64,000 bases of DNA. Origin: Athripsodes cinereus. Its lineage: Eukaryota; Arthropoda; Insecta; Trichoptera; Leptoceridae. The notes under the pieces were generated by a model. The model saw only the letters and a list, made by a program, of their open reading frames with translations. It was not told the origin of the DNA and made no database searches. The stretch lies in NCBI GenBank assembly GCA_947579605.1, contig OX388327.1:3893122-3957121 (forward strand). Direction: 5' to 3'. This document shows positions 1 through 64,000 of the stretch, piece after piece; position 1 is the first letter of the stretch; the number at the start of each line of letters is the position of its first letter. The translations under genes were made by a program, and so were the position numbers.

Positions 1-2560
1 TGTTATTTTATGCTGCAACTCATTTATTGACAATAATTTATATGTTAAACATTTCATTGCATCCCTCAAAGCACGAGCTCTGCTCATATTTGAGGGAATG
101 AATTGTTTTGCTTACTCTATAATTATAAGTAAATGATTATTGTTGTAAACTGTATATTTATCAATAATAAATATATTTGAATTTGAATTTCCCAGGTGAA
201 ATACTATACAATCACATAAAGATACATAACAAAATTCTTAGATTGTATTTGACCACAAATACTTATTTAAATATTTATATATAAATATTTATGAATAAAA
301 CAAAAAATCAAACATTTAGATACTTTCACTGGGATAAATATAATAGGAGAATCTGACAGTTTGAAACTGGCTAGTAGTTTAGTTGGATAGAAACTTCACT
401 ATTATTTGCTTCTATTACTATAGTATTTTGGAGAATTGGGGGTGGGTGGTGCAGCTGCTATTTTGACGCTGGTTATGCTTTTAGTTTGAGAGTCCATAAA
501 TAAACCATAAACCACATTACAATTATAAAATTATTTATTACCTAATTTTTGATAAAGTTATCCATTAATTTTGTTATTAATCTCCAAAAAAAAAACAAAT
601 AATTTATAATATTTAATTAGTGTAATCATGACCTTATCTTCTATTTATGTATAAAAGTGACATGACATTGTACAATTTGTTGACAATAATGATAATAAAT
701 ATTTATTTAACCTCCGACAGCTGATTGTCATATGACTAATGTTTATCAACATTGAAGGAGACCCACCAACTGCCCGGATAGCGTAGAAGTCTGGGGACTT
801 TGATTTATCCAATTAAGTTTCTACACTAGCAAATTTGTCTACACGGGAGATGCAATGGTGGGCAGCCTGAAAGACTGGCCAGCCAAAACCCATATGTGCT
901 GAATCTTTTGACTTAACTCCTTCTTTGCCCCTCTAGCCGAGAAATATAATATTATTTGTAGACTAATATTTATAAAAGATTTATTCCTTGAGGTCCTCTG
1001 CAAAGAATATGTGTCCCATTCTTACCTATTAGTTGTTCAATCAATTCAGTAATCCTGAGGTTTGCTACGCACCTGGAAGATCCCATTTTAATTGACACAT
1101 GACTAGCATCGTGTTTTACAAGCATTTACTCCAGTGGCTACCCCACTTGTGAGATGTCATGGTGGTATAAATAAACAGATCAAGTACACAGGGCCCCTTA
1201 CATAAAGTGGTGAGTATGCCCGTTAAATGTACTTGTAGAAGATACTGTGGCAAAACGGGTATAAGAAAATTTTATAAGTATATTTCGTCAGGTTGTTTTT
1301 AAGATGAATCTGTAAAATCAAAATTAAATAGTATTGTATTGCCATCTAGTGAAATATATAGTAAGCTTTAATAATTATAAAGTGACATCTATAAATGAGT
1401 AGTAAAAGTATTGTGACTGCTAATCTATGACTCAAACCATTTTTGTTTTCTTATGTTGGTGAACTCGTCAATAATACGTGACTGTATTCGTTGTTATTTA
1501 TGTGTGCGCAAAATTCAAATCAATATATTAATAAAGCACTCAAATGTCATTATTGTCATTTTAATTATCTTTTTGTTATAAGACACCGGACTCAAATTAA
1601 AAAGAAAGGTTAATTTTATGGACACTAGACTTAACAACGCCGTACATACATTGTAATTTCATACGCTTACTGTATTTATATTCCATTTATTTATAACCAG
1701 TTAAAACACTTCAGGCAACACATACAAATAAATACAAATTACAACAATACGAGAAAGAATGAATTGCGGTATTTAAAAGTGTATACAAATATAAATTTGT
1801 CCAGTTTCGATATCGAAACCGGACAAATCCATTGGCAGAAAAATAACAATATATCCCAAAAACTAATCAGATTTTGACTGATTTCCATACTTTTCATTAA
1901 TTTTGTCCAATATTTTTCATACAAACTTCATAGGATTAGATCCAAGTTTGAAATCACAGTTTTATAAAATTTGACATAAAGAATATAATTTTATATATAC
2001 GTACTTACATAGTTTTGAAAAATGACATTTTGTGCAGATGATGATGATGATTCTGGATGATTTTGTTTTGATGCCGTACCTACAGACCCTAGAGTCTAGG
2101 GCCTAGACCCTAGACCGTCTCAAAGGCGATGCAAATCCATAAGATGAGGTGTCTGTTGAGCAATATTCTCAATATCTTCAAAAAGCGTGAAAACTATACT
2201 TAACATATAGTAAAATTAAATTTATGATAAAGCAAAGTATGTATTAAATTGCATTAAGTGTATTATATAGTATTCGTAGGTACCTACATTTTAATTAAAA
2301 TATTTGAATTGGTTTTTATGTGAATGTTAATTTAAAACAACTCCCAAGTTATTGCAAATAATGCACACATGAAAAGAAAAAGGCGTTTTAAAAACTAAAT
2401 CTTGTCATAACTGTTTTATCTATTCTAAAAGGTCAAGTTTATACTTTAAATTTCCCTATAAATGTAATATGTAATCTTACAAAAGTGACTGTATGTTCAT
2501 TACTTGTGAAGAGTTCAAGGTGAATGAAAAAAAATACTATTTAGTTAACTTTCAAGTGAC
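1..2560. other. Upstream flank without supported gene
   Basis: AT-rich. Besides the LINE end at 50-182, an RTE-like scrap at 756-800 and a family B scrap at 1125-1170 (ctccagtggctaccccactt), I see a (gat)n stretch near 2036 and a short tandem of ctagaccctagagtctagggc near 2088-2110. No coding signal. Confidence 0.5.
50..182 (+). repeat. LINE 3' UTR end
   Basis: tccctcaaagcacgagctctgctcatatttgaggga forms a stem-loop, followed by an AT-rich tail ending in repeated aattt. A reversed copy is at 28490-28560. Confidence 0.5.
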
Positions 2561-2571
2561 TTTATTATGTA

Positions 2572-2613
2572 CGCTTACTAGTATTCGAAGACTCTCGACT
2601 CCATCTTCAGGCG
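2572..2613 (-). ncRNA. Hammerhead-like motif, variant
   Basis: Minus strand: CGC, CUGAAGA (2610-2604), U, stem II GGAG...CUUC, GAA, then U-ACUAGU-A (palindromic stem III with a U-A pair where A-U is canonical), A17, GCG closing a 3-bp stem I. The plan matches the copy near 52.1 kb, but 15.1-16.1 is swapped, so activity is doubtful. Confidence 0.4.
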
Positions 2614-2740
2614 ATTAGAAAAAAAGTAAAGAGTTCACTGGTTACTCCATTATTTTGTAGATATACATCATTTTCTCAAAGTGTAATTAAGAGATACCTT
2701 ATATTCACTGTGTCGGTGTTTAGGTAGTAGAATTCCATAT

Positions 2741-2912
2741 CGAAACAAATAAAACAAGCGTTTTAGTCTACTAATGATTTAATCTGTGAGAGAGACGTCT
2801 TTCGTCTTATGAGGACATTGTCAATCTCTTGACAATGTCCTCATAAGACGAAAGACGTCTCTCTCACAGATTAAATCATTAGTAGAATAAAACGCTTGTT
2901 TTATTTGTTTCG
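2741..2912. mobile_element. Palindromic insertion with hammerhead-like arms (copy 1)
   Basis: Two 84-bp arms (2741-2824 and 2829-2912), nearly identical as reverse complements, around a 4-base centre tctc. Each arm reads outward as UUGACAA-U-GUC...GAC-GAAA-GACGUC-U-C, the hammerhead plan with C3 to U and G8 to A changes; the palindrome centre truncates the 5' strand of stem I. I interpret it as two inverted 3' ends of a Penelope-like element. Left flank 2700-2740 is shared with the 48.2-kb copy. Confidence 0.65.
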
Positions 2913-3479
2913 AGATACCTTATATTTCCTTCCTTAAAACTGAACACTCCAAAACATTTTTTAACTTGCAATTAAAATATTCCTGCAATTTGCAAGGTAT
3001 GAATACAATATAGTTACATAATATTTGTTGCATTGAGTTACTATCACAACAATGTAAAAAGAATGTCTAAAATGATAATACTAAATAAAAATAATAAGCA
3101 AGAATAATTGTGTATAAAACAAGTCATTTATAGCGTAGGTAAGTAGAAATTAAATATTAATATGCCAAGTTTATTAGACAGGTACAATAAATGCGCTATC
3201 TCTTGTAATAATTTCTATACAATACACATTTTATAATAATCAAATAGGTATGTACCTACTTGATTATTCGAATTCTTCATTATTAAAATCACTTTCTTAT
3301 GGCCTCCAAAATACAAAGCATCTATCTATTAATGTAGATACATAGTTACATACACCGTGTTATAACATTATATCATTTAGTTTTAGAGTATTTAGACTAC
3401 TTGGCCGAATTATTGAGGCAAAAAGGCTTGTCACCATACTCTAAGATTTTCGCGAATCGTTAAAGAACGTTGCGTGATA

Positions 3480-3825
3480 GTGTGACGAATGAGGATATTA
3501 GAAGAATGAGCGGATGTGACAGTAGTGCTATGGATAAAATGCGTGTAAATAAGTTACGGTGATTTGGACACGCGGAAAGAATGGATGACAATGAGGATAT
3601 TCTTATCTGAAAGAGGAGGTGTGAGAAATCGCGAACGTCTGAAGCCAGTGTGGTTTGACACGTCGATCAAATTCTCAAGGATAGTCGTGTATTGAGTAGG
3701 AGAATAGATTTGCGTGTATGAGAAATTCTATGAATGTAGAAGAAGCAGCGAAATAAGTATATCTAATAGCGGTGGATCTATATAGGGTTTCGTCTTCTCT
3801 GCCTAACCCGCTTGTAAAGTATAGT
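3480..3825 (+). pseudogene. RTE-like LINE tail, family R, frame-broken
   Basis: DNA similarity to the family R tail (gaatgaggatattagaagaatgagcgg, tttggacacgcgg, gaaattctatgaatgtagaagaagc) with stops and frameshifts. Confidence 0.65.
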
Positions 3826-3829
3826 AGCA

Positions 3830-5000
3830 GCCAATTTTATATAAATATTTTATTCCTTTGTAGCATCCAGCCGTAGGATCTTTTTGATTTGTTTTTTAAT
3901 TCCCAACTTTTTCGCTTCTATATCTTCGTTTCTAGGTCCCAGCTCTCTGAGATTATCTGTGAATTTATCTAATTTTTAAAAATACATATAACAATTTAAC
4001 GAGTAAAGTACGAGTAGTAACTAAGTGTTAGTAATATTAAGTAAAATAATAATTTAACAAACTTCACTGGCTTGTAAACCTTATAATATTTAAGTTACAT
4101 TATAATCTGTAACAGCTGTTTGTTTGTATTCTATTCATAATTAAAAAAAAGATGACTTTGACGTTGAAAAACTTAGAATCAACGAAGGGAAAATTTTGAT
4201 AAACGGTGTCCAATCTAATATTTTCAATTAACTGTCATTTTCGGTTATGTCTGATTATGAACACTGACAAGAACCCACGACTCTTATAATTATATATTAT
4301 GCATTACACACACCATTATTCTGTTTATAAAGATTAAGAGAGAAAGAATTTTATTCAAGGTTACAATTGAATAAATATAATTATATTTACAATAAAAATT
4401 ATTATCGAATGTTTACAATACACTTTGCATAATTATAATGATACCTACTGTTTACATTAATTGGATTGCGACCTATTGGCTTCGGTGATTAAAATGTGTC
4501 ACACAACATTATACATACTAAATATTTATATTTAAAATTGTCCCATTTTACAATTTTTATTTATTTTATTACCTAATCATTACGGTCTATTAGACCATTA
4601 AAGGTCACGTGGTCTTGTCTATGGATTTGCTTTTGCTTGGGGGGCAAACAGTCAGATTGCGCAAATCATCCTTGTAGGATGTTATGCTATAAGAGAAAAA
4701 AAAGAAAGTCAGACGACAAAATAATAACAAAATCGATACTGACAGTTTTTTTGATTATTAGGTATTCTTTAGGCGTTCCACCTAATATTACACCGTAATC
4801 GTCTGTTGTGTTGGAATGCCTGATGCCCCTCAATGATTTTTCTGTGACGTCATCCTTTAATGGTCTATACTTATATTATTAATGATTACCCCGATGGATT
4901 TTATAGAAGTTTTCTTTAGTATGTATAAAAATGTATTATAATTAAACGACTTGCTCAACCTGTAAATATTTTAAAAGTAAATCGCGGTAAAGATAAGGCC
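3830..5000. other. Flank without supported gene
   Basis: AT-rich, no coding frame of note. A MITE-like half (gattatta...ggtctattagaccattaaaggtcacg near 4580 and tttaatggtctatactt near 4857) hints at an old TIR element of about 290 bp. Confidence 0.35.
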
Positions 5001-5007
5001 TCTCACT

Positions 5008-5135
5008 TTTAGCAAGTTTTCGAGTGTCCATCCCTTAAAGACATTTAATATCTTCAATTCAGATATCCCACTTATCCTGAATGTCTCAAACTTATGTTGG
5101 CACGAAGAGGACGATTTGCATGTTTTTTACATTCA
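5008..5135 (+). repeat. Family B fragment
   Basis: Contains aagttttcgagtgtcc, tatcctgaatgtctcaa and ttggcacgaagaggacg. Confidence 0.55.
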
Positions 5136-5439
5136 CTTAATTCACAGACTTCCCCTTTTATGGAAAATAACGTGATCGTATGAATGAATGAATTAGTATT
5201 TTATTTTTGCATGTATAAACGATGCCAATATTACCTTTTTCGAAAAAACACAATTACAAAAAAATATAGCTGCATTCTTCTTACAAATTCATTGAATTTT
5301 GTTTTGAATTCTCCAAATTCTTGTGAAATTTTAAACATTGTTTAATACAAAGTAAGTTTGATTATGTTGGTATCATTGACAATCCGCAGCTAGCTTCACG
5401 TAATACAAATGCACGGAGAAGGGAGAGTCGCAGCCGTAG

Positions 5440-5640
5440 ATCCATAGATAACAAAATATTTAGTTGTATAGAAGTGTTTACTCGGGCGCGATCTGTCAAA
5501 ACGCCTTTCATCAAAGTAATAGTAGTATAATATCGATAAAATGTCATATCGGCGCGTTTAATTGTGTTAAAATGTGTTTAGTGAACATGTTAAGTGTATT
5601 AAAATAATAATTAAGTGTAGTGTTGTGTAGTGAGATATTG
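5440..5640 (+). promoter_or_regulatory. Possible promoter / 5' noncoding exon
   Basis: A locally GC-richer island in an AT-rich flank. It contains TATCGATA at 5531-5538, the DRE motif typical of insect housekeeping-type core promoters, followed by a GTG/TTAGTG-rich stretch of the sort common in insect 5' leaders. The exon 1 acceptor requires an upstream noncoding exon, so this is a candidate. No clear splice donor can be fixed, and the link to the myosin gene is inference. Confidence 0.25.
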
Positions 5641-6539
5641 TTTTATAAAGGATTACCTTTCATCTTCAACATTATCTATCACTTTTGAGTGTGACAACTC
5701 ACTGTGTAGTTTTGTACTACTATTAAAAGGTACGCGTATAATGATATTGCTGCTTTGTAATATTGTTATTTATTCAACATATGGATTTGTTTGTATTGTC
5801 AGGTTATATTATATTTTAATATTCGTGTTGTACCCGTGCGCAGTTTCATTTAGAAATGATACAAATTAGATTAGCAGAAGTAAATGTTTGTTAGTTGTAA
5901 TACAAGTTTATTGTAGTTTAGGATGTTTATTATAGTAAATATTAAGTATATTGTTTTGTTATGATCTTATTTTATATGATTTCTCAGTAGAATCTTTATA
6001 GGTATTGATTATTATAAGTCAGCTGAGGATTGTATAGGTTTGTAAAGAACTAATAGTAATCTGTCTAATATTTTGAAGTTTATCATGAATGTGATGGCCA
6101 GTTTTCTAATTTTACTGCTTTTCCAAATATTAAATTTGACTAGTGATACCTCACTCATAAACTGTGGTTAGCGTTGTTCCAATTCATGCCTGTCTAAAAT
6201 GATCCCTTTTACCTAAATGTCAAGATTTGAATTTGTCAGCATAATAGTAGGCATGTGCATTACATAATTAATTGTGTGCTTAAAAAAAACATAAAATTCC
6301 ACCGGATTCTTATTTTCCAGATGAAATACTACGTATCTACATAAAAATAATTTAAAATAATAGACATTTAGATATGTTCACCTAATCTTGAAAAATTCCA
6401 AATAATTTTTTAAGTAAGGTTTTTTAGGTTAGTTTTAGATTTACCTACAATTTTTTCTGAAGAAATCACATGTAAAATAAAGAGTAAAGTCACCCATCTA
6501 ATTCTCATTTTTATGGCATGGAGAGAAAAGCCCCTTGTT

Positions 6540-6672
6540 CATTATTAAATGTATTTTTTTTAAATGATGTATCTGGGTTTTTTGTAAAAAAAACTTTATA
6601 CACCTTTCATAGTGGGCTAAAAGCGTGTGTCGTGAAAGGGGAGTTTGCCGGTCGATTCCGCTGGTTTCTCCA
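6540..6672 (-). repeat. Family A SINE, diverged
   Basis: Recognisable by oligo-T, gtatctgggtttttt, cacctttcatagtgggc and tcgtgaaaggggagtttgccgg, with a remnant of the B box (gtcgattccg). Confidence 0.6.
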
Positions 6673-6987
6673 CTTGTGTGAGAACTAATGATGATAGGTA
6701 AATAGATAATATTCTGTAAAAATTGAGTAATAATTGGTTTGTAGCATCTGGCAAATAAAGTGTAGCAATAAATTAAGTAAATAAATAAATAAATAAAAAT
6801 AAACAAGTTGAGGGAACATCAAGAATATAAACAATTTAACTCACACTCAGGGAATCGCACACAACTTTGTTGGGAAATATTCATAAATATTTATTTCAAA
6901 TACAGTTAAAACTTGTTTATCTGATTTACGTCAATTCAAAACTGCCAGTAGTCTTAACTGTAGATTACCCACTATACAATGTAACTT

Positions 6988-7107
6988 TTTTGTAAGTTTT
7001 TGAGTGTCCTGTAAGATAAAATTAGTGTTTATAAAACATCATTTGTAATAAGAAATTAAACATCTACAATTCAGCGATGTTCACGTAGGCCACCCGTCCT
7101 GAAAGTT
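6988..7107 (+). repeat. Family B fragment
   Basis: Contains tgtaagtttttgagtgtcctgtaa, attcagcgatg and gccacccgtcctgaaag. Confidence 0.5.
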
Positions 7108-7782
7108 CCATTTGATCTGGCACAGAGAGAGTATACATTACTTGCACTAAATTCGATGGCTGCCCCATGTAAAAGAGATACCGTGATATTCTAGACTCCA
7201 GTGATCTTATCATTCTTTTTTCTATACCAGTAGACTCACTGTATCTGTATTTAATAAAAATAAAAGTCATCTTCTATATTCCAACCACAAAATAGAACTT
7301 CTTAGCTGTTGGCACTTTTGTTGGCATTGTTGACTTGAATATGTTACGTGTATCTTATTTTACAAATACATATCTGCCTTTTACATACTGTAAGACATGT
7401 TTATTTTTACATTTATTAAAAATATCATCAGTTTGTTGTATGTTTTATTGTTAGCATATATTTAACCGTGTATATCTGGCTATCAGTATACTCGAGCGTA
7501 CATCTTTCTGGGGCCCTCACCTCCGTTGGGCTTTCTATGTGAATATGTCTACAGGGCTTTTTTTGGTTTTAACTTTTAAGTTCTCTGTGGATCCTCAGAG
7601 ATGTCAAGATGTGTGGGAGCCTTGAGGGGAGATGGTGAACTTGGGTCGTTCTATTTATTATATTTTCTTATATTGGGGTGCAGCATAGTCTCTATTGCTC
7701 TTCATGTATTAGCTTTCTACAGGTATATTAAATAAATAAATATTTTGTACCTGTTGGTATATTTATGTATACTGCAAAGAAA

Positions 7783-7855
7783 TAAATGAAAAAGACACTC
7801 GAAAACTTATGGAAAGTATTGAGATGTCTATTATTTTTGGGAACTCCACGCAGCT
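7783..7855 (-). repeat. Family B fragment
   Basis: Contains gacactcgaaaacttatggaaag and gggaactccacg in reverse orientation. Confidence 0.45.
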
Positions 7856-8689
7856 GCCTTCTCTGCTGTATTTCTCGGTATAAAGACAAGATTTACATGC
7901 TGGATAAACAAACTCTTTTGCAGCGTCCGGTAATGGATAATAACCTTTAGTTCCTTTAGCTACCACCACTACTACTATAAATACTCGCTATGATATACAT
8001 AATATATCTTGAATGATTATTATTATAGCCACATTTAGCAGCAGCTGCTTGCACAGCTTGCATTTGTTTTGAGTTTCATTTGTTAAATATTATTGTTCAC
8101 TAGATGTTCTTGTGCATATTATTATACTTATAGAACAAATGTGCCCACGAGCACTCAATACACTACTCATAAAGCAAAATCATTTGTATGAGTCATTCAT
8201 AGACATAATAATATGTCTTTATTCTTTTCGTAATGTGACCCATACTCAGTTGTGAAATATTTTTATTTTTAATCGTCTTACATGCAAAGTATATTGTTAC
8301 ATATTAAGTGTCTATATTTTCCATGGAAATTCTGGTAGTCCCTTTGAGCGCTCTGTAAAAAGCCAATGTTTGTAACATATCATATTATATCACTTCATGG
8401 GATGTAATTTATCTAGATTCAGTGATGAGTTATGCAAATCTCTCATCTTTATACATTCAGTATGGGTGACATCCTACCTTGTCCCACCAATCACCGGAAA
8501 GTCAACAATGGAAATCAATAAATGTATACTTATCTAATAAGGTAGACATTGTTAATGTCCAAATTCCTGCATCCTCACCATTATTAGATATAAAAACACC
8601 CCCTCTTGAAATTCTTTGTGTTCCATCCAACCCTTAGACTACATAATTTAGGTTAGTTTGTTCTATTCTTTAGTTTTAAGTAACTCTTG

Positions 8690-8735
8690 CTCTTAAGATG
8701 CCGCAAGGCGAAAGCGCTCGGCAATTAGAATTTAG
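8690..8735 (+). ncRNA. Decayed hammerhead-like motif
   Basis: CUUAAGA (8692-8698) in place of CUGAAGA, U, stem II GCC-GCAA-GGC, GAAA (8710-8713), GCGCUCGG. The G5 position and stem III are mutated, so this is a relic. A Penelope-like end is suggested by the following AT-rich aatacaaaatc...ttaaacagtgttttag. Confidence 0.3.
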
Positions 8736-9506
8736 TCGTTATTAATTGACTAAATACAAAATCATACGTGAAAATTAAACAGTGTTTTAGTATAACATTT
8801 TATAACTTATGTTAATATTTTTATAGTTTATCATGTGACTACTTTAATGGTGAAATGTGTTATGACAGTTTAGACTGCAACATTCATACAAAGAAATAAA
8901 GACTGTTAAACTTCAACCAACTTTAGGTCATAATTTTTTCTAAATTGTTGCATTTAATTAATGTAACATGCATTTACAGCTAGTTCCAGAAAGCTGAAGG
9001 CTTTAATTCAAATCCTCAGTGCGTAAAGTACCAACGTTTTGAAAAATCATATAATTATTTGTTTTATCCACCATCAATGACTTTTTTGTTGTGTTGAAAA
9101 AAAAAGAAAGAATTATACAAAATCAATGAAGAAGTTTTTTCATAGATTGGCCTATTTGTAGAATCATTTTTGTATAAATTTTCAAATTAGAATCGTTATC
9201 CATACAATTTAACATCTGTGGTTCTGAAATTTTAATTTTGAAAAAATGGATAAGGAATTTAATAAATTTAAAATGAATAGGTATCACATAATTATATTAC
9301 ATACAGCAGATAATTTATAAACAAATCTGAGTTAAGTATAATATTGTTCAACATAAATGAATCTTATTTTTTTACACTATACGATGACATACTTGGACAA
9401 TTACGGGAGTTTGTAAAGAGATTAAAAATAATATTAACCATTCATTGATTGTAGGGCGGTACGAAGTTCGCTGGGTCAGCTAGTAGAATATAATATTATT
9501 ATTACT

Positions 9507-9618
9507 TTTTTTTTTTAAAAAAAGATATATCTGGGTTTTGTTATAAACCCAAATACAACCTTATTCACCTTTCACAGTAAGCTAAAAGCTTGTGTCGTGA
9601 AAGGAGAGTTTGCCGGCA
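9507..9618 (-). repeat. Family A SINE, head missing
   Basis: Oligo-T, tail hairpin and the cacctttcacagtaagc block are present; similarity stops just after tttgccggc, so the tRNA-like head is lost. Confidence 0.7.
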
Positions 9619-10240
9619 TTGTAGTTCATATGATGTATACACAAGTATAAATAGAAAATTAAGACACAAAAATCATAATAAAAAGTCAAAAAAACGCAAA
9701 AAAGAACAATACAATTATCAGTATCACAGCATAAGTTATGAATGGAGAAAAAAAAAGTCAATGGATCACAAATCAATTCGATAGTAGGTTAGGTATATTG
9801 TCAAATTTTCAGTAAACGAGTATTTATGAGATTATTTCAAACAAAAATAAATGGGACGTCAAGTAGCACACAGTCTTTAAAAATGTATGTTGTAGAATTA
9901 GAGATGATGTGTTGTTTATGAGGGATTGTCGGTGGGATTTCGCTTTATATTTTTAATACCTGTGTATGACTTATTCCTGCTTACACAATCATCATATGTC
10001 TCACATTAATTAGTCTTCATACAGATAAATTCATTAGATTGATGTACATTGTATTATATTATGTAGGTACTTCAGTGACAGTAATTACAAGCAATTAACT
10101 TTTCACTTTTACGTGAGTGTGGAGGCAGTCGTGCTACAACTTATCAAATTACAAAAAAAAAAAAAACAACTACAGAGGGGGTGGTCAAATTAATGCATTC
10201 GATATCGACTTGTTTCTTTCTGTAACTAATTTCTGATAGC

Positions 10241-10781
10241 CAGTGTGACCAGATTTTATTTTCAAAAACTACTAAATGGGGAAGTCAAAAACGACTAAAT
10301 TCTCAAAATGGTATAGGAATTTGAAGTATTTCAAAAACTCCTCGGTTTTCTTAAACTAAATTTTTTCACAGTACCTTTTTCTACAACCTACCGGGTATTT
10401 GTACTGACTATCGTTAATGTCAATACCAGATACTACTTTGGAACGAAAAATGTTACACGCTTAAATTTCTACCCCCCCCCCCCATCGCCGAAATTTCAAA
10501 ATGAATTTGGAATTCAAACTATAGGAATTTGAAGTATTTCAAAAACTCCTCGGTTTTCTTAAAAAATATTTTCTCCCAGTACCTTTTTCTACAGAGTACC
10601 CGGTATTTGTACCGACAATTGTTTTCGAATCATTAATCACTCTTCCCAAGTACCCGATACTTTATCTACCAATTACCGACTAAATACTAAAAACTACCAA
10701 AGAAATAAAACTACTAAACATTGTTGCCAATGCCTCAAAAACTACCAAAAAAGTAGGAAACTACCAAATCTGGTCACGCTG
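10241..10781. mobile_element. hAT-like MITE, 541 bp, with target duplication
   Basis: Inverted termini cagtgtgaccagat and atctggtcacgctg, flanked by an 8-bp duplication ctgatagc / ctggtagc (7 of 8) at 10233-10240 and 10782-10789. It contains two copies of an internal module (gaatttgaagtatttcaaaaactcctcggttttcttaaa) and a run of 12 C at 10472-10483. No transposase. Confidence 0.75.
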
Positions 10782-10805
10782 CTGGTAGCATCGTTCATTT
10801 TACTT

Positions 10806-11345
10806 GTGGCAACCCCATAATTCATATCTAGTGAAGTTTGCAACAGACGCAAGTTCAGTTTTTGTTATCTTTGGGTTTGTATTTGCTATTTGAGCTTATT
10901 TTGTCTGTTTGCGTTCGGTCCATAAAATAAATTTTTACACTAACGTAGTTAAGATGAAGAATGACTCTAAAAATCAAACTTTTATGGACCGAACGCAACT
11001 TCATAAAATAGGTTCAAATAGCGCGTGCACATTTAACAAAAAATCTTGCGTCTGTTGCAAACTTCACTACGTACAAATTATGGTGTTGCCACAAGAAAAA
11101 ATACGAATATATTTTTTTTATTATTACTTATAAAAGAAATTTTAACACTAACGTAGTTAAGATGAAGAATGACTCTAAAAATCAATATTTTATGGACCGA
11201 ACGCAACCTCATAAAATAGGTTCAAAGATCGCGTGCGCATTTAACAATTAATTAACTTACGTCTGTAGCAAACTTCACTACGTACTGATTATGGTGTTGC
11301 CACAAGAAAAAATACGAATATATTTTTTTTATTATTACTTATAAA
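10806..11345. mobile_element. Long-TIR MITE with tandemly duplicated right half
   Basis: About 50-bp inverted ends: gtggcaaccccataatt...tagtgaagtttgcaacagacgc at the left and gcgtctgttgcaaacttcacta...aattatggtgttgccac at the right (ending near 11092), plus an inner inverted pair ttgcgttcggtccataaaa. The right half is repeated once more with a period of about 208 bp (11138-11345), ending in the same gccacaagaaaaaatacg. Confidence 0.7.
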
Positions 11346-12240
11346 AACATCACCTTGTACTGAGACCATAACAGCTTTTGGCCAAGGCGGTCTCAGCAAG
11401 GGCCAGTAATAGGTATATAATACAACCAGTAATCAGCTACAGAAAGAAATAGTTCGATAGTACTTAAAATATCAAAACTGCTGCTTATAATGTTAGATAA
11501 AGAAATTAGATTTTTGAGTGAGTACATTAATTTGACATCCCTCTGTAGTTGTCGAGTATCTATATTCCATCACGACATATACCACAAGTAGGATAACAAG
11601 TAGAACAAATAACTGCGCGCAATAAACATTACATAAAATTGTCTTCATCATACGTTAACTCAATACAAAACTTGAATTATTTCGTTTCGTAGTTGGTGAG
11701 GCTTGTAGCATTGTTGAATGACACTGTCCATATGTGATATCTATCATTATTGTTATATTTTCGTAATAATATGTGTGGTGTTAGTGAGAGTCAGCACAGG
11801 TCAAATTTCTTTATTAAAAAATGGTGAGGTTCATGGGTCTAACTATAATGTGAAGAAAGTCGTGTTATTTTCAAAAGCACTGCAACTGTTTGTGATCGAT
11901 TCTGGAAGAAAGACAGTTACGTGACAAAAGAATAAAATCTCTCCCACAAAATGAGTTGTATGACATTCAAAAAGTCCGTTTAGACAGAAGTCCGCTATCT
12001 GTCATGAATACAATGTGTCCATAAACATCCTTTTTGTGGAGTCTCCAGCAAGGAATTGGTCTCCCACTATATTCTGTCAATTTTCCAGTGTCCAACTGCA
12101 TCACAAATCAAACATTTTTAACATCTTCGTTAACATTCGTAAAGAATAGCTTTCCGATTCTTTTCCGGGTAAGAGGCAGATATTTTATTCAGTTTTGCAC
12201 GGCAGAGCCTTTTACATATTCGTAATATATTTAACATCGT
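11346..12240. other. Flank without supported gene
   Basis: Small scraps of family B (11565-11600) and no convincing coding frame; the open frames at 11718-11924 and 12034-12225 have no recognisable motif. Confidence 0.4.
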
Positions 12241-12241
12241 C

Positions 12242-12375
12242 ATTTCAGCGGTGTGGTGTGCCACCCATTATGAATTTCTCAATTTTTCATTTGCACGGAG
12301 AGGACGACTTGTCTGTTTATTTAATTTCATACGTATGATTGTAAGCAGCAAAGGACGGCTTGCATGTTAATTATT
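12242..12375 (+). repeat. Family B fragment
   Basis: Contains cagcggtgtggtgtgccaccc and tttgcacggagaggacgac. Confidence 0.5.
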
Positions 12376-12599
12376 TTTTTACATCATTGCGCACATACCT
12401 ATTTAATTTCTGACATCTTAACGTATTATTATTTATTAATTGTTTAACATTTCAATTATCTATTACAATTAATATATATTAATATAATTTTTCTTCTATC
12501 TACTTGACATCTCCTTATATACTGTATTACAATAATTTTTCTTGACATTTACACTCTCACTACAATGTTTTGATTTTTCATGACTTTTCAAAATGATTT

Positions 12600-12785
12600 G
12601 TTTCGACTAATTTTATGATTATTAAAGTTTGATTCCCAATTATATTTTGTTTTTCGCCAATTATTGTTGTTATGTTCCAACTGTGTTGTGAATGAGAATT
12701 ATGTTTTGTTTTTGTGTATATTGTAACATGTAAAAGGCTCACGCCGTGGATGTATGTATAAATAAATAAATAAATAAATATTATT
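12600..12785 (+). repeat. LINE 3' UTR end with (taaa)n tail
   Basis: gtaaaaggctcacgccgtgg followed by (aata)n. Relatives: 48890-49012 (ttaaaggctaacgccgtga), 41690-41795 (gtaaaggcgaaagccgt), 24450-24540 (caaaaggcgaaactgtg), 43195-43255. Confidence 0.55.
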
Positions 12786-13136
12786 TATTACAAGCAGTCG
12801 GTCTTCTGTCTACCCCACTCACGGGAGACGCCGTGACGAAATGGACTGATAAATTTAATTTAGATCGTATCACTTATATTACTTATTATGAGATAACATC
12901 TGTATGTAGCTCTTTCACTGTGTTATTGTGTGTGAATGAATGGATGGGTGTATCATTCACACTTTGAACGATGCTTAGTATAATAATAGGCGATTGTTTT
13001 AATCTCTGATGGGAATTCACATAATATCTTACACTTGCACTCTCATACAGTGACCCCGTTGTAATTATTATTATGATTGTACACAATATAGTATCCCCAG
13101 GTTACTCAATGGTACCCCTCAGTGATACTACATAAT

Positions 13137-13560
13137 GGGCCACTTGCAGTCGTGGGGGGATTTTAATAAATGATCGAATTAAGTAAATTCGATGTCGTAA
13201 AACACAAATGTGTCCGTTAAATTTTTTAAAATATCTAAATTATGGAGAATTTCCAAAAATATAATCCAAATTTATTGACGTTTGGCAAAACACTCTAAAT
13301 GGCTTTTGACAGCTGATGACGTCACGGAGTCCCATGTGTGTATGAGATTATAATCTGTGGTGCGAAATTTATTATGATTCACGGGACTCCGTGACGTTAC
13401 AGTGCCGCCATATCGTTTTTGATCACTCCGAGAAAAGGCAATTTTTAAAAGCTAGTAATCTAAGAAAATAGTGCAAGAATAATTAAAATAAATTGTGGTT
13501 GTGTTTCTTTCATACTTATTTACAATTTTATGTAATAAACAAAAAATCTGCAAGTAGCTC
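13137..13560. mobile_element. MITE with short TIR and central hairpin
   Basis: Termini gggccacttgcag and ctgcaagtagctc. Centre contains the inverted pair gtcacggagtccc (13321) and gggactccgtgac (13384). No target duplication was defined. Confidence 0.45.
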
Positions 13561-13746
13561 ATTGTGTCGCCGAGTTTCAAAATCTGCTATAACGCATTTT
13601 CACGAAAATTGAGTTATATACTGTATGTCGTTGGATTCGTAATTAAATTCTCTGTATACTGGTTTGCTGGAAGAGATCGCCTCCGGGCAATAAGCACGCT
13701 CATTGTATACTAAACTTTTATTACAACAATTACAACTACTACTATT

Positions 13747-13975
13747 ACACCATCACAACATACCCTACAAGTGGGGTAGCCAGCAGGCCAGCTGCATGTA
13801 ATAAACATGCAAACCGTCTTCCCTGTGCCAACAAAAAATGAAGACATTCAAGATGGGTGGCAAACCTCATCGCTGAATTTGATATGTAAAATGTATTTTT
13901 AAACACCTGCCTTTTACAGGACACTCGAAAACTTACAGACAAGAGTGAGATACCAATTACAACAGTAAATAGTTT
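13747..13975 (-). repeat. Family B repeat, truncated at its 5' end
   Basis: Reverse orientation; caagtggggtagccagcagg, agacattcaagatgggtggcaaacctc and ttttacaggacactcgaaaac blocks present. Confidence 0.75.
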
Positions 13976-14164
13976 ATTATTGATGTAAATAACAAAGGTG
14001 AAGGATGTGACATAAATACTTATATAAAACCACAATCAGCTAATCTTTTTTGTGGTGTGAACGTTCATTATTTGTTACCTACATTCCATGCTGTGGTAAC
14101 ATGTGACACATGCTAGTCGTTATGTGAAAATTATAATAAAATAAAAATAACACACCCAGATACT

Positions 14165-14290
14165 ATATAATATGGACAATTTGTAAAGCGCCGTTTACTC
14201 ATAACATGACCTCAAGGGCGCCGTATAGCGCTTCCATTACCCGAAACTCCCAACAAAAAGGTGCGTCTTCAGCCTTCTTCTAAAACTCGT
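14165..14290 (-). repeat. LINE 3' end, family J
   Basis: Reverse of the 40.5-kb copy: ggacaatttgtaaagcgccg, tcataacatgacctcaagggc, aactcccaacaaaaaggtg. Confidence 0.6.
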
Positions 14291-15285
14291 TGATTCTCAA
14301 AATAACTTAAAATTTCTACCCCTAGTCACCGAATTTTCGAAAAGGTATAGACATAATGAATGTTAAACAATCTCCTCAGTTTTGTTGAAGAATATTTTGG
14401 GACTGCAAACCGAAAATAAATTGCAAATATGTCGGCATTTTGTGGGCCTTATATGTGCCTTTATTTATGGTAAAGACGCAACTGGCCCTAGCTCTGGAGA
14501 AGAGTTTGAAGGGCACTATATTTTATTGTGTTATTGGGTCAGAAAAAAATAAGGTAAAAAGTTGTATAATAGCTAAATGCCTCACCAGTAGGTATACAGT
14601 CTTGTGTTAGATTGATAATGTTATCATAGTTAGCGGTTTAAAATAGTTCTTTATCTCACCGCTGCTAAGAAGGATGTTGTGAGTCCTTATTGGTCACTAT
14701 TTTTGTACAGCAGTAAAAATCAGGAATAATAAAACAAATAAATAACTCATATACACACAATATTTTATAATAATTATTTGTTTTGATTAACAAGAGTAAT
14801 TTTATATGGCTATCATTTAAACGATCAGCATAATATTGAAGTTATGTTCAGCAGAAAAATGTATTCTGCCTACAAATATATCATGTTGATATGCTACTTA
14901 TGCCCAGCGAGAATATTATATTTCTATTGCAAATAATATGATATTGAAAAACTCAAATAATAATAAAAAAGGGTCAAATAATAATTCTGCCGCTCAAATA
15001 ACAATTCTGCCGGTAAATTAATTATTTTGTTGTGCGAGTATTTATTAAGCCGTTAAAATTTGTCTATATGTCGATATAAGATATAACCAAGTTTGTTTGT
15101 GAAACAAGTGTTGCGCTTATTTTTTATTTATTGCCAATAAAAACATTGTTTGCTGTGCAAATGACTTAAATGCTGATTTTTCTTGCCGAACGAATGGATT
15201 AATAGCCGAACAAATAATTTGTTTCCATATGATATTTATTAGGAGTGATATTAACCTCGGTAAAAATAGGTACTTCAATCTTTTC

Positions 15286-15400
15286 TATAAGTTTTCGAGT
15301 GCTCTAAAAATATAGGTGTTCGTAAAACCTCTCATATAAAATCATTGACTACTCCGCTTGTGGGATATGCCGTGATGGTATAGTAGTATTAGTATAGTTA
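15286..15400 (+). repeat. Family B fragment
   Basis: Contains ataagttttcgagtgc, ggtgttcgtaaaa and gcttgtgggatatgccgtgatgg; a central deletion is evident. It lies about 160 bp before exon 1. Confidence 0.6.
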
Positions 15401-15558
15401 GCCATTAAATTGGAGCAATGCTTATTTTTGTTTGTGGGTAAATTATGACTTGGTCGGTTGTATATGCGGTATATTACTATATTATGTTTGTGGCAGCAGA
15501 TCTGAATGATGTTGAAATGTGTTTTTATAATTTGTATAATTATGTTGTTATGTTTCAG

Positions 15559-15725
15559 GTGTGCGTTGGCTTCCTCCTGCCATGTTCAACTTCATTAAGA
15601 AGGCGACGGGTGGGGTGGAGGAGGAGGAGAGGGAGAGGAGGAAGAGAGAGAAGAGGGAGAGAAAGGAGAAGATGAAGAGGGACAGGGGGGCCGTGTCAGC
15701 TGAGGAACTACTCAGGATTGATGAG
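15559..15725 (+). CDS. Mhcl: Class XVIII myosin, first coding exon (start codon at 15582)
   Basis: This exon starts the coding sequence of an unconventional myosin XVIII (vertebrate MYO18A, fly Mhcl), an actin-binding myosin thought to act as a scaffold more than a motor. A tttcag acceptor ends at 15558, 23 bases of 5' UTR follow, and ATG is at 15582 with a purine at -3. It encodes 48 residues, beginning MFNFIKK and ending AEELLRIDE. The middle (about residues 13-35) is almost all Glu, Arg and Lys, like the KE-rich N-terminus of MYO18A, which also opens with MFN and has an SAAEL-like motif where this protein has SAEEL. The donor gtaaat follows at 15726, phase 0. The coding strand at 15606-15689 is almost pure purine. 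The acceptor implies at least one more upstream, noncoding exon that I cannot place with confidence. A family A SINE begins within 10 bp of the donor. Identification rests on joining with exons 2 and 3. Confidence 0.88.
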
Positions 15726-15732
15726 GTAAATA

Positions 15733-15910
15733 TTTTTTTTGTAAAAGATATATCTGGGCTTTGTTATAAACCCAAATACAACCTTGTACACCTTTCACAG
15801 TAAGCTTAAAGCTTGTGTCGTGAAAGGGAAGTTTGCCGGCACCTGGGATCGAACCACAAACTCCCTGTTCCCGAGACCGAGACTCTATCTCCAGGCTACC
15901 GACGAAGTCA
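15733..15910 (-). repeat. Family A SINE (tRNA-derived), copy beside exon 1
   Basis: Read on the minus strand, the element begins with a tRNA-like head: an A-box-like TAGCCTGGAGATAGAG and a B box (GGTTCGATCCC), then a body and a tail containing the hairpin tgggtttataacaaaaccca. The oligo-T at its left end is the reverse of the A-rich tail. The head is near full length, so this copy could be structurally complete. The left end sits about 9 bp inside intron 1. Confidence 0.8.
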
Positions 15911-15989
15911 ACTCAGAATATTCAAAAAGTTAGAGATACGTTTAGAATGTTCACTATTTTTTTTATCGGTTAACTGGCTTTGGGCACAC

Positions 15990-16222
15990 GGCGCAGGTGA
16001 CAAAACCAATCAGACATCTCGATTGGAGAACCATGTTAATATAATTTAACATTGTACAAAATGTAATCGGAAGAAGTGAGAAAGGTGTCTCAACTTAAGT
16101 CAACCTAGAGCCAATTCGCAAGCGTTGGGCCGCCTTTCTCACTTCTTCCGATTAGATTTTGCACAGTGTTACATTGTGTAGACATGGTTCTCCAATTGAG
16201 ATCTCTGATTAGTTGGGAGAAC
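15990..16222. mobile_element. Foldback MITE in intron 1
   Basis: Left arm caggtgacaaaaccaatcag...gattggagaaccatg and gaagaagtgagaaaggtg; right arm gcctttctcacttcttccgat...catggttctccaattgag...gattagttggg. A half-element copy is at 50883-51030. Confidence 0.65.
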
Positions 16223-16436
16223 CATTCTTTTCCGAATACACCACGGAACAGAAATATTCTAATGCTTATCCCATTTATCAAATGGTATTTTATTTACCTT
16301 TGTATCTCAACTATCGGATGCTATTTCAATTGATGTAAATGTTATATTGCGTATCAATCATTCCATTGATCTATGACCACGTGGATCTAAATTGGGTCAG
16401 CAGATCTCTTTAGAAGGTAATAAATACATTATATCG

Positions 16437-16740
16437 TCTGGCCAGTTCCATAACTCAACACGTCGAAGATTTTTATATAATTGTTAGTACCTACTCCCAA
16501 TCAACGCCACTCTTCTAATTCCACATACAAATAACTATAAAGAAATACACGATTACTTTTATATAGGTATGAAATATTTAGTTACGAAAATAGATAGCGT
16601 TCCTATTTTGAATTCCACCAACAAATATTTCGAATTGTTTTAGTATTGAACGTAACAAATACAACGTACCTATATCTTTATCAGTGCGATTATTATATAG
16701 TATATTTCACTTTCTGTTGTGTTTTTAAAGCATAATATAA
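16437..16740 (-). mobile_element. Family H interspersed repeat
   Basis: Reverse complement of the segment split around 21.3-21.96 kb: shared atcaacgccact, attccac, cagtgcgattat and ctgttgtgtttttaaagcataatat blocks. Ends resemble actgtctagttccataactcaac. Probably a non-autonomous DNA transposon. Confidence 0.6.
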
Positions 16741-17520
16741 AGAACCTAAGACTTTTCGAAGGACCCCTAAATATTGAATCATACTGATCATGACATCCGA
16801 TACTATCCATTTGTCCCTCCTGAAATCGATAAAGGCAAATTTTATTATTCTCTTATAACTATCTAAGAATCTTATCAAGAATAATTTGATATAACCAGTG
16901 TGATGTTAAATAATGTTTAATGATATTGATACCTACAATGCGGTGATGGTGAAGTGAATATATACAATATAGTTATAGTGTGATATAATGATAGACTTAA
17001 AATATTATTGATTGTATTCTGCTTGTAGTGTGTTCTTATATTTAATGTAATTTGTAACATAATGGCCTTCTGAAACCAGCAGATTCTACCTTTTTGGTTT
17101 CTTTTAAATAAATAAATAATCTTCTCCCTGACGATTTAATAACATTTCGAGATCATTCTTGTTGGATGCTATGCCATAAGTGAGAAAAAAACACTTTTCG
17201 AAGGGACGTAAAAACCTTGTGTTTTTATTGAAATTTGTATTCTGTTTTACATTCTTGACGTAGATACATATATTGTATCCTAAATATTTAATGTACCTAC
17301 TACAATATAATATGTAACTTCTGACGTGGATACATTTATGTATCCGAGATTCTCATTTAATCTATTTATCTATATTTATATTATGACGGGGATGTAATAT
17401 CCTAGAATTGATGAGTTGTACAGTGTCCTTTAGATTCTTTAGCACCTAAACGACGCTTTAATGTTCCAAATCCAATAAAAATACATGCCAAAATAAAAAA
17501 AAAGACGATTTTTCGAATAT

Positions 17521-17740
17521 GAGACATTTTTTTTTTTTTTTTTTTTTCTCTTTTTTTTTTTTTTTAAAAGATATATCTGGGTTTTGTTATAAACCCAAAT
17601 ACAACCTTATACACCTTTCACAGTAAGCTAAAAGCTTGTGTCGTGAAAGGGGAGTTTGCCGGCACCTGGGATCGAACCCCGGACCTCATGTTCATAAGGC
17701 CGAGACTCTACCCCCAGGCTACCGACGAACTCATTTTACT
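17521..17740 (-). repeat. Family A SINE, near full length
   Basis: Same tRNA-derived element, with long oligo-T runs at the left (the reversed tail), the tail hairpin, the conserved cacctttcacagtaagc block and a tRNA-like head with a clear B box (reverse of gggatcgaacccc). Confidence 0.8.
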
Positions 17741-17849
17741 ACTATACTATACCATCACGGCATATCCCACAAGGAATATTGTCTGGTTGGTTATCAGGAT
17801 CTCCTTGTAGTATCTCAAATTTTAATTTTATTTTAAAAGAAGTATATGC

Positions 17850-18095
17850 TACTACTACTACTATACCATCACGGCAAGTGGGGTAGCCAGCAGACCAGCT
17901 GCATACAAACATGCAAGCTGTCCTCTCCGTGCCATGATAATATCAAGACATTCAGGATGGGTGGCAAACATCATCACTGCTGAATTTAAGATTTAAAGTG
18001 TCTTAATTTTTTCCAACACCTTCCTTTTACAGGACACTGGAAAACTTACGGAGAAGAGTGGGAGACCAATTCTTTACCGGGTGCTCCACGGGATA
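17850..18095 (-). repeat. Family B repeat, near full length
   Basis: Reverse orientation: accatcacggcaagtggggtagccagcag at the left, the ttttacaggacactggaaaac block, and gggtgctccacggg at the right. Confidence 0.8.
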
Positions 18096-18825
18096 AGTCA
18101 TTTATAGTTGTTGAGTTATGGAATTGTACAGTCGATATTTATTATCAATAGACATAGATAATACAGTATAGTGAGTTGTATCCATGCATACAAATTGAAG
18201 TTAGATACATATTAATAAACATTAGAACATCTATCTGTGTGTGTACCTACTACTGTATTTATATTGTAGACATATTATTAACAACGAACTCTCATTGATA
18301 CACTCCTGAGCACGTGTTCTTAAGATATACGTTTACGTTTGACTGGATCTTACTGAAGATGCTTCGTTTGATCTCCTGAACGTAGAGCCAGTGACGTAAT
18401 TTGCATATATTTATTTATTTATACAAGGAATGGTTAATGCTTCTTATTTATAATACAACATAATACTTCAATACATAAAATACAAACATATTAGACTTGA
18501 TTTTTTTAAAAGTGCCCTAGCACCGCTCACAGTCACAGGTAATGTGTATTACAGAACACGTGGATCATTTAGAGTCAAAAATACTACAGTTATTCATGTA
18601 CAGGTTTAAGTAAGATTGAATTTGCGCGATATTCCAAACTTAATTATTAATTTTGTATAAATATTTGCACAAAAAATTACGGCGTTAAATCCGTACGCAA
18701 TAGTCTTCCCAGATTATTTGCACAAAACATAGTTGCTCATTAAAATAATAATTCACACTTGAATCGTAAAGTAAATGTTGATTTAATAAATTATGAACAT
18801 TTTTCTAAACGATTCATTAACACTA

Positions 18826-19092
18826 CTGCTACCGCTATTCTACCATCACTGCATATCCAACAAGTGGGGTAGCCAGACCATCTGCATGTAATAAATGAGG
18901 GGTATAAAAGCATTTTGAACAAACCCATTTTGAACATTAGTGATTTTGATTTTAACCCCCTCAAATATGCAAGCTTATCGTTAAATTTTAGATGTAAAAT
19001 GTCTTTATTTTTTCGAACACCAGCTTTTTACATGACTCAAAAATTTGTGAAAAGTAGTGGGAGACCAATTCTTTTCTAGGTGTTCCACTGAT
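18826..19092 (-). repeat. Family B repeat, ending 60 bp before the exon 2 acceptor
   Basis: Reverse orientation; diverged but with accatcactgcatatccaacaagtggggtagccag at the left and taggtgttccactg at the right. Only about 60 bp separate it from the exon 2 splice acceptor. Confidence 0.7.
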
Positions 19093-19152
19093 AATTCTTT
19101 AATACGCTTTAAAGATTTGTCGAATTAATCTATTTCTTCTTCTTTGTTACAG

Positions 19153-20307
19153 GTCCGAAGATCTCTCAAATTGACCAAATCAAGAAGAAAAGAAAAGGAA
19201 AAATTACCTTCTGGTATTACAGCTGACTACCGCGACTCATTCTTCGCAAATTTGGACACGGATGCCAATTATTCCAACTATCCACTCGTGTCAGACGTGC
19301 AAAACGAAGAAAACAACCATATTATAATAGGAGAAACAAGACAGACTTCGGTCATATGGAGAGAATCACTACTGCAATCTGATAGTTCGGAAGCTTCTCT
19401 CAATTCTTTAAATAATACAAATGGAGTACCAACTTCGAAACCTCCAAATCTTCCGCCGCTCCCACCAAGACCGCCAAAGAGAGGTATCCTCAAAGGACCC
19501 AGATTGAGCTCTTCGAATTCCCATCAAAACGGTCAGTCGGACACCAGTAAAGATCAACCTGATTTAGCACCCAATGGCCAGGAAACCGCTGTTTTGATGC
19601 AGAACACTTTAAGGAATGAATTGATCACGTATCAGAACGTTCCTGTAAGGAATGGTGTCGGTAATGATGACATGAATAATGTTCAGAACTTTACAAAGAA
19701 AGTTATACATAGTCCAATTGATTCTAATATAAAGAACTATTACAGTAATAACTATGGATCTCCGCCTCCTATTATGATTACATCACACGAATACAATGGA
19801 AACACTAATACAGTGACGTCACCTTCACCTAGTGTCGACACTTTAACTGATACGACTTCCAATTCATCATTCGCTACTCCTCCCTTCTCCATGTCACCGA
19901 CTGGTGATTCGGATGCCTTCCATCAATTCCCTTCCTACCTTGACGGTATGAATCTACCTCTTCCTGAAGTTGTCCCCGCTGAGTTACCACCACCGAGAGT
20001 TTTGACGATACAGCGTCAGAAAGGACCCCGTAGTGATTTCGGTTTCAGTTTGAGAAGATCGATGATTGTGGAGAGAAATCTCACAGAGGGTAAAGTGAAC
20101 GGTGTGAATTCCTCGGACGACGAGAAGGATGGTGTGCGAATGAAGGCGGTGATATTCGCGGAGCCGGGCACTCTTGGTCACGACCACGAGACGGGACTTT
20201 TGCCCGGCGATCGTTTGTTGGAAGTGAATGGTGTTTGTGTTGATGATAAATCAAGGGATGAAATCATTGAGATGATTAAAGGGAGCCAGGATCATGTCAC
20301 GGTCAAG
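19153..20307 (+). CDS. Mhcl: Class XVIII myosin, exon 2: proline-rich linker and most of the PDZ domain
   Basis: A 385-codon exon bounded by a ttacag acceptor (ending 19152) and a gtgagt donor (20308), phase 0 at both ends. It continues the reading frame of exon 1 with VRRSLKLTKSRRKEKEK. Around protein residues 145-165 lies a proline-rich run (PPLPPRPPKRGILKGP), a plausible SH3-type ligand. The rest of the linker is Ser/Asn/Thr-rich and probably disordered. From about residue 326 to the exon end is a PDZ domain: RVLTIQRQ as the first strand, DFGFSLRR as the carboxylate-binding loop (about 342), VIFAEPGT, LLPGDRLLEVNG (about 395) and SRDEIIEMIKGS as the second helix. FGFSLRR, the PGDRLxEVNG loop and SRDEIIEMI match my knowledge of MYO18A PDZ. 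The family PDZ is close to the motor and helps target the protein to membranes and the cytoskeleton. The domain is cut by the intron just after VTVK. Confidence 0.93.
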
Positions 20308-20449
20308 GTGAGTCATTTACCAATTATTATTTTTTATTACAGTCCACTTGATTGGTCTGCCTCAAGCTCATATTGAATGATATACCTACCTACCTCTCTT
20401 TGTGATTTTTTACAGTTATTCAATCTATTATTTATTTAAACGTATTTTT

Positions 20450-20960
20450 ATGTTTTTTTCTTTATTTTCTAAATCCCACTTATATTCTCGCGATGTTGTT
20501 CATAGACTCGTCAGTAGAGTTTTCGTTAGTCGTGATTTGTCATTTTTTTTCTTTTTTCTCGCACGCATCATCAGCTTTCGTCGAGCGGCGTTTTCGTTTA
20601 ATCTCGTCACTTTCGTTAGTTTGTTTTATTTGGAGTGTGTTTTGTTTTTATATTTGTGTCTAAATATGAATATTCCGTGGTTTTCATGTGCTGTCTTTAG
20701 TTGTGATGTATTGTCATATTTATTGTTTTATCTCAGCCCGAACTGTTGTAACGCTAATCACTTGCTGTTGAGATGAAAGCGGTTTCCAAAACTGCATTCG
20801 TAGTGTGGTTCTTGTCAAATAGACCCGTTTGCTTTGATCTCTTTACTACTCGACCACGAACCAGTATAGATCTATGTCGGTTTAGGAATTTCAAACACTC
20901 TCGATTTGTGTCAATGCGCACCACAGGTTTGATCGATGATGTAATCAATCGAGAAATTTA
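20450..20960 (+). promoter_or_regulatory. Possible internal promoter in intron 2
   Basis: A stretch immediately after exon 2 free of recognisable repeats, with initiator-like TCAGT near 20510, several CG-containing cgttag/cgtcg motifs and an ATG at 20773 opening a 62-codon frame. MYO18 genes in other animals produce PDZ-less isoforms from downstream starts, which makes an internal promoter plausible here. There is no direct proof and the frame does not resemble a known protein. Confidence 0.15.
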
Positions 20961-21334
20961 AAATCGATAGACGGTACCTACTCACGAACAAGCGTATTTT
21001 AAGCTTGTCTTAAATTGACCCTAGTTTAATTAAAACCACACACACGTTATACCTACTCAATACCTATAATATACCGATTTTTTTTAGTTAATCTGAATAT
21101 TTTTCCTTAATAACATTTTTGAATTTTTCAAGTAGCAGTTGTCGGTCAATGGTTAATTTATGCATCAGAAATACTTCGCATTTAAAAGCAATAATTTTAG
21201 TCAGTCAAAAAGTCGGAACAATGCTAATCTCAGTTTGTGAGTCAGCGATCATTTAGTCAGGCCTAATAGTTGGTATAGCAGTGTTTGTGAGTATGGCTAA
21301 ATGCGTGTGTTCCCGTTTGTTTAGTTTAAATTAT

Positions 21335-21960
21335 ATCGACTGTCTAGTTCCATAATTCAACAAGTAGAAATGTCTTGTATTCGAGAAATCGATATTTTTG
21401 TAATTTTTCTATATTTATATTATGCTTCAAAAACACAACAGAAAAGTAAGTACTTATGTGATACGATAATCGCACTGTTAAAGATATGCGTTGTCTTTGT
21501 TCCGTTCAATAGTTAAACAATTCGGAATATTTATTTGTGGAATCCCGTGGAGCACCCGGTAAAGAATTGGTCTCCCACTCTTCCGCGTAAGTTTTCGAGT
21601 GTCCTGTAAAAGGCAGGTGTTCGAAAAAATTGAGACATTTTACATCTTAAATTCAGCAGTGATGAGGTTTGCCACCCATCCTGAATGTCTTGATTTTATA
21701 TTGGCACGGAGAGTTTTCATGTTTCTTACATGCAGCTGATCTGCTGGCTACCCCACTTGTGGGATGTGCCGTGATGGTATAATAAATAAAAATAATAAAA
21801 TAAAATAATATTTGTGGAATTGAAAATAGTTCTATTACTTTTTTCCATAACTAAATATTTAATATGTAAAGGGAATCGCGTATTTTTTATAGTTACTTGT
21901 TTGTGGAATTGAAGGAGTGGCGTTGATTGTGTCTACAGTATTACCAATTAAATCAAAGTT
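21335..21960 (+). mobile_element. Family H repeat interrupted by a family B insertion
   Basis: From tatcgactgtctagttccataattcaac to gtggcgttgattgtgtctacag, with family B inserted at 21544-21809. Confidence 0.65.
21544..21809 (+). repeat. Family B SINE-like repeat with target duplication
   Basis: A near full-length copy of the commonest repeat in the window. It runs from cccgtggagcacccgg through cgagtgtcctgtaaaaggc and gccacccatcctgaatgtc to ccccacttgtgggatgtgc, and ends in an A-rich (aataaa)-type tail. It is flanked by an exact 11-bp duplication atttgtggaat (21533-21543 and 21810-21820), which shows retroposition and defines the ends. It interrupts a family H element. Confidence 0.85.
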
Positions 21961-22233
21961 TTTGACTTGTTGATCGAACGGCCCCTAAAATGGCCACATT
22001 GAGCAATTTATCTACAGATGATTCATTTCCCGAATTGCCAAAATATAAAACAGTCGATACCTGTTGTATTAATAATAATTCATTTGAATTCATTGTTTCT
22101 TTTCAGACTTAAATTTAGAATCTTCGCTGTTCCACATATTGAATCTATATTTTGGTGACATATTCTGTAATTGACTGTTTGATTCTGTAAATATTGTAAA
22201 AATAATAATAAAAATAAATAAATGCCTCTAACA

Positions 22234-22753
22234 CAGTGGTTCTTAACCTTTTTGGGGGTACCGAACCCCACCAGTTACATAATATGCATTCACCGAACCC
22301 CTCCTAATTTGAAAGGTAAATTAGATTTTTACAAATTCAAAACATAGTATATATTTATATATAGGTGTACAAAATGAAAAAAAATTAAAAACAAATATCA
22401 AAACATTAAATTTTATTGGTTGAATCAAAACATGAAACATATTACATAATTAATATTAACTTCAAATCAGTGTGACTTCTGATGTTGCCTTTCAGAAACC
22501 AATTCAGAAATTCGCGGCTTTACCTTGGCAAGTGCCACTCTCATGTCATTTTCACAACAAAGTCTATTCCTCTTCTTCGTTTTTATATCCAACATCTTTT
22601 TATTTATCTTCCTCTTCTTCGTTTTTATATCCAATATTGTTTTCTTTTTCCAACTCGCAAAACTACCTTGCCTTTAAAATGATTTTCACCGAACCTCCAA
22701 GACTGACTCACCGAACCCCTGGGGTTCGATCGAACCCAGGTTAAGAACCACTG
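22234..22753. mobile_element. hAT (Buster-like) MITE, 520 bp, exact 8-bp duplication
   Basis: Termini cagtggttcttaacc and ggttaagaaccactg, with subterminal accgaacccc / aacccctggggttcg repeats. Flanked by an exact 8-bp duplication ctctaaca (22226-22233 and 22754-22761) that fits the nnnTAnnn pattern of Buster-type hAT elements. Internal duplication of a cctcttcttcgtttttatatcc unit at about 22570-22632. No transposase. Confidence 0.85.
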
Positions 22754-23514
22754 CTCTAACATATTATACGAGTTAATTGATAATGTTTGTTTAGTTAATC
22801 GATTTTTTATTAGGTGACTTATCACCAGGTCACGTTTTGTAGGTAATATTATTATTGCTGTTAATAGTAATAGGTGTTTTGCCTTGATATCGAAGCGAAC
22901 GTTTGAAATTGCAATTCGAGATAAAACCGTACGAGGAATGTGACATATTGTTACACATTTACCTTGCATTGTGGCAAAGTAGAAATTACAAAAAAAGATC
23001 CCTGACAACACCGAGGTCTCTGGGAGTTTAATTATTTTGGTACTTTTCCTTTCTACACCTTTTTTCAGTTCTCATTCTTTCTTTCTATCTTGATTGGTGG
23101 TAATTAGTGATGAAATAAAAACAAACTCTTCTGCTAAGTACCTATATGTTTTATTATCGACAGATACGTCTTTCTTCTTGAAAGGAGATTTTAATGTCTC
23201 TCCAACCCATAAAGACCATCGTCTATCCTGCGTGAATGAGTGGTAGATATTTTCCTTGTCGGAGACTCCACGAAGCAGTATGCTTTTTTTATTATAATAT
23301 TTAAATGTTACTCTTTCTGATGTTGACTCTTGTACTGCATAGCATAATGCATATTATAGTAGGTCGTGTGAATGATACAGAAATCAAAACTAAAAACAAA
23401 AGACGATCGCGCTCAAAAACAAAAGCAATTCGCGCATCCGTATCGATGTTGTTATAGGTAATTATAATAATGTGTATGATTGTATTATTTTGTTTTGTAT
23501 ATTTGGCTCTTCAT

Positions 23515-23516
<2 letters not shown>

Positions 23517-23547
<31 letters not shown>
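23517..23547. repeat. (TG)n microsatellite
   Basis: About 15 TG units following cttcattatg. Confidence 0.9.
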
Positions 23548-23549
<2 letters not shown>

Positions 23550-23804
23550 ATTATACTGTGTGTTACTTATGATCAGTGGCGGAACTAGACTTTTTAATAT
23601 TCGTTATGTTTTTGTGATGAATGCTATTTTTTTTGTGTTCATCCTTGATCAGCATTAAGTGCATATAGGTACATATGGCATAGAACATTATACATATAAT
23701 AGAATGAGAAAATAAAACAAAACAACACACAACAACATCAAATAGACAATGCGGGTGCATTGATTGTTAATCATATTATAATCTAGTGTCTGTTGAATCC
23801 AATA

Positions 23805-23890
23805 GAGTTGAAGCAATTGGCGCAGAGACGCTCTGAATGGAGGAGGCTGGTTTCTGCCCTGTGCTCCCGAGAGGAGCGTTGAGGGCGATG
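23805..23890 (+). pseudogene. LINE tail (QRRSEWRRLVSALCSREER)
   Basis: Encodes LAQRRSEWRRLVSALCSREE and a stop, then a (gat/gatg)n microsatellite. A second copy is at 50597-50690. Confidence 0.65.
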
Positions 23891-24169
23891 ATGATGATGT
23901 TGAATCCAACGAAATTATGTGACGGAGGTTGAAATCTACTTATTCATACATTAAATTTTGCAAGTATTTAGAGAACATAGTACCTATATCATGAGATCCA
24001 CCTAACTGAGCATGAACCCGTACCAAGGCAGACTGAATCTGTTTTTTTTTTTAACTCTGCTTCGTCTCAACTTACTGTGAAGATATGAACTGCCTTTTTT
24101 ATTTAGTTTTGGTATTATTTTTTTTTATTTTAATTCAGTGTTAAATATAGATAATATACTATAGATACT

Positions 24170-24395
24170 ATACCCTCACGCCGTGTCCCAAGTGGGGTAA
24201 GCAGAGAGAACGGAACGCCAAACAGATCTATCTTTACACACTTCCTTCGCTTCCTCCACATTCATACAGTTTCTCATACACGCACGTCGGTTCCTCTTAC
24301 TCAACACGCGGCCGTCCTTGAGAATTTGATCCACGTGATCAAGCCACGTGGTTCTCGGTCGCCCGCGTTTCCACACACCCTTTCTTACAGATAAG
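24170..24395 (-). pseudogene. RTE-like LINE tail, family R
   Basis: Minus-strand WKRGRPRTTWLDHVDQILKD, RACMRNCMNVEEAKEV, SVLSAYPTWDTA; starts at the family's conserved end accctcacgccgtgtcccaa. Confidence 0.7.
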
Positions 24396-25254
24396 TATAT
24401 TATTGTTTTCTATTCATTCTCTTTGATTTGTTTTATATGTAATTAGAGTAAGTGCAATATGTATAAAAAAGCACTTTTAATTGTTTTAACACTGCAAAAG
24501 GCGAAACTGTGTGTTGCATAAATAAATAAATAAATATTAATCTGAACGAAGAAAAGAAAGCGCAGACGACGGAGAACCACGAGGCTTGAACGAGTGGTTC
24601 AAATTGTTAAGATGATCGCGTGTTGAATTAAAAAAAAATCGGAGATTTAGGGATCCCCATTTTGGATACAGAGTAAGAGTATAGATTGATAGATAGAAAT
24701 TGAAAATATCGCACTATTCAGTATATGACTATGTTGGTCTGAAAAGCTGTATTAGCTAGTGCTAGATAGGTCCAAGAAATTATAGGGTCATATATGTAAT
24801 ATGTTGGTATTTTGCACTTACCTTTTGGGATCACATTGTAACGCGGTGCTTTTTGCATGTATGAAAACCACACCACTGCTAGCGATGATATTTATACGGG
24901 CCACAATACTTACTAATTTTATTCTAGTTTTGTATATAATAACAAAAGCGATTGTTGTGGTGCCGGTGCGATATGATGATGACTTGGCTAGGGAGTCCAC
25001 GAAGCGAGACGATCACTGACTGACCATTTTGTCTGTTATTTTACTTCTAATTTGGATGCATTACATACTTACGAATCTATCTACTATCAATTTTATTTTT
25101 ACGGGCGATTTTTGAAACTGAACGGACTATAAAGTTTTTCCAGAAGGGCGTCAAATTAGTTCTATCAAGTTATTTTGTTCTATGATGTACTATACCAGGG
25201 GAGACTTTGAATAATTTCACTGTACTTTTTGCGCCTCTTTCGTTGCAATGAATT

Positions 25255-25400
25255 TGTCTTCCATTCTCTATTGTGACTTTTCGAATTTCATGTAAAATGC
25301 AGGTATTTCTAATACATCACGTTCACTTTACATATTTCACGTAGTAATTTCAGCGGTGAGATAATATGTCGCCCGTCCTGAATGATTTATATCCATAACA
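25255..25400 (+). repeat. Family B fragment, diverged
   Basis: Contains aaaatgcaggtatttc, atttcagcggtgag and gtcgcccgtcctgaatga. Confidence 0.4.
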
Positions 25401-27564
25401 CGATGAGGTTGGCCTGTATTTTAATTACGTGCAGCAGTCAGTTCGTTGGAAATCTCATTTGTGGAAGACACCTTAATAAAATTGATAAGGAAATGAAAGT
25501 TTCAATTGCCACCCGGTTGTCGCCCGTGAACAGTATAAATAAATCAGCAGCTTTGGGCATTAATGTGTATAATGGCCGAGTTCGGACACTTCCTACGGCC
25601 CGCTGCAGACCATCCGTGCTCATCTGAGACCGGCGCTCTTGTTGCCAGCACCGTCGTGGTCTTTGTCATGGACGACGGTAACGATCGCGTGTACCCACAT
25701 TACATACACATGAAATTAATAATAAAAATATCTACTGCACGAAAATGTATGCAATCGAAAAAACTAAACAACATTATCACTCAAAAAGTCTTTTGTGAAA
25801 TGGGCGAGCTTATCGCAGAAGAGCGATATCTTAATATCTGATTTCGTGATTAATCGTGTACTTTTAACACTTGCATCAAGTGTATCATTTTTTTACTTGT
25901 ACACAATGATAATATTTTCATATCTAGGCCTGCGTTACCAGATATGTTACTAACGGGCTATTTCACCACCTCTGGATAAAGTGCCGGATACATAAAAAAT
26001 AAGATAAAAAAAAAACAGAAAAGAGACATCATAAAAAAGAAACGATATAATCAAAGGAGAGTTTCTATCCTGGAGATGTATAATTCTGTATTTGTAGAAG
26101 ACAACAGATGAAAATATTGCTTTCCAAAACCGAGAAGATCATGAAATGTTTCAAACACCTACACATTTTCGCAAATATGGCGACGAAATTTAGGAAAATC
26201 ATCCCGAGACCTAAAACAAAATCCTTACTATTTTAATTAAATCCAAGAAAAATATACAGTCAATTGGCACATATTACTAAATAGTACATTTCATCAATAT
26301 TCGATCAATGAAGTTTGCGGATATTACAAGTATATCGTTGTGTTTACACATTAAGGGTTGCACCCTCCCACACCCATGAACGTTGCAGGAATATCATCCA
26401 CACTCTTCATGCAAATTCTTTCTAAGGGCTCAAGGTTCGCCTGAAGGACGAAAGTTGTATTTGTAAACAATTAACATCTCTTCCTCAGTGAGCCACGGTA
26501 AAATTATCTGAAGCTGATCGATTCGCGGAAATAAAAATCTTTGAGTGCACTCCTCTATGATAGTATTGTACTCGTACATAGTGTGTAATGTGTCGTTGTT
26601 GTGTTATGATAAGATCAGTAATATTTAATAGAAATCCGAATTGGATGTGTATGTATAGTAATATGTACTGTAATATGTACGTATGGGTATATGTATTAAA
26701 CTTCCGGTCAATTTAATCGCTTTGTTGGTGCACCAGGGCTACAGTAACTTTAAAAGCAACGTGTATATAGTCTAAGGGAAGTATATATAGGTACTCACAT
26801 TGAAGATTTCTTTTATGATTTTTTTTGCCTTAATATGAAAATATCAACAGATTTTTTACCAATATAACACATACAATTATTTAGCAACATTAGTCCACTT
26901 ACCGTAAAACAAGGTGAATAGGGACGTTGCGACTTGCGGGGAATAGGGACATTTACAAAAAAATTATAAAACCTTATAATATTGATTAAGTAAAAATCTC
27001 TGCAGTATACCATGGTAACATGGTTATCGGTAAAGTACCTACTGACAGCTAATTTAACCAATTTAGAAATAACACACATCAAGAAATTAAAAATAAAAGA
27101 TTCAAAGAAAGAAAAAAGAAATGGAATAATAGAATATAATTGTAAATAATAATAATAAAATAATGGCACTTATATTATGTATGTATAAACTAAAACTAAT
27201 AAAGATACCAGAGAAGACTGGAAAAGATGGTAGAGTTAGGTAAGTTTTTATTTGTCTTATCTGTCATTTATGGTTATATTGGTTATATTGTCTACCTTGG
27301 TACGGGCTCATGCCCAGTTAGGTAGACATTAGTGACTTATCTTTTAAAAACTGTTTTGTAAATAAAATAAATAAATAAAAATAAATTGTTTCGTACCTCT
27401 GATGGGTCAGTGTGAAGGTAAATTTATGTTAATGCTAAGCATGAATCGTGCTGTTAAAATCTTATTTGGAGCGTGATGTACTGTAATATTAAGTATTATT
27501 ATACAGTATTATTCTACTATTAGGATCAATACTCTATATTATAACCTAATCTATCTTTATCTAT

Positions 27565-27625
27565 CTATACCCTCACGTCGTATCCCAAGTGGGGAAGACA
27601 GAGAGAACGGAACGTCTTATTTGTT
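27565..27625 (-). repeat. Family R LINE, extreme 3' end
   Basis: ataccctcacgtcgtatcccaagtgggg plus gacagagagaacggaacg only. Confidence 0.6.
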
Positions 27626-27662
27626 CCCACCTGCTTTCATACTGGGCTATCTGGGATATGAT

Positions 27663-27800
27663 CAGTGTGACCAGATTTTATTTTCAAAAATTACTAAATG
27701 GGGAAGTCAAAAACTACTAAATTCTCAAAATGGTATTGGAATTTGAAGTATTTCGAGAACAATATTTTTTCACAGTACCTTTTTCTACAACTAAATAGGT
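27663..27800. mobile_element. Fragment of the 10.2-kb hAT-like MITE
   Basis: Matches the left 140 bp of the 10241-10781 element from its cagtgtgaccag terminus, including aaatggggaagtcaaaaactac; the right end is missing. Confidence 0.7.
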
Positions 27801-28205
27801 AACTTTAATAGTAGGACAATAATGTGCCTTTTCTAATAATTATGACTTCATGGCTATCTCACGTTTGTGATGATGTTATGAGTGAATGAAGATTATTAGG
27901 CGCAATTCGATATTGGAATTTTTGTCATATTTCGGAAGAAGCGAGTAATATTAAAAACAATCTTATTTTAAAATCAAATCAATATTCAAACTATGTAGGT
28001 AAGCGTAGACAATATTGTACGCTAATAACATCGCGGTCTATAATTTACGGATTTTAAATGCTAATGCAAAATTAATGAACACACATAAGAAAAAAACTTC
28101 GCATAATTTTTTAGCCCATTCACAAATGTATCGTGTTTGTATGTTCGTTTATGACTGTGTCACTTGTCACTGCTTTTACCGATTTAACAATATCGAAACT
28201 AATGC

Positions 28206-28243
28206 GTACCCCACTTGGGATACGGCGTGAGGGTATAGTATAG
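28206..28243 (+). repeat. Family R LINE, extreme 3' end
   Basis: taccccacttgggatacggcgtgagggtata, 35 bp. Confidence 0.6.
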
Positions 28244-28489
28244 TATAACTAATGCCTCCCATACGAACTCTGTATATTAAAATTCATATTCAAATATGTT
28301 TGTTACCTTGTTCCCAAAGGGCTCAATTCACTCGATAACGGGTGGATAGCTGAGAGAAAAAATGTAATGTTTATTGAGATAAATATACATTCGACAATAA
28401 TATTATGAATTGTACTGTGTCCTTTAGGTGATTTGGCACGTAAACGACACTTTAATGTTGTCTAATAATAATAATAATTTCTTTATAAA

Positions 28490-28560
28490 TGCACAGTAAA
28501 CATATTCATTTCCTCAAATTTGAGCAGAGCTCGTGCTTCGAGGGATAGTAACATATCCTT
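28490..28560 (-). repeat. LINE 3' UTR end
   Basis: Reverse of the element at 50-182 (tcctcaaatttgagcagagctcgtgcttcgaggga). Confidence 0.5.
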
Positions 28561-28751
28561 TCATAATTTGACAATGCTAGTAACACCTTGTCTGAGATTT
28601 CCTGTAATTGAATACTTCTTCTTTCTCTTATAGTAGATACAAGAATCTGTTTAAATTGCGGAGGATTCCTGTGACATAGAACTCCAATTATTTTCTCTGG
28701 GCTTTACAGTACACTCATTATCAGCGTTTGTTTTTTTTGTCTGTTTGAAAT

Positions 28752-28998
28752 TATTTCCAAAGAAACACCCGGCAAAGAATTGGTCTCTCACTCTTGTCCG
28801 CAAGTGTCCCGTAAAAGGCGGGCGTTCGAAAAAATAAAAGACATCTTGCATCTCAAATTCAGGAATGAGGTTTGTCACCCATCCTGAATGTCTTAATTTT
28901 TTGTTGGCACAAAGAAGACGGCTTTCATGTTTAATACATGCAGCAGCTGGTCTGCTGGTTACCCCACTTGTGGGATATGCCGTGATGCTGTAGTAGTG
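28752..28998 (+). repeat. Family B repeat, near full length
   Basis: Contains all diagnostic blocks in order: cacccggcaaagaattggtctc, tgtcccgtaaaaggcgggcgttcg, gtcacccatcctgaatgtc, accccacttgtgggatatgccgtgatg. Confidence 0.8.
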
Positions 28999-29233
28999 GT
29001 AGTAGAAATTATTTCCTTAACAAGATTGCGTTTAATTCTAGTTACAGATTGAATAAAAATAATTATTTGAATAGCTAATTAGGATGTTGATCGAGCAGTA
29101 AAGGTCAATAAAACTAAAATAGTTTAACAGTTAAATTGTGTTTCTTTATTTTTGCAAAAATTCACTAATAATACCCATATTTTATAGGAATTTCGAACTT
29201 AGAATCTTGAAAAATTCATGATATTATAATTTT

Positions 29234-29595
29234 ATTAAATAAAATATAAAAATATATTATTGAGCACTGTTTAATCTCCACTATGTTAGGTTAGATACCG
29301 AACGTTTTCGCCTATACTTGTAGGCATCTTCAGGGAATCATTTGAAACGAGTTTCCCTGAAGATGCCTACAAGTATAGGCGAAAACGTTCGGTATCTAAC
29401 CTAACATAGTGGAGATTAAACAGTGCTCAATACTTTTCGTATGGCCCGGTGTTGATAAATCTTAACCCATGTGTGCTGCGTCGTGCCCTCTACAGTCTTG
29501 GCTCCAGACTGTAGAGTGCTCAATAATATATTTTTATATTTTATTTAATAAAATTAAAAATGGATTTCCACAGCGTAAACACAAAAACTCTTGAA
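29234..29595. mobile_element. Palindromic insertion with 18-bp target duplication
   Basis: Flanked by an exact 18-bp direct repeat tcatgatattataatttt (29216-29233 and 29596-29613). Inside are two perfect 80-bp arms (29258-29337 and 29353-29432) and an outer 40-bp pair (29228-29267 and 29516-29555) that shares the gtgctcaata block with the inner arms. Each inner arm contains CUGAAGA-U-GCCUA...UAGGC-GAAA, the hammerhead core with a perfect stem II, but stems I and III do not form well. The variable-length duplication argues for a retroelement, probably Penelope-like. Confidence 0.65.
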
Positions 29596-29697
29596 TCATG
29601 ATATTATAATTTTTCGTCCTAGCGGATTGGGTAACGTGCTCATCGCTGTAGATGTTGAATGTTCTATCTCTTCTTATTCTGCGAATACATATTTTTC

Positions 29698-29762
29698 ACA
29701 GGACACTCGAAATCTTACAGAAAAGGGTGGGAGACCTATAACATGCCAGGGACTCCACGAAT
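29698..29762 (-). repeat. Family B fragment
   Basis: Contains acaggacactcgaaatcttac, agggtgggagacc and gccagggactccacg in reverse orientation. Confidence 0.55.
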
Positions 29763-29879
29763 TTATTTATTTACTTACTTCATATAGACCACACAGTGAG
29801 TTGACAAAACTTATATGAAAAAAACTTATTTACAGACATAAATAATCAAAATATTTATTTTATTTCATCATACCATATT

Positions 29880-30445
29880 ATCTTACAAATGGAACAAGCA
29901 GCAGAGCAACTGCAATTAGAAAACATAATAATAATAATAATAGTGTTGTTGTGCCTATAGTGTTGTCTGTGAATGGTTTAATACCTAAGAGTCTGTCAAA
30001 CAATCTCAGAAAACTGGGAGTAGATGACAGGCTCAAGTGTTTACACCTATTTAATATCAGTGCAAGCACACTGGATGACAAATAATTGTCGCATTAGTAC
30101 CCATAAATGTCGCATTAGTAGTAAAAGACCACGAGACTACCCTACCGAACAAATATTTACAGAGTTTAAGGTTCCTAAATTTAGAGACCTCTATTCTAAA
30201 TTTTGTATTCTGCAGGTTCTCAAAGAACCGGAATATCATTATTTCCTTACTGAGAATCGTACCAGACATAAATATGTATTCGTTCGTCCTAAGAAACGCA
30301 CAGTTTTTGGTCAGCAGCATTACACATATTTCGGAGAGACCCAATTCAATAACCTGCCATTAGACGTGAGAAAGACTCCAAGAGGCGACGAGCTTATAAA
30401 AATAATAAAGAAGCGCTACAAGCCGGATAAGACGGGATAACACTT
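29880..30445 (+). pseudogene. Non-LTR RT C-terminal remnant
   Basis: An open frame to 30437 reads YPTEQIFTEFKVPKFRDLYS, RHKYVFVRPKKR, TYFGETQFNNLPLDVRKTPR. The pattern of basic blocks followed by FNNLP..IR is the thumb-end motif of Jockey/CR1-type reverse transcriptases. Upstream reading frames are broken. Confidence 0.55.
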
Positions 30446-30730
30446 TCAGCGACAATTTTGTGATTCAGGCTCATGATGTCATCATTGAGAACTGAATCGC
30501 GTAAAAGTGATATATTTCTGTGTATATGTGTGTTTGTGTTAATGTTGATGAGAGGAAAATCGATCCAATTGATTTGTATATTGTTTTGACGTTGTGAATA
30601 ATAATTGTATTGGTTTAATTTTGTATTATGCTGGTAGATTTTGTTGAACGTTTGATGAATGTACATGAGAACTGAAAATTTACTATTTGTAACTAATTCT
30701 AATGTGTATTAATATTTCTAGCTGATTCTT

Positions 30731-31121
30731 ATATCGTCCCTCTTCTGACTAACTGTCGTATCTGACATTTTTGGCGAAATCGAGTTATGATCACCAATGT
30801 GTATTTATGTGTGCCCTGCATGTTCTCACTGAAGATCACACCTGTAACTGTTACCGTTATCCTGGAATAGCTTTCTGATTTGTTGTCGTATTTACGAATT
30901 ATTTCAAATAAAATGTGTTGTACCTACCAATTCCTCAAAATTCCATCTCAAAAATGATTCTGAGATATAGAAGAATAGGTACAAATAAAATAATGTTATA
31001 TATTTGCACTCTATCATATAACAAGTAGAGACGAAAATATGCACGGCAAAAAACTAAAAACGCTCTCCTGAACAATTTACATTTAGACAGATACGACTGT
31101 TAGTCAGTAGAGGGACGATAT
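30731..31121. mobile_element. TIR element, 391 bp
   Basis: Inverted ends of about 35 bp: atatcgtccctcttctgac...cgtatctg at the left and cagatacgactg...gtcagtagagggacgatat at the right, two or three mismatches. Non-coding. It sits in the 3' portion of a LINE remnant. Confidence 0.7.
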
Positions 31122-31139
31122 GTGTGTTAATGTTATAGT

Positions 31140-31275
31140 TGAAATCCGACCCTCCGCACAAGCATTTAGTTGCTTATGGAGGGAGCATTTTTACTGTGTG
31201 TAATATTATTTTGTTATTGTAATATCAATGTATACTGTGTATTTATGAATGAAAAAGAATAAATAAAAAAATAAA
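31140..31275 (+). repeat. LINE 3' UTR end
   Basis: A stem-loop (ccctccgcacaagca / tgcttatggaggg) and an A-rich aataaataaaaaaataaat tail. It may be the 3' end of the remnant at 29.9-30.4 kb, separated from it by a TIR element. Confidence 0.5.
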
Positions 31276-31277
31276 TC

Positions 31278-31360
31278 TTATCGTTGGAAATGTTAAATGT
31301 TTTACGAATACTTGCTTCTTACAGGGCACTCGAAATCTCGCTGAAAAGAGTGAGAGAACT
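31278..31360 (-). repeat. Family B fragment
   Basis: Contains ttacagggcactcgaaatc and gaaaagagtgagag in reverse orientation, next to a LINE-type A-rich tail. Confidence 0.55.
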
Positions 31361-31677
31361 AGTAGGTATATATCTTTACATTTATCATAGTTTAATAATA
31401 ATATTGCTATTAAAATATACATGCAATTGCTAAAACGTTGCCAGGCAACGGCAATTTTTAACACATTAGAACAGATTATAATTTATTCATTGATAAATAT
31501 GAAAGTATTTGGTAATTTACACTTTGATTTGTGTTTTTTCTTATCAAATATTAAGAATGTATATTTCTATGAATAAAATTCAGATAAAAAAGATAATAAA
31601 ACTTGAGATATGTATGAAAAACCGGAGTAAAACGATTTCTAATTATAAAATGTTCAACATTTTTTTGCAAGACAAAA

Positions 31678-31830
31678 ACTCCCGCGGAGTCTCCGGCAAA
31701 AAATATGTCTCCAGTTTTTGCTGCAAGCTTTAAGTAGCTGATGAGAATTTATATATTTTGTAAAATACCACGGTTAAGGCATTCAATATCCACAGTGATG
31801 TGCATGCCACTCACGCTGCATATGTATATT
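31678..31830 (+). repeat. Family B fragment, diverged
   Basis: Begins ctcccgcggagtctccggcaaa and ends near cacagtgatgtgcatgccactc. Confidence 0.4.
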
Positions 31831-31887
31831 TAATTTTCTAATGACATGTTTTTATTTAATTTTATTTGTAAAACAATGCTGGAGTGA

Positions 31888-32358
31888 ATGGTGCACTTCG
31901 ACCCATTGTTAGCAATAGTAATATTGTGTCGAACATGGCAAAAATGCTGGTGCGCAATACCACTCTGGTACCGACACTTATGTATGCACGCGAAACTTGG
32001 ACGTGATTGAAAATGAACGAGAGTAGAATAAAATAATGCTGTGGAGATGCGTTCACAGAGAAGAATGGTTCGTAAAACGTTGTCAGATTGAGTGAAAAAG
32101 AAGTGTTGTAGACAGAATGCGTGTTAATAAGTTACGATAGTTTGGACATGTAGAGCGAATGCACGATGAAAGGATGACAAAGAGGATGTATTTAGCTTTA
32201 AAGACGACCGCCTGTTTTGAGTAAGAGAAATTGGCGTGCATTTTTGAGAAACTGGATGAATGTAGAGGAAGCGAAAGAAGTATGTAAGGATAGAGCTATA
32301 TGTCGTTCCATTCTCTCTGCCTACCCCACCTGGGACACGGCGTGAGGGTATTGTATAA
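31888..32358 (+). pseudogene. RTE-like LINE tail, family R, frame-broken
   Basis: Begins further upstream than most copies (RNTTLVPTLMYARETW), skips part of the middle, then follows the family tail to cacctgggacacggcgtgagg. Confidence 0.65.
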
Positions 32359-33329
32359 TAAAACGGATTTATGTATATGTTAATCTACTGACTACCCTAT
32401 TTGTGAACTAACTATTCTTATTTCTCTATCTTTTTTTCTATATCGACTAAGAAATGAACAGAAAGACAGAACAGTCGTGCACATCTTTCGCTCGGTAAGC
32501 ATGTGCGTAGACTATTATCAAAACGTCACACCGGTCTGAAATGGACCTACTGCGTGCTCGAACTGTATCGGTGTCAACAATAACATTAAATATTGTCTCG
32601 CAGCACGAGATACTACGGCGCTATTATCATACGTATTATGATTGCATAGATCCGAAGTGGCTACTATGTAATGTAATGTTGAGTTGTGATTTGATTGGTG
32701 TCGTTAACTAAATCACCACGCAGGTCAATCACACGCAACGTGGTGGTTATTGAGATCGCAGTTCTATCCAACTTTGATAACATACATTTTTGTCGCAATT
32801 TTCACTTTTTTGTCTTAAATAGAATTGTTTTGTGATGTTTTTCGCTGTTTACTCATAACACAACCGCAAGAGTGCCTTATTGCGAATCTATTATCGGAAT
32901 ATCCTAGCAAACAGATATCTGGCTACCAATTTACGACACCAGATGAGCATCACTAGCTTTAGAAATAAAATTAATGTCGCTCTTTTTTACCGACGCTCTT
33001 GAGACTGTCAAAGGAACGTGAAACGGCGTCAAAAGAACAAATAATCCATTACCATCATTAATATTTTCTTTTGAAAACCTTTGTATTCGCCTTCTTACGC
33101 AAGCTCTTAGATAACCTTATCGAACATCTGGAATCGGTCAAGTTAAATGCTTTTTCTCCAAAGCCTATCCCGTGAGATCTTGAAGGCACTATAAATTTGT
33201 TTCTCTGTGCTGAGCGAAAAAGCCGTCGATCAAGATTTCTTGGGCTATACAGTATTATGTTCGCATACTTTGTGCCTTTCTTGTTAGAGTTGATAACACT
33301 TCTGTTTTTACTTATTTTGTGCATGGTTG

Positions 33330-33400
33330 TACCATGTCATCACTCCTGAACGAAGGCCTCCTCCATTTGTTTTCCATCTCCTCCAATCTTGAGTCGTTCG
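33330..33400 (-). pseudogene. RTE-like LINE, last codons
   Basis: Minus strand ends QMEEAFVQE-stop, the W..LEEAFVQE end typical of an RTE family. The adjoining 33058-33324 minus-strand frame is open but I cannot assign it. Confidence 0.4.
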
Positions 33401-34035
33401 CATCCCATGCTGTGAATTTGTGGAATTCTTTAGCCGCAGAGGTAATTTCGTTTGGTTGGAAGAGCATTGAGTCTTTTTATTTTATTTTAAAGTAACGTTG
33501 GATGATATAAATTGAAAAATAATATTCAAGATTTATTGCGTTGCTAATATCTTCATAGCTTTTTTTACGTTTTACAGTAAGTAGTTAGGTAGTCAGTACT
33601 TAGAACGAGTTTAGTAATACTGTGTGAGATCGTATGATCGTAATTTGTTTCAGCAAAAACAAAACAAACAACACACGCCGAAGAATCGTTTATTATCTCA
33701 TTTAGTAGTAACGTAAAATGTTAAGTATGATTAATTATCGCCAGTGGAAGTACGTAATTTGTGAGTTTTGAAAGTTTACAAATGGTAGGCATTCATAAAC
33801 GAAACATTGGTCAGCGATTATTAATAAATTTGATACGAACATATTGTAGGCTGCTTCATTCAACAAAAAAGCCATAATGATATAGATGAAATAAATTAAT
33901 ATCAAATATATGTATTTGGTATCAATTTGTGTACTAACATGAGAAATTGATTATTGTGTTTTTTTTTGCGAATCAAATGTTGCAACAAGTCCAGATTTTT
34001 TGTCATAATTCAATCAGTGTCGGGTGCCTTGCCGG

Positions 34036-34060
34036 AAGAAGAAAGAAAGAAAGAAAGAAC
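34036..34060. repeat. (GAAA)n microsatellite
   Basis: gaagaagaaagaaagaaagaaagaa. Confidence 0.85.
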
Positions 34061-34109
34061 TGAAGTCCAGATTTTCAAATAAATTAACTCGCCTTGTTTT
34101 AATTTAAAG

Positions 34110-34380
34110 CGTTTAAATTAGATAGTGTAAGAATCAGAACATCTCTAGATGAGATCAATAGAGCCAACAAGTTCTGCTTCTATGACAGGGCGTTTGATGT
34201 CCAGGGCCCAGAGGATCTTCGAAAAAAACAATCAATAACAGCGTTCAGGAGCAAATTGAAGACATCGTACTTCCATCGCTCCATTAAACAGCGTCGAATA
34301 AATCATCCGACACACACATTCATACATCTTCTGAATATTAGGGACTTCTGCTTGAGGTCCGTTTTAAATATGTATTGTGT
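34110..34380 (+). pseudogene. Non-LTR RT C-terminal remnant, weak
   Basis: Encodes broken EINRANKFCFYDRAFDVQGPEDL and TAFRSKLKTSYFHRS, like the F.N..P...IR....SFK..L end of CR1/Jockey-type proteins. Confidence 0.4.
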
Positions 34381-35064
34381 ATCGTGTAGATTCTTTTCAT
34401 AATAGCTGCCCGGCCATGCAAAAGGTACATTCAATAAAATATATTGTAATTAGCCAAACCACCTCTGCTTGGCACCACAAATCTTTACAGTACCAGACCA
34501 GAGTGATTTTTGACTTTCCTTTGTCGTATCAGGAATACAAAAATGTTGATGTTTGTTTTGTTAGTTTGTACCACGTTTTGTGACCTACTGAAGCGGTCGC
34601 CACACTACACTGCCTGATGCGTTTCACAGCCGTCGTGTCATCGCATCCTCATATCGTTTCATTAGCATAACCGTGGGATACTAATATCCTCATAATATAA
34701 TCTCCACATAAAGATTTTAATCCGTTTGTTTATACATATATAATTTTTATCAACAAGTCATAGAAAAACCTTGTTTTTTAAAGGCAGTGCACACCACATA
34801 GCTCATGACTTATCAGGAGATGTGTATCTTCTTAACGAAATTCATAAACGGCATTTAATGTTGCGTTGAACCGAGAAATGCTGTCCCGAGAGAGAACTCA
34901 AGATTTTGCTGAAAACCTTTCTTGTATTCTATTCATACTTGCATCCTTTGAATGTATTCCCGGGTTATCAAGTTAACTGTATCATGTTTATTTTGCCACT
35001 TACGAATAATCGTCACTTTACAGAAAAAGTTGCTTGCGATCCACATTGTCTTTTTTCAATTTGA

Positions 35065-35200
35065 AATATGTATGAACAATTTGTTAAGCATCTTACTCAT
35101 AACATGACCTCAAAATTAATTATGTCTGAAACTTCTAGGAAACAGATATATGTTTCTTAAACTTCTTTCTGAAGCCCTCTCTATTGGACTCTTCTCGTAG
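35065..35200 (-). repeat. LINE 3' end, family J
   Basis: gaacaatttgttaagcatct and tcataacatgacctcaaaatt in reverse, more diverged. Confidence 0.5.
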
Positions 35201-35859
35201 ATTCGCAAGTAGATTGATGTTTATTCCCCAAGCCAACCCGAGTTAAAGCTAGTTACAAATAAGATAATGCATTTTGCGTGGAAATTTTACGCCGTCGCTA
35301 AAGGAAGCTGTATACTGTGATTTCTCCCACAGAATCTTTAGATTTTATCTATTATTAAATACTTTGTATTAATGACAACTGCCCACTTGTGGATTAGCAT
35401 CTGATTCTTTAAGATAATCTTCTAATTTTTTTTTTAAGATTCTTTATGACATGATGGTAAAGTGTATGGATATTAGATTCATTGAAATTAAAGTCGTGGT
35501 TTCTTTTGAGTGTTTCATGTTAGGTCCCCCCAACGGCGAGACTCTAGTGTAGGTTAGCAGTTTAGTACTGTATTGTTGCCTCCTTGTTTAGTGCCATTCA
35601 GTCTCTGATATTTCCCAGCCAGCACGTTCGCCTTCTTCTCACTTCACTCTGCCTTTTGAAATCGTATTTAGCAGATTGTACTTATCATTACGTAATTTGT
35701 GTCCCAAAAGAAAAAAACTACATATAATTAAAATCTATTCTATCACACCATCTCCCATAACTAGAGTATTCGGTAGAATAAGTTTATCATCAACACACTG
35801 TAAATCCTCTTTATAGGAAGAAAAGAAAGTATTTAGGATTGATCACAAAATATCTCATT

Positions 35860-35965
35860 GCTGAATTGAAGATGTTATGATTAAATATCTCATATTATGC
35901 GGTGTTTTATGGAAGCTGTTTTTTTACAACCCACTCGAAAACTTACAAATAAGGTTAAGAAACCT
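35860..35965 (-). repeat. Family B fragment
   Basis: Contains attgctgaattgaagatg and caacccactcgaaaacttac in reverse orientation. Confidence 0.45.
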
Positions 35966-37669
35966 ATTAGATTTATTCGGGTAGCCCTACGAATAGAAGC
36001 AAGTACATCAAAATTAAATAGTTCGATAAAGAAGGTCAAACTCGCATTCGCAAGAAAGGCCATCAAAAAGTCGAAATGATAGTTTGTCTTTAACTTCACA
36101 AGAGGGAACAACTTCTTAAGCAACAGATTAATTATCTAAAGCAAAAGGAAGGAGAATAAATAAAATAATATGTCTAGAAATATTATAATAGTACCACGTT
36201 TCCATGCGGTAGACTTCTTAATATTGTGCAATATCTTGTCAAGTAAATTGATAAATTAATACAACATACATCAAATACAATCAGTGAATGAATTGGCTCT
36301 ATCAAAACAATAGACAAAGAGGATATGACAGATATGTATGAACAGTACTAAACAATTGATTTGTTCATATCAGAATTATAGTGTGTTGAAATGTTTGACA
36401 CTGGTAGATATGTGGCGCTCTTCGAAGGAGGTCAAATTTTTGTATGTTATTGTCCTCGTTTGTATCATTGTTTTAATTATTATTGTCTCTTTTCCACGGA
36501 CTTTTAAACAATTTATTTCAATTTCACACATGCCGTTCGTTTTGTCACGGCATGTTTAAAATGGGTCGACGTACCGTTTATTTTCAATTTTGATAATTTT
36601 TTGATAACAAAGAACTTTCTCACGGATTTTTCTGTGCCTCTACTGACCTCCTGGATGTTTTATCTTAGTACATTTGTCGCGTAGATTAATGTTTTTCTGG
36701 TCTTTGCTCCGGCACGGTTTCACCAATACAATCTGTGTGTCTTCCACCGCGATATTTCTTGCAAGCTGGGTAGCCGGCGAACCAAAAAGTCTTGCGGAGA
36801 TTAGCACTGCTTCATGAGTTTTCCTTGCAAATTTATTATTTTATGATACCATTATTTGCCTTTAGATTAATTAAAGGGCGATGCTGTCCTGGTAGAAGGT
36901 AAACTTTACAGCTATACAATATTAAAGGTTGGAGTCGAGTGAGACGTGTTGAGAAACATTCCAAACTGGCGCATGACTGAGAGGTCTTTGCAGGAGCGAT
37001 CGTCAAATTTGGAAAATGTCCTCAAGTAGTAGAATTCCATAATTGAATTAATTGAACGAACGTTTTATTCTACCGTAGATTTTAAAACTAGAAATGGGCC
37101 GTTTGACATCTCATTATCAATCGGAAAATTAAAAAATATTGAAAATGACCTTAAAAGTTGAAAGACGACTCTCTTGTTTTATATGTATGTATGTATGTAT
37201 GTTGGATGATTTATTCGGCGCCGTTTAATGGTGTATCCATCTCAAGGGCATAATCTATAGAAGAAGAAAATGTTCACTATAATTAATCCAACGAGTTTGG
37301 TAAATCAGATATGGCATTAAGAAACGAAAAAGATTCATTTTCAATTTCAAATATCTCCAAACATTCTATCGTCTCTCGTTTGAGACTATAACATTATTAG
37401 TTGCACTAATCTACACATTAACGTCAGACCAGTATGTAAATTCTCTTCCACCTTTTCGATAGCGAGCTATTCACATGTTGTTGTCATTATTATTGCAATA
37501 CAGATCGCGATGTTGTGCTGTAGGCAGTGACGTATTAGGGTATATCATAGACCAGTAATCCAATTACAATTTCCTCATAAATCAGGTTCCTAAATTAGTA
37601 TCAAGATAATGAGCGTTTGCTGTTTCATTGTTGTATTGAGTAATGCCTTCTTCTTCTTTCTGTGCCATG

Positions 37670-38362
37670 TCAGGTCCCCCCGACGTTGGCGATCATTCCG
37701 GCGAAAACCTCCCTGTCCTGTGCTGCTCTGAACAGGTCATCCACTGTCCTCATTCCGGTCCATTCTCTAATATTGCGCAGCCAGGACATCTGCTTTCTGC
37801 CAACTCCCCGTCTTCCTTCTATCTTGCCCTCCAATATAAGGCGGAGGAGACGGTACTTCTCTCCACGCAGCACGTGACCCAAATATGAGACCTTCCTCAC
37901 TTTAACAATCGACAACAGCTCTCTCTTGGCTCCGGCTCTCCTAAGCACTTCGATGTTACTGACCCTTTCGGTCCAAGGTATACGAAGCATTCTACTGTGT
38001 ACCCACATTTCGAATGCTTCTAACCGATTCATTACGTTTACTTTCAGAGTCCAAGTTTCACATCCGTATAATAGAGTTGACCATATGTAAGCTTTTATCA
38101 TTCTTTGTCGAAGTTTAAGATTCAAATTATCGTCACAGAAGAAGGGTCTCATCTTATTAAATGCAGCACGAGCAACTTCTATCCTGCATTTTACCTCTGT
38201 ATCTGGGTCGAGTGTATTTGTTATGATACTGCCGAGGTATTTAAACTTGTCAACCATTTCGATATTTACTCCTTTTAGTTGCAGAGATGATCCAGAATAA
38301 TCAAGTCTTCCAAACGACTTTACGAGTAATGCCTTGCAGCAGCGATTATCTATCTCATCCAA
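37670..38362 (-). pseudogene. RTE-like LINE reverse transcriptase, C-terminal 230 codons open
   Basis: The longest coding remnant of a retrotransposon here. It includes the RT thumb region (FKYLGSIITNTLDPDTEVKCRI, read as two adjacent blocks), AFNKMRPFF, the conserved LYGCETWTL, then the C-terminal region RMLRIPWTERVSN, VSYLGHVLRGEKY and WLRNIREWTG, ending in NVGGT. This is typical of RTE-type endonuclease/RT proteins, which are normally about 1000 residues. The endonuclease and RT palm are missing because the frame meets a stop just upstream of 38362, so it is 5'-truncated. No stop interrupts the 230 codons. Confidence 0.75.
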
Positions 38363-38914
38363 GGGACATTAAGGGATGTAATTTAGAGGCGTTTTTGCCC
38401 TTCAGACAAGCCTTGAGCCCTCCCTTCGAAAGAATATTGTTTCGTTGAGTCTGGATGATATAGGAGCTCAGCTCTTAAAACATCAATATGCCAATAGTGT
38501 CGTTCGCACTTATACGGATGTATTGCAATTCTAATATATCTGATTCATTCATAGAAGGACCTCTATAATAAAAATAACAAAGAATTTTTGGTCCAACGCT
38601 TGTTTAAGACTGATTATTTTGGGCCACAGATTCTATTGGATTCATTATCAACTTTACGTTTGAGTTTTTAGTCGATACATAAATTTCGCTGATTGTACAT
38701 ACAATGAGCTTCTTGTTGTTGGCTTGTCGAGCGTGTGTGTGTGTGAGATATTACCTTTGTACAGTTACACGGTGTGACGTCACACTGGCATATCACGCCT
38801 TTGGCATTCGGCCCCGTCGCTGTTCGTGACGTATTTGACTCCATCGCTTATTATACATACATAATAATAATATGTAAAGTATCAAAGACTGTATTTGTTA
38901 CTTATTTGTTTACT

Positions 38915-38990
38915 GCTAGCCTTCACCTTTCCACTGCTGGATGTAAGCATCTTCAAATAATTTCCATTCTTTTTTTTTGTCTCGAGGAAG
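38915..38990 (-). pseudogene. RTE-like LINE tail (EAYTQQWKGEG type)
   Basis: Plus-strand ccttcacctttccactgctgg and aataatttccattctttt are the reverse of the common DRKEWKQLEEAYTQQWKGEG C-terminus, decayed. Confidence 0.5.
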
Positions 38991-39660
38991 GTAACTCACT
39001 TCTTTCTCATCACTTGAACAATGTTATCAGCCTATCTTTTTTTAAAGATTTTTCTTGTGCTTTTTTCCTCGTATTTCCTGCTCCAGGATTCCAGGTATCT
39101 TTGTTCCATCCTCTCTTCTTACTTTATGAATAGTTCATTGCCATTTTATCTTGGAGTCGCTCAGGCGCTTAAGTTGGCAGTATTTCATGCGGCAGCGAAT
39201 TTATTGTATGTGTCTGTGATTGCTTGGACCGGATAAGAATACTCTTTTTTTTTACTTATACCTGAATAAAATCCTTCTTTATCTTTCTCTGTGCCCAATA
39301 TTAGAATTCATGCCATATATTATTGATTGAGGTCACCCCTTTACCATACTTGTCACGGTTTTCCCACGTTCCTGATTATAGTTTTCGTTTGTGTAAACAT
39401 ACATACATCTTCTTCCCCTTGTCCTAGTTGGGTCGAGGGTGCATTGCGCCCTAGATACCTCCTCTAGAGATTTATTTATTTATTTATTTTCAAAAATTGA
39501 CATCACTCACCTTGACAGTTTTCACCTTTGCGGCGAGTGATGTAAACAAAACACACAACATAACACTATTTACAAATCACAATATTATTCACATAAGTTT
39601 AAAAAAAAAAAACAAACTTATTAGCAATAATTATAAAAAAAAAAAAAAAACGACTTATAA

Positions 39661-39945
39661 TTAAACAAAATACATATACAAATAGATCCCTGTCCACCGC
39701 TGCTTGCAGGACCTCTGGCCACTCCAAACCAAATCTTTCAACACACATGTTCGACACCTGCCCTTGTCAGCTTCTTCTATATAAGGCGACCCACCGGTCT
39801 TCTGCCCTCTCTCACAGTAAATTTGTAAACTCAGACCTTTATTTTTAAGTAATTTTATTATTATGTAATTAATATTTTTTGGACCTTGGTCGACTTCCGT
39901 CACTATAATAATCGATATTACTTTTTGTGATTCTATCCTTTCCAT
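39661..39945 (-). pseudogene. Unassigned coding remnant with CxxC motif
   Basis: A 94-codon minus-strand frame containing GQKTGGSPYIEEADKGRCRT followed by C, then SGQRSCKQ. The KGRCRTC plus later Cys resembles the C-terminal zinc-ribbon of piggyBac-type transposases, but no DDD core is near. Oligo-A runs at 39600-39655 follow in that orientation. Assignment is uncertain. Confidence 0.25.
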
Positions 39946-40190
39946 TTGTGAGTCTTGTACAATATTTTGACTCTAACTCTACGCTACTATTTTTTGTCAG
40001 TAAATGCTGTGTTCAATTACTATTATTCGTTTGCTATCGCTGTTGCAAATTTACAGACAGTATTGAATCAGGTTGCCGCATTGATTGCATTTCCGCAAAT
40101 GCCGTACCTATTATTACATTATTACGTATTTTGTTGTTGTTGTTGACTGAAACGTGACTTTGTTGGTCTGCTTTAAGACTACTTGTAACT

Positions 40191-40510
40191 ATACCCTCAC
40201 GCCTTATCCAAAGTGGGGTATGCTGAGGGAACGGAACACTTCATACGATTTATCCTACTCAAATCGAAACAGTACTTAAGAATTTGATCCACCTAGTCAA
40301 GCCACGTAGTTTTCAGATGTCTTACACTTATCCTTTCTGATAAACACATTTTCTTCGTTATCCTTTTAACTTCACATGTCCAAACCATCGCGACTTATTT
40401 ACATGCATTCTGTCCACATCAATCCTCTCGCATCGGCTCATTCTCCTTATATCCTCATTCATCACTCTTACCTCTCGGCGTTTTACAATTTATCCTTTAT
40501 ATGTGTGTAT
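40191..40510 (-). pseudogene. RTE-like LINE tail, family R, frame-broken
   Basis: Starts ataccctcacgccttatcca and continues with decayed blocks for SRDL..MHSVHINPL and the RRMS region. Confidence 0.6.
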
Positions 40511-40524
40511 ACTTATACTTTGAG

Positions 40525-40660
40525 GAGGTGAATGGAGAGAGTTTTAAAAGAGGGCTGAAGACACACCTTTTTGCTGGGAGTTTCGGGTGATGGATACGAT
40601 ATACAGCGCCCTTGAGGTCATGTTATGAGTAAACGGCGCTTTACAAATTGTCCATATATA
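40525..40660 (+). repeat. LINE 3' end, family J
   Basis: Encodes ESFKRGLKTHLFAGSFG-stop, then cagcgcccttgaggtcatgttatgagtaaacggcgctttacaaattgtcc. Related ends: 42015-42190 (+), 14165-14290 (-), 35065-35200 (-), 32845-32905 (-). Confidence 0.6.
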
Positions 40661-40994
40661 TATACTTCTTTGTTGAACTTTCTGAGTATGACTCAAAACT
40701 TTTTGGCGATACACCTTCAGGTGGTGATTTAAGCAAAGGGCGATGATTTGTACGTATTTTTATTCCAACTAATCGTGCGACGTGAGTCATGAATGTTTGG
40801 AAGACTTATCCCTCTTCATTATTAACTTGATGTTTTTGTGTACATGTGGGTGTTGCAAGAGTCATCGGTTGCATGCCAATTCTACATTTGGGATTAGGGG
40901 AACTGGATGGGGAGTGACCCTAAGTCTAACTTGTATGGAAATCTTATTTGCCAATTAGTAGCATGTTTTTCGTACGTTGTATCATTACATTATG

Positions 40995-41218
40995 TTCCGT
41001 GGAGCACCCGGCAAATAATGGTCTCCCATTCGTTTCAGTAAATTTTCGAGTGTCCTGTATAAGGCAAGTGTTCGAAAAACACAAATTCGGCGATGAGATT
41101 TGCCTCACATCCTGAATGTCTCAAGTTTTGTGTTGACACGGAGCATGTTTGGCATGTTTGTTACGTGCGGCTGGTATGCTGGCTACCCCACTTGTGGGAT
41201 ATGCCGTGATGGTATAAT
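40995..41218 (+). repeat. Family B repeat, near full length
   Basis: All diagnostic blocks are present from ccgtggagcacccggcaaa to accccacttgtgggatatgc. Compared with other copies a short internal segment after gttcgaaaaa is missing. Confidence 0.8.
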
Positions 41219-41460
41219 AGTTCTAAAGTTTATCTTTCATTACTGCACTTGTGATTGATAATTTTGCAAGTACAATTAATCTTTTGTTGGGTAAATTCTG
41301 CAACCTCTATACGGAAACACCATAGCAGATTTACGTTGTTGACCTTGCGTCTATATTTGGTAGGTAGGTAGGTACATTATAATTATTTAATAACATTGCC
41401 TAGTTTTGTTTAACCCGTTTTCTCTCAAATAATAACAGAATATTTATTTAATCTATCTAT

Positions 41461-41625
41461 AATACCCTCACGCCGTATTCCAAGTGGGGTATTGAAGAGA
41501 GATCAACCGCAGTCGTAAACTCCCACTTATCCTCACAAGAAGAGTAGGCAGAGAGAACGAGCGCCATACTAGCCTATCTTTACATACTTCTTTCGCTTCT
41601 TCCACATTTTTAGTTTCCTACAGTA
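41461..41625 (-). pseudogene. RTE-like LINE tail fragment, family R
   Basis: ataccctcacgccgtattccaagtggggta followed by a partial repeat of the same end near 41545 and tttacatacttctttcgcttc. Confidence 0.6.
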
Positions 41626-41689
41626 TAATTTATTCAAATATTGTGATTTTTAAGTATTTTGTTATGCATCATTTTATGTACCTATCCTC

Positions 41690-41795
41690 TACGTTTTGTA
41701 TGAGAATTGTACTTTTGTTGTGTTTTTCTTTTGTTTTGCATGATCGTAAAGGCGAAAGCCGTTTATATTATAATAAATAAATACATAAATAAATT
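41690..41795 (+). repeat. LINE 3' UTR end with (taaa)n tail
   Basis: gatcgtaaaggcgaaagccg then ataataaataaatacataaataaat. Confidence 0.5.
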
Positions 41796-41874
41796 TATGC
41801 AATTTCTCACACAACACGCGGCCATCTATACATAAAAAAACTGAAAATTATTCAATAAAAATAGTGTAAACTTA

Positions 41875-42002
41875 ACATCGCATTTTAGCGATAAACTCGC
41901 CCTCTGTACATTAAATTGTATCACTGAGATTTTCTATGATACTGTTTAAATTTGCATTATTGTAAACAATGTACAGGGAAGAATAAAATACATAAATAAA
42001 TT
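41875..42002 (+). repeat. LINE 3' UTR end
   Basis: cattttagcgataaactcgccctctgtacatt ... aataaaatacataaataaatt; relatives of its gataaactcgcc block occur reversed inside the 57.0-kb family B copy. Confidence 0.5.
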
Positions 42003-42014
42003 AGTATAATGGTT

Positions 42015-42190
42015 TCAGATGTCAGAGCAATCTGCCTCTGAGTTTGCGAGAAGAGGCTTCTAGAGAAGGCTTTATAAGGAAACTTAAGACATTCCTACCT
42101 GTTTTCTGAGAGTTTAGGACAATAGATTCAAAATAAGTCGTCTTTGAGGTCGTGTCATGAGTAAACGTCGGTTTAAAAGTTGTCCATTAT
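42015..42190 (+). repeat. LINE 3' end, family J
   Basis: Decayed coding end followed by tttgaggtcgtgtcatgagtaaacgtcgg and gttgtccatt. Confidence 0.55.
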
Positions 42191-42794
42191 GTCTATTTAA
42201 GATACACTGCCAGTACTTCGTCATAAATTTAACCAAAAACTAATATGACAAGTCGAGTATATTTTTTCTCCATTCATCCCATCACGGTATGCCTAAAGAA
42301 TGAGACCTCGTATAGAGTGTATTATTTAATATTGTCCTCTATTATTACGGTGTTTCTAAAGTACACAATATTATGAACATAAAACGGACTGAAATATTTA
42401 GTGTCGATTTTTATAACTAATGTTAATAATTATCCGCTGTTATTATTGTATGGCTTCGGGGTGTATGTAGTATATTTGTGCTATTACCAGAACTACTCGA
42501 GTCTAGCGTACACGACAAACCGCTGGTATGCAATGTTTACATACACACATACACTTTACGATATTACAACTTTCATTCTTTTCACTATAATACTTAATAT
42601 CATTTTACACATATCTATAATAATAGCATTGATTACAACATTGGATGTAGGTAATGTCAGATTCTAACAGCCGTATTCACAAAGAAAACGCAATGCAAAG
42701 ACTTGGTATTGGACAACATATTGGCTAATGTCATTCCTGACATAATAAATTAAGACTTGTTCACAAAACAAATCGTTATATAGTTAGTTATAGA

Positions 42795-42880
42795 GATGTT
42801 GTCCAGCATAAAGATGAAGAAAATGGTATATTTGGGACACGTACTTCGAAATGAGAAATATGGTTTGCTCTAACTATAAT
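42795..42880 (+). pseudogene. RTE-like LINE fragment (LGHVLR motif)
   Basis: Encodes KMKKMVYLGHVLRNEKYGLL, matching the same C-terminal block as the 37.7-kb element. Confidence 0.5.
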
Positions 42881-43648
42881 ATAATTGTCTGGAAGTTAGC
42901 TGGTGAATGACGGCTTGATGATTTGATTTAATTTTAATTTAATTGAAGTGATTGTGTTGTTTGTTTTTGAAAAAAACCAAATTAATGATGCTGAAGAATC
43001 AAGAGAGAGCGATAATATACTAAGGTGGATCAAGGCCTGTCCCAGAGTACGAGCCACACTCAATTCTGGGACAGGTACTTTGATCAAATGAATTGATGAT
43101 ATAATATGTAGGTATTGTTATTTATTATTAGTATTATGCTGTATTTTATTGTATTTTATTATGTTGTTTTATTTTATATGGATTATCTTATGTTTAATTT
43201 ATCACGTATTGTAAAAGGCAAATGCCATATTATAATGTCCAAAATAAAAAAAATAAATTATCAGAGTCGGGGAGGTAACCACCTTCTCAACCAGAGTAGG
43301 ATGGGAGAGTTGTATGTTATGTTTACTATTGATGGTTTAGTTTTGAATATTATCATGTAGGTATTGTCATATACCGGAATATTTTTGCTAAGTACTAGTA
43401 CAAGTGCTATCCTGATTGAATTGGACTAGCCCGCCTAGTTTATTAGCACCGTTACTCATACAATTTGTGTACAACGTATGTCATTATTCTACCTGCCTCT
43501 GAATATTATTCATTATTATGTTTCGATTATTAACAAATCATTTGGGTGCGTCTTGTCTTGTGTCCATTTCGTACACAATAATATATTATCATTCCTATCG
43601 CGTCATTCTATTACATTGTATTTGTTATCTATCTAAAATCACTTACGG

Positions 43649-44267
43649 CAGGCTTGTCCAATCTGTGGTCTACGACTGCTTGCTATGAATACAAACAGCA
43701 AATCGTACATTTGAAAAAAAATAGATTTCGAGGGAAAATTCCATAATTAATAATTAAAACTGCACTTTGCTACTTATTTATAAAGATTCAAAAAATTATT
43801 CTAGAATAAGCATATTTTTGCAGTACTACCGCCCTTACGACAAGTGTTACCGAGTTTACGTATTTTAACGTAAATTTACGAACTTGTGTCCTCCATACTT
43901 TTCGATTTTTTCTCAAATATACGATTTTTAGTTCTAAATGTAACACTTTTCCAAAATATTCTGTATTTAATACAAGGAGATCCAGAAATATTTCAAATTC
44001 TGTGCTTTTTTGAAAAACTGGCTATGAGGGTATAGACATTTTAAATGCAAGGGAAACTACAAAATTTTGACAATTCAGACCTAAACAAAGGTTCTCGTAT
44101 TTTTAACACTTAGCCAAATACAGGAATTTCGGAAATCGGAGACTCAAAAAAAGGTACTCGCTTTTGAGTCAGAATATCGTTAGTATAAGTATATTTTATG
44201 AGTAGCCCAAAACAAGTCATCGTTTTGTTATTGTGACCCAAGGAAGCAAGATGGTTGGAGTCCCCTG
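43649..44267. mobile_element. Possible decayed hAT-like MITE
   Basis: Left end caggcttgtccaatctg and right end agatggttggagtcccctg are imperfectly complementary. Flanks acttacgg and atttatag agree at only 5 of 8 positions but share a central TA. Interior is AT-rich and non-coding. Confidence 0.35.
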
Positions 44268-44339
44268 ATTTATAGGATTGGTTTTGTTGCCTAGATATTT
44301 TGCATTTCTATTTATTTTCCAATTGCGAATAAATGAAAC

Positions 44340-44600
44340 CTGAGGTGTGTGCAGCGTGCCATGAAGATACAGGTGTTAGGTATTAGCTTGAGAGAAGAAA
44401 TTAGGAATGACTATTACATAAATGACAAAATTCATTGATGTTGTCGATGAAGTCTCCAAACTCAAATAGCAATGGCCTGGTCACGTGGCAAGGCAAAAAG
44501 GTGGTCCCTTAAAATTCAGAATTTTGACCATGGGAAGAAAGAAGAGATGTTGTAAGACCTAAAACAAGATGGGGTGATGACAACCCACGTTATGGGAAAA
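44340..44600 (+). pseudogene. RTE-like LINE tail (frame-broken)
   Basis: Reads AMKIQVLGISLREEIRND ... VSKLK(stop)QWPGHVARQKGG ... VVRPKTRWGDD, matching the MLGVSLRDRIRN / WAGHIARR / GRPPTRWTDD C-terminal motifs of a common RTE family. Confidence 0.65.
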
Positions 44601-44867
44601 CAATTTACTAACTGTAAACCCTCGTCTTTCTCCACTACCTACTGGATATATTATACCTCTTCAAAACTTTCCACACTATTCGATCTGAACAGTAGGTATC
44701 ATTATTCCATATTTTTTGAAATCTTCCAATACTTTTTTTCCTCTCATTGTGTCTTCTCCTGATTTCTAAGGTCCACATGCAATCCTCTCGTCTTTTCATG
44801 CGATCAGCCTATTGGTAATATTTTGCCACGCGATCAGCCCATTGCCATACACATAATTAAATAACCT

Positions 44868-45060
44868 TTATATCATCACGCCATTTACTGCAAGCGGGTG
44901 AACCAGTAGATAAACTCTTGTAATAAAGATGCAGGTTGTTGTTCCACAAAATGAAATGAAACGTTGTACACATGATGCTTTACAAATAATCGCCTTTTCG
45001 ATTTTTTTTAGAATTTCAAAAACTTGCAGAAAAGTTCTAACCTTTGCCGGAATATCGACC
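44868..45060 (-). repeat. Family B repeat, diverged
   Basis: Recognisable by atcatcacgccatttactgcaagcggg at the left and aaacttgcagaaaag with tttgccggaat at the right. Confidence 0.5.
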
Positions 45061-45377
45061 TATACAATTCTCAATAATTATTATACTTACATTGCATCAG
45101 CTGACCTGTGAAGTCACGTGTCGTCATCGATGATAATTCCTATATAGGTTATAATACATTATAGAAATAGGAAGGTACACTGTTCGTTGTAAGGCATCTA
45201 GATAATATATTCTATACCTGTCTTGTATCTCCGTCGTGTATATTGTGACCTACTGACTGAACCTAGCGAACTAACTGAATAATAATTCTATGATGGTTTT
45301 CGAACCTGTTGTCTCGTTGGCGTGAATCATTCATTGCATTCCCATTAAGCATATACATTTTATTATCGACTGTCCAG

Positions 45378-45578
45378 AGGCCTGAGTCAACAACACACTT
45401 TCGTCTCACGTTCCCGCTCCGTTAGCGTTCGGGTGCAGACGATGTTGCAAGCAAGTGTCAATTTCGTTGCTAAGATACACAATAGTTACGAAAATTAACA
45501 CTTTGGCGCACCATCGTCTGCACCCGAACGCTAGCGGAGCGGAAACGTGACGCGATAGTGTGTTGTTGACTCAGGCCT
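45378..45578. mobile_element. 201-bp MITE with ~67-bp TIRs (copy 1)
   Basis: Inverted ends aggcctgagtcaacaacaca ... ttgttgactcaggcct continuing to gcagacgatg, leaving only about 65 bp of unique centre. A second copy of identical length is at 58890-59090. No clear target duplication. Confidence 0.8.
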
Positions 45579-45679
45579 CAGCTGTTCCGTAACATAACAA
45601 GACGAAATGTCTTATGTTCGAGAATTTGACATTTTTGTAATTTTGTTATATTTATATTATGATTTAAAAACACAACAGA

Positions 45680-45956
45680 TTGATCCCGTGGAGCACCAGC
45701 AGGGTTACTCTTGACAAAACTAAACAAGATCTTAATCTAGTCTTGATCTTGATCATACGACGCACGAAGGGACTATGTTCAAAAACACCGCGCTACCGCT
45801 AACGCGCTATCGGTTTGTATGTATTTTTGGCCAATAGTCACTTTGTGCGTCGTATGATCAAGATCAAGACTAGATTAAGATCGTATTTAGATTGTGTCAA
45901 GAGTAGCCCTGCTGGTCTGCTGGCTGCCCCACTTGTGGGATGTGCCGTGATGGTAT
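45680..45956 (+). repeat. Family B repeat with target duplication, interrupted by a MITE
   Basis: Left end tgatcccgtggagcacc and right end ctgctggctgccccacttgtgggatgtgccgtgatggtat are family B; the middle is replaced by a 218-bp inverted-repeat element. The whole is flanked by an exact 11-bp duplication aacacaacaga (45669-45679 and 45957-45967). Confidence 0.8.
45697..45914. mobile_element. 218-bp MITE inside a family B repeat
   Basis: Inverted ends cagcagggttactcttgaca and tgtcaagagtagccctgctg, with an inner inverted pair gatcatacgacgca / tgcgtcgtatgatc. A fragment of the same family is at 48410-48520 (tagggttactcataatac...cgatcttaatcttgtcttaatc). Confidence 0.75.
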
Positions 45957-46555
45957 AACACAACAGAAAGTGAAATATACTATATAATAATCGCACTGTT
46001 AGAGATATACGTTGTATTTGTACCGTTCAACAATTCGAAATGTTTATTTGTGGAATTGAAAATAGACACATTTTTTTTCATAACTAAACATTAAATATGC
46101 AAAGGGAACCGTGTATTTTTTTATAGTTATTTGTTTGTGTCATTGAAAGAAAGATTGTGTGTACCTATATTACAAATTAAATAAAAACAATCGTATATTT
46201 CTACAAGTTGAATTCTGAAACTGTACAGATTTTATGATCTATCTGATGTGTTTTATATTAGGTGTTATTGATATTAGTCACGGGACCATCGACAAACAAT
46301 AATTTATTACATTTTTGACTTTGAGCTATTGAGTTTCTTTTATGGGAAAACCTGATAATTATGATGATTGCATTTATTCTGTCATCAATGTCATCATAGT
46401 GCGTTTTATTTTTAACTTCATTGCTCATCCTTGTTTTTTTTTTATCTTGAGTGTTTTTAAATATATTTTTTTATTTCTTTTCAATCTTCGCTGTACATTA
46501 TTACAAAAATAAAAAAAATCGTGTCGAATCCCAGAAAAAAACCAATCAATCTGGT

Positions 46556-46762
46556 CTTCAGTAGGTACTGTGCAAAACGCACAGCACGTAGAGATACGTC
46601 AAAAATATCTTCCATAGTGCTTGTGACAGGACACAATGGAGACTTCAACAAGTGTGGTATGGTCTGTGCTGCACCACAGTCACACGCTCCAGATTCGTCT
46701 TTTAGGAAGCCCCATCATTCTCTATTGTCACGGCAGTTTCCTACACCAGATCTTAGACTATT
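46556..46762 (-). pseudogene. LINE RT C-terminal remnant
   Basis: Across frameshifts the minus strand reads SGVGNCRDNREWWGFLKDES then CDCGAAQTIPHLLKSPLCPV, matching the W-G-L...C.CG..QT..HLL..C motif at the end of many non-LTR reverse transcriptases. Confidence 0.6.
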
Positions 46763-47038
46763 CAGGGTTACAAAATAAAAAAGATAATGAATAGTGAAAA
46801 CCTATTACGTACGAGACGAGAGTATATAATATAGATAAAATAATTGTGCCAGAAACTACACCGGGTGTAAAGGGAAAATTGTAATGACATTCTCGAACCA
46901 AACTAAGCAGACCGTGCTCCTCCAGTCTACAGAGCAATCTACGGTAAATTTCAGATAAGTTGGACATAATCATACTACGATTTATGAATTTTCTACGTAA
47001 TTGTACAGTCCTTAGCCTGAGAAAAGATGGTTCGTGTA

Positions 47039-47118
47039 AATTTGATCGATTTAGTAATTAGTAATTAATTAATTATGTGCTTAATTAATTAATTACTAAT
47101 TACTAAATCGATCAAATT
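47039..47118. repeat. Perfect AT-rich palindrome, 37-bp arms
   Basis: Arms 47039-47075 and 47082-47118 around tgtgct, starting aatttgatcgatttagtaat. A further diverged copy of the centre (taattaattaattaatagtaattaattatgtgctta) follows to 47158. Confidence 0.85.
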
Positions 47119-47366
47119 AAGTAATTAATTAATTAATAGTAATTAATTATGTGCTTAAAAAATCAACAAAATTCCATCGGATTCTTATTCTCCGTAATCT
47201 ACATAAAAAATATGTATAGGGACGCTCTGGAGATCTGAAAATATTGCCAATTTACAGTGCTCAGGACAAGAGGATGACGCAAGAATGTACCTACATTCAT
47301 CAGAGGATCATAAACCTCAACTGCCAGGAAATCTACGACGAGAAGAGAGATGAATTTTCTTCTCTT

Positions 47367-47857
47367 TTTTTTTTTTTAAAGTGAAGGTCAAGGGACCTTG
47401 TATCCCTTGTGTCACCGCGACCATAGTAGATCTATTGTGACATCCTTCTGTGTCATATCTCACTCTCAAGACCTACATGGGTCATGTAGCTCACGATTTG
47501 TCTTGGTGTGAGAAGCCTCACTTTCTCCGAGTCCAGCAGTGGTCCTCCGAGGATGTGACATCGATTGCGAGCGAGTGCGTCACAGTTACAGAGGATGTGG
47601 ATAGGTGTCTCATTATCCTCTGAACAAAATCTGCAGACTGGGTTATCTGGCAGTCCTATTTTTGTCATGTGTTTCCGTAGTCTGCAGTGTCCCGTCAAGG
47701 TCCTGGTTAGAATCCTTATTTGTTTTTTATTAAGTTTTAGAACTTCTGTGGTGAACTTCCGCGAGTACCCTATCATTAGTTCCTTCGCGTGTTTCAACCC
47801 TATACAATTGGACCAAATTTCGTGGCTCTGGTCCATGGCCCAGTTTCTTAGACTAAG
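47367..47857 (-). pseudogene. 5'-truncated LINE with RNase H-type C-terminus and target duplication
   Basis: Minus-strand frame 47836-47453 encodes the end of an RNase H-like domain (SHEIWSNCIGLKHAKELM) and a zinc-type tail, LTGHCRLRKHMTKIGL, CRFC...ETPIHILCNCDALAR, as in I/R1-type non-LTR retrotransposons. A short 3' UTR ends in an oligo-A run (T run at 47367-47376). An exact 10-bp duplication ttcttctctt flanks it (47357-47366 and 47858-47867), so both ends are fixed and the element is about 490 bp long. Confidence 0.8.
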
Positions 47858-48165
47858 TTCTTCTCTTAATCAATTTGCCGATAAAATGCCCAAGTTTTGT
47901 CTAACTATTTATCACAATCTGCTTACAAATGAAAGTATCCACCCAACACCCAGAAATAATATTGTTTACACGTACATTGACATAATTCAATGGATTTTTT
48001 TCTCGCTCTTGTCCATTGGACCGTGTCAGTCGCATTGTATGTATATAATACGATATTTCTGTATCGAACTAATCGCTGATCACGATATCTTTGACAAAAG
48101 ATTTTCCATGTTTTTGAGAGTGTTGATTTGATTTTATAGAAGTATTATTCTTTTCAAATATTCAC

Positions 48166-48390
48166 TGTGTCGGTGTTTAGGTAGTAGAATTCCATATCGA
48201 AATAAATAAAACATGCGTTTTATTCTACTAATGATTTACTTTGTGAGAGAGACGTCATTCGTCTTATGAGGGTTGATGAGAGGTCTTATGAGGGTTGAAG
48301 GAAGATTGACAATGTCCTCATAAAACGAAAGACGTCTCTCTCACAAATTAAATCATTAGTAGAATAAAACGCTTGTTTTATTCATTTCAA
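48166..48390. mobile_element. Palindromic insertion with hammerhead-like arms (copy 2)
   Basis: Homologous to the 2.7-kb palindrome over both flank (cactgtgtcggtgtttaggt) and arms. The centre is longer because a ...cttatgagggttga... segment is repeated. The right arm keeps UUGACAA, GAAA and GACGUC-UC. Confidence 0.6.
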
Positions 48391-48630
48391 ATAATTACGT
48401 GTTCTTTGAACCCTGTAGGGTTACTCATAATACTATCTAAATACGATCTTAATCTTGTCTTAATCTCAACCCTACGTAAAAAAAATACGTGCATGCCAAT
48501 CTCGCGTTATCTGAGAACAATCGTTTTCAACATTTGGATGAGCGTCATAATGTGACATATTATCTATAAGGGCTTGTTTGCGAGATGTCTGTATGAGATC
48601 GACTGAATGTATATAGGTATAAAAATATCA

Positions 48631-49204
48631 TGTGCATGGTTTGGATGTTTGATTATTTGTGTGATTTTTGCTGATTCAACTGATAATATGTATCAAACAT
48701 CTATTGTGCACCTTAATAATAAATAAATAAATAAATAACCTCAAGAATTTACCAGACATTAGTGCATGCATTAATATTAGTGACATTTCGAATGTTTTTA
48801 AAGGAGCATCCTACAATGCATTTAATCGAATAAATATACATATTTATAAGAATTGTATTACATATTATATACATTTATTTTACCCGTATAACTATTCTTG
48901 ATTCGACACATTAATTGTAATTTTTTTGTTATGTTGTTGTTCTCTATTCTGATTTGATTGTAAACATGTTAAAGGCTAACGCCGTGAATATATGTAAATA
49001 AATAAATAAATGTATCTATAGATGTTGTGTGCATGGTTTGGATGATTGATGATTTGTGTGAGTTTTGTTGATTTAATTGATAATAATATGTAACAAATAT
49101 CTGTTGTGCACCTCAAAATAACCTCAAGAATTTATCAGACATTAGTGCATGCATTAATATTGTTGAGACATTTCGAATGTTTTTAAAAAGTGTCCTACAA
49201 TGCA
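48631..49204. repeat. Local direct duplication, about 180 bp
   Basis: 48631-48820 and 49028-49204 are diverged direct copies (tgtgcatggtttggatg ... gacattagtgcatgcattaatatt ... gacatttcgaatgttttta). The first has an (aata)n insertion. The second is followed at 49226-49250 by an inverted copy of gagacatttcgaatgtttttaaaa. Confidence 0.7.
48890..49012 (+). repeat. LINE 3' UTR end with (taaa)n tail
   Basis: Contains cttgattcgacacatt and gttaaaggctaacgccgtgaatatatgtaaataaataaataaat, homologous to 12600-12785. It lies between the two copies of a local duplication. Confidence 0.55.
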
Positions 49205-49347
49205 AGTGCATTGGAGGATACTCTTTTAAAAACATTCGAAATGTCTCGATATTGTTACATATTTATTAGTCAATCCTTCTAAAATACATGTTAATGTCAG
49301 CCTGACAAAAAAACAAAAAGTGTATACTATACATACATACATACATA

Positions 49348-49752
49348 CCATCACGCCGCTTCCCTCGCGGGGTAGGCAGAAAGGATCGAGCGCCACTTTC
49401 TTCTATCCTTGCATACATCTTTCGCTTCCGTAACTGTCATACAATTCCTCATGCATGCTCTCCTGTTCAATGTGCTCAACACGTGACCGTCCTGTAGGAT
49501 TTGATTGAAATGATCTTGCCATTTAATCCTCGGACGTCCACGTCTCCGAGCACCATTCCTCTCAGCCAAATATATCTTCTTAGTCATTCTGTCCTCATTC
49601 ATTCTTTCCACGTGCCCAAACCATCTTAACTTATTTAAATTCATCCTTGTTATTACACCAACTTTAATTCCACATTCCTTCCGTATATCACTGTTACGCA
49701 CACGATCTCTCAGACTTTTACCACACATCCTTCTCAACGATCTCATTTCCAC
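49348..49752 (-). pseudogene. RTE-like LINE tail, family R (133 codons open)
   Basis: Reads MEMRSLRRMCGKSLRDRVRN, then LRWFGHVERMNEDRMTKK, GRPRIKWQDH, and ends ILSAYPAREAA. The LRWFGHVERM plus RRGRPR signature is the C-terminal hallmark of one RTE-type LINE family, repeated about ten times in this window. 5'-truncated; a family A SINE tail abuts it. Confidence 0.75.
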
Positions 49753-49758
49753 TGCATT

Positions 49759-49832
49759 TTTTTTTTTAAAAAGATATATCTGGGTTTTGTTATAAACCCA
49801 AATACAACCTTATACACCTTTCACAGTAAGAA
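49759..49832 (-). repeat. Family A SINE tail fragment
   Basis: Oligo-T, tail hairpin and cacctttcacagtaag only. It abuts the start of an RTE-like LINE fragment on its left. Confidence 0.7.
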
Positions 49833-49907
49833 CCCAAATTTATGCCACTTTCATCCTTCCTTAACCATGTCCACGTCTCACTTCTTCTTCTTCTTCTTCT
49901 TATGGCC

Positions 49908-50114
49908 TTAAACCCGGACTTCCAGCTCACTCAACCATCGTACGGCTGCCTCCGAGGCGTCGTGTATTTCTCTCAGTCCCCCGTCAAAGGAATATAGGGG
50001 GCACTGCTCCACGATGTGGTCCATGCTCTGGGTTTCCCCGCATGGGCAGGTGGGTGAATCAGCCATCCCACTTGCATGTATACTATACACTTCTTGAAAA
50101 TTGATAAATTTCAC
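49908..50114 (-). pseudogene. LINE RT C-terminal remnant (C.CG..Q..HI..C)
   Basis: 68 codons including SPTCPCGETQSMDHIVEQCP, the same zinc-type tail of non-LTR reverse transcriptases; ends AAVRWLSELEVRV. Confidence 0.65.
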
Positions 50115-50589
50115 AACAATATTAATCTATTTTATCAATGTCTGATACCGTATTGGGTAAATTGGCATGCACGTATTTTTGACTGCTGTCACAGTTTAAT
50201 TTGTAAGCGTTGGGAGGCCTTTCAAACTTATTCCAATTGTGTTTTGCGTAATGTCGTCGCATTTTGTAAGAGATTATCAGATTTTTTTTGTCATATGAAA
50301 TCAGTTTCGCCCACTGTCAATGAGCGACCAACGAAAGCCCGTCGCATTCCTAAATATACAGGTCGATAATGTTACATAGTGCATATATGTCGAAGCAAAA
50401 CTGCACTATGTCAAAGCATTTTTGCCCAAAGTGATTTACGAACATAGTTTTATATTTCTCGAAATGCTCTTTTTGATGGTATTTTTACTTGTGTTGAAAA
50501 TTTTCCTGTTGTTCCGTCGGCCCGGGTGTTCCTCTCTCATATAATACACCGTTCCTATGACAACAACATCATAGCGCAGGGAATGTCGT

Positions 50590-50695
50590 GGGGAGAGGTG
50601 ACGCGATTGGCACAGAGACGCTCTGAATGGAGGAGGTTGGTTTCTGCCCTGTGCTCCCGAGAGGAGCGTTGAGGGCGATGAATGAATGAATGAAA
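50590..50695 (+). pseudogene. LINE tail (QRRSEWRRLVSALCSREER), copy 2
   Basis: Encodes TRLAQRRSEWRRLVSALCSR and stops, followed by a (gaat)n microsatellite tail. The matching 3' junctions of the two copies define the element's 3' end. Confidence 0.65.
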
Positions 50696-50882
50696 ATTTA
50701 TTCTAATTTTGTAATATTCTTAGATAGAGAAAATGAAAAAAAAATTCAACGTCATTTAAACTTAATATTAAAAAAAAGTAAAAACGTAGGAACAAATGTT
50801 AGTAGCAATGACCCACAATATTTTTTTGACAGTAATTGAATGCTAATTACTAACGTGTGAGAAACCAAATATGTAATTTTAA

Positions 50883-51030
50883 GATTACTTAAACCAGCCT
50901 AGAGCCAATTCGTAAGCCCTGGGACGCCTTTCTCACTTTTTCCGATTAGATTTTGCACAATGCTACACCGTGTAAAGGTGGTTCTTCAATCGAAATGTCT
51001 GATCAGTTTTGTCATCTGCGCATTTTTGTT
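50883..51030. mobile_element. Half copy of the 16.0-kb foldback MITE
   Basis: Matches the right arm of that element (gcctagagccaattcg, cgcctttctcac, ccgattagattttgcaca) and ends ttttgtcatctgcgc, which supplies the true terminus of the family. Confidence 0.65.
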
Positions 51031-51337
51031 TATTGTTGTTTATTGTTGTATATCGTCCTTAGACCAAAGTTTTTGGTACTTGGACTCGTCAATTTACAGA
51101 AGACAGGATCATACAATAGATTATATACAAAAAAAAATAAAATACAGAATCATAGATCAAAACACAATATCATTGCTAAGCAGAGTGTAAAGGGCTCTGT
51201 TAGCATTTCGTCAAACAGCATTCAATACAGATTCCATCATCAATCATCATAGATCAAATAAAAACAAAAAACATCAGGAAATTATTTCTGTGCCCATATC
51301 CAGTTACAAACAATAAAAAATAGTAAATATTCTAAAA

Positions 51338-51658
51338 CAGTGATTCTCAAAGTGGTCCAGGTTGACCCCAGGGGTCCACGAGAGACTTGATGGGGGTCTA
51401 CGTGACTAAAAAGTGGGGGTTCACGAGTCGTATATCAAGTATCGGATATTCGGTAAAAGCCCCAGATACTGACATAAACAAAAGTCGGTACAAATACCCG
51501 TTACAGAAAAATGTACTGTGAGAATGTATCCTTAAGAAAACCGAGGAATTTTTGAGATATTTCAAATTCCTATACCATCTCGTAATGAAGGGGGTCCACC
51601 GGAACCAGCAAATTTTTGAAAGTGGTCTATGAGAAAAAAAAAAGTTTGCGAACCTCTG
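51338..51658. mobile_element. hAT-like MITE, 321 bp, with target duplication
   Basis: Termini cagtgattctcaaagtgg and gtttgcgaacctctg, flanked by ttctaaaa / ttctaaac (7 of 8; centre TA). Internally it carries, in reverse, the same module as the 10.2-kb MITE (aaaccgaggaatttttgagatatttcaaattcctat). Confidence 0.7.
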
Positions 51659-52088
51659 TTCTAAACAGAAAAAATACTACTTGTGACATTGTGTAGTTTC
51701 GCCCTGATTTACAATATAATACTGTATTTTATTTAGTGGTAGCTTAACAACATTTAGTAATACAGAATAAGTATTCCGCGGATAAAATGATAGAAGTGAT
51801 TGTGTGAGATAGTAAACATGAAACATGTAACTATGTACAACGTAGAGTAATATCATAAATATACAGTCCCTGGCTACAATGTGCGGATCAATCAAAAATT
51901 AATTAATCCACAATGTTTCTACGACCAAGGTGTCGCGCCTTCGCCTCTTTTAAAGTACACCTCCGTCGCCAGTTCTGGATGTCAATGAGTTGTGTATTCT
52001 TAAAGTTCAATTTAGCGACCGATGGTTCTTGGTTCCATATTAATAATGTATTAATAAAACAAGATATATAGTTATTCCACTTTATAAA

Positions 52089-52136
52089 TTTTGCGAGCCG
52101 GCTTTCAAGAGCTTCCGCTCTCATCATCAGGCAAAA
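52089..52136 (-). ncRNA. Hammerhead ribozyme motif (type I), best copy
   Basis: Read on the minus strand from 52136: stem I 5' strand UUUUGC; core CUGAUGA (52130-52124); an extra U; stem II GAGAGC, loop GGAA, GCUCUU; core GAA with A15.1; palindromic GCCGGC (52102-52097); U16.1 (52096); C17 (52095); stem I 3' strand GCAAAA (52094-52089), fully complementary to UUUUGC. All catalytic-core positions of the hammerhead consensus are present and predicted self-cleavage is between 52095 and 52094. Stem III is so short that, as in Penelope-like element and retrozyme hammerheads, activity may need a dimer. The unpaired U after CUGAUGA is a caveat. Flanking palindromic sequence suggests a Penelope-like element end. 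Confidence 0.7.
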
Positions 52137-52221
52137 GTAAAGCGAAGCTTCATTACAAAGGTAGTGTATTTTACAAAATTTCATCCACGGAAGACTTCAT
52201 TGTAATGAAGCTTCACTTTAC

Positions 52222-52269
52222 TTTTGCCTGACGATGAGAGCTGAAGCTCTTGAAAGCCGATTCGCAAAT
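52222..52269 (+). ncRNA. Hammerhead ribozyme motif, inverted partner
   Basis: Same plan on the plus strand: UUUUGC, CUGACGA (52228-52234), U, GAGAGC-UGAA-GCUCUU, GAAA (52252-52255), GCCGAU, U, C, GCAAAU. The core is intact, but stem III has lost its palindrome (GCCGAU for GCCGGC) and one stem I pair is lost. About 85 bp separate it from the minus-strand copy, and the two arms share sequence beyond the ribozyme (gaagcttc and cttttgcctga). Confidence 0.55.
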
Positions 52270-52489
52270 TAATAAAGTCAACTGTAGACCAACTAAATAG
52301 GTACCTAATATCTTGTTTTATCAATGAATTGTGTATTCTTGTTTAGATACACCACCTAGCCATCAAAGCTACGATTTTTCTAGTTTTCTTTAACCTCTCG
52401 GATTGCCATTCGAAAGATTTCTTGAAATGCTTTTCTCACACGTTCGCTGCAAGTTTCCTAAATAAAATTGTCTATGGTAATAAGTATCA

Positions 52490-52912
52490 CCCCGATTTAT
52501 TTTCGCCACTTGGGATTTCTCGAAATAGAATAGATCTTTTACTCTTTTTTACTACTATTCGAGTGTCTTTGTGAGAGGCAGATGTTATATCTCGTGTAAG
52601 ACTTAACTTTTTTACTACTATTCGAGTGTCTTTGTGAGAGGCAGATGTTATATCTCGTGTAAGACTTAACTTTTTTACTACTATTCGAGTGTCTTTGTGA
52701 GAGGTAGATGTTATATCTCGTGTAAGACTTAACTTTTTTACTACTATTCGAGTGTCTTTGTGAGAGGCAGATGTTATATCTCGTGTAAGACTTAACTTTT
52801 TCAATTTCCACCCATCCAGAAAGTCTTGTCTTCATTGGCTCAATCAGGACAGCTTATGATAATGTTAATTTCATGAAGTTTGTCCAATGGCTACTCCACT
52901 TGTAGTGATCGA
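52490..52912 (+). repeat. Family B relative containing a 4 x 63-bp tandem array
   Basis: The flanks (ccacccatccagaaagtcttg and atggctactccacttgta) match the second half of family B. The array unit (actactattcgagtgtcttt ... agacttaactttttt) contains the family's cgagtgtcctgtaaaaggcaggtgtt block in diverged form. Confidence 0.6.
52551..52801. repeat. Tandem array, four 63-bp units
   Basis: Four head-to-tail units at 52551, 52614, 52677 and 52740, almost identical (unit 3 has gaggtag where the others have gaggcag). Because 63 is a multiple of three, the minus strand stays open in two frames, giving repeating peptides such as KKLSLTRDITSASHKDTRIV; I regard these as chance frames. Confidence 0.9.
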
Positions 52913-52999
52913 TTTATTTTTATTTTTAGTGCCGTGTGATCATTATGCTGTGGTCAGCGACTGTATGTTGTATGTGTATTAAGCACTGTACTTATTATT

Positions 53000-53935
53000 A
53001 CAACCAGTAGGTACGTTATGATATTAGCAAATCGGTCAACAGCATTACACCAGTCATTGTATATACTGTAGTATTATAATGGTTTGTCGATATTATGAAT
53101 ACATGCGGCATGTCTGTCAGTCAGGTGTATAGGGCACAGTATCGCTGTTGTTTCTACTTACTAATGATGTTATACTGGTTCTAGAGGCATTTTCACTATT
53201 TGCAATTTAGTGTACCTAGTTGTTCAACTATTCTTTCCCTTTTAATATGTCCCTTGAGAACATATCGTGGGCTCAATACTACAATTAGACAACTCAAAAT
53301 CAATGGTTTTGGGATAGTGGATAAATCTTGACATAACACTCAGAAAGATAGTAATTAATATGTTATATTTTATTGAAACACTTTGATTACAGTACAAGAA
53401 AGTATCTTAATTCATAATTATTACTAGAAATTACTCAAACATTAAAGGCAAACATCAGGAATACTACATAACTCAAAATCATCAAATTTGAGATCTATTG
53501 AGCCCACGATATGGTGAATTATTTTCATTAAAAACACCTGTATTGTGCCATGTGACCTAAGCACTTCTCCACACGATTTTCCTTAACCGGGCCTGCAACA
53601 CCAGATTTTTTTTATACCAAATGGGATATCATGTCCAGCATTGTGAGACGCGAAGGATTTCTACTCTTTGCCCTCCGGATGTTTCAAGAACAAACAACAT
53701 CAGCTCTCCCGGCATCGGGTCAATGTAAAGCATTTTTTTTATTCGAGAATAGGCTTGAGGTTAATCTTATAGGCTTTCTCCATGTCCAATAATGAAAATT
53801 ATTATGTTTCGGAATAAGAAGGTAATAAATTTGGAAGCCAAGAATTTGAGTAAGAGTGGAAATTGAATACAGCAATCTGTAACGAACATTCATCATACGA
53901 AAAGTTCAGTACCTATGTAATAAGTACGAGTATTA
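53000..53935. other. Intron 2 stretch, unassigned
   Basis: AT-rich. A weak inverted pair, aacatatcgtgggctcaata (53260) and tattgagcccacgatatgg (53498), suggests a TIR element of about 250 bp with non-coding interior. Confidence 0.4.
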
Positions 53936-53939
53936 GATT

Positions 53940-54045
53940 TAAAAAAAAAAGATATAATATCTGGGTTTTGTTATAAACCCAAATACAACCTTATACACCT
54001 TTCACAGTAAGCTACTAAAAGCTTGTGTCGTGAAAGGGGAAAATA
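53940..54045 (-). repeat. Family A SINE tail fragment
   Basis: Tail hairpin, cacctttcacagtaagc and tcgtgaaagggg present; tRNA-like head absent. Confidence 0.7.
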
Positions 54046-54832
54046 AAGGATCTAATTTTCTATCAACGAATGCACACAAGGTGTACCTATCTAGGCAAAT
54101 ACATATTTTTTCTATGGTGATTTGAACGTTATTGTATCATCGTGAAACTTTAGTTAACGACAAGTTGAATACTGGTCCCTGATGCTAGTCACTAAGTGTG
54201 AAGACTCTTCAAGTGCTTCTATGTACTTACAATGTTATTGATTTCTTTTAAAAACGTTATTTTTTGTTCTTTGTCTAGCAGTTAGACAGTTATTTTACTA
54301 TTATTACTATTTTAGTTTTTTTAGTTTCACGGAATCTGCGTTGTGTTATTATGTCTTTATATATTAATGTTTTTCTTCTGGTTTTCTGTTATTTGTTACG
54401 ACTAGCTTCGGACCTGGCTTCGTTTGGGAATAAAGATGAAATTGAAAAAAAAATTGCGGACATGGCAACCTTTCTGAATACGTTGGATTAAGCATCTTTG
54501 GATCTATAAAGCCAGGTTTATTTCAAAAAAAAAATATTTTACAGATTACAGTAAATATTTGATTTTTATCACGAAAAAGAGCGCACTACACTTTAATGTA
54601 TTTGAAGAGTACCACATCTGTGGAGCGACCGATAAAGAGTGATTTTTCGTTCACTCCACAAAGCCCTACTCAGTGGAGGTCACTCCTGGTGACAGTATTG
54701 TATTTATTATCACCAGGGCTCTATGTTGCTTGTGATAATGATGTAAAGCACGCATCACATCCACTGCAGAACTATTCTATGTGAATTATTCAGGTCGATT
54801 AAATTCCGAAAAACAAACAGAAACATTCTGTT

Positions 54833-54905
54833 CACTCTGGGAATCGAACCCACGAACTCTCGCTTACAAAGTGAGTGAGTTAAACACTAGTTAATACCTA
54901 TTAGA
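54833..54905 (-). repeat. tRNA-like relic (SINE head or tRNA pseudogene)
   Basis: On the minus strand a near B box (GGGTTCGATTCCCAG) follows a plausible anticodon arm with loop TTTGTAA (TGT anticodon, as for Thr). The D-arm half is diverged and no acceptor-stem pairing is evident, so this is a SINE head or a decayed tRNA and not a working tRNA gene. Confidence 0.45.
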
Positions 54906-55059
54906 ACCTAGTTAATACCTATTTCTATTTCTAATAGGTATTAACTAGGTAGGTACGTGCACATGCTACACATAATATGTGAACTTCCTTTAGGAATACG
55001 TGATACAGGGTCTCGATACGAGAATGGTAAAGATCACTCTTTGAGCCCGGGCAACATTC

Positions 55060-55238
55060 GCATTTTTTTAAAAATATGATTCTGGGCTTTTGTTATAAAC
55101 CCTAATATAACCTTGTACACCTTTCACAGTAAGCCAAAAGCTTGTGTCGTTTGAGGGGAGTTTGCCGGCACCTGAGATCGAACCGCGGACCTCATGCGCA
55201 TGAGGCCGAGACTCTACCTTCAGGCTACCGATGAATTC
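55060..55238 (-). repeat. Family A SINE, near full length
   Basis: Body block and tRNA-like head (B box reverse of gagatcgaaccgc, A-box region ctaccttcaggctacc) are both present. The block cgtgaaagg is mutated to cgtttgagg. Confidence 0.75.
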
Positions 55239-55654
55239 CTCTGTATCATGCTCATCACATATCTTAGAAATTTTAGAAAGTTGTAGTTATATATTGCGAA
55301 ATAATCGATAATAATAAGAAATACCAGAATCTTGATACAGATATGACACAAACAGAAGCTATGATACGAGTAATGTTGCCCTGAGGGGAGCACTATAGGT
55401 TTAGCGACGGCACACCTGAGGTTTTGGTACAAAAAGAAATGATAAAAATAGGAATGTGCCTTCTTCTCCATTCAGTATCGTTAGATGCTTGAAAGGAATA
55501 TTAGGCTACCAAAGAAAGTACAAAAGTTCTTGAAGGCAAAAAAGTTTTTCCTTGTGGTCACCAAATCCGCACGTCCTACGGGTTCAGAAGTTAGACTACG
55601 AATAGCTACAAACACCTCATCTCTTTTCCTACTATGTAATATAAATGTGGGAGA

Positions 55655-56010
55655 GTGAGGAATGAGGATATTAGAAGAATGAGTGGATGCAAGAGGAGTG
55701 TTGTGGATAGAATGCGTGTAAATAAATTGAGATGGTTTGGTCATGTGGAACGAATGGAAGAGGAAAAAATGACAAAGAGGATATACTTGTCTAAAAGGAG
55801 GGGTGTGAGGATGCGCAGGCGTCCGAGAATTACATGGCTTGATAACGTTGATCAAATCCTTAAGGACGTCCACGTGTTGAGTAAGAGAAATTGGCAAACA
55901 TGTATGAGAAACTGGATGAATGTGGAGGAAGCGAAAGAAGTTTGTAAGGATAGATCTATATGGCGTTCCGTTCTCTCTGCCCACTTGGGATACGGCGTGA
56001 GGGAATAGAT
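55655..56010 (+). pseudogene. RTE-like LINE tail, family R (117 codons open)
   Basis: Begins MRNEDIRRMSGCKRSVVDRM, continues LRWFGHVERMEEEKMTKRI, and ends WRSVLSAHLGYGV; terminal DNA cttgggatacggcgtgaggg. Confidence 0.75.
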
Positions 56011-56363
56011 AGGTAGAACATTTCCATACTACACAAACAGACCCAAGTATTTACGAGAGTATTACATACATTGACTTGTTGTAACGATTATTGGCAAACA
56101 TCTATTAGGTACTATTATTATTAGTATTATTATGTATTGGTAAACTATTTTCAGTTATCTTTAATAGTTTTCACCTGCTTCAATACTGTGCGAGAGAAAA
56201 TAGCGAACTATTTTTAGTCTGTCTTTACTTACAACGTATCCGCTAAATGAATTCCTATACATTATACTCCATTGTAATGTACAGTTGAATTCTAACACTC
56301 GTGCCTGATTTTTGGGGAAATAACGTGAATTAGTGAGTGACGTTTCTCATTTCTTCTTCTTCT

Positions 56364-56672
56364 TTAAGTGCCTTGTCGGGTCCCCCCAACGTTGGCGATC
56401 ACCTCGGCTAACTTGTCCCTGTCCTGCGTTGCTCGGAACAGTTCTTCCACACTTCGGATGCTGGTCCACTCCCTTATGTTTCGCAGCCAGGACATCCATT
56501 TCCTACCGGGTCCTCGGCGTCCCTCAATTTTCCCCCTCAATATCAGTTGGACAAGGTGGTATTTTTCTCCACGCAGAACATGACCCAGATGTGAAACCTT
56601 CTGAACCTTAATGGTTGACAACAGCTCCCTGTCAACTCTAGCTCGTCTCAGGACTTCGGTATTGGTAACCAT
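56364..56672 (-). pseudogene. RTE-like LINE tail, same family as 37.7 kb
   Basis: About 100 codons homologous to the C-terminus of the 37670-38362 fragment: VSHLGHVLRGEKYHL, WMSWLRNIREWTSI, RATQDRDKLAEVIANVGGT. 5'-truncated. Confidence 0.75.
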
Positions 56673-57019
56673 TTAATTTCATTTAATCAGGGTTAACTGA
56701 TAAATGAAGGAAGCAAAATAAACATAAGGCTCCAACTTGATAAAGATGTCCACAATTATTATGGGACGAGAGCTGCTTCTCAGTTAAGTAATACAAATCC
56801 AACAACAAATAGAATTAATAGAGATGGATGATTCTTGTACTCGTCGATTAACATTCATACTAGAGATCCTGATGACCTCGAGAGATTGAGTGATGGGAAA
56901 TGCTTCGGAAGGCAGAACATTAAGAAGCTATTGTTGAGCAAAGAGCAACGATAATTCATACTTGTATTTGTGTGCCTTCTGGGACCAGCGACCTCGTTGC
57001 TGAAGAAGTTACTACTACT

Positions 57020-57365
57020 ACACCATCACGGGATATCCCACAAGCGAGGTACCCAGCAGAACAGCCGCACGCAAGAAACATGCAGGCCGTCTTCTCTGTG
57101 CCAATAAAAAATTAAGACTTTCAGGACGGGTGGTAAACCTCGTCGCTGAATTTGAGATTTATTTATTCATTATTTACTGTACATTGATTAAAATTACATA
57201 AAAGGCATACATTCAAATTAAATACAATCAATATACAGACGGCGAGTTTATCGCAAAGGCGCGATCTCTTCCAACTAACCCAAACATGTAAAATTTCTTA
57301 TTTTTTCGAACACTTGCCTTTTACAGGACCCTCGAAAACTTACGGAAAAGAGTGGGAGAGAGTGC
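57020..57365 (-). repeat. Family B repeat interrupted by a LINE tail
   Basis: Left part 57020-57158 and right part 57289-57365 are family B in reverse. About 130 bp of foreign sequence between them (tttatttattcat... to gcgagtttatcgc...) resembles a LINE 3' end in minus orientation. Confidence 0.7.
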
Positions 57366-57859
57366 TCACGGTTGCTGATGGAGTCTGTTGAAATAAATAA
57401 AATAAAATAACTTTAGACGTGTCTAGTTAGCTGAGTCGAAATATGTATCTAGAAATTATCTTGGCGAGTGTGGCTGCATTTTTGGTTAACCTGCCACGTT
57501 GAAAGCATCGGATTTAGGTCACGTTTAGTCTGAGTCTGTCGTTTATTCAAATCTTTTACTAATCCGTTCATAATAAATGTTTGAAATCCAGCTTATCTAT
57601 CGTTGTTCACTAATTCTATTATACAATATTGTTTCCACCTACTGTGTTGCCAGACAGAACCACAGTGGATTAAATTGTTGCTGTAGTAACGTTGGCAAAC
57701 TCAGTGTTGCCACATAGGGCAAAGATTAATAGCACAATGAATATTAGCTTTATGAAGATCCACCCATTCATCGTATTGCATTAGTTTTAGTTTTGGTGAA
57801 ATTATAAATTATGTATAATCTTCATTTTGACTGTAATATATCATATGATATGTGCTGAC

Positions 57860-58175
57860 ATTTTAATATCCATGTTCTTCTTGGGCAATTATTAGTCCCA
57901 CATAACTTAGGTGGGGTCTGCCTTCTTCGTCTTTCTGTGTGACATCACATTGAAGGAGATTCACAGACCGTCCGGATAGCGCAGAAAGCAGAAAGACATC
58001 GCAGTTCCGCACGCTCCACTTAACCACCTCCAGCCACCTGCGTTTGGCCCTTCCTCTAGACTTCTTACTCGGAAACTCTAGTGTTTGGGTCATGTTGCCC
58101 GTGGATCCTAAACGCGTACCCGTACCGTCCCAACCTCTTTTCCTGGATTTTTTCAGATAATTCACGTACATCTAG
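57860..58175 (-). pseudogene. RTE-like LINE tail (KRRWLEVVK)
   Basis: About 100 codons: KSRGRAKRRWLEVVKWSVRN, a typical RTE C-terminal motif, then LSALSGRSVNLLQCDVT. A partial relative (gaaggagacccaccaactgcc) lies at 756-800. Confidence 0.6.
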
Positions 58176-58889
58176 ACTCACACGAATAAAGGAGTTTCGA
58201 ATCTTGTTTCCGGACTTTTTGATTACCACTATTTTAATATTGTAAGATGATAATATCGCAAGTGATTGTCAGTTACTATTTTCCTATAAAATTATCAGTA
58301 GCCTGGAAGATATTTTGACATTTATAACCATTTCTGTAACTGTAAAATGTCGTAAATAGTTAAAGAAAAATAAACACGAAATTTCTTCAACGCTTTTTTT
58401 ATTTCTAGTTTCTACAAAAGACCGTTGAGAGCAAAACAATAAAGTACTCAATAATTTTAATTCACCAAAACACATTGCTCCGTTAATAAACAAGGTATAA
58501 TGTTATTTATTGACGTTTATAATTAACGTCTCTTCACGGTATTTAGCACCCAATTGTTAATAGTAACACTGTTGTTATTTTTAATAACAACTTCGATTTT
58601 AGCACTACGTGGTTCTTTGACCTTTGTGGATGTATTGTTTTCTATCAAAATGTTTTGTTTAAGTTTTCCAATTCTACGTTGGCATTTATTTATCCAATAT
58701 AAATTCTATTTTTAAATCATACTATTGAGTGAATTTTCACATTCATTCGTTTGGTAACTCTACATAGTTTTGGAATGTTTATCTTTCCTCTATTTATTTC
58801 GCCGTCTTCTGTAGAAATTTCCGTTAATCTTTGGCAGCATAAAAACCAATTCGATCTTCTTTTTCTTCATGTTACGTAGACTACTACAG

Positions 58890-59090
58890 AGGCCTGAGTC
58901 AACAACACACTTTCGTCTCACGTTCCCGCTCCGCTAGCGTTCGGGTGCAGACGATGTTGCAAGCAAGTGTCAATTTCGTTTCTAAGATACACAATAGTTA
59001 CGAAAATTAACACTTTGGCGCACCATCGTCTGCGCCCGAACGCTAGCGGAGCGGGAACGTGAGACGAAAGTGTGTTGTTGACTCAGGCCT
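58890..59090. mobile_element. 201-bp MITE with ~67-bp TIRs (copy 2)
   Basis: Almost identical to 45378-45578 over its full length, which fixes both ends and suggests fairly recent movement. Confidence 0.8.
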
Positions 59091-59526
59091 CCTGTACTGG
59101 TGAGAATGTGTCTCTATCTTGGGCTGTCCGAAACAGCCCCTCGATACTCCATATTTCTGTCCACTTGTGTATATAGCGGAGACAGGTTATCTGCTCTCTT
59201 CCATCACCTCTTTATGATCCTCGAGTTTTCCCATGATAATCAATTACAATTATAATAATAATACTTTTTTTAGTCAATATTCATACAAAACCAGAGACAA
59301 TAGTTAGACAGATAAGACAAGCAGATTGAGAGTCTAATAAACAAGTCAGTTGTAACACATGGCTCAAATAGGAGACATTCCAGATTTAAATATTTGATAT
59401 TAGCTCCTTATTTACTCTGGCTCTGTGGAGGATCCTATTTTGCATTGCTGACCATGTATTTCCAGGGTATCTGAAGCATTATTTTATATTTAAACTATTT
59501 TAAAACATTTTTTTGTTTTGTTTCAG

Positions 59527-59625
59527 GTTCAACCAGTCGCCGAACTGAGTGAAGTGTGGAAAAGATGGCTCGCAATGAACAGATCAAGAGATGAGGCGAC
59601 GCCGCATTACACTCCAATTAGAAAG
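59527..59625 (+). CDS. Mhcl: Class XVIII myosin, exon 3: end of PDZ and start of pre-motor linker
   Basis: A 33-codon exon with a good polypyrimidine acceptor (tttgtttcag ending 59526) and a gtgagg donor at 59626, phase 0 on both sides. It reads VQPVAELSEVWKRWLAMN and continues to TPIRK. Spliced to exon 2 it gives TVKVQPVAELSEVW, which parallels the VKVQPIPELSELS junction that I recall from mammalian MYO18A just after the PDZ. This match, across a 39.2-kb intron and in the same phase, is the main reason to accept such a short exon. No further coding exon is recognisable between 59626 and 64000, so the motor domain lies downstream of the window. Confidence 0.9.
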
Positions 59626-59814
59626 GTGAGGAACAAATCTGTCTTCTTCATGAATAAATAAATAAATCCTAATGCAAAGACTCCAATTATTCTTAAATTC
59701 AATATTTCAATGTTCCCTTACGGTAACTTCTGTTATGAAATCCTTCTTATCACAACTATTTTACACTTAAATGGAGGGGAAAATAGACTGAACCTTATCG
59801 ACACTTACCAGCTC

Positions 59815-60015
59815 CTGTAGATGGTCGGCATGTCTCTCACAAGTGGGGTGGCATTTATTTAATATATTGGTCGTCTTCTCCGTGCCAATAAATCAATAAG
59901 ACATTCAGGCTGAGTGGTAAACTTCATTAGTGAATTGCAAACGTTACGTGTTTTAGGAATACATTCGGAAACTTCCAGAAAAGAGTGGAAGATCTATAAT
60001 TCTCTACCGGAGATT
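59815..60015 (-). repeat. Family B repeat, diverged
   Basis: Reverse orientation, 190 bp after exon 3. Retains cacaagtggggtggc, aagacattcaggctgagtgg and gaaaagagtggaagatc. Confidence 0.6.
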
Positions 60016-60111
60016 ATACGGAGAATACAAAATGTATCACTTTAAATTGGGGTAGGATATGTGTGTGGTGTGGTTAATTAGTTTAATCCGCACCCTACCC
60101 TATTTGAATCA

Positions 60112-60670
60112 GTCATTTGAGAAACAATATAAGTCAGGTTTTTAGCGAAAATGTTTTTTTTTTAATTTGAGTCCTTTTTCTTGAAACGCACGTTATTTCA
60201 TTTAGAAACCACGTAATTTTTACCTATTTGACACAAATTGAGCTGATTAACTTGACCAGTCAATAGAAAAACAACTCAAGTCAGTGACTTATGTTGTAAC
60301 TACAATAAATTTTTTCGTGTCGATTCACAGCTGACACTTAACGTCAACCACTAACGTGGGTGAAAATGATGAAAATTAGTGATTTTTGGTTGTTTAATAA
60401 ATAATCTGGGATGAAAATGTTGATTTTTATTCCCTGAAATAGCGTTCATTTGAGAAACAACATAAGTCAAAGGTTTTAAATTAACATATTACCTAATATA
60501 CAAATAAAATATTTTGACATTAAATAAAGGTTTATAATAAAAGAATACACTGTAAGTAACATTTTGATTTGAGTAAGATATCAACGTTTCATTCAAAATT
60601 TTATAACGAACAGTTTTTTGTGATTTCTGAAAAGTTTGTATTGACTGACTTATGTTGTTTCTCAAATGAC
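60112..60670. mobile_element. TIR element, about 560 bp, in intron 3
   Basis: Ends gtcatttgagaaacaatataagtcag and ctgacttatgttgtttctcaaatgac. The same motif appears twice more inside (near 60275 and 60448). Non-coding. Confidence 0.65.
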
Positions 60671-60934
60671 CGATTTATTTATTGTCAAATGCATCCTGAC
60701 CATCTTGCTCCCCATCTATCTGAGTATATTGATGACTGTATCAATTGGCCGTTTGTGTCGTCAATACACAATACAATTGATATGTAATAAATTGCTGTGT
60801 TGTTGTAGGTAGGTATATGACCCGTATCGATTTATTATCTTACGTACTATTATCATAAAGATAAAACTCCCATAGACGACCACGTTGTATGATTGTATGA
60901 CATATATTTTTAAAATGAACGAGACATTTTCGAA

Positions 60935-61112
60935 CACCAGTAAAAGACAGGTGTTCGAAAAAATAAGGACATTTTACATCTCAAATTAGCGATGCGCTTT
61001 GCCACCCATCTTGAATGTATTTATTTTTTGTTGGCACGTAGAGGACAGCTTGTATATTTATTACTTCAGGTTAGTCCTCTGGCTGCCCTATTTGTAGGAG
61101 ATTGTGCTGTGG
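60935..61112 (+). repeat. Family B repeat, partial
   Basis: Retains aaaagacaggtgttcgaaaaaataagg, tgccacccatcttgaatgt and ttgttggcacgtagagg. Confidence 0.65.
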
Positions 61113-61381
61113 TGGTAAAGATGTTGATACTTGAAGTTTAACCAATCGACTATCGTCGGTAAACTCGGGTTAAGATTCGTCGGCACTGGTATTTTAAAGT
61201 AAAACTGATGTAGTGTCGAATTAGTTGAAGGCACTATGCCTTAATGTTGCGGAAACTATGTTTGAAGATCGTTGTCTTAACTTCCTCCTTATCGTTGTTA
61301 TTGATTTTGGTTTTACGAAGGTTTTCGGGGAGTTAGTTCCAGGTAACGGGTCCTGCGACACTGTTAAAAGCCCTGCCATAG

Positions 61382-61735
61382 AGTGAAGAATGAGGATATC
61401 AGGAGAATGAGCGGATGCGAGAAGAGTGTTGTGGATATAATGCGTTTAAATATGATGGTTTGGACATGTTGAGCGAATGCAAGATGAAAGAATGACGAAG
61501 AAGATGTATCTATTTGAAAGAGGGGGTGTGAGGAAGCGCGGACGGCCAAGAACCACGTGACTTGATCACGTTGATCAAATCCTAAAGGTCGGCCGCTTAT
61601 TGTGTGAGAGAAATCGGTGTGCATGTATGAGAAACTGGATGAATATGGAGGAAGTGTGTAAGGATATATCTATTCGGCGTTCCGTTCTTTCTGCCTACCC
61701 CATCTGGGACACGGCGTGAGGGTAAAGTATGGTAT
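61382..61735 (+). pseudogene. RTE-like LINE tail, family R, frame-broken
   Basis: gaatgaggatatcaggagaatgagcgg through ggtttggacatgttgagcg to catctgggacacggcgtgaggg, with small deletions. Confidence 0.65.
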
Positions 61736-61816
61736 AGATAGTAGTTATATATCGTGTCTATAGTTGAAGGTTAATAACATAGCAGGTGTGTGTATTGACT
61801 ATTATTGTACATAGTA

Positions 61817-63151
61817 TATATCGAGGGGTGAAAGGCTATTTGTTTTAAGCGACACTTTTGCCGAAAATGAGTTATATATATGGTCGGAATCGGCAAATTT
61901 TTCTGCGTCGATTGGTCTAGGTTTCGAGTCAATCGGAGTACTTTTTTGGCGCTTGAACAAAAAAAAAATAGGTCTAATTTCTCAAACGTGATGTATGATC
62001 TGACATCAAATTTGTCACTTGATTTAAACACTTCACTTAAACCATTCATTAATACTGATTAATACAGACTATTGGAGCATAAGCTATTTTTCTTTCTTCC
62101 AATTTGCAGATAGATGGTAGTTAAAGCTTTTTTCCGTGTGTGCAAATTGTCATAAAAAGTACCTTAAACCGTTTTGCCCTCTTCTGCTATTTCTCTGCAT
62201 TGTCGCTTCATACATTTAGCCGATATTTAAAAAAGTAGTGCATGTCGCATGAACCGTTTTCGCTGCAACCGCTTGCACCAACTTTTGACTGTTCAACCAA
62301 TTTTCTATTTCGTAATATTGATAATGATGGTCGTTTCAACTTTTTCGTCTCATTTTTATTTTTGAAAACATGTTATTTGAGACAAATAATAATTTTAATA
62401 ATTTCATCTCTATTTATCTATTTTTTGGTTTTTGTTTTTTCGATAAGATTATGTTTGTTTTAATAATTATACCAGTGCATTGTTTTATTAGCTATTATAA
62501 TATTTTTCCAGATTTCTCATTGTAACAATAAATATTATTGACAACAATTCTTTTACTTGTTTAATAAAAAATATCATAATTAATGTTTTTATGTTTTCTT
62601 TTAAACCCAAGATTCACTTAGCATTACGACAAAAATTATTTTGTATCAACTACCTAGTTTTATAAAATCCTTTCAGGAGGAGGATGTAAAACAATTAATT
62701 AAGAATGTTATTGTTGCTTAAGTCACTGTTCCTGTTTCCGTTTATCTTTCAGCTTGTAGTTAAAACAAATAGCCTATTTCAATTATCTTTGGTCAATGTC
62801 AGATAAATCGTTATTCCTTCCACTAATTAATTACAGCGATGTCGCTTAAAACGTTTTTCCCTTCATTAATGTTTTATGCCGTTGGTGGTTGAATCATTTT
62901 TCCTGACTCCGGATAAAAGCCAAATTGTATTAAGCGACACATAATTTGGATGTTTTGAAGGTATTATTACTGAAAATTATGCCAAAATATGTGTTGATTT
63001 TTTTTAAACATGCTGTTCTTAGAACGTTTTTAAATAGGACTAATCGTTTTTTTATAATATTTTTTTTTCTAAAAAAAATAACTTTAAATTGCTCTCCTGT
63101 AAAGTTCACAAAATGTCGCTTAAAACAAATAGCCTTTCACCCCTCGATATT
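61817..63151. mobile_element. TIR element, about 1.3 kb, in intron 3
   Basis: Near-perfect inverted ends of about 36 bp, atatcgaggggtgaaaggc...ttttaagcgaca and tgtcgcttaaaac...gcctttcacccctcgatat. Internal copies of ttaaaacaaatagcc and gtcgcttaaaac occur near 62760, 62838 and 62930. I see no transposase. Confidence 0.7.
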
Positions 63152-63513
63152 ATGTACCTAATATAGACTGTGCGATGCGGTACGTCCCGTCTGGTATCGA
63201 TCCAAGGTCCTGGCATTGGTATACTGTACTTACTATACTATTTACTACTTCTCTCACCCCATCTCTCACATTACTATATACTTTCACTGCCATGGACGCC
63301 ATTATCCCGAATAGTTTGTTCAGCAATAAAGCAATTAGGGTTGTCAGATTTTAAAAAAGGTAAGCTCGGAGATTTCGGAAAAAAATGTGTATTTATTTCA
63401 ATAAACGACTTTTGTGTCTTTTAAGCATGAGGTTACATAATACAATAACCATAATAATAATTAAAAAAAAAAGAAATAAAAAGAATTTGGAAAATGAAAA
63501 ACGTTATTACCGA

Positions 63514-63557
63514 TCGCCTGATGATGGAGTCGAGAGTCTCCGAATACTAGCAAGCGA
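63514..63557 (+). ncRNA. Hammerhead-like motif, variant
   Basis: UCGC, CUGAUGA (63518-63524), U, stem II GGAG...CUCC, GAA (63542-63544), U-ACUAGC-A, A, GCGA. Stem I UCGC/GCGA is intact. It is the same subfamily as the 2.6-kb motif, with the same U15.1-A16.1 swap; downstream both continue into aataaaGTCA-like sequence. Confidence 0.4.
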
Positions 63558-64000
63558 AGTTAATAAAAGTCATTTGTTTTTTCAATGTATCTTGAAATGG
63601 ACTTCCAACAAGTAAAATAGTTTTATCAAGTACAGGAATCATACCACATCATCTTTTTAATAGTTTGAATGTATTGACATTACCACAAGCAACATATATT
63701 ACTCTACAGAAGGCTGCAATTCTGAATACTTGTAGATAAGTACGTAAATTTTTACTATTAGACGAAACTTAACGAACTGGCACAGAAATAGTGTTGTGGA
63801 ATTCTCAAAAAATAATTTTTCGAGAAATTTACCGAGAAATTTCTCGGTAAATTACCCGAAGTAGAGAATTTTCGGAGATTTTTTTTATTTTTTATTTAAC
63901 AGTATAATAATAAATACTTTATTCAATCAATCAATGTACAAATGTTGAGACAATTTATCACCAATATGGCTACAATTAATTATGGGAACATTAAAATGTT

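Follow-up and report, generated by a model that had tools for sequence, protein, structure and literature searches.

Minimal type I hammerhead ribozymes, usually without helix III, occur by the thousands across many animal genomes, mostly as dispersed copies, and some of them map to the pseudo-LTRs of Penelope-like elements, where their role has been called a mystery (PMC7761336). The known Penelope-type hammerheads lack a closed stem III (PMC6155905, PMC7761336), and operation as a double hammerhead reportedly requires a palindrome, together with a tandem layout in eukaryotes (PMC6466107). Inversion is common among Penelope pseudo-LTRs, the head-to-head orientation being the most frequent; one of the two may carry a tail, and a target-site duplication (TSD) is often present, which in rotifers measures 8-10 bp and is missing from some copies; hammerheads are nowhere mentioned in this rotifer paper (PMC3846280). 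In Anolis, the Poseidon ribozyme reportedly cut only with the protein present, and killing the ribozyme left in vitro insertion unchanged (PMC11167929). Among other animal motifs, the putative hammerhead RNA of Aedes aegypti was inactive as tested, and a dimer was suggested (PMC3088659).

Here we describe a locus with two hammerhead-like copies in Athripsodes cinereus, within a 64,000-nt stretch of contig OX388327.1 (the window), whose numbering is used throughout. The original prediction placed an intact-looking type I hammerhead on the minus strand, and every letter that it gave is present in the order UUUUGC, CUGAUGA, U, GAGAGC, GGAA, GCUCUU, GAAA, GCCGGC, U, C, GCAAAA. The parts of this copy are as follows.

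52089..52136, minus strand: hammerhead-like copy 1 (core and stem reading, motif scan, fold prediction)
52136-52131 / 52094-52089, minus strand: stem I, 6 bp (UUUUGC / GCAAAA)
52130-52124, minus strand: core CUGAUGA
52123, minus strand: extra U
52122-52117 / 52112-52107, minus strand: stem II, 6 bp (GAGAGC / GCUCUU), with loop GGAA
52106-52103, minus strand: GAAA
52102-52097, minus strand: palindrome GCCGGC
52096 and 52095, minus strand: U16.1 and C17, with the predicted cut between 52095 and 52094

This copy, like the second, has the complete set of 12 fixed core letters (C3U4G5A6, G8A9, G12A13A14, A15.1-U16.1 and H17), which bears out the claims of a satisfied invariant core and of type I order; the cut position had also been counted correctly. 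An extra U stands between A9 and stem II in both copies and departs from the standard type I core. In addition, the cleavage site reads cUC and the box GAAAg, as against the usual RUH and GAAAY, a rule to which active-looking exceptions are also described (PMC7936874). The word "intact" passes over the state of stem III, which is a 3+3 palindrome that cannot close a three-pair hairpin intramolecularly, and a single strand closes one pair besides A15.1-U16.1.

The original prediction overlooked a second copy, which lies inverted on the plus strand, and the two copies are the arms of one fold-back element.

52002..52320: whole fold-back element, 319 nt, a predicted hairpin flanked by a direct repeat
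52002..52054, minus strand: extension of 53 nt on one side only, adjoining repeat unit 1 at its 3' end; compared below with the Penelope "tail"
52055..52158, minus strand: left arm, repeat unit 1, with its 5' end facing the centre (arm alignment)
52159..52199, no strand: spacer between the arms, 41 nt
52200..52320, plus strand: right arm, repeat unit 2; its terminal ATATCTTGTTTTA abuts the direct repeat
52222..52268, plus strand: hammerhead-like copy 2, inverted (motif scan, fold prediction)
51982..52001, plus strand: left direct repeat TCAATGAGTTGTGTATTCTT, probable target-site duplication (repeat comparison)
52321..52340, plus strand: right direct repeat TCAATGAATTGTGTATTCTT, probable target-site duplication

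Copy 2 has the core CUGACGA, the extra U at 52235, an intact stem II with loop UGAA, and GAAA, followed by GCCGAU, UC and GCAAA, the last giving a 5-bp stem I; its predicted cut falls between 52263 and 52264 on the plus strand. Its GCCGAU breaks the stem III palindrome and makes stem III in one strand weaker than that of copy 1. The extra U had been claimed for all copies and is indeed present in both, but "all copies" amounts to only two, mutually inverted. Five differences separate them, including one gap at the end of stem I, and none falls in the 12 fixed letters or in stem II; a reading of this pattern as selection on the core was dropped because the differences are too few. The ungapped arms (52090-52158 and 52200-52268) are 93% complementary over 69 nt and stand 41 nt apart, and extending the alignment into part of the spacer gives 96 identical columns out of 118 without gaps. 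The units are arranged head-to-head, with both 5' ends facing each other. The GC content of the element is 35%, against 34% for the whole window. The motif scan detects the element nowhere else in the window, and the locus holds no second copy on the same strand.

The flanking direct repeat of 20 nt is identical at 19 positions, whereas the best among 295 random place pairs reaches 16 of 20. It directly adjoins the right arm, whereas 53 nt separate it from the left arm, and it is probably the target-site duplication around the 319-nt insertion. Elsewhere in the window, isolated direct repeats of the 19/20 type occur at spacings of 200-600 bp, namely 29214/29594 and 60113/60446 (20 and 24 nt long with one mismatch, 380 and 333 bp apart), which could be TSDs of other insertions. 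Near-identical direct duplications, seen as runs of shared 20-mers, lie at 10311-11330 and 48631-49184 with spacings of 208-211 bp and 383-397 bp, and the motif scan finds no hammerhead in them. The presence of other duplications and isolated short repeats in the window lowers the trust that can be placed in the 20-nt repeat as a TSD. About 220 bp beyond the fold-back, an array of a 63-bp unit (52544-52801; 4.1 copies, 98% match) is likewise free of hammerheads in the motif scan.

A reading frame with a PDZ domain at 19144-20373 has relatives named Myosin-XVIIIa in several insects (among the 120 best of 335). Among the matches listed, its four closest relatives share 62-74% identity and carry no protein name, and the closest named relatives are from Lepidoptera, at 55% identity or less. 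Using these 120 of the 335 relatives, tblastn places exons on the plus strand at 15582-15728 (best E 7e-5) and 19165-20358, and a weak one at 59506-59574 (E 0.008). The original assignment to an intron of an insect myosin gene is supported by the named relatives and by exons on both sides, the right one weak; the matches thus place the element within a predicted long Myosin-XVIIIa intron, with the left edge the more certain of the two. Since copy 1 runs antisense to the gene and copy 2 in its sense, the claim of a motif opposite to the myosin transcript holds for copy 1 but not for copy 2. The window also contains two likely LINE remnants on the minus strand: 47453-47836 gives a zf-RVT match below the curated cut-off, and 37670-38362 has by eye the look of a reverse transcriptase C-terminus, without a Pfam match.

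The element was compared with the described systems nearest to it. The minimal Penelope-type hammerheads share with the motif the type I arrangement of parts, a short stem I and stem II, a near-absent stem III and a palindrome suited to a dimer (PMC7761336, PMC6466107, PMC6155905), in line with the proposed resemblance to small hammerheads with minimal stem III. They also share a location in pseudo-LTRs, which is probable here, and an overlap with an AUG as in Anolis Poseidon (PMC11167929); unlike them, the copies of the element are inverted rather than tandem, and the element is without a reading frame. The inverted Penelope pseudo-LTRs of the rotifer Adineta vaga show the same head-to-head arms, a one-sided tail and, in several copies, a TSD. 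Those pseudo-LTRs measure 181-218 bp, with a TSD of 8-10 bp or none and an ORF, whereas the element has shorter units, a 20-nt repeat, a 53-nt extension and no ORF (PMC3846280). The putative hammerhead of Aedes aegypti, likened here by its description, is likewise from an insect and a repeated element and has a palindromic stem/loop III suited to a dimer (PMC3088659). Type I hammerheads of the newt and axolotl are alike in their one-pair stem III with a palindromic tetraloop and in working better as dimers, but they occur in tandem repeats of 330-350 bp with loop-loop contacts, whereas the copies of the element are inverted (PMC7229834).

The rarity of the motif was estimated with a scan for CUGANGA, at most one inserted base, a perfect stem II of 4-7 bp, GAAA, UH and a 5-bp stem I, which was designed after the motif was known and is therefore a guide and not a significance test. 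Two sites, copy 1 and copy 2, are found in the real window, as against none in 200 first-order Markov random windows and, separately, 2 in 3000. Relaxing stem I to 3 bp yields 21 sites in 3000 random windows and the same two sites in the real one. Being copies of one another, these two sites amount to a single observation. A covariance check with Rfam, the route that had been suggested for verification, did not recover the motif: no hammerhead model reaches its gathering score anywhere in the window, and none matches three separate stretches at E up to 10, in searches run without a Penelope-type positive control. The Rfam scan gave eight matches to miRNA models, at 22-41 bits against cut-offs of 46.5-97; all eight lie under the gathering scores and reflect the long palindrome. 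In the isolated 66-nt stretch, predicted stability is at the level of shuffled sequence (z 0.15), with 102 of 200 shuffles doing equally well. None of five short motif strings was found printed in the literature searched. Pattern scans of viral and genome contigs for relatives matched only L001-L003, which, from the sequence surrounding each match, are taken for chance: L001 and L002 carry titles of bacterial records, and L003 has reading frames that look phage-like by eye. Taken together, the motif is real and hammerhead-like, and it is more than chance.

The predicted folds differ between isolated copies and the whole element. Copy 1 alone (minus strand) has a best fold of -13.0 kcal/mol, against -9.3 for the hammerhead without stem III and -8.3 with it; for copy 2 alone (plus strand), the corresponding values are -8.4, -7.3 and -3.8 kcal/mol. 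When two identical minus-strand copies are co-folded without constraint, a double hammerhead is predicted at -37.5 kcal/mol, compared with twice -13.0 for the separate strands, and it consists of two 5-bp stems I, two 6-bp stems II and one shared 8-bp stem III. The plus copy gives no double hammerhead on co-folding. In the controls, an equally good fold is reached by 8 of 400 plain shuffles and by 17 of 400 that retain the palindrome, and 58 of 400 show as large an advantage over their monomers, so that a dimer of the minus-strand copy is plausible in these models but not striking.

In the whole element, by contrast with the isolated copies, the hairpin is predicted to dominate, with -134.8 kcal/mol on the plus strand and -142.3 on the minus strand (z -14.5 and -16.9). 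The pair probability of stem II in this context is 5e-17 to 2e-13, and it rises to 0.79-0.85 (minus) and 0.92-1.00 (plus) without the upstream arm; that of stem I without the upstream arm is 0.44-0.46 (minus) and 0.79-0.87 (plus). On either strand, the antisense arm is transcribed first and is already present when the ribozyme emerges. Pairing of the ribozyme with this upstream copy makes activity in place unlikely, and the ribozymes of the element are probably inactive in place, as these equilibrium predictions suggest; there may be a short chance of cutting while transcription proceeds. If the intron is transcribed, the long hairpin at 52002-52320 could feed small-RNA pathways.

Several other origins have to be weighed against a Penelope-like one. 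A resemblance by chance, with no ribozyme history, would agree with the lack of an Rfam hammerhead match, with a local fold like that of shuffles and with the extra core base; we regard it as very unlikely, since the scan criteria are satisfied at a rate of about 2 hits in 3000 random windows, and the motif observed here has in addition a sixth pair in stem I, a palindrome of 6 nt that exactly fills the interval from GAAA to U16.1, and the Penelope-like layout. The same low rate speaks against a fold-back DNA element (MITE) that is almost all terminal inverted repeat and in which the hammerhead-like string is merely part of the repeat, because the full core would then be a coincidence. Fully folding MITEs of 200-300 bp are common, and the long arms fit such an element, as do the outermost AAACAAGATAT, which matches on both sides, and the TA beside each, a possible short TSD. 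However, the direct repeat abuts the right arm while standing 53 nt outside the left one, and 20 nt is long for a transposase-made duplication. A MITE is thus an unlikely source.

The element could be the remnant of a non-autonomous animal retrozyme, a short (170-400 nt) type I hammerhead element moved via circular RNA, and its length of 319 nt, GC content of 35%, weak palindromic stem III as in amphibians and direct repeat above 4 bp are shared with such elements, by the traits given for them (PMC7229834). Retrozymes are direct tandem repeats of a 170-400 nt unit, though, and the locus has an inverted pair and no tandem copy, which leaves this origin rather improbable. Domestication in the Myosin-XVIIIa intron of an active ribozyme that cuts antisense or intronic RNA would accord with the full core in both copies and with the absence of any of the five inter-copy differences from the 12 fixed letters and stem II. 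With arms 93% complementary, zero changes in 12 letters are expected anyway; moreover, the plus copy has lost the stem III palindrome and the upstream antisense arm sequesters both copies, and we find domestication hardly credible.

We propose instead that the feature is a decayed 319-nt insertion that goes back to pseudo-LTRs of a Penelope-like retroelement and carries a pair of minimal type I hammerheads, an explanation that we consider reasonably likely. It draws on the head-to-head inverted units, the 53-nt one-sided extension, the direct repeat and the hammerhead lying over an AUG, a likeness to Penelope in layout and not in sequence. Evidence against it comes from the direct repeat, which exceeds the rotifer TSDs in length, from the extra core base and from the negative Rfam hammerhead searches. 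No Penelope reverse transcriptase or GIY-YIG frame was found by the Pfam scan in five of the nine listed ORFs of at least 120 aa, and none of the nine lies in the element; pseudo-LTR remnants need not carry a frame. Specifically, two pseudo-LTR end copies would have been joined head-to-head, each with one minimal type I hammerhead, a kind of ribozyme whose best activity is expected from two copies that form a double hammerhead with a common palindromic stem III. A parent element with its pseudo-LTRs in tandem would yield multimeric transcripts for the ribozyme to cut at C17. Each strand of the present locus carries a single ribozyme preceded by an antisense copy, and the transcript is predicted to collapse into a hairpin without cutting. 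The Anolis Poseidon result implies that even the cutting of the parent may not be needed for transposition.

The Penelope-like origin also bears on the extra U, since A9, this U and G10.1 together read AUG in both copies.

52122..52124, minus strand: AUG from A9, extra U and G10.1, copy 1 (letter reading; putative start codon)
52234-52236, plus strand: AUG from A9, extra U and G10.1, copy 2 (likewise)

The AUG is found in both copies although their N7 letter differs, and the predicted cut lies 30 nt after its A. In Anolis Poseidon, the hammerhead overlaps the ORF start at stem II and the cut falls 26 bp after the start codon (PMC11167929). By analogy, the extra U might be kept by coding pressure, the ribozyme core doubling as the start codon of the parent retroelement's protein, which we offer as a tentative possibility. 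A search with the 73-codon frame from the AUG pair retrieved no protein of similar length with three shared 5-residue words. No weight was given to the open frame that follows the AUG, as 51% of all ATGs in the window are followed by at least 12 open codons and 9.5% by at least 42. A proposed end of the high-identity arm at precisely 12 codons beyond the AUG, resembling a rotifer pseudo-LTR, was likewise set aside, because the similarity continues past a one-base gap. The overlapping AUG nevertheless provides a testable reason for the odd extra core base: if this reading is true, cutting severs the start codon from the message, and cutting and translation of one transcript are mutually exclusive.

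Taken together, the locus probably extends the minimal Penelope-type hammerheads by an insect member whose form went undetected in the present Rfam search, and it shows how a ribozyme may possibly be switched off by inversion beside its own antisense copy.
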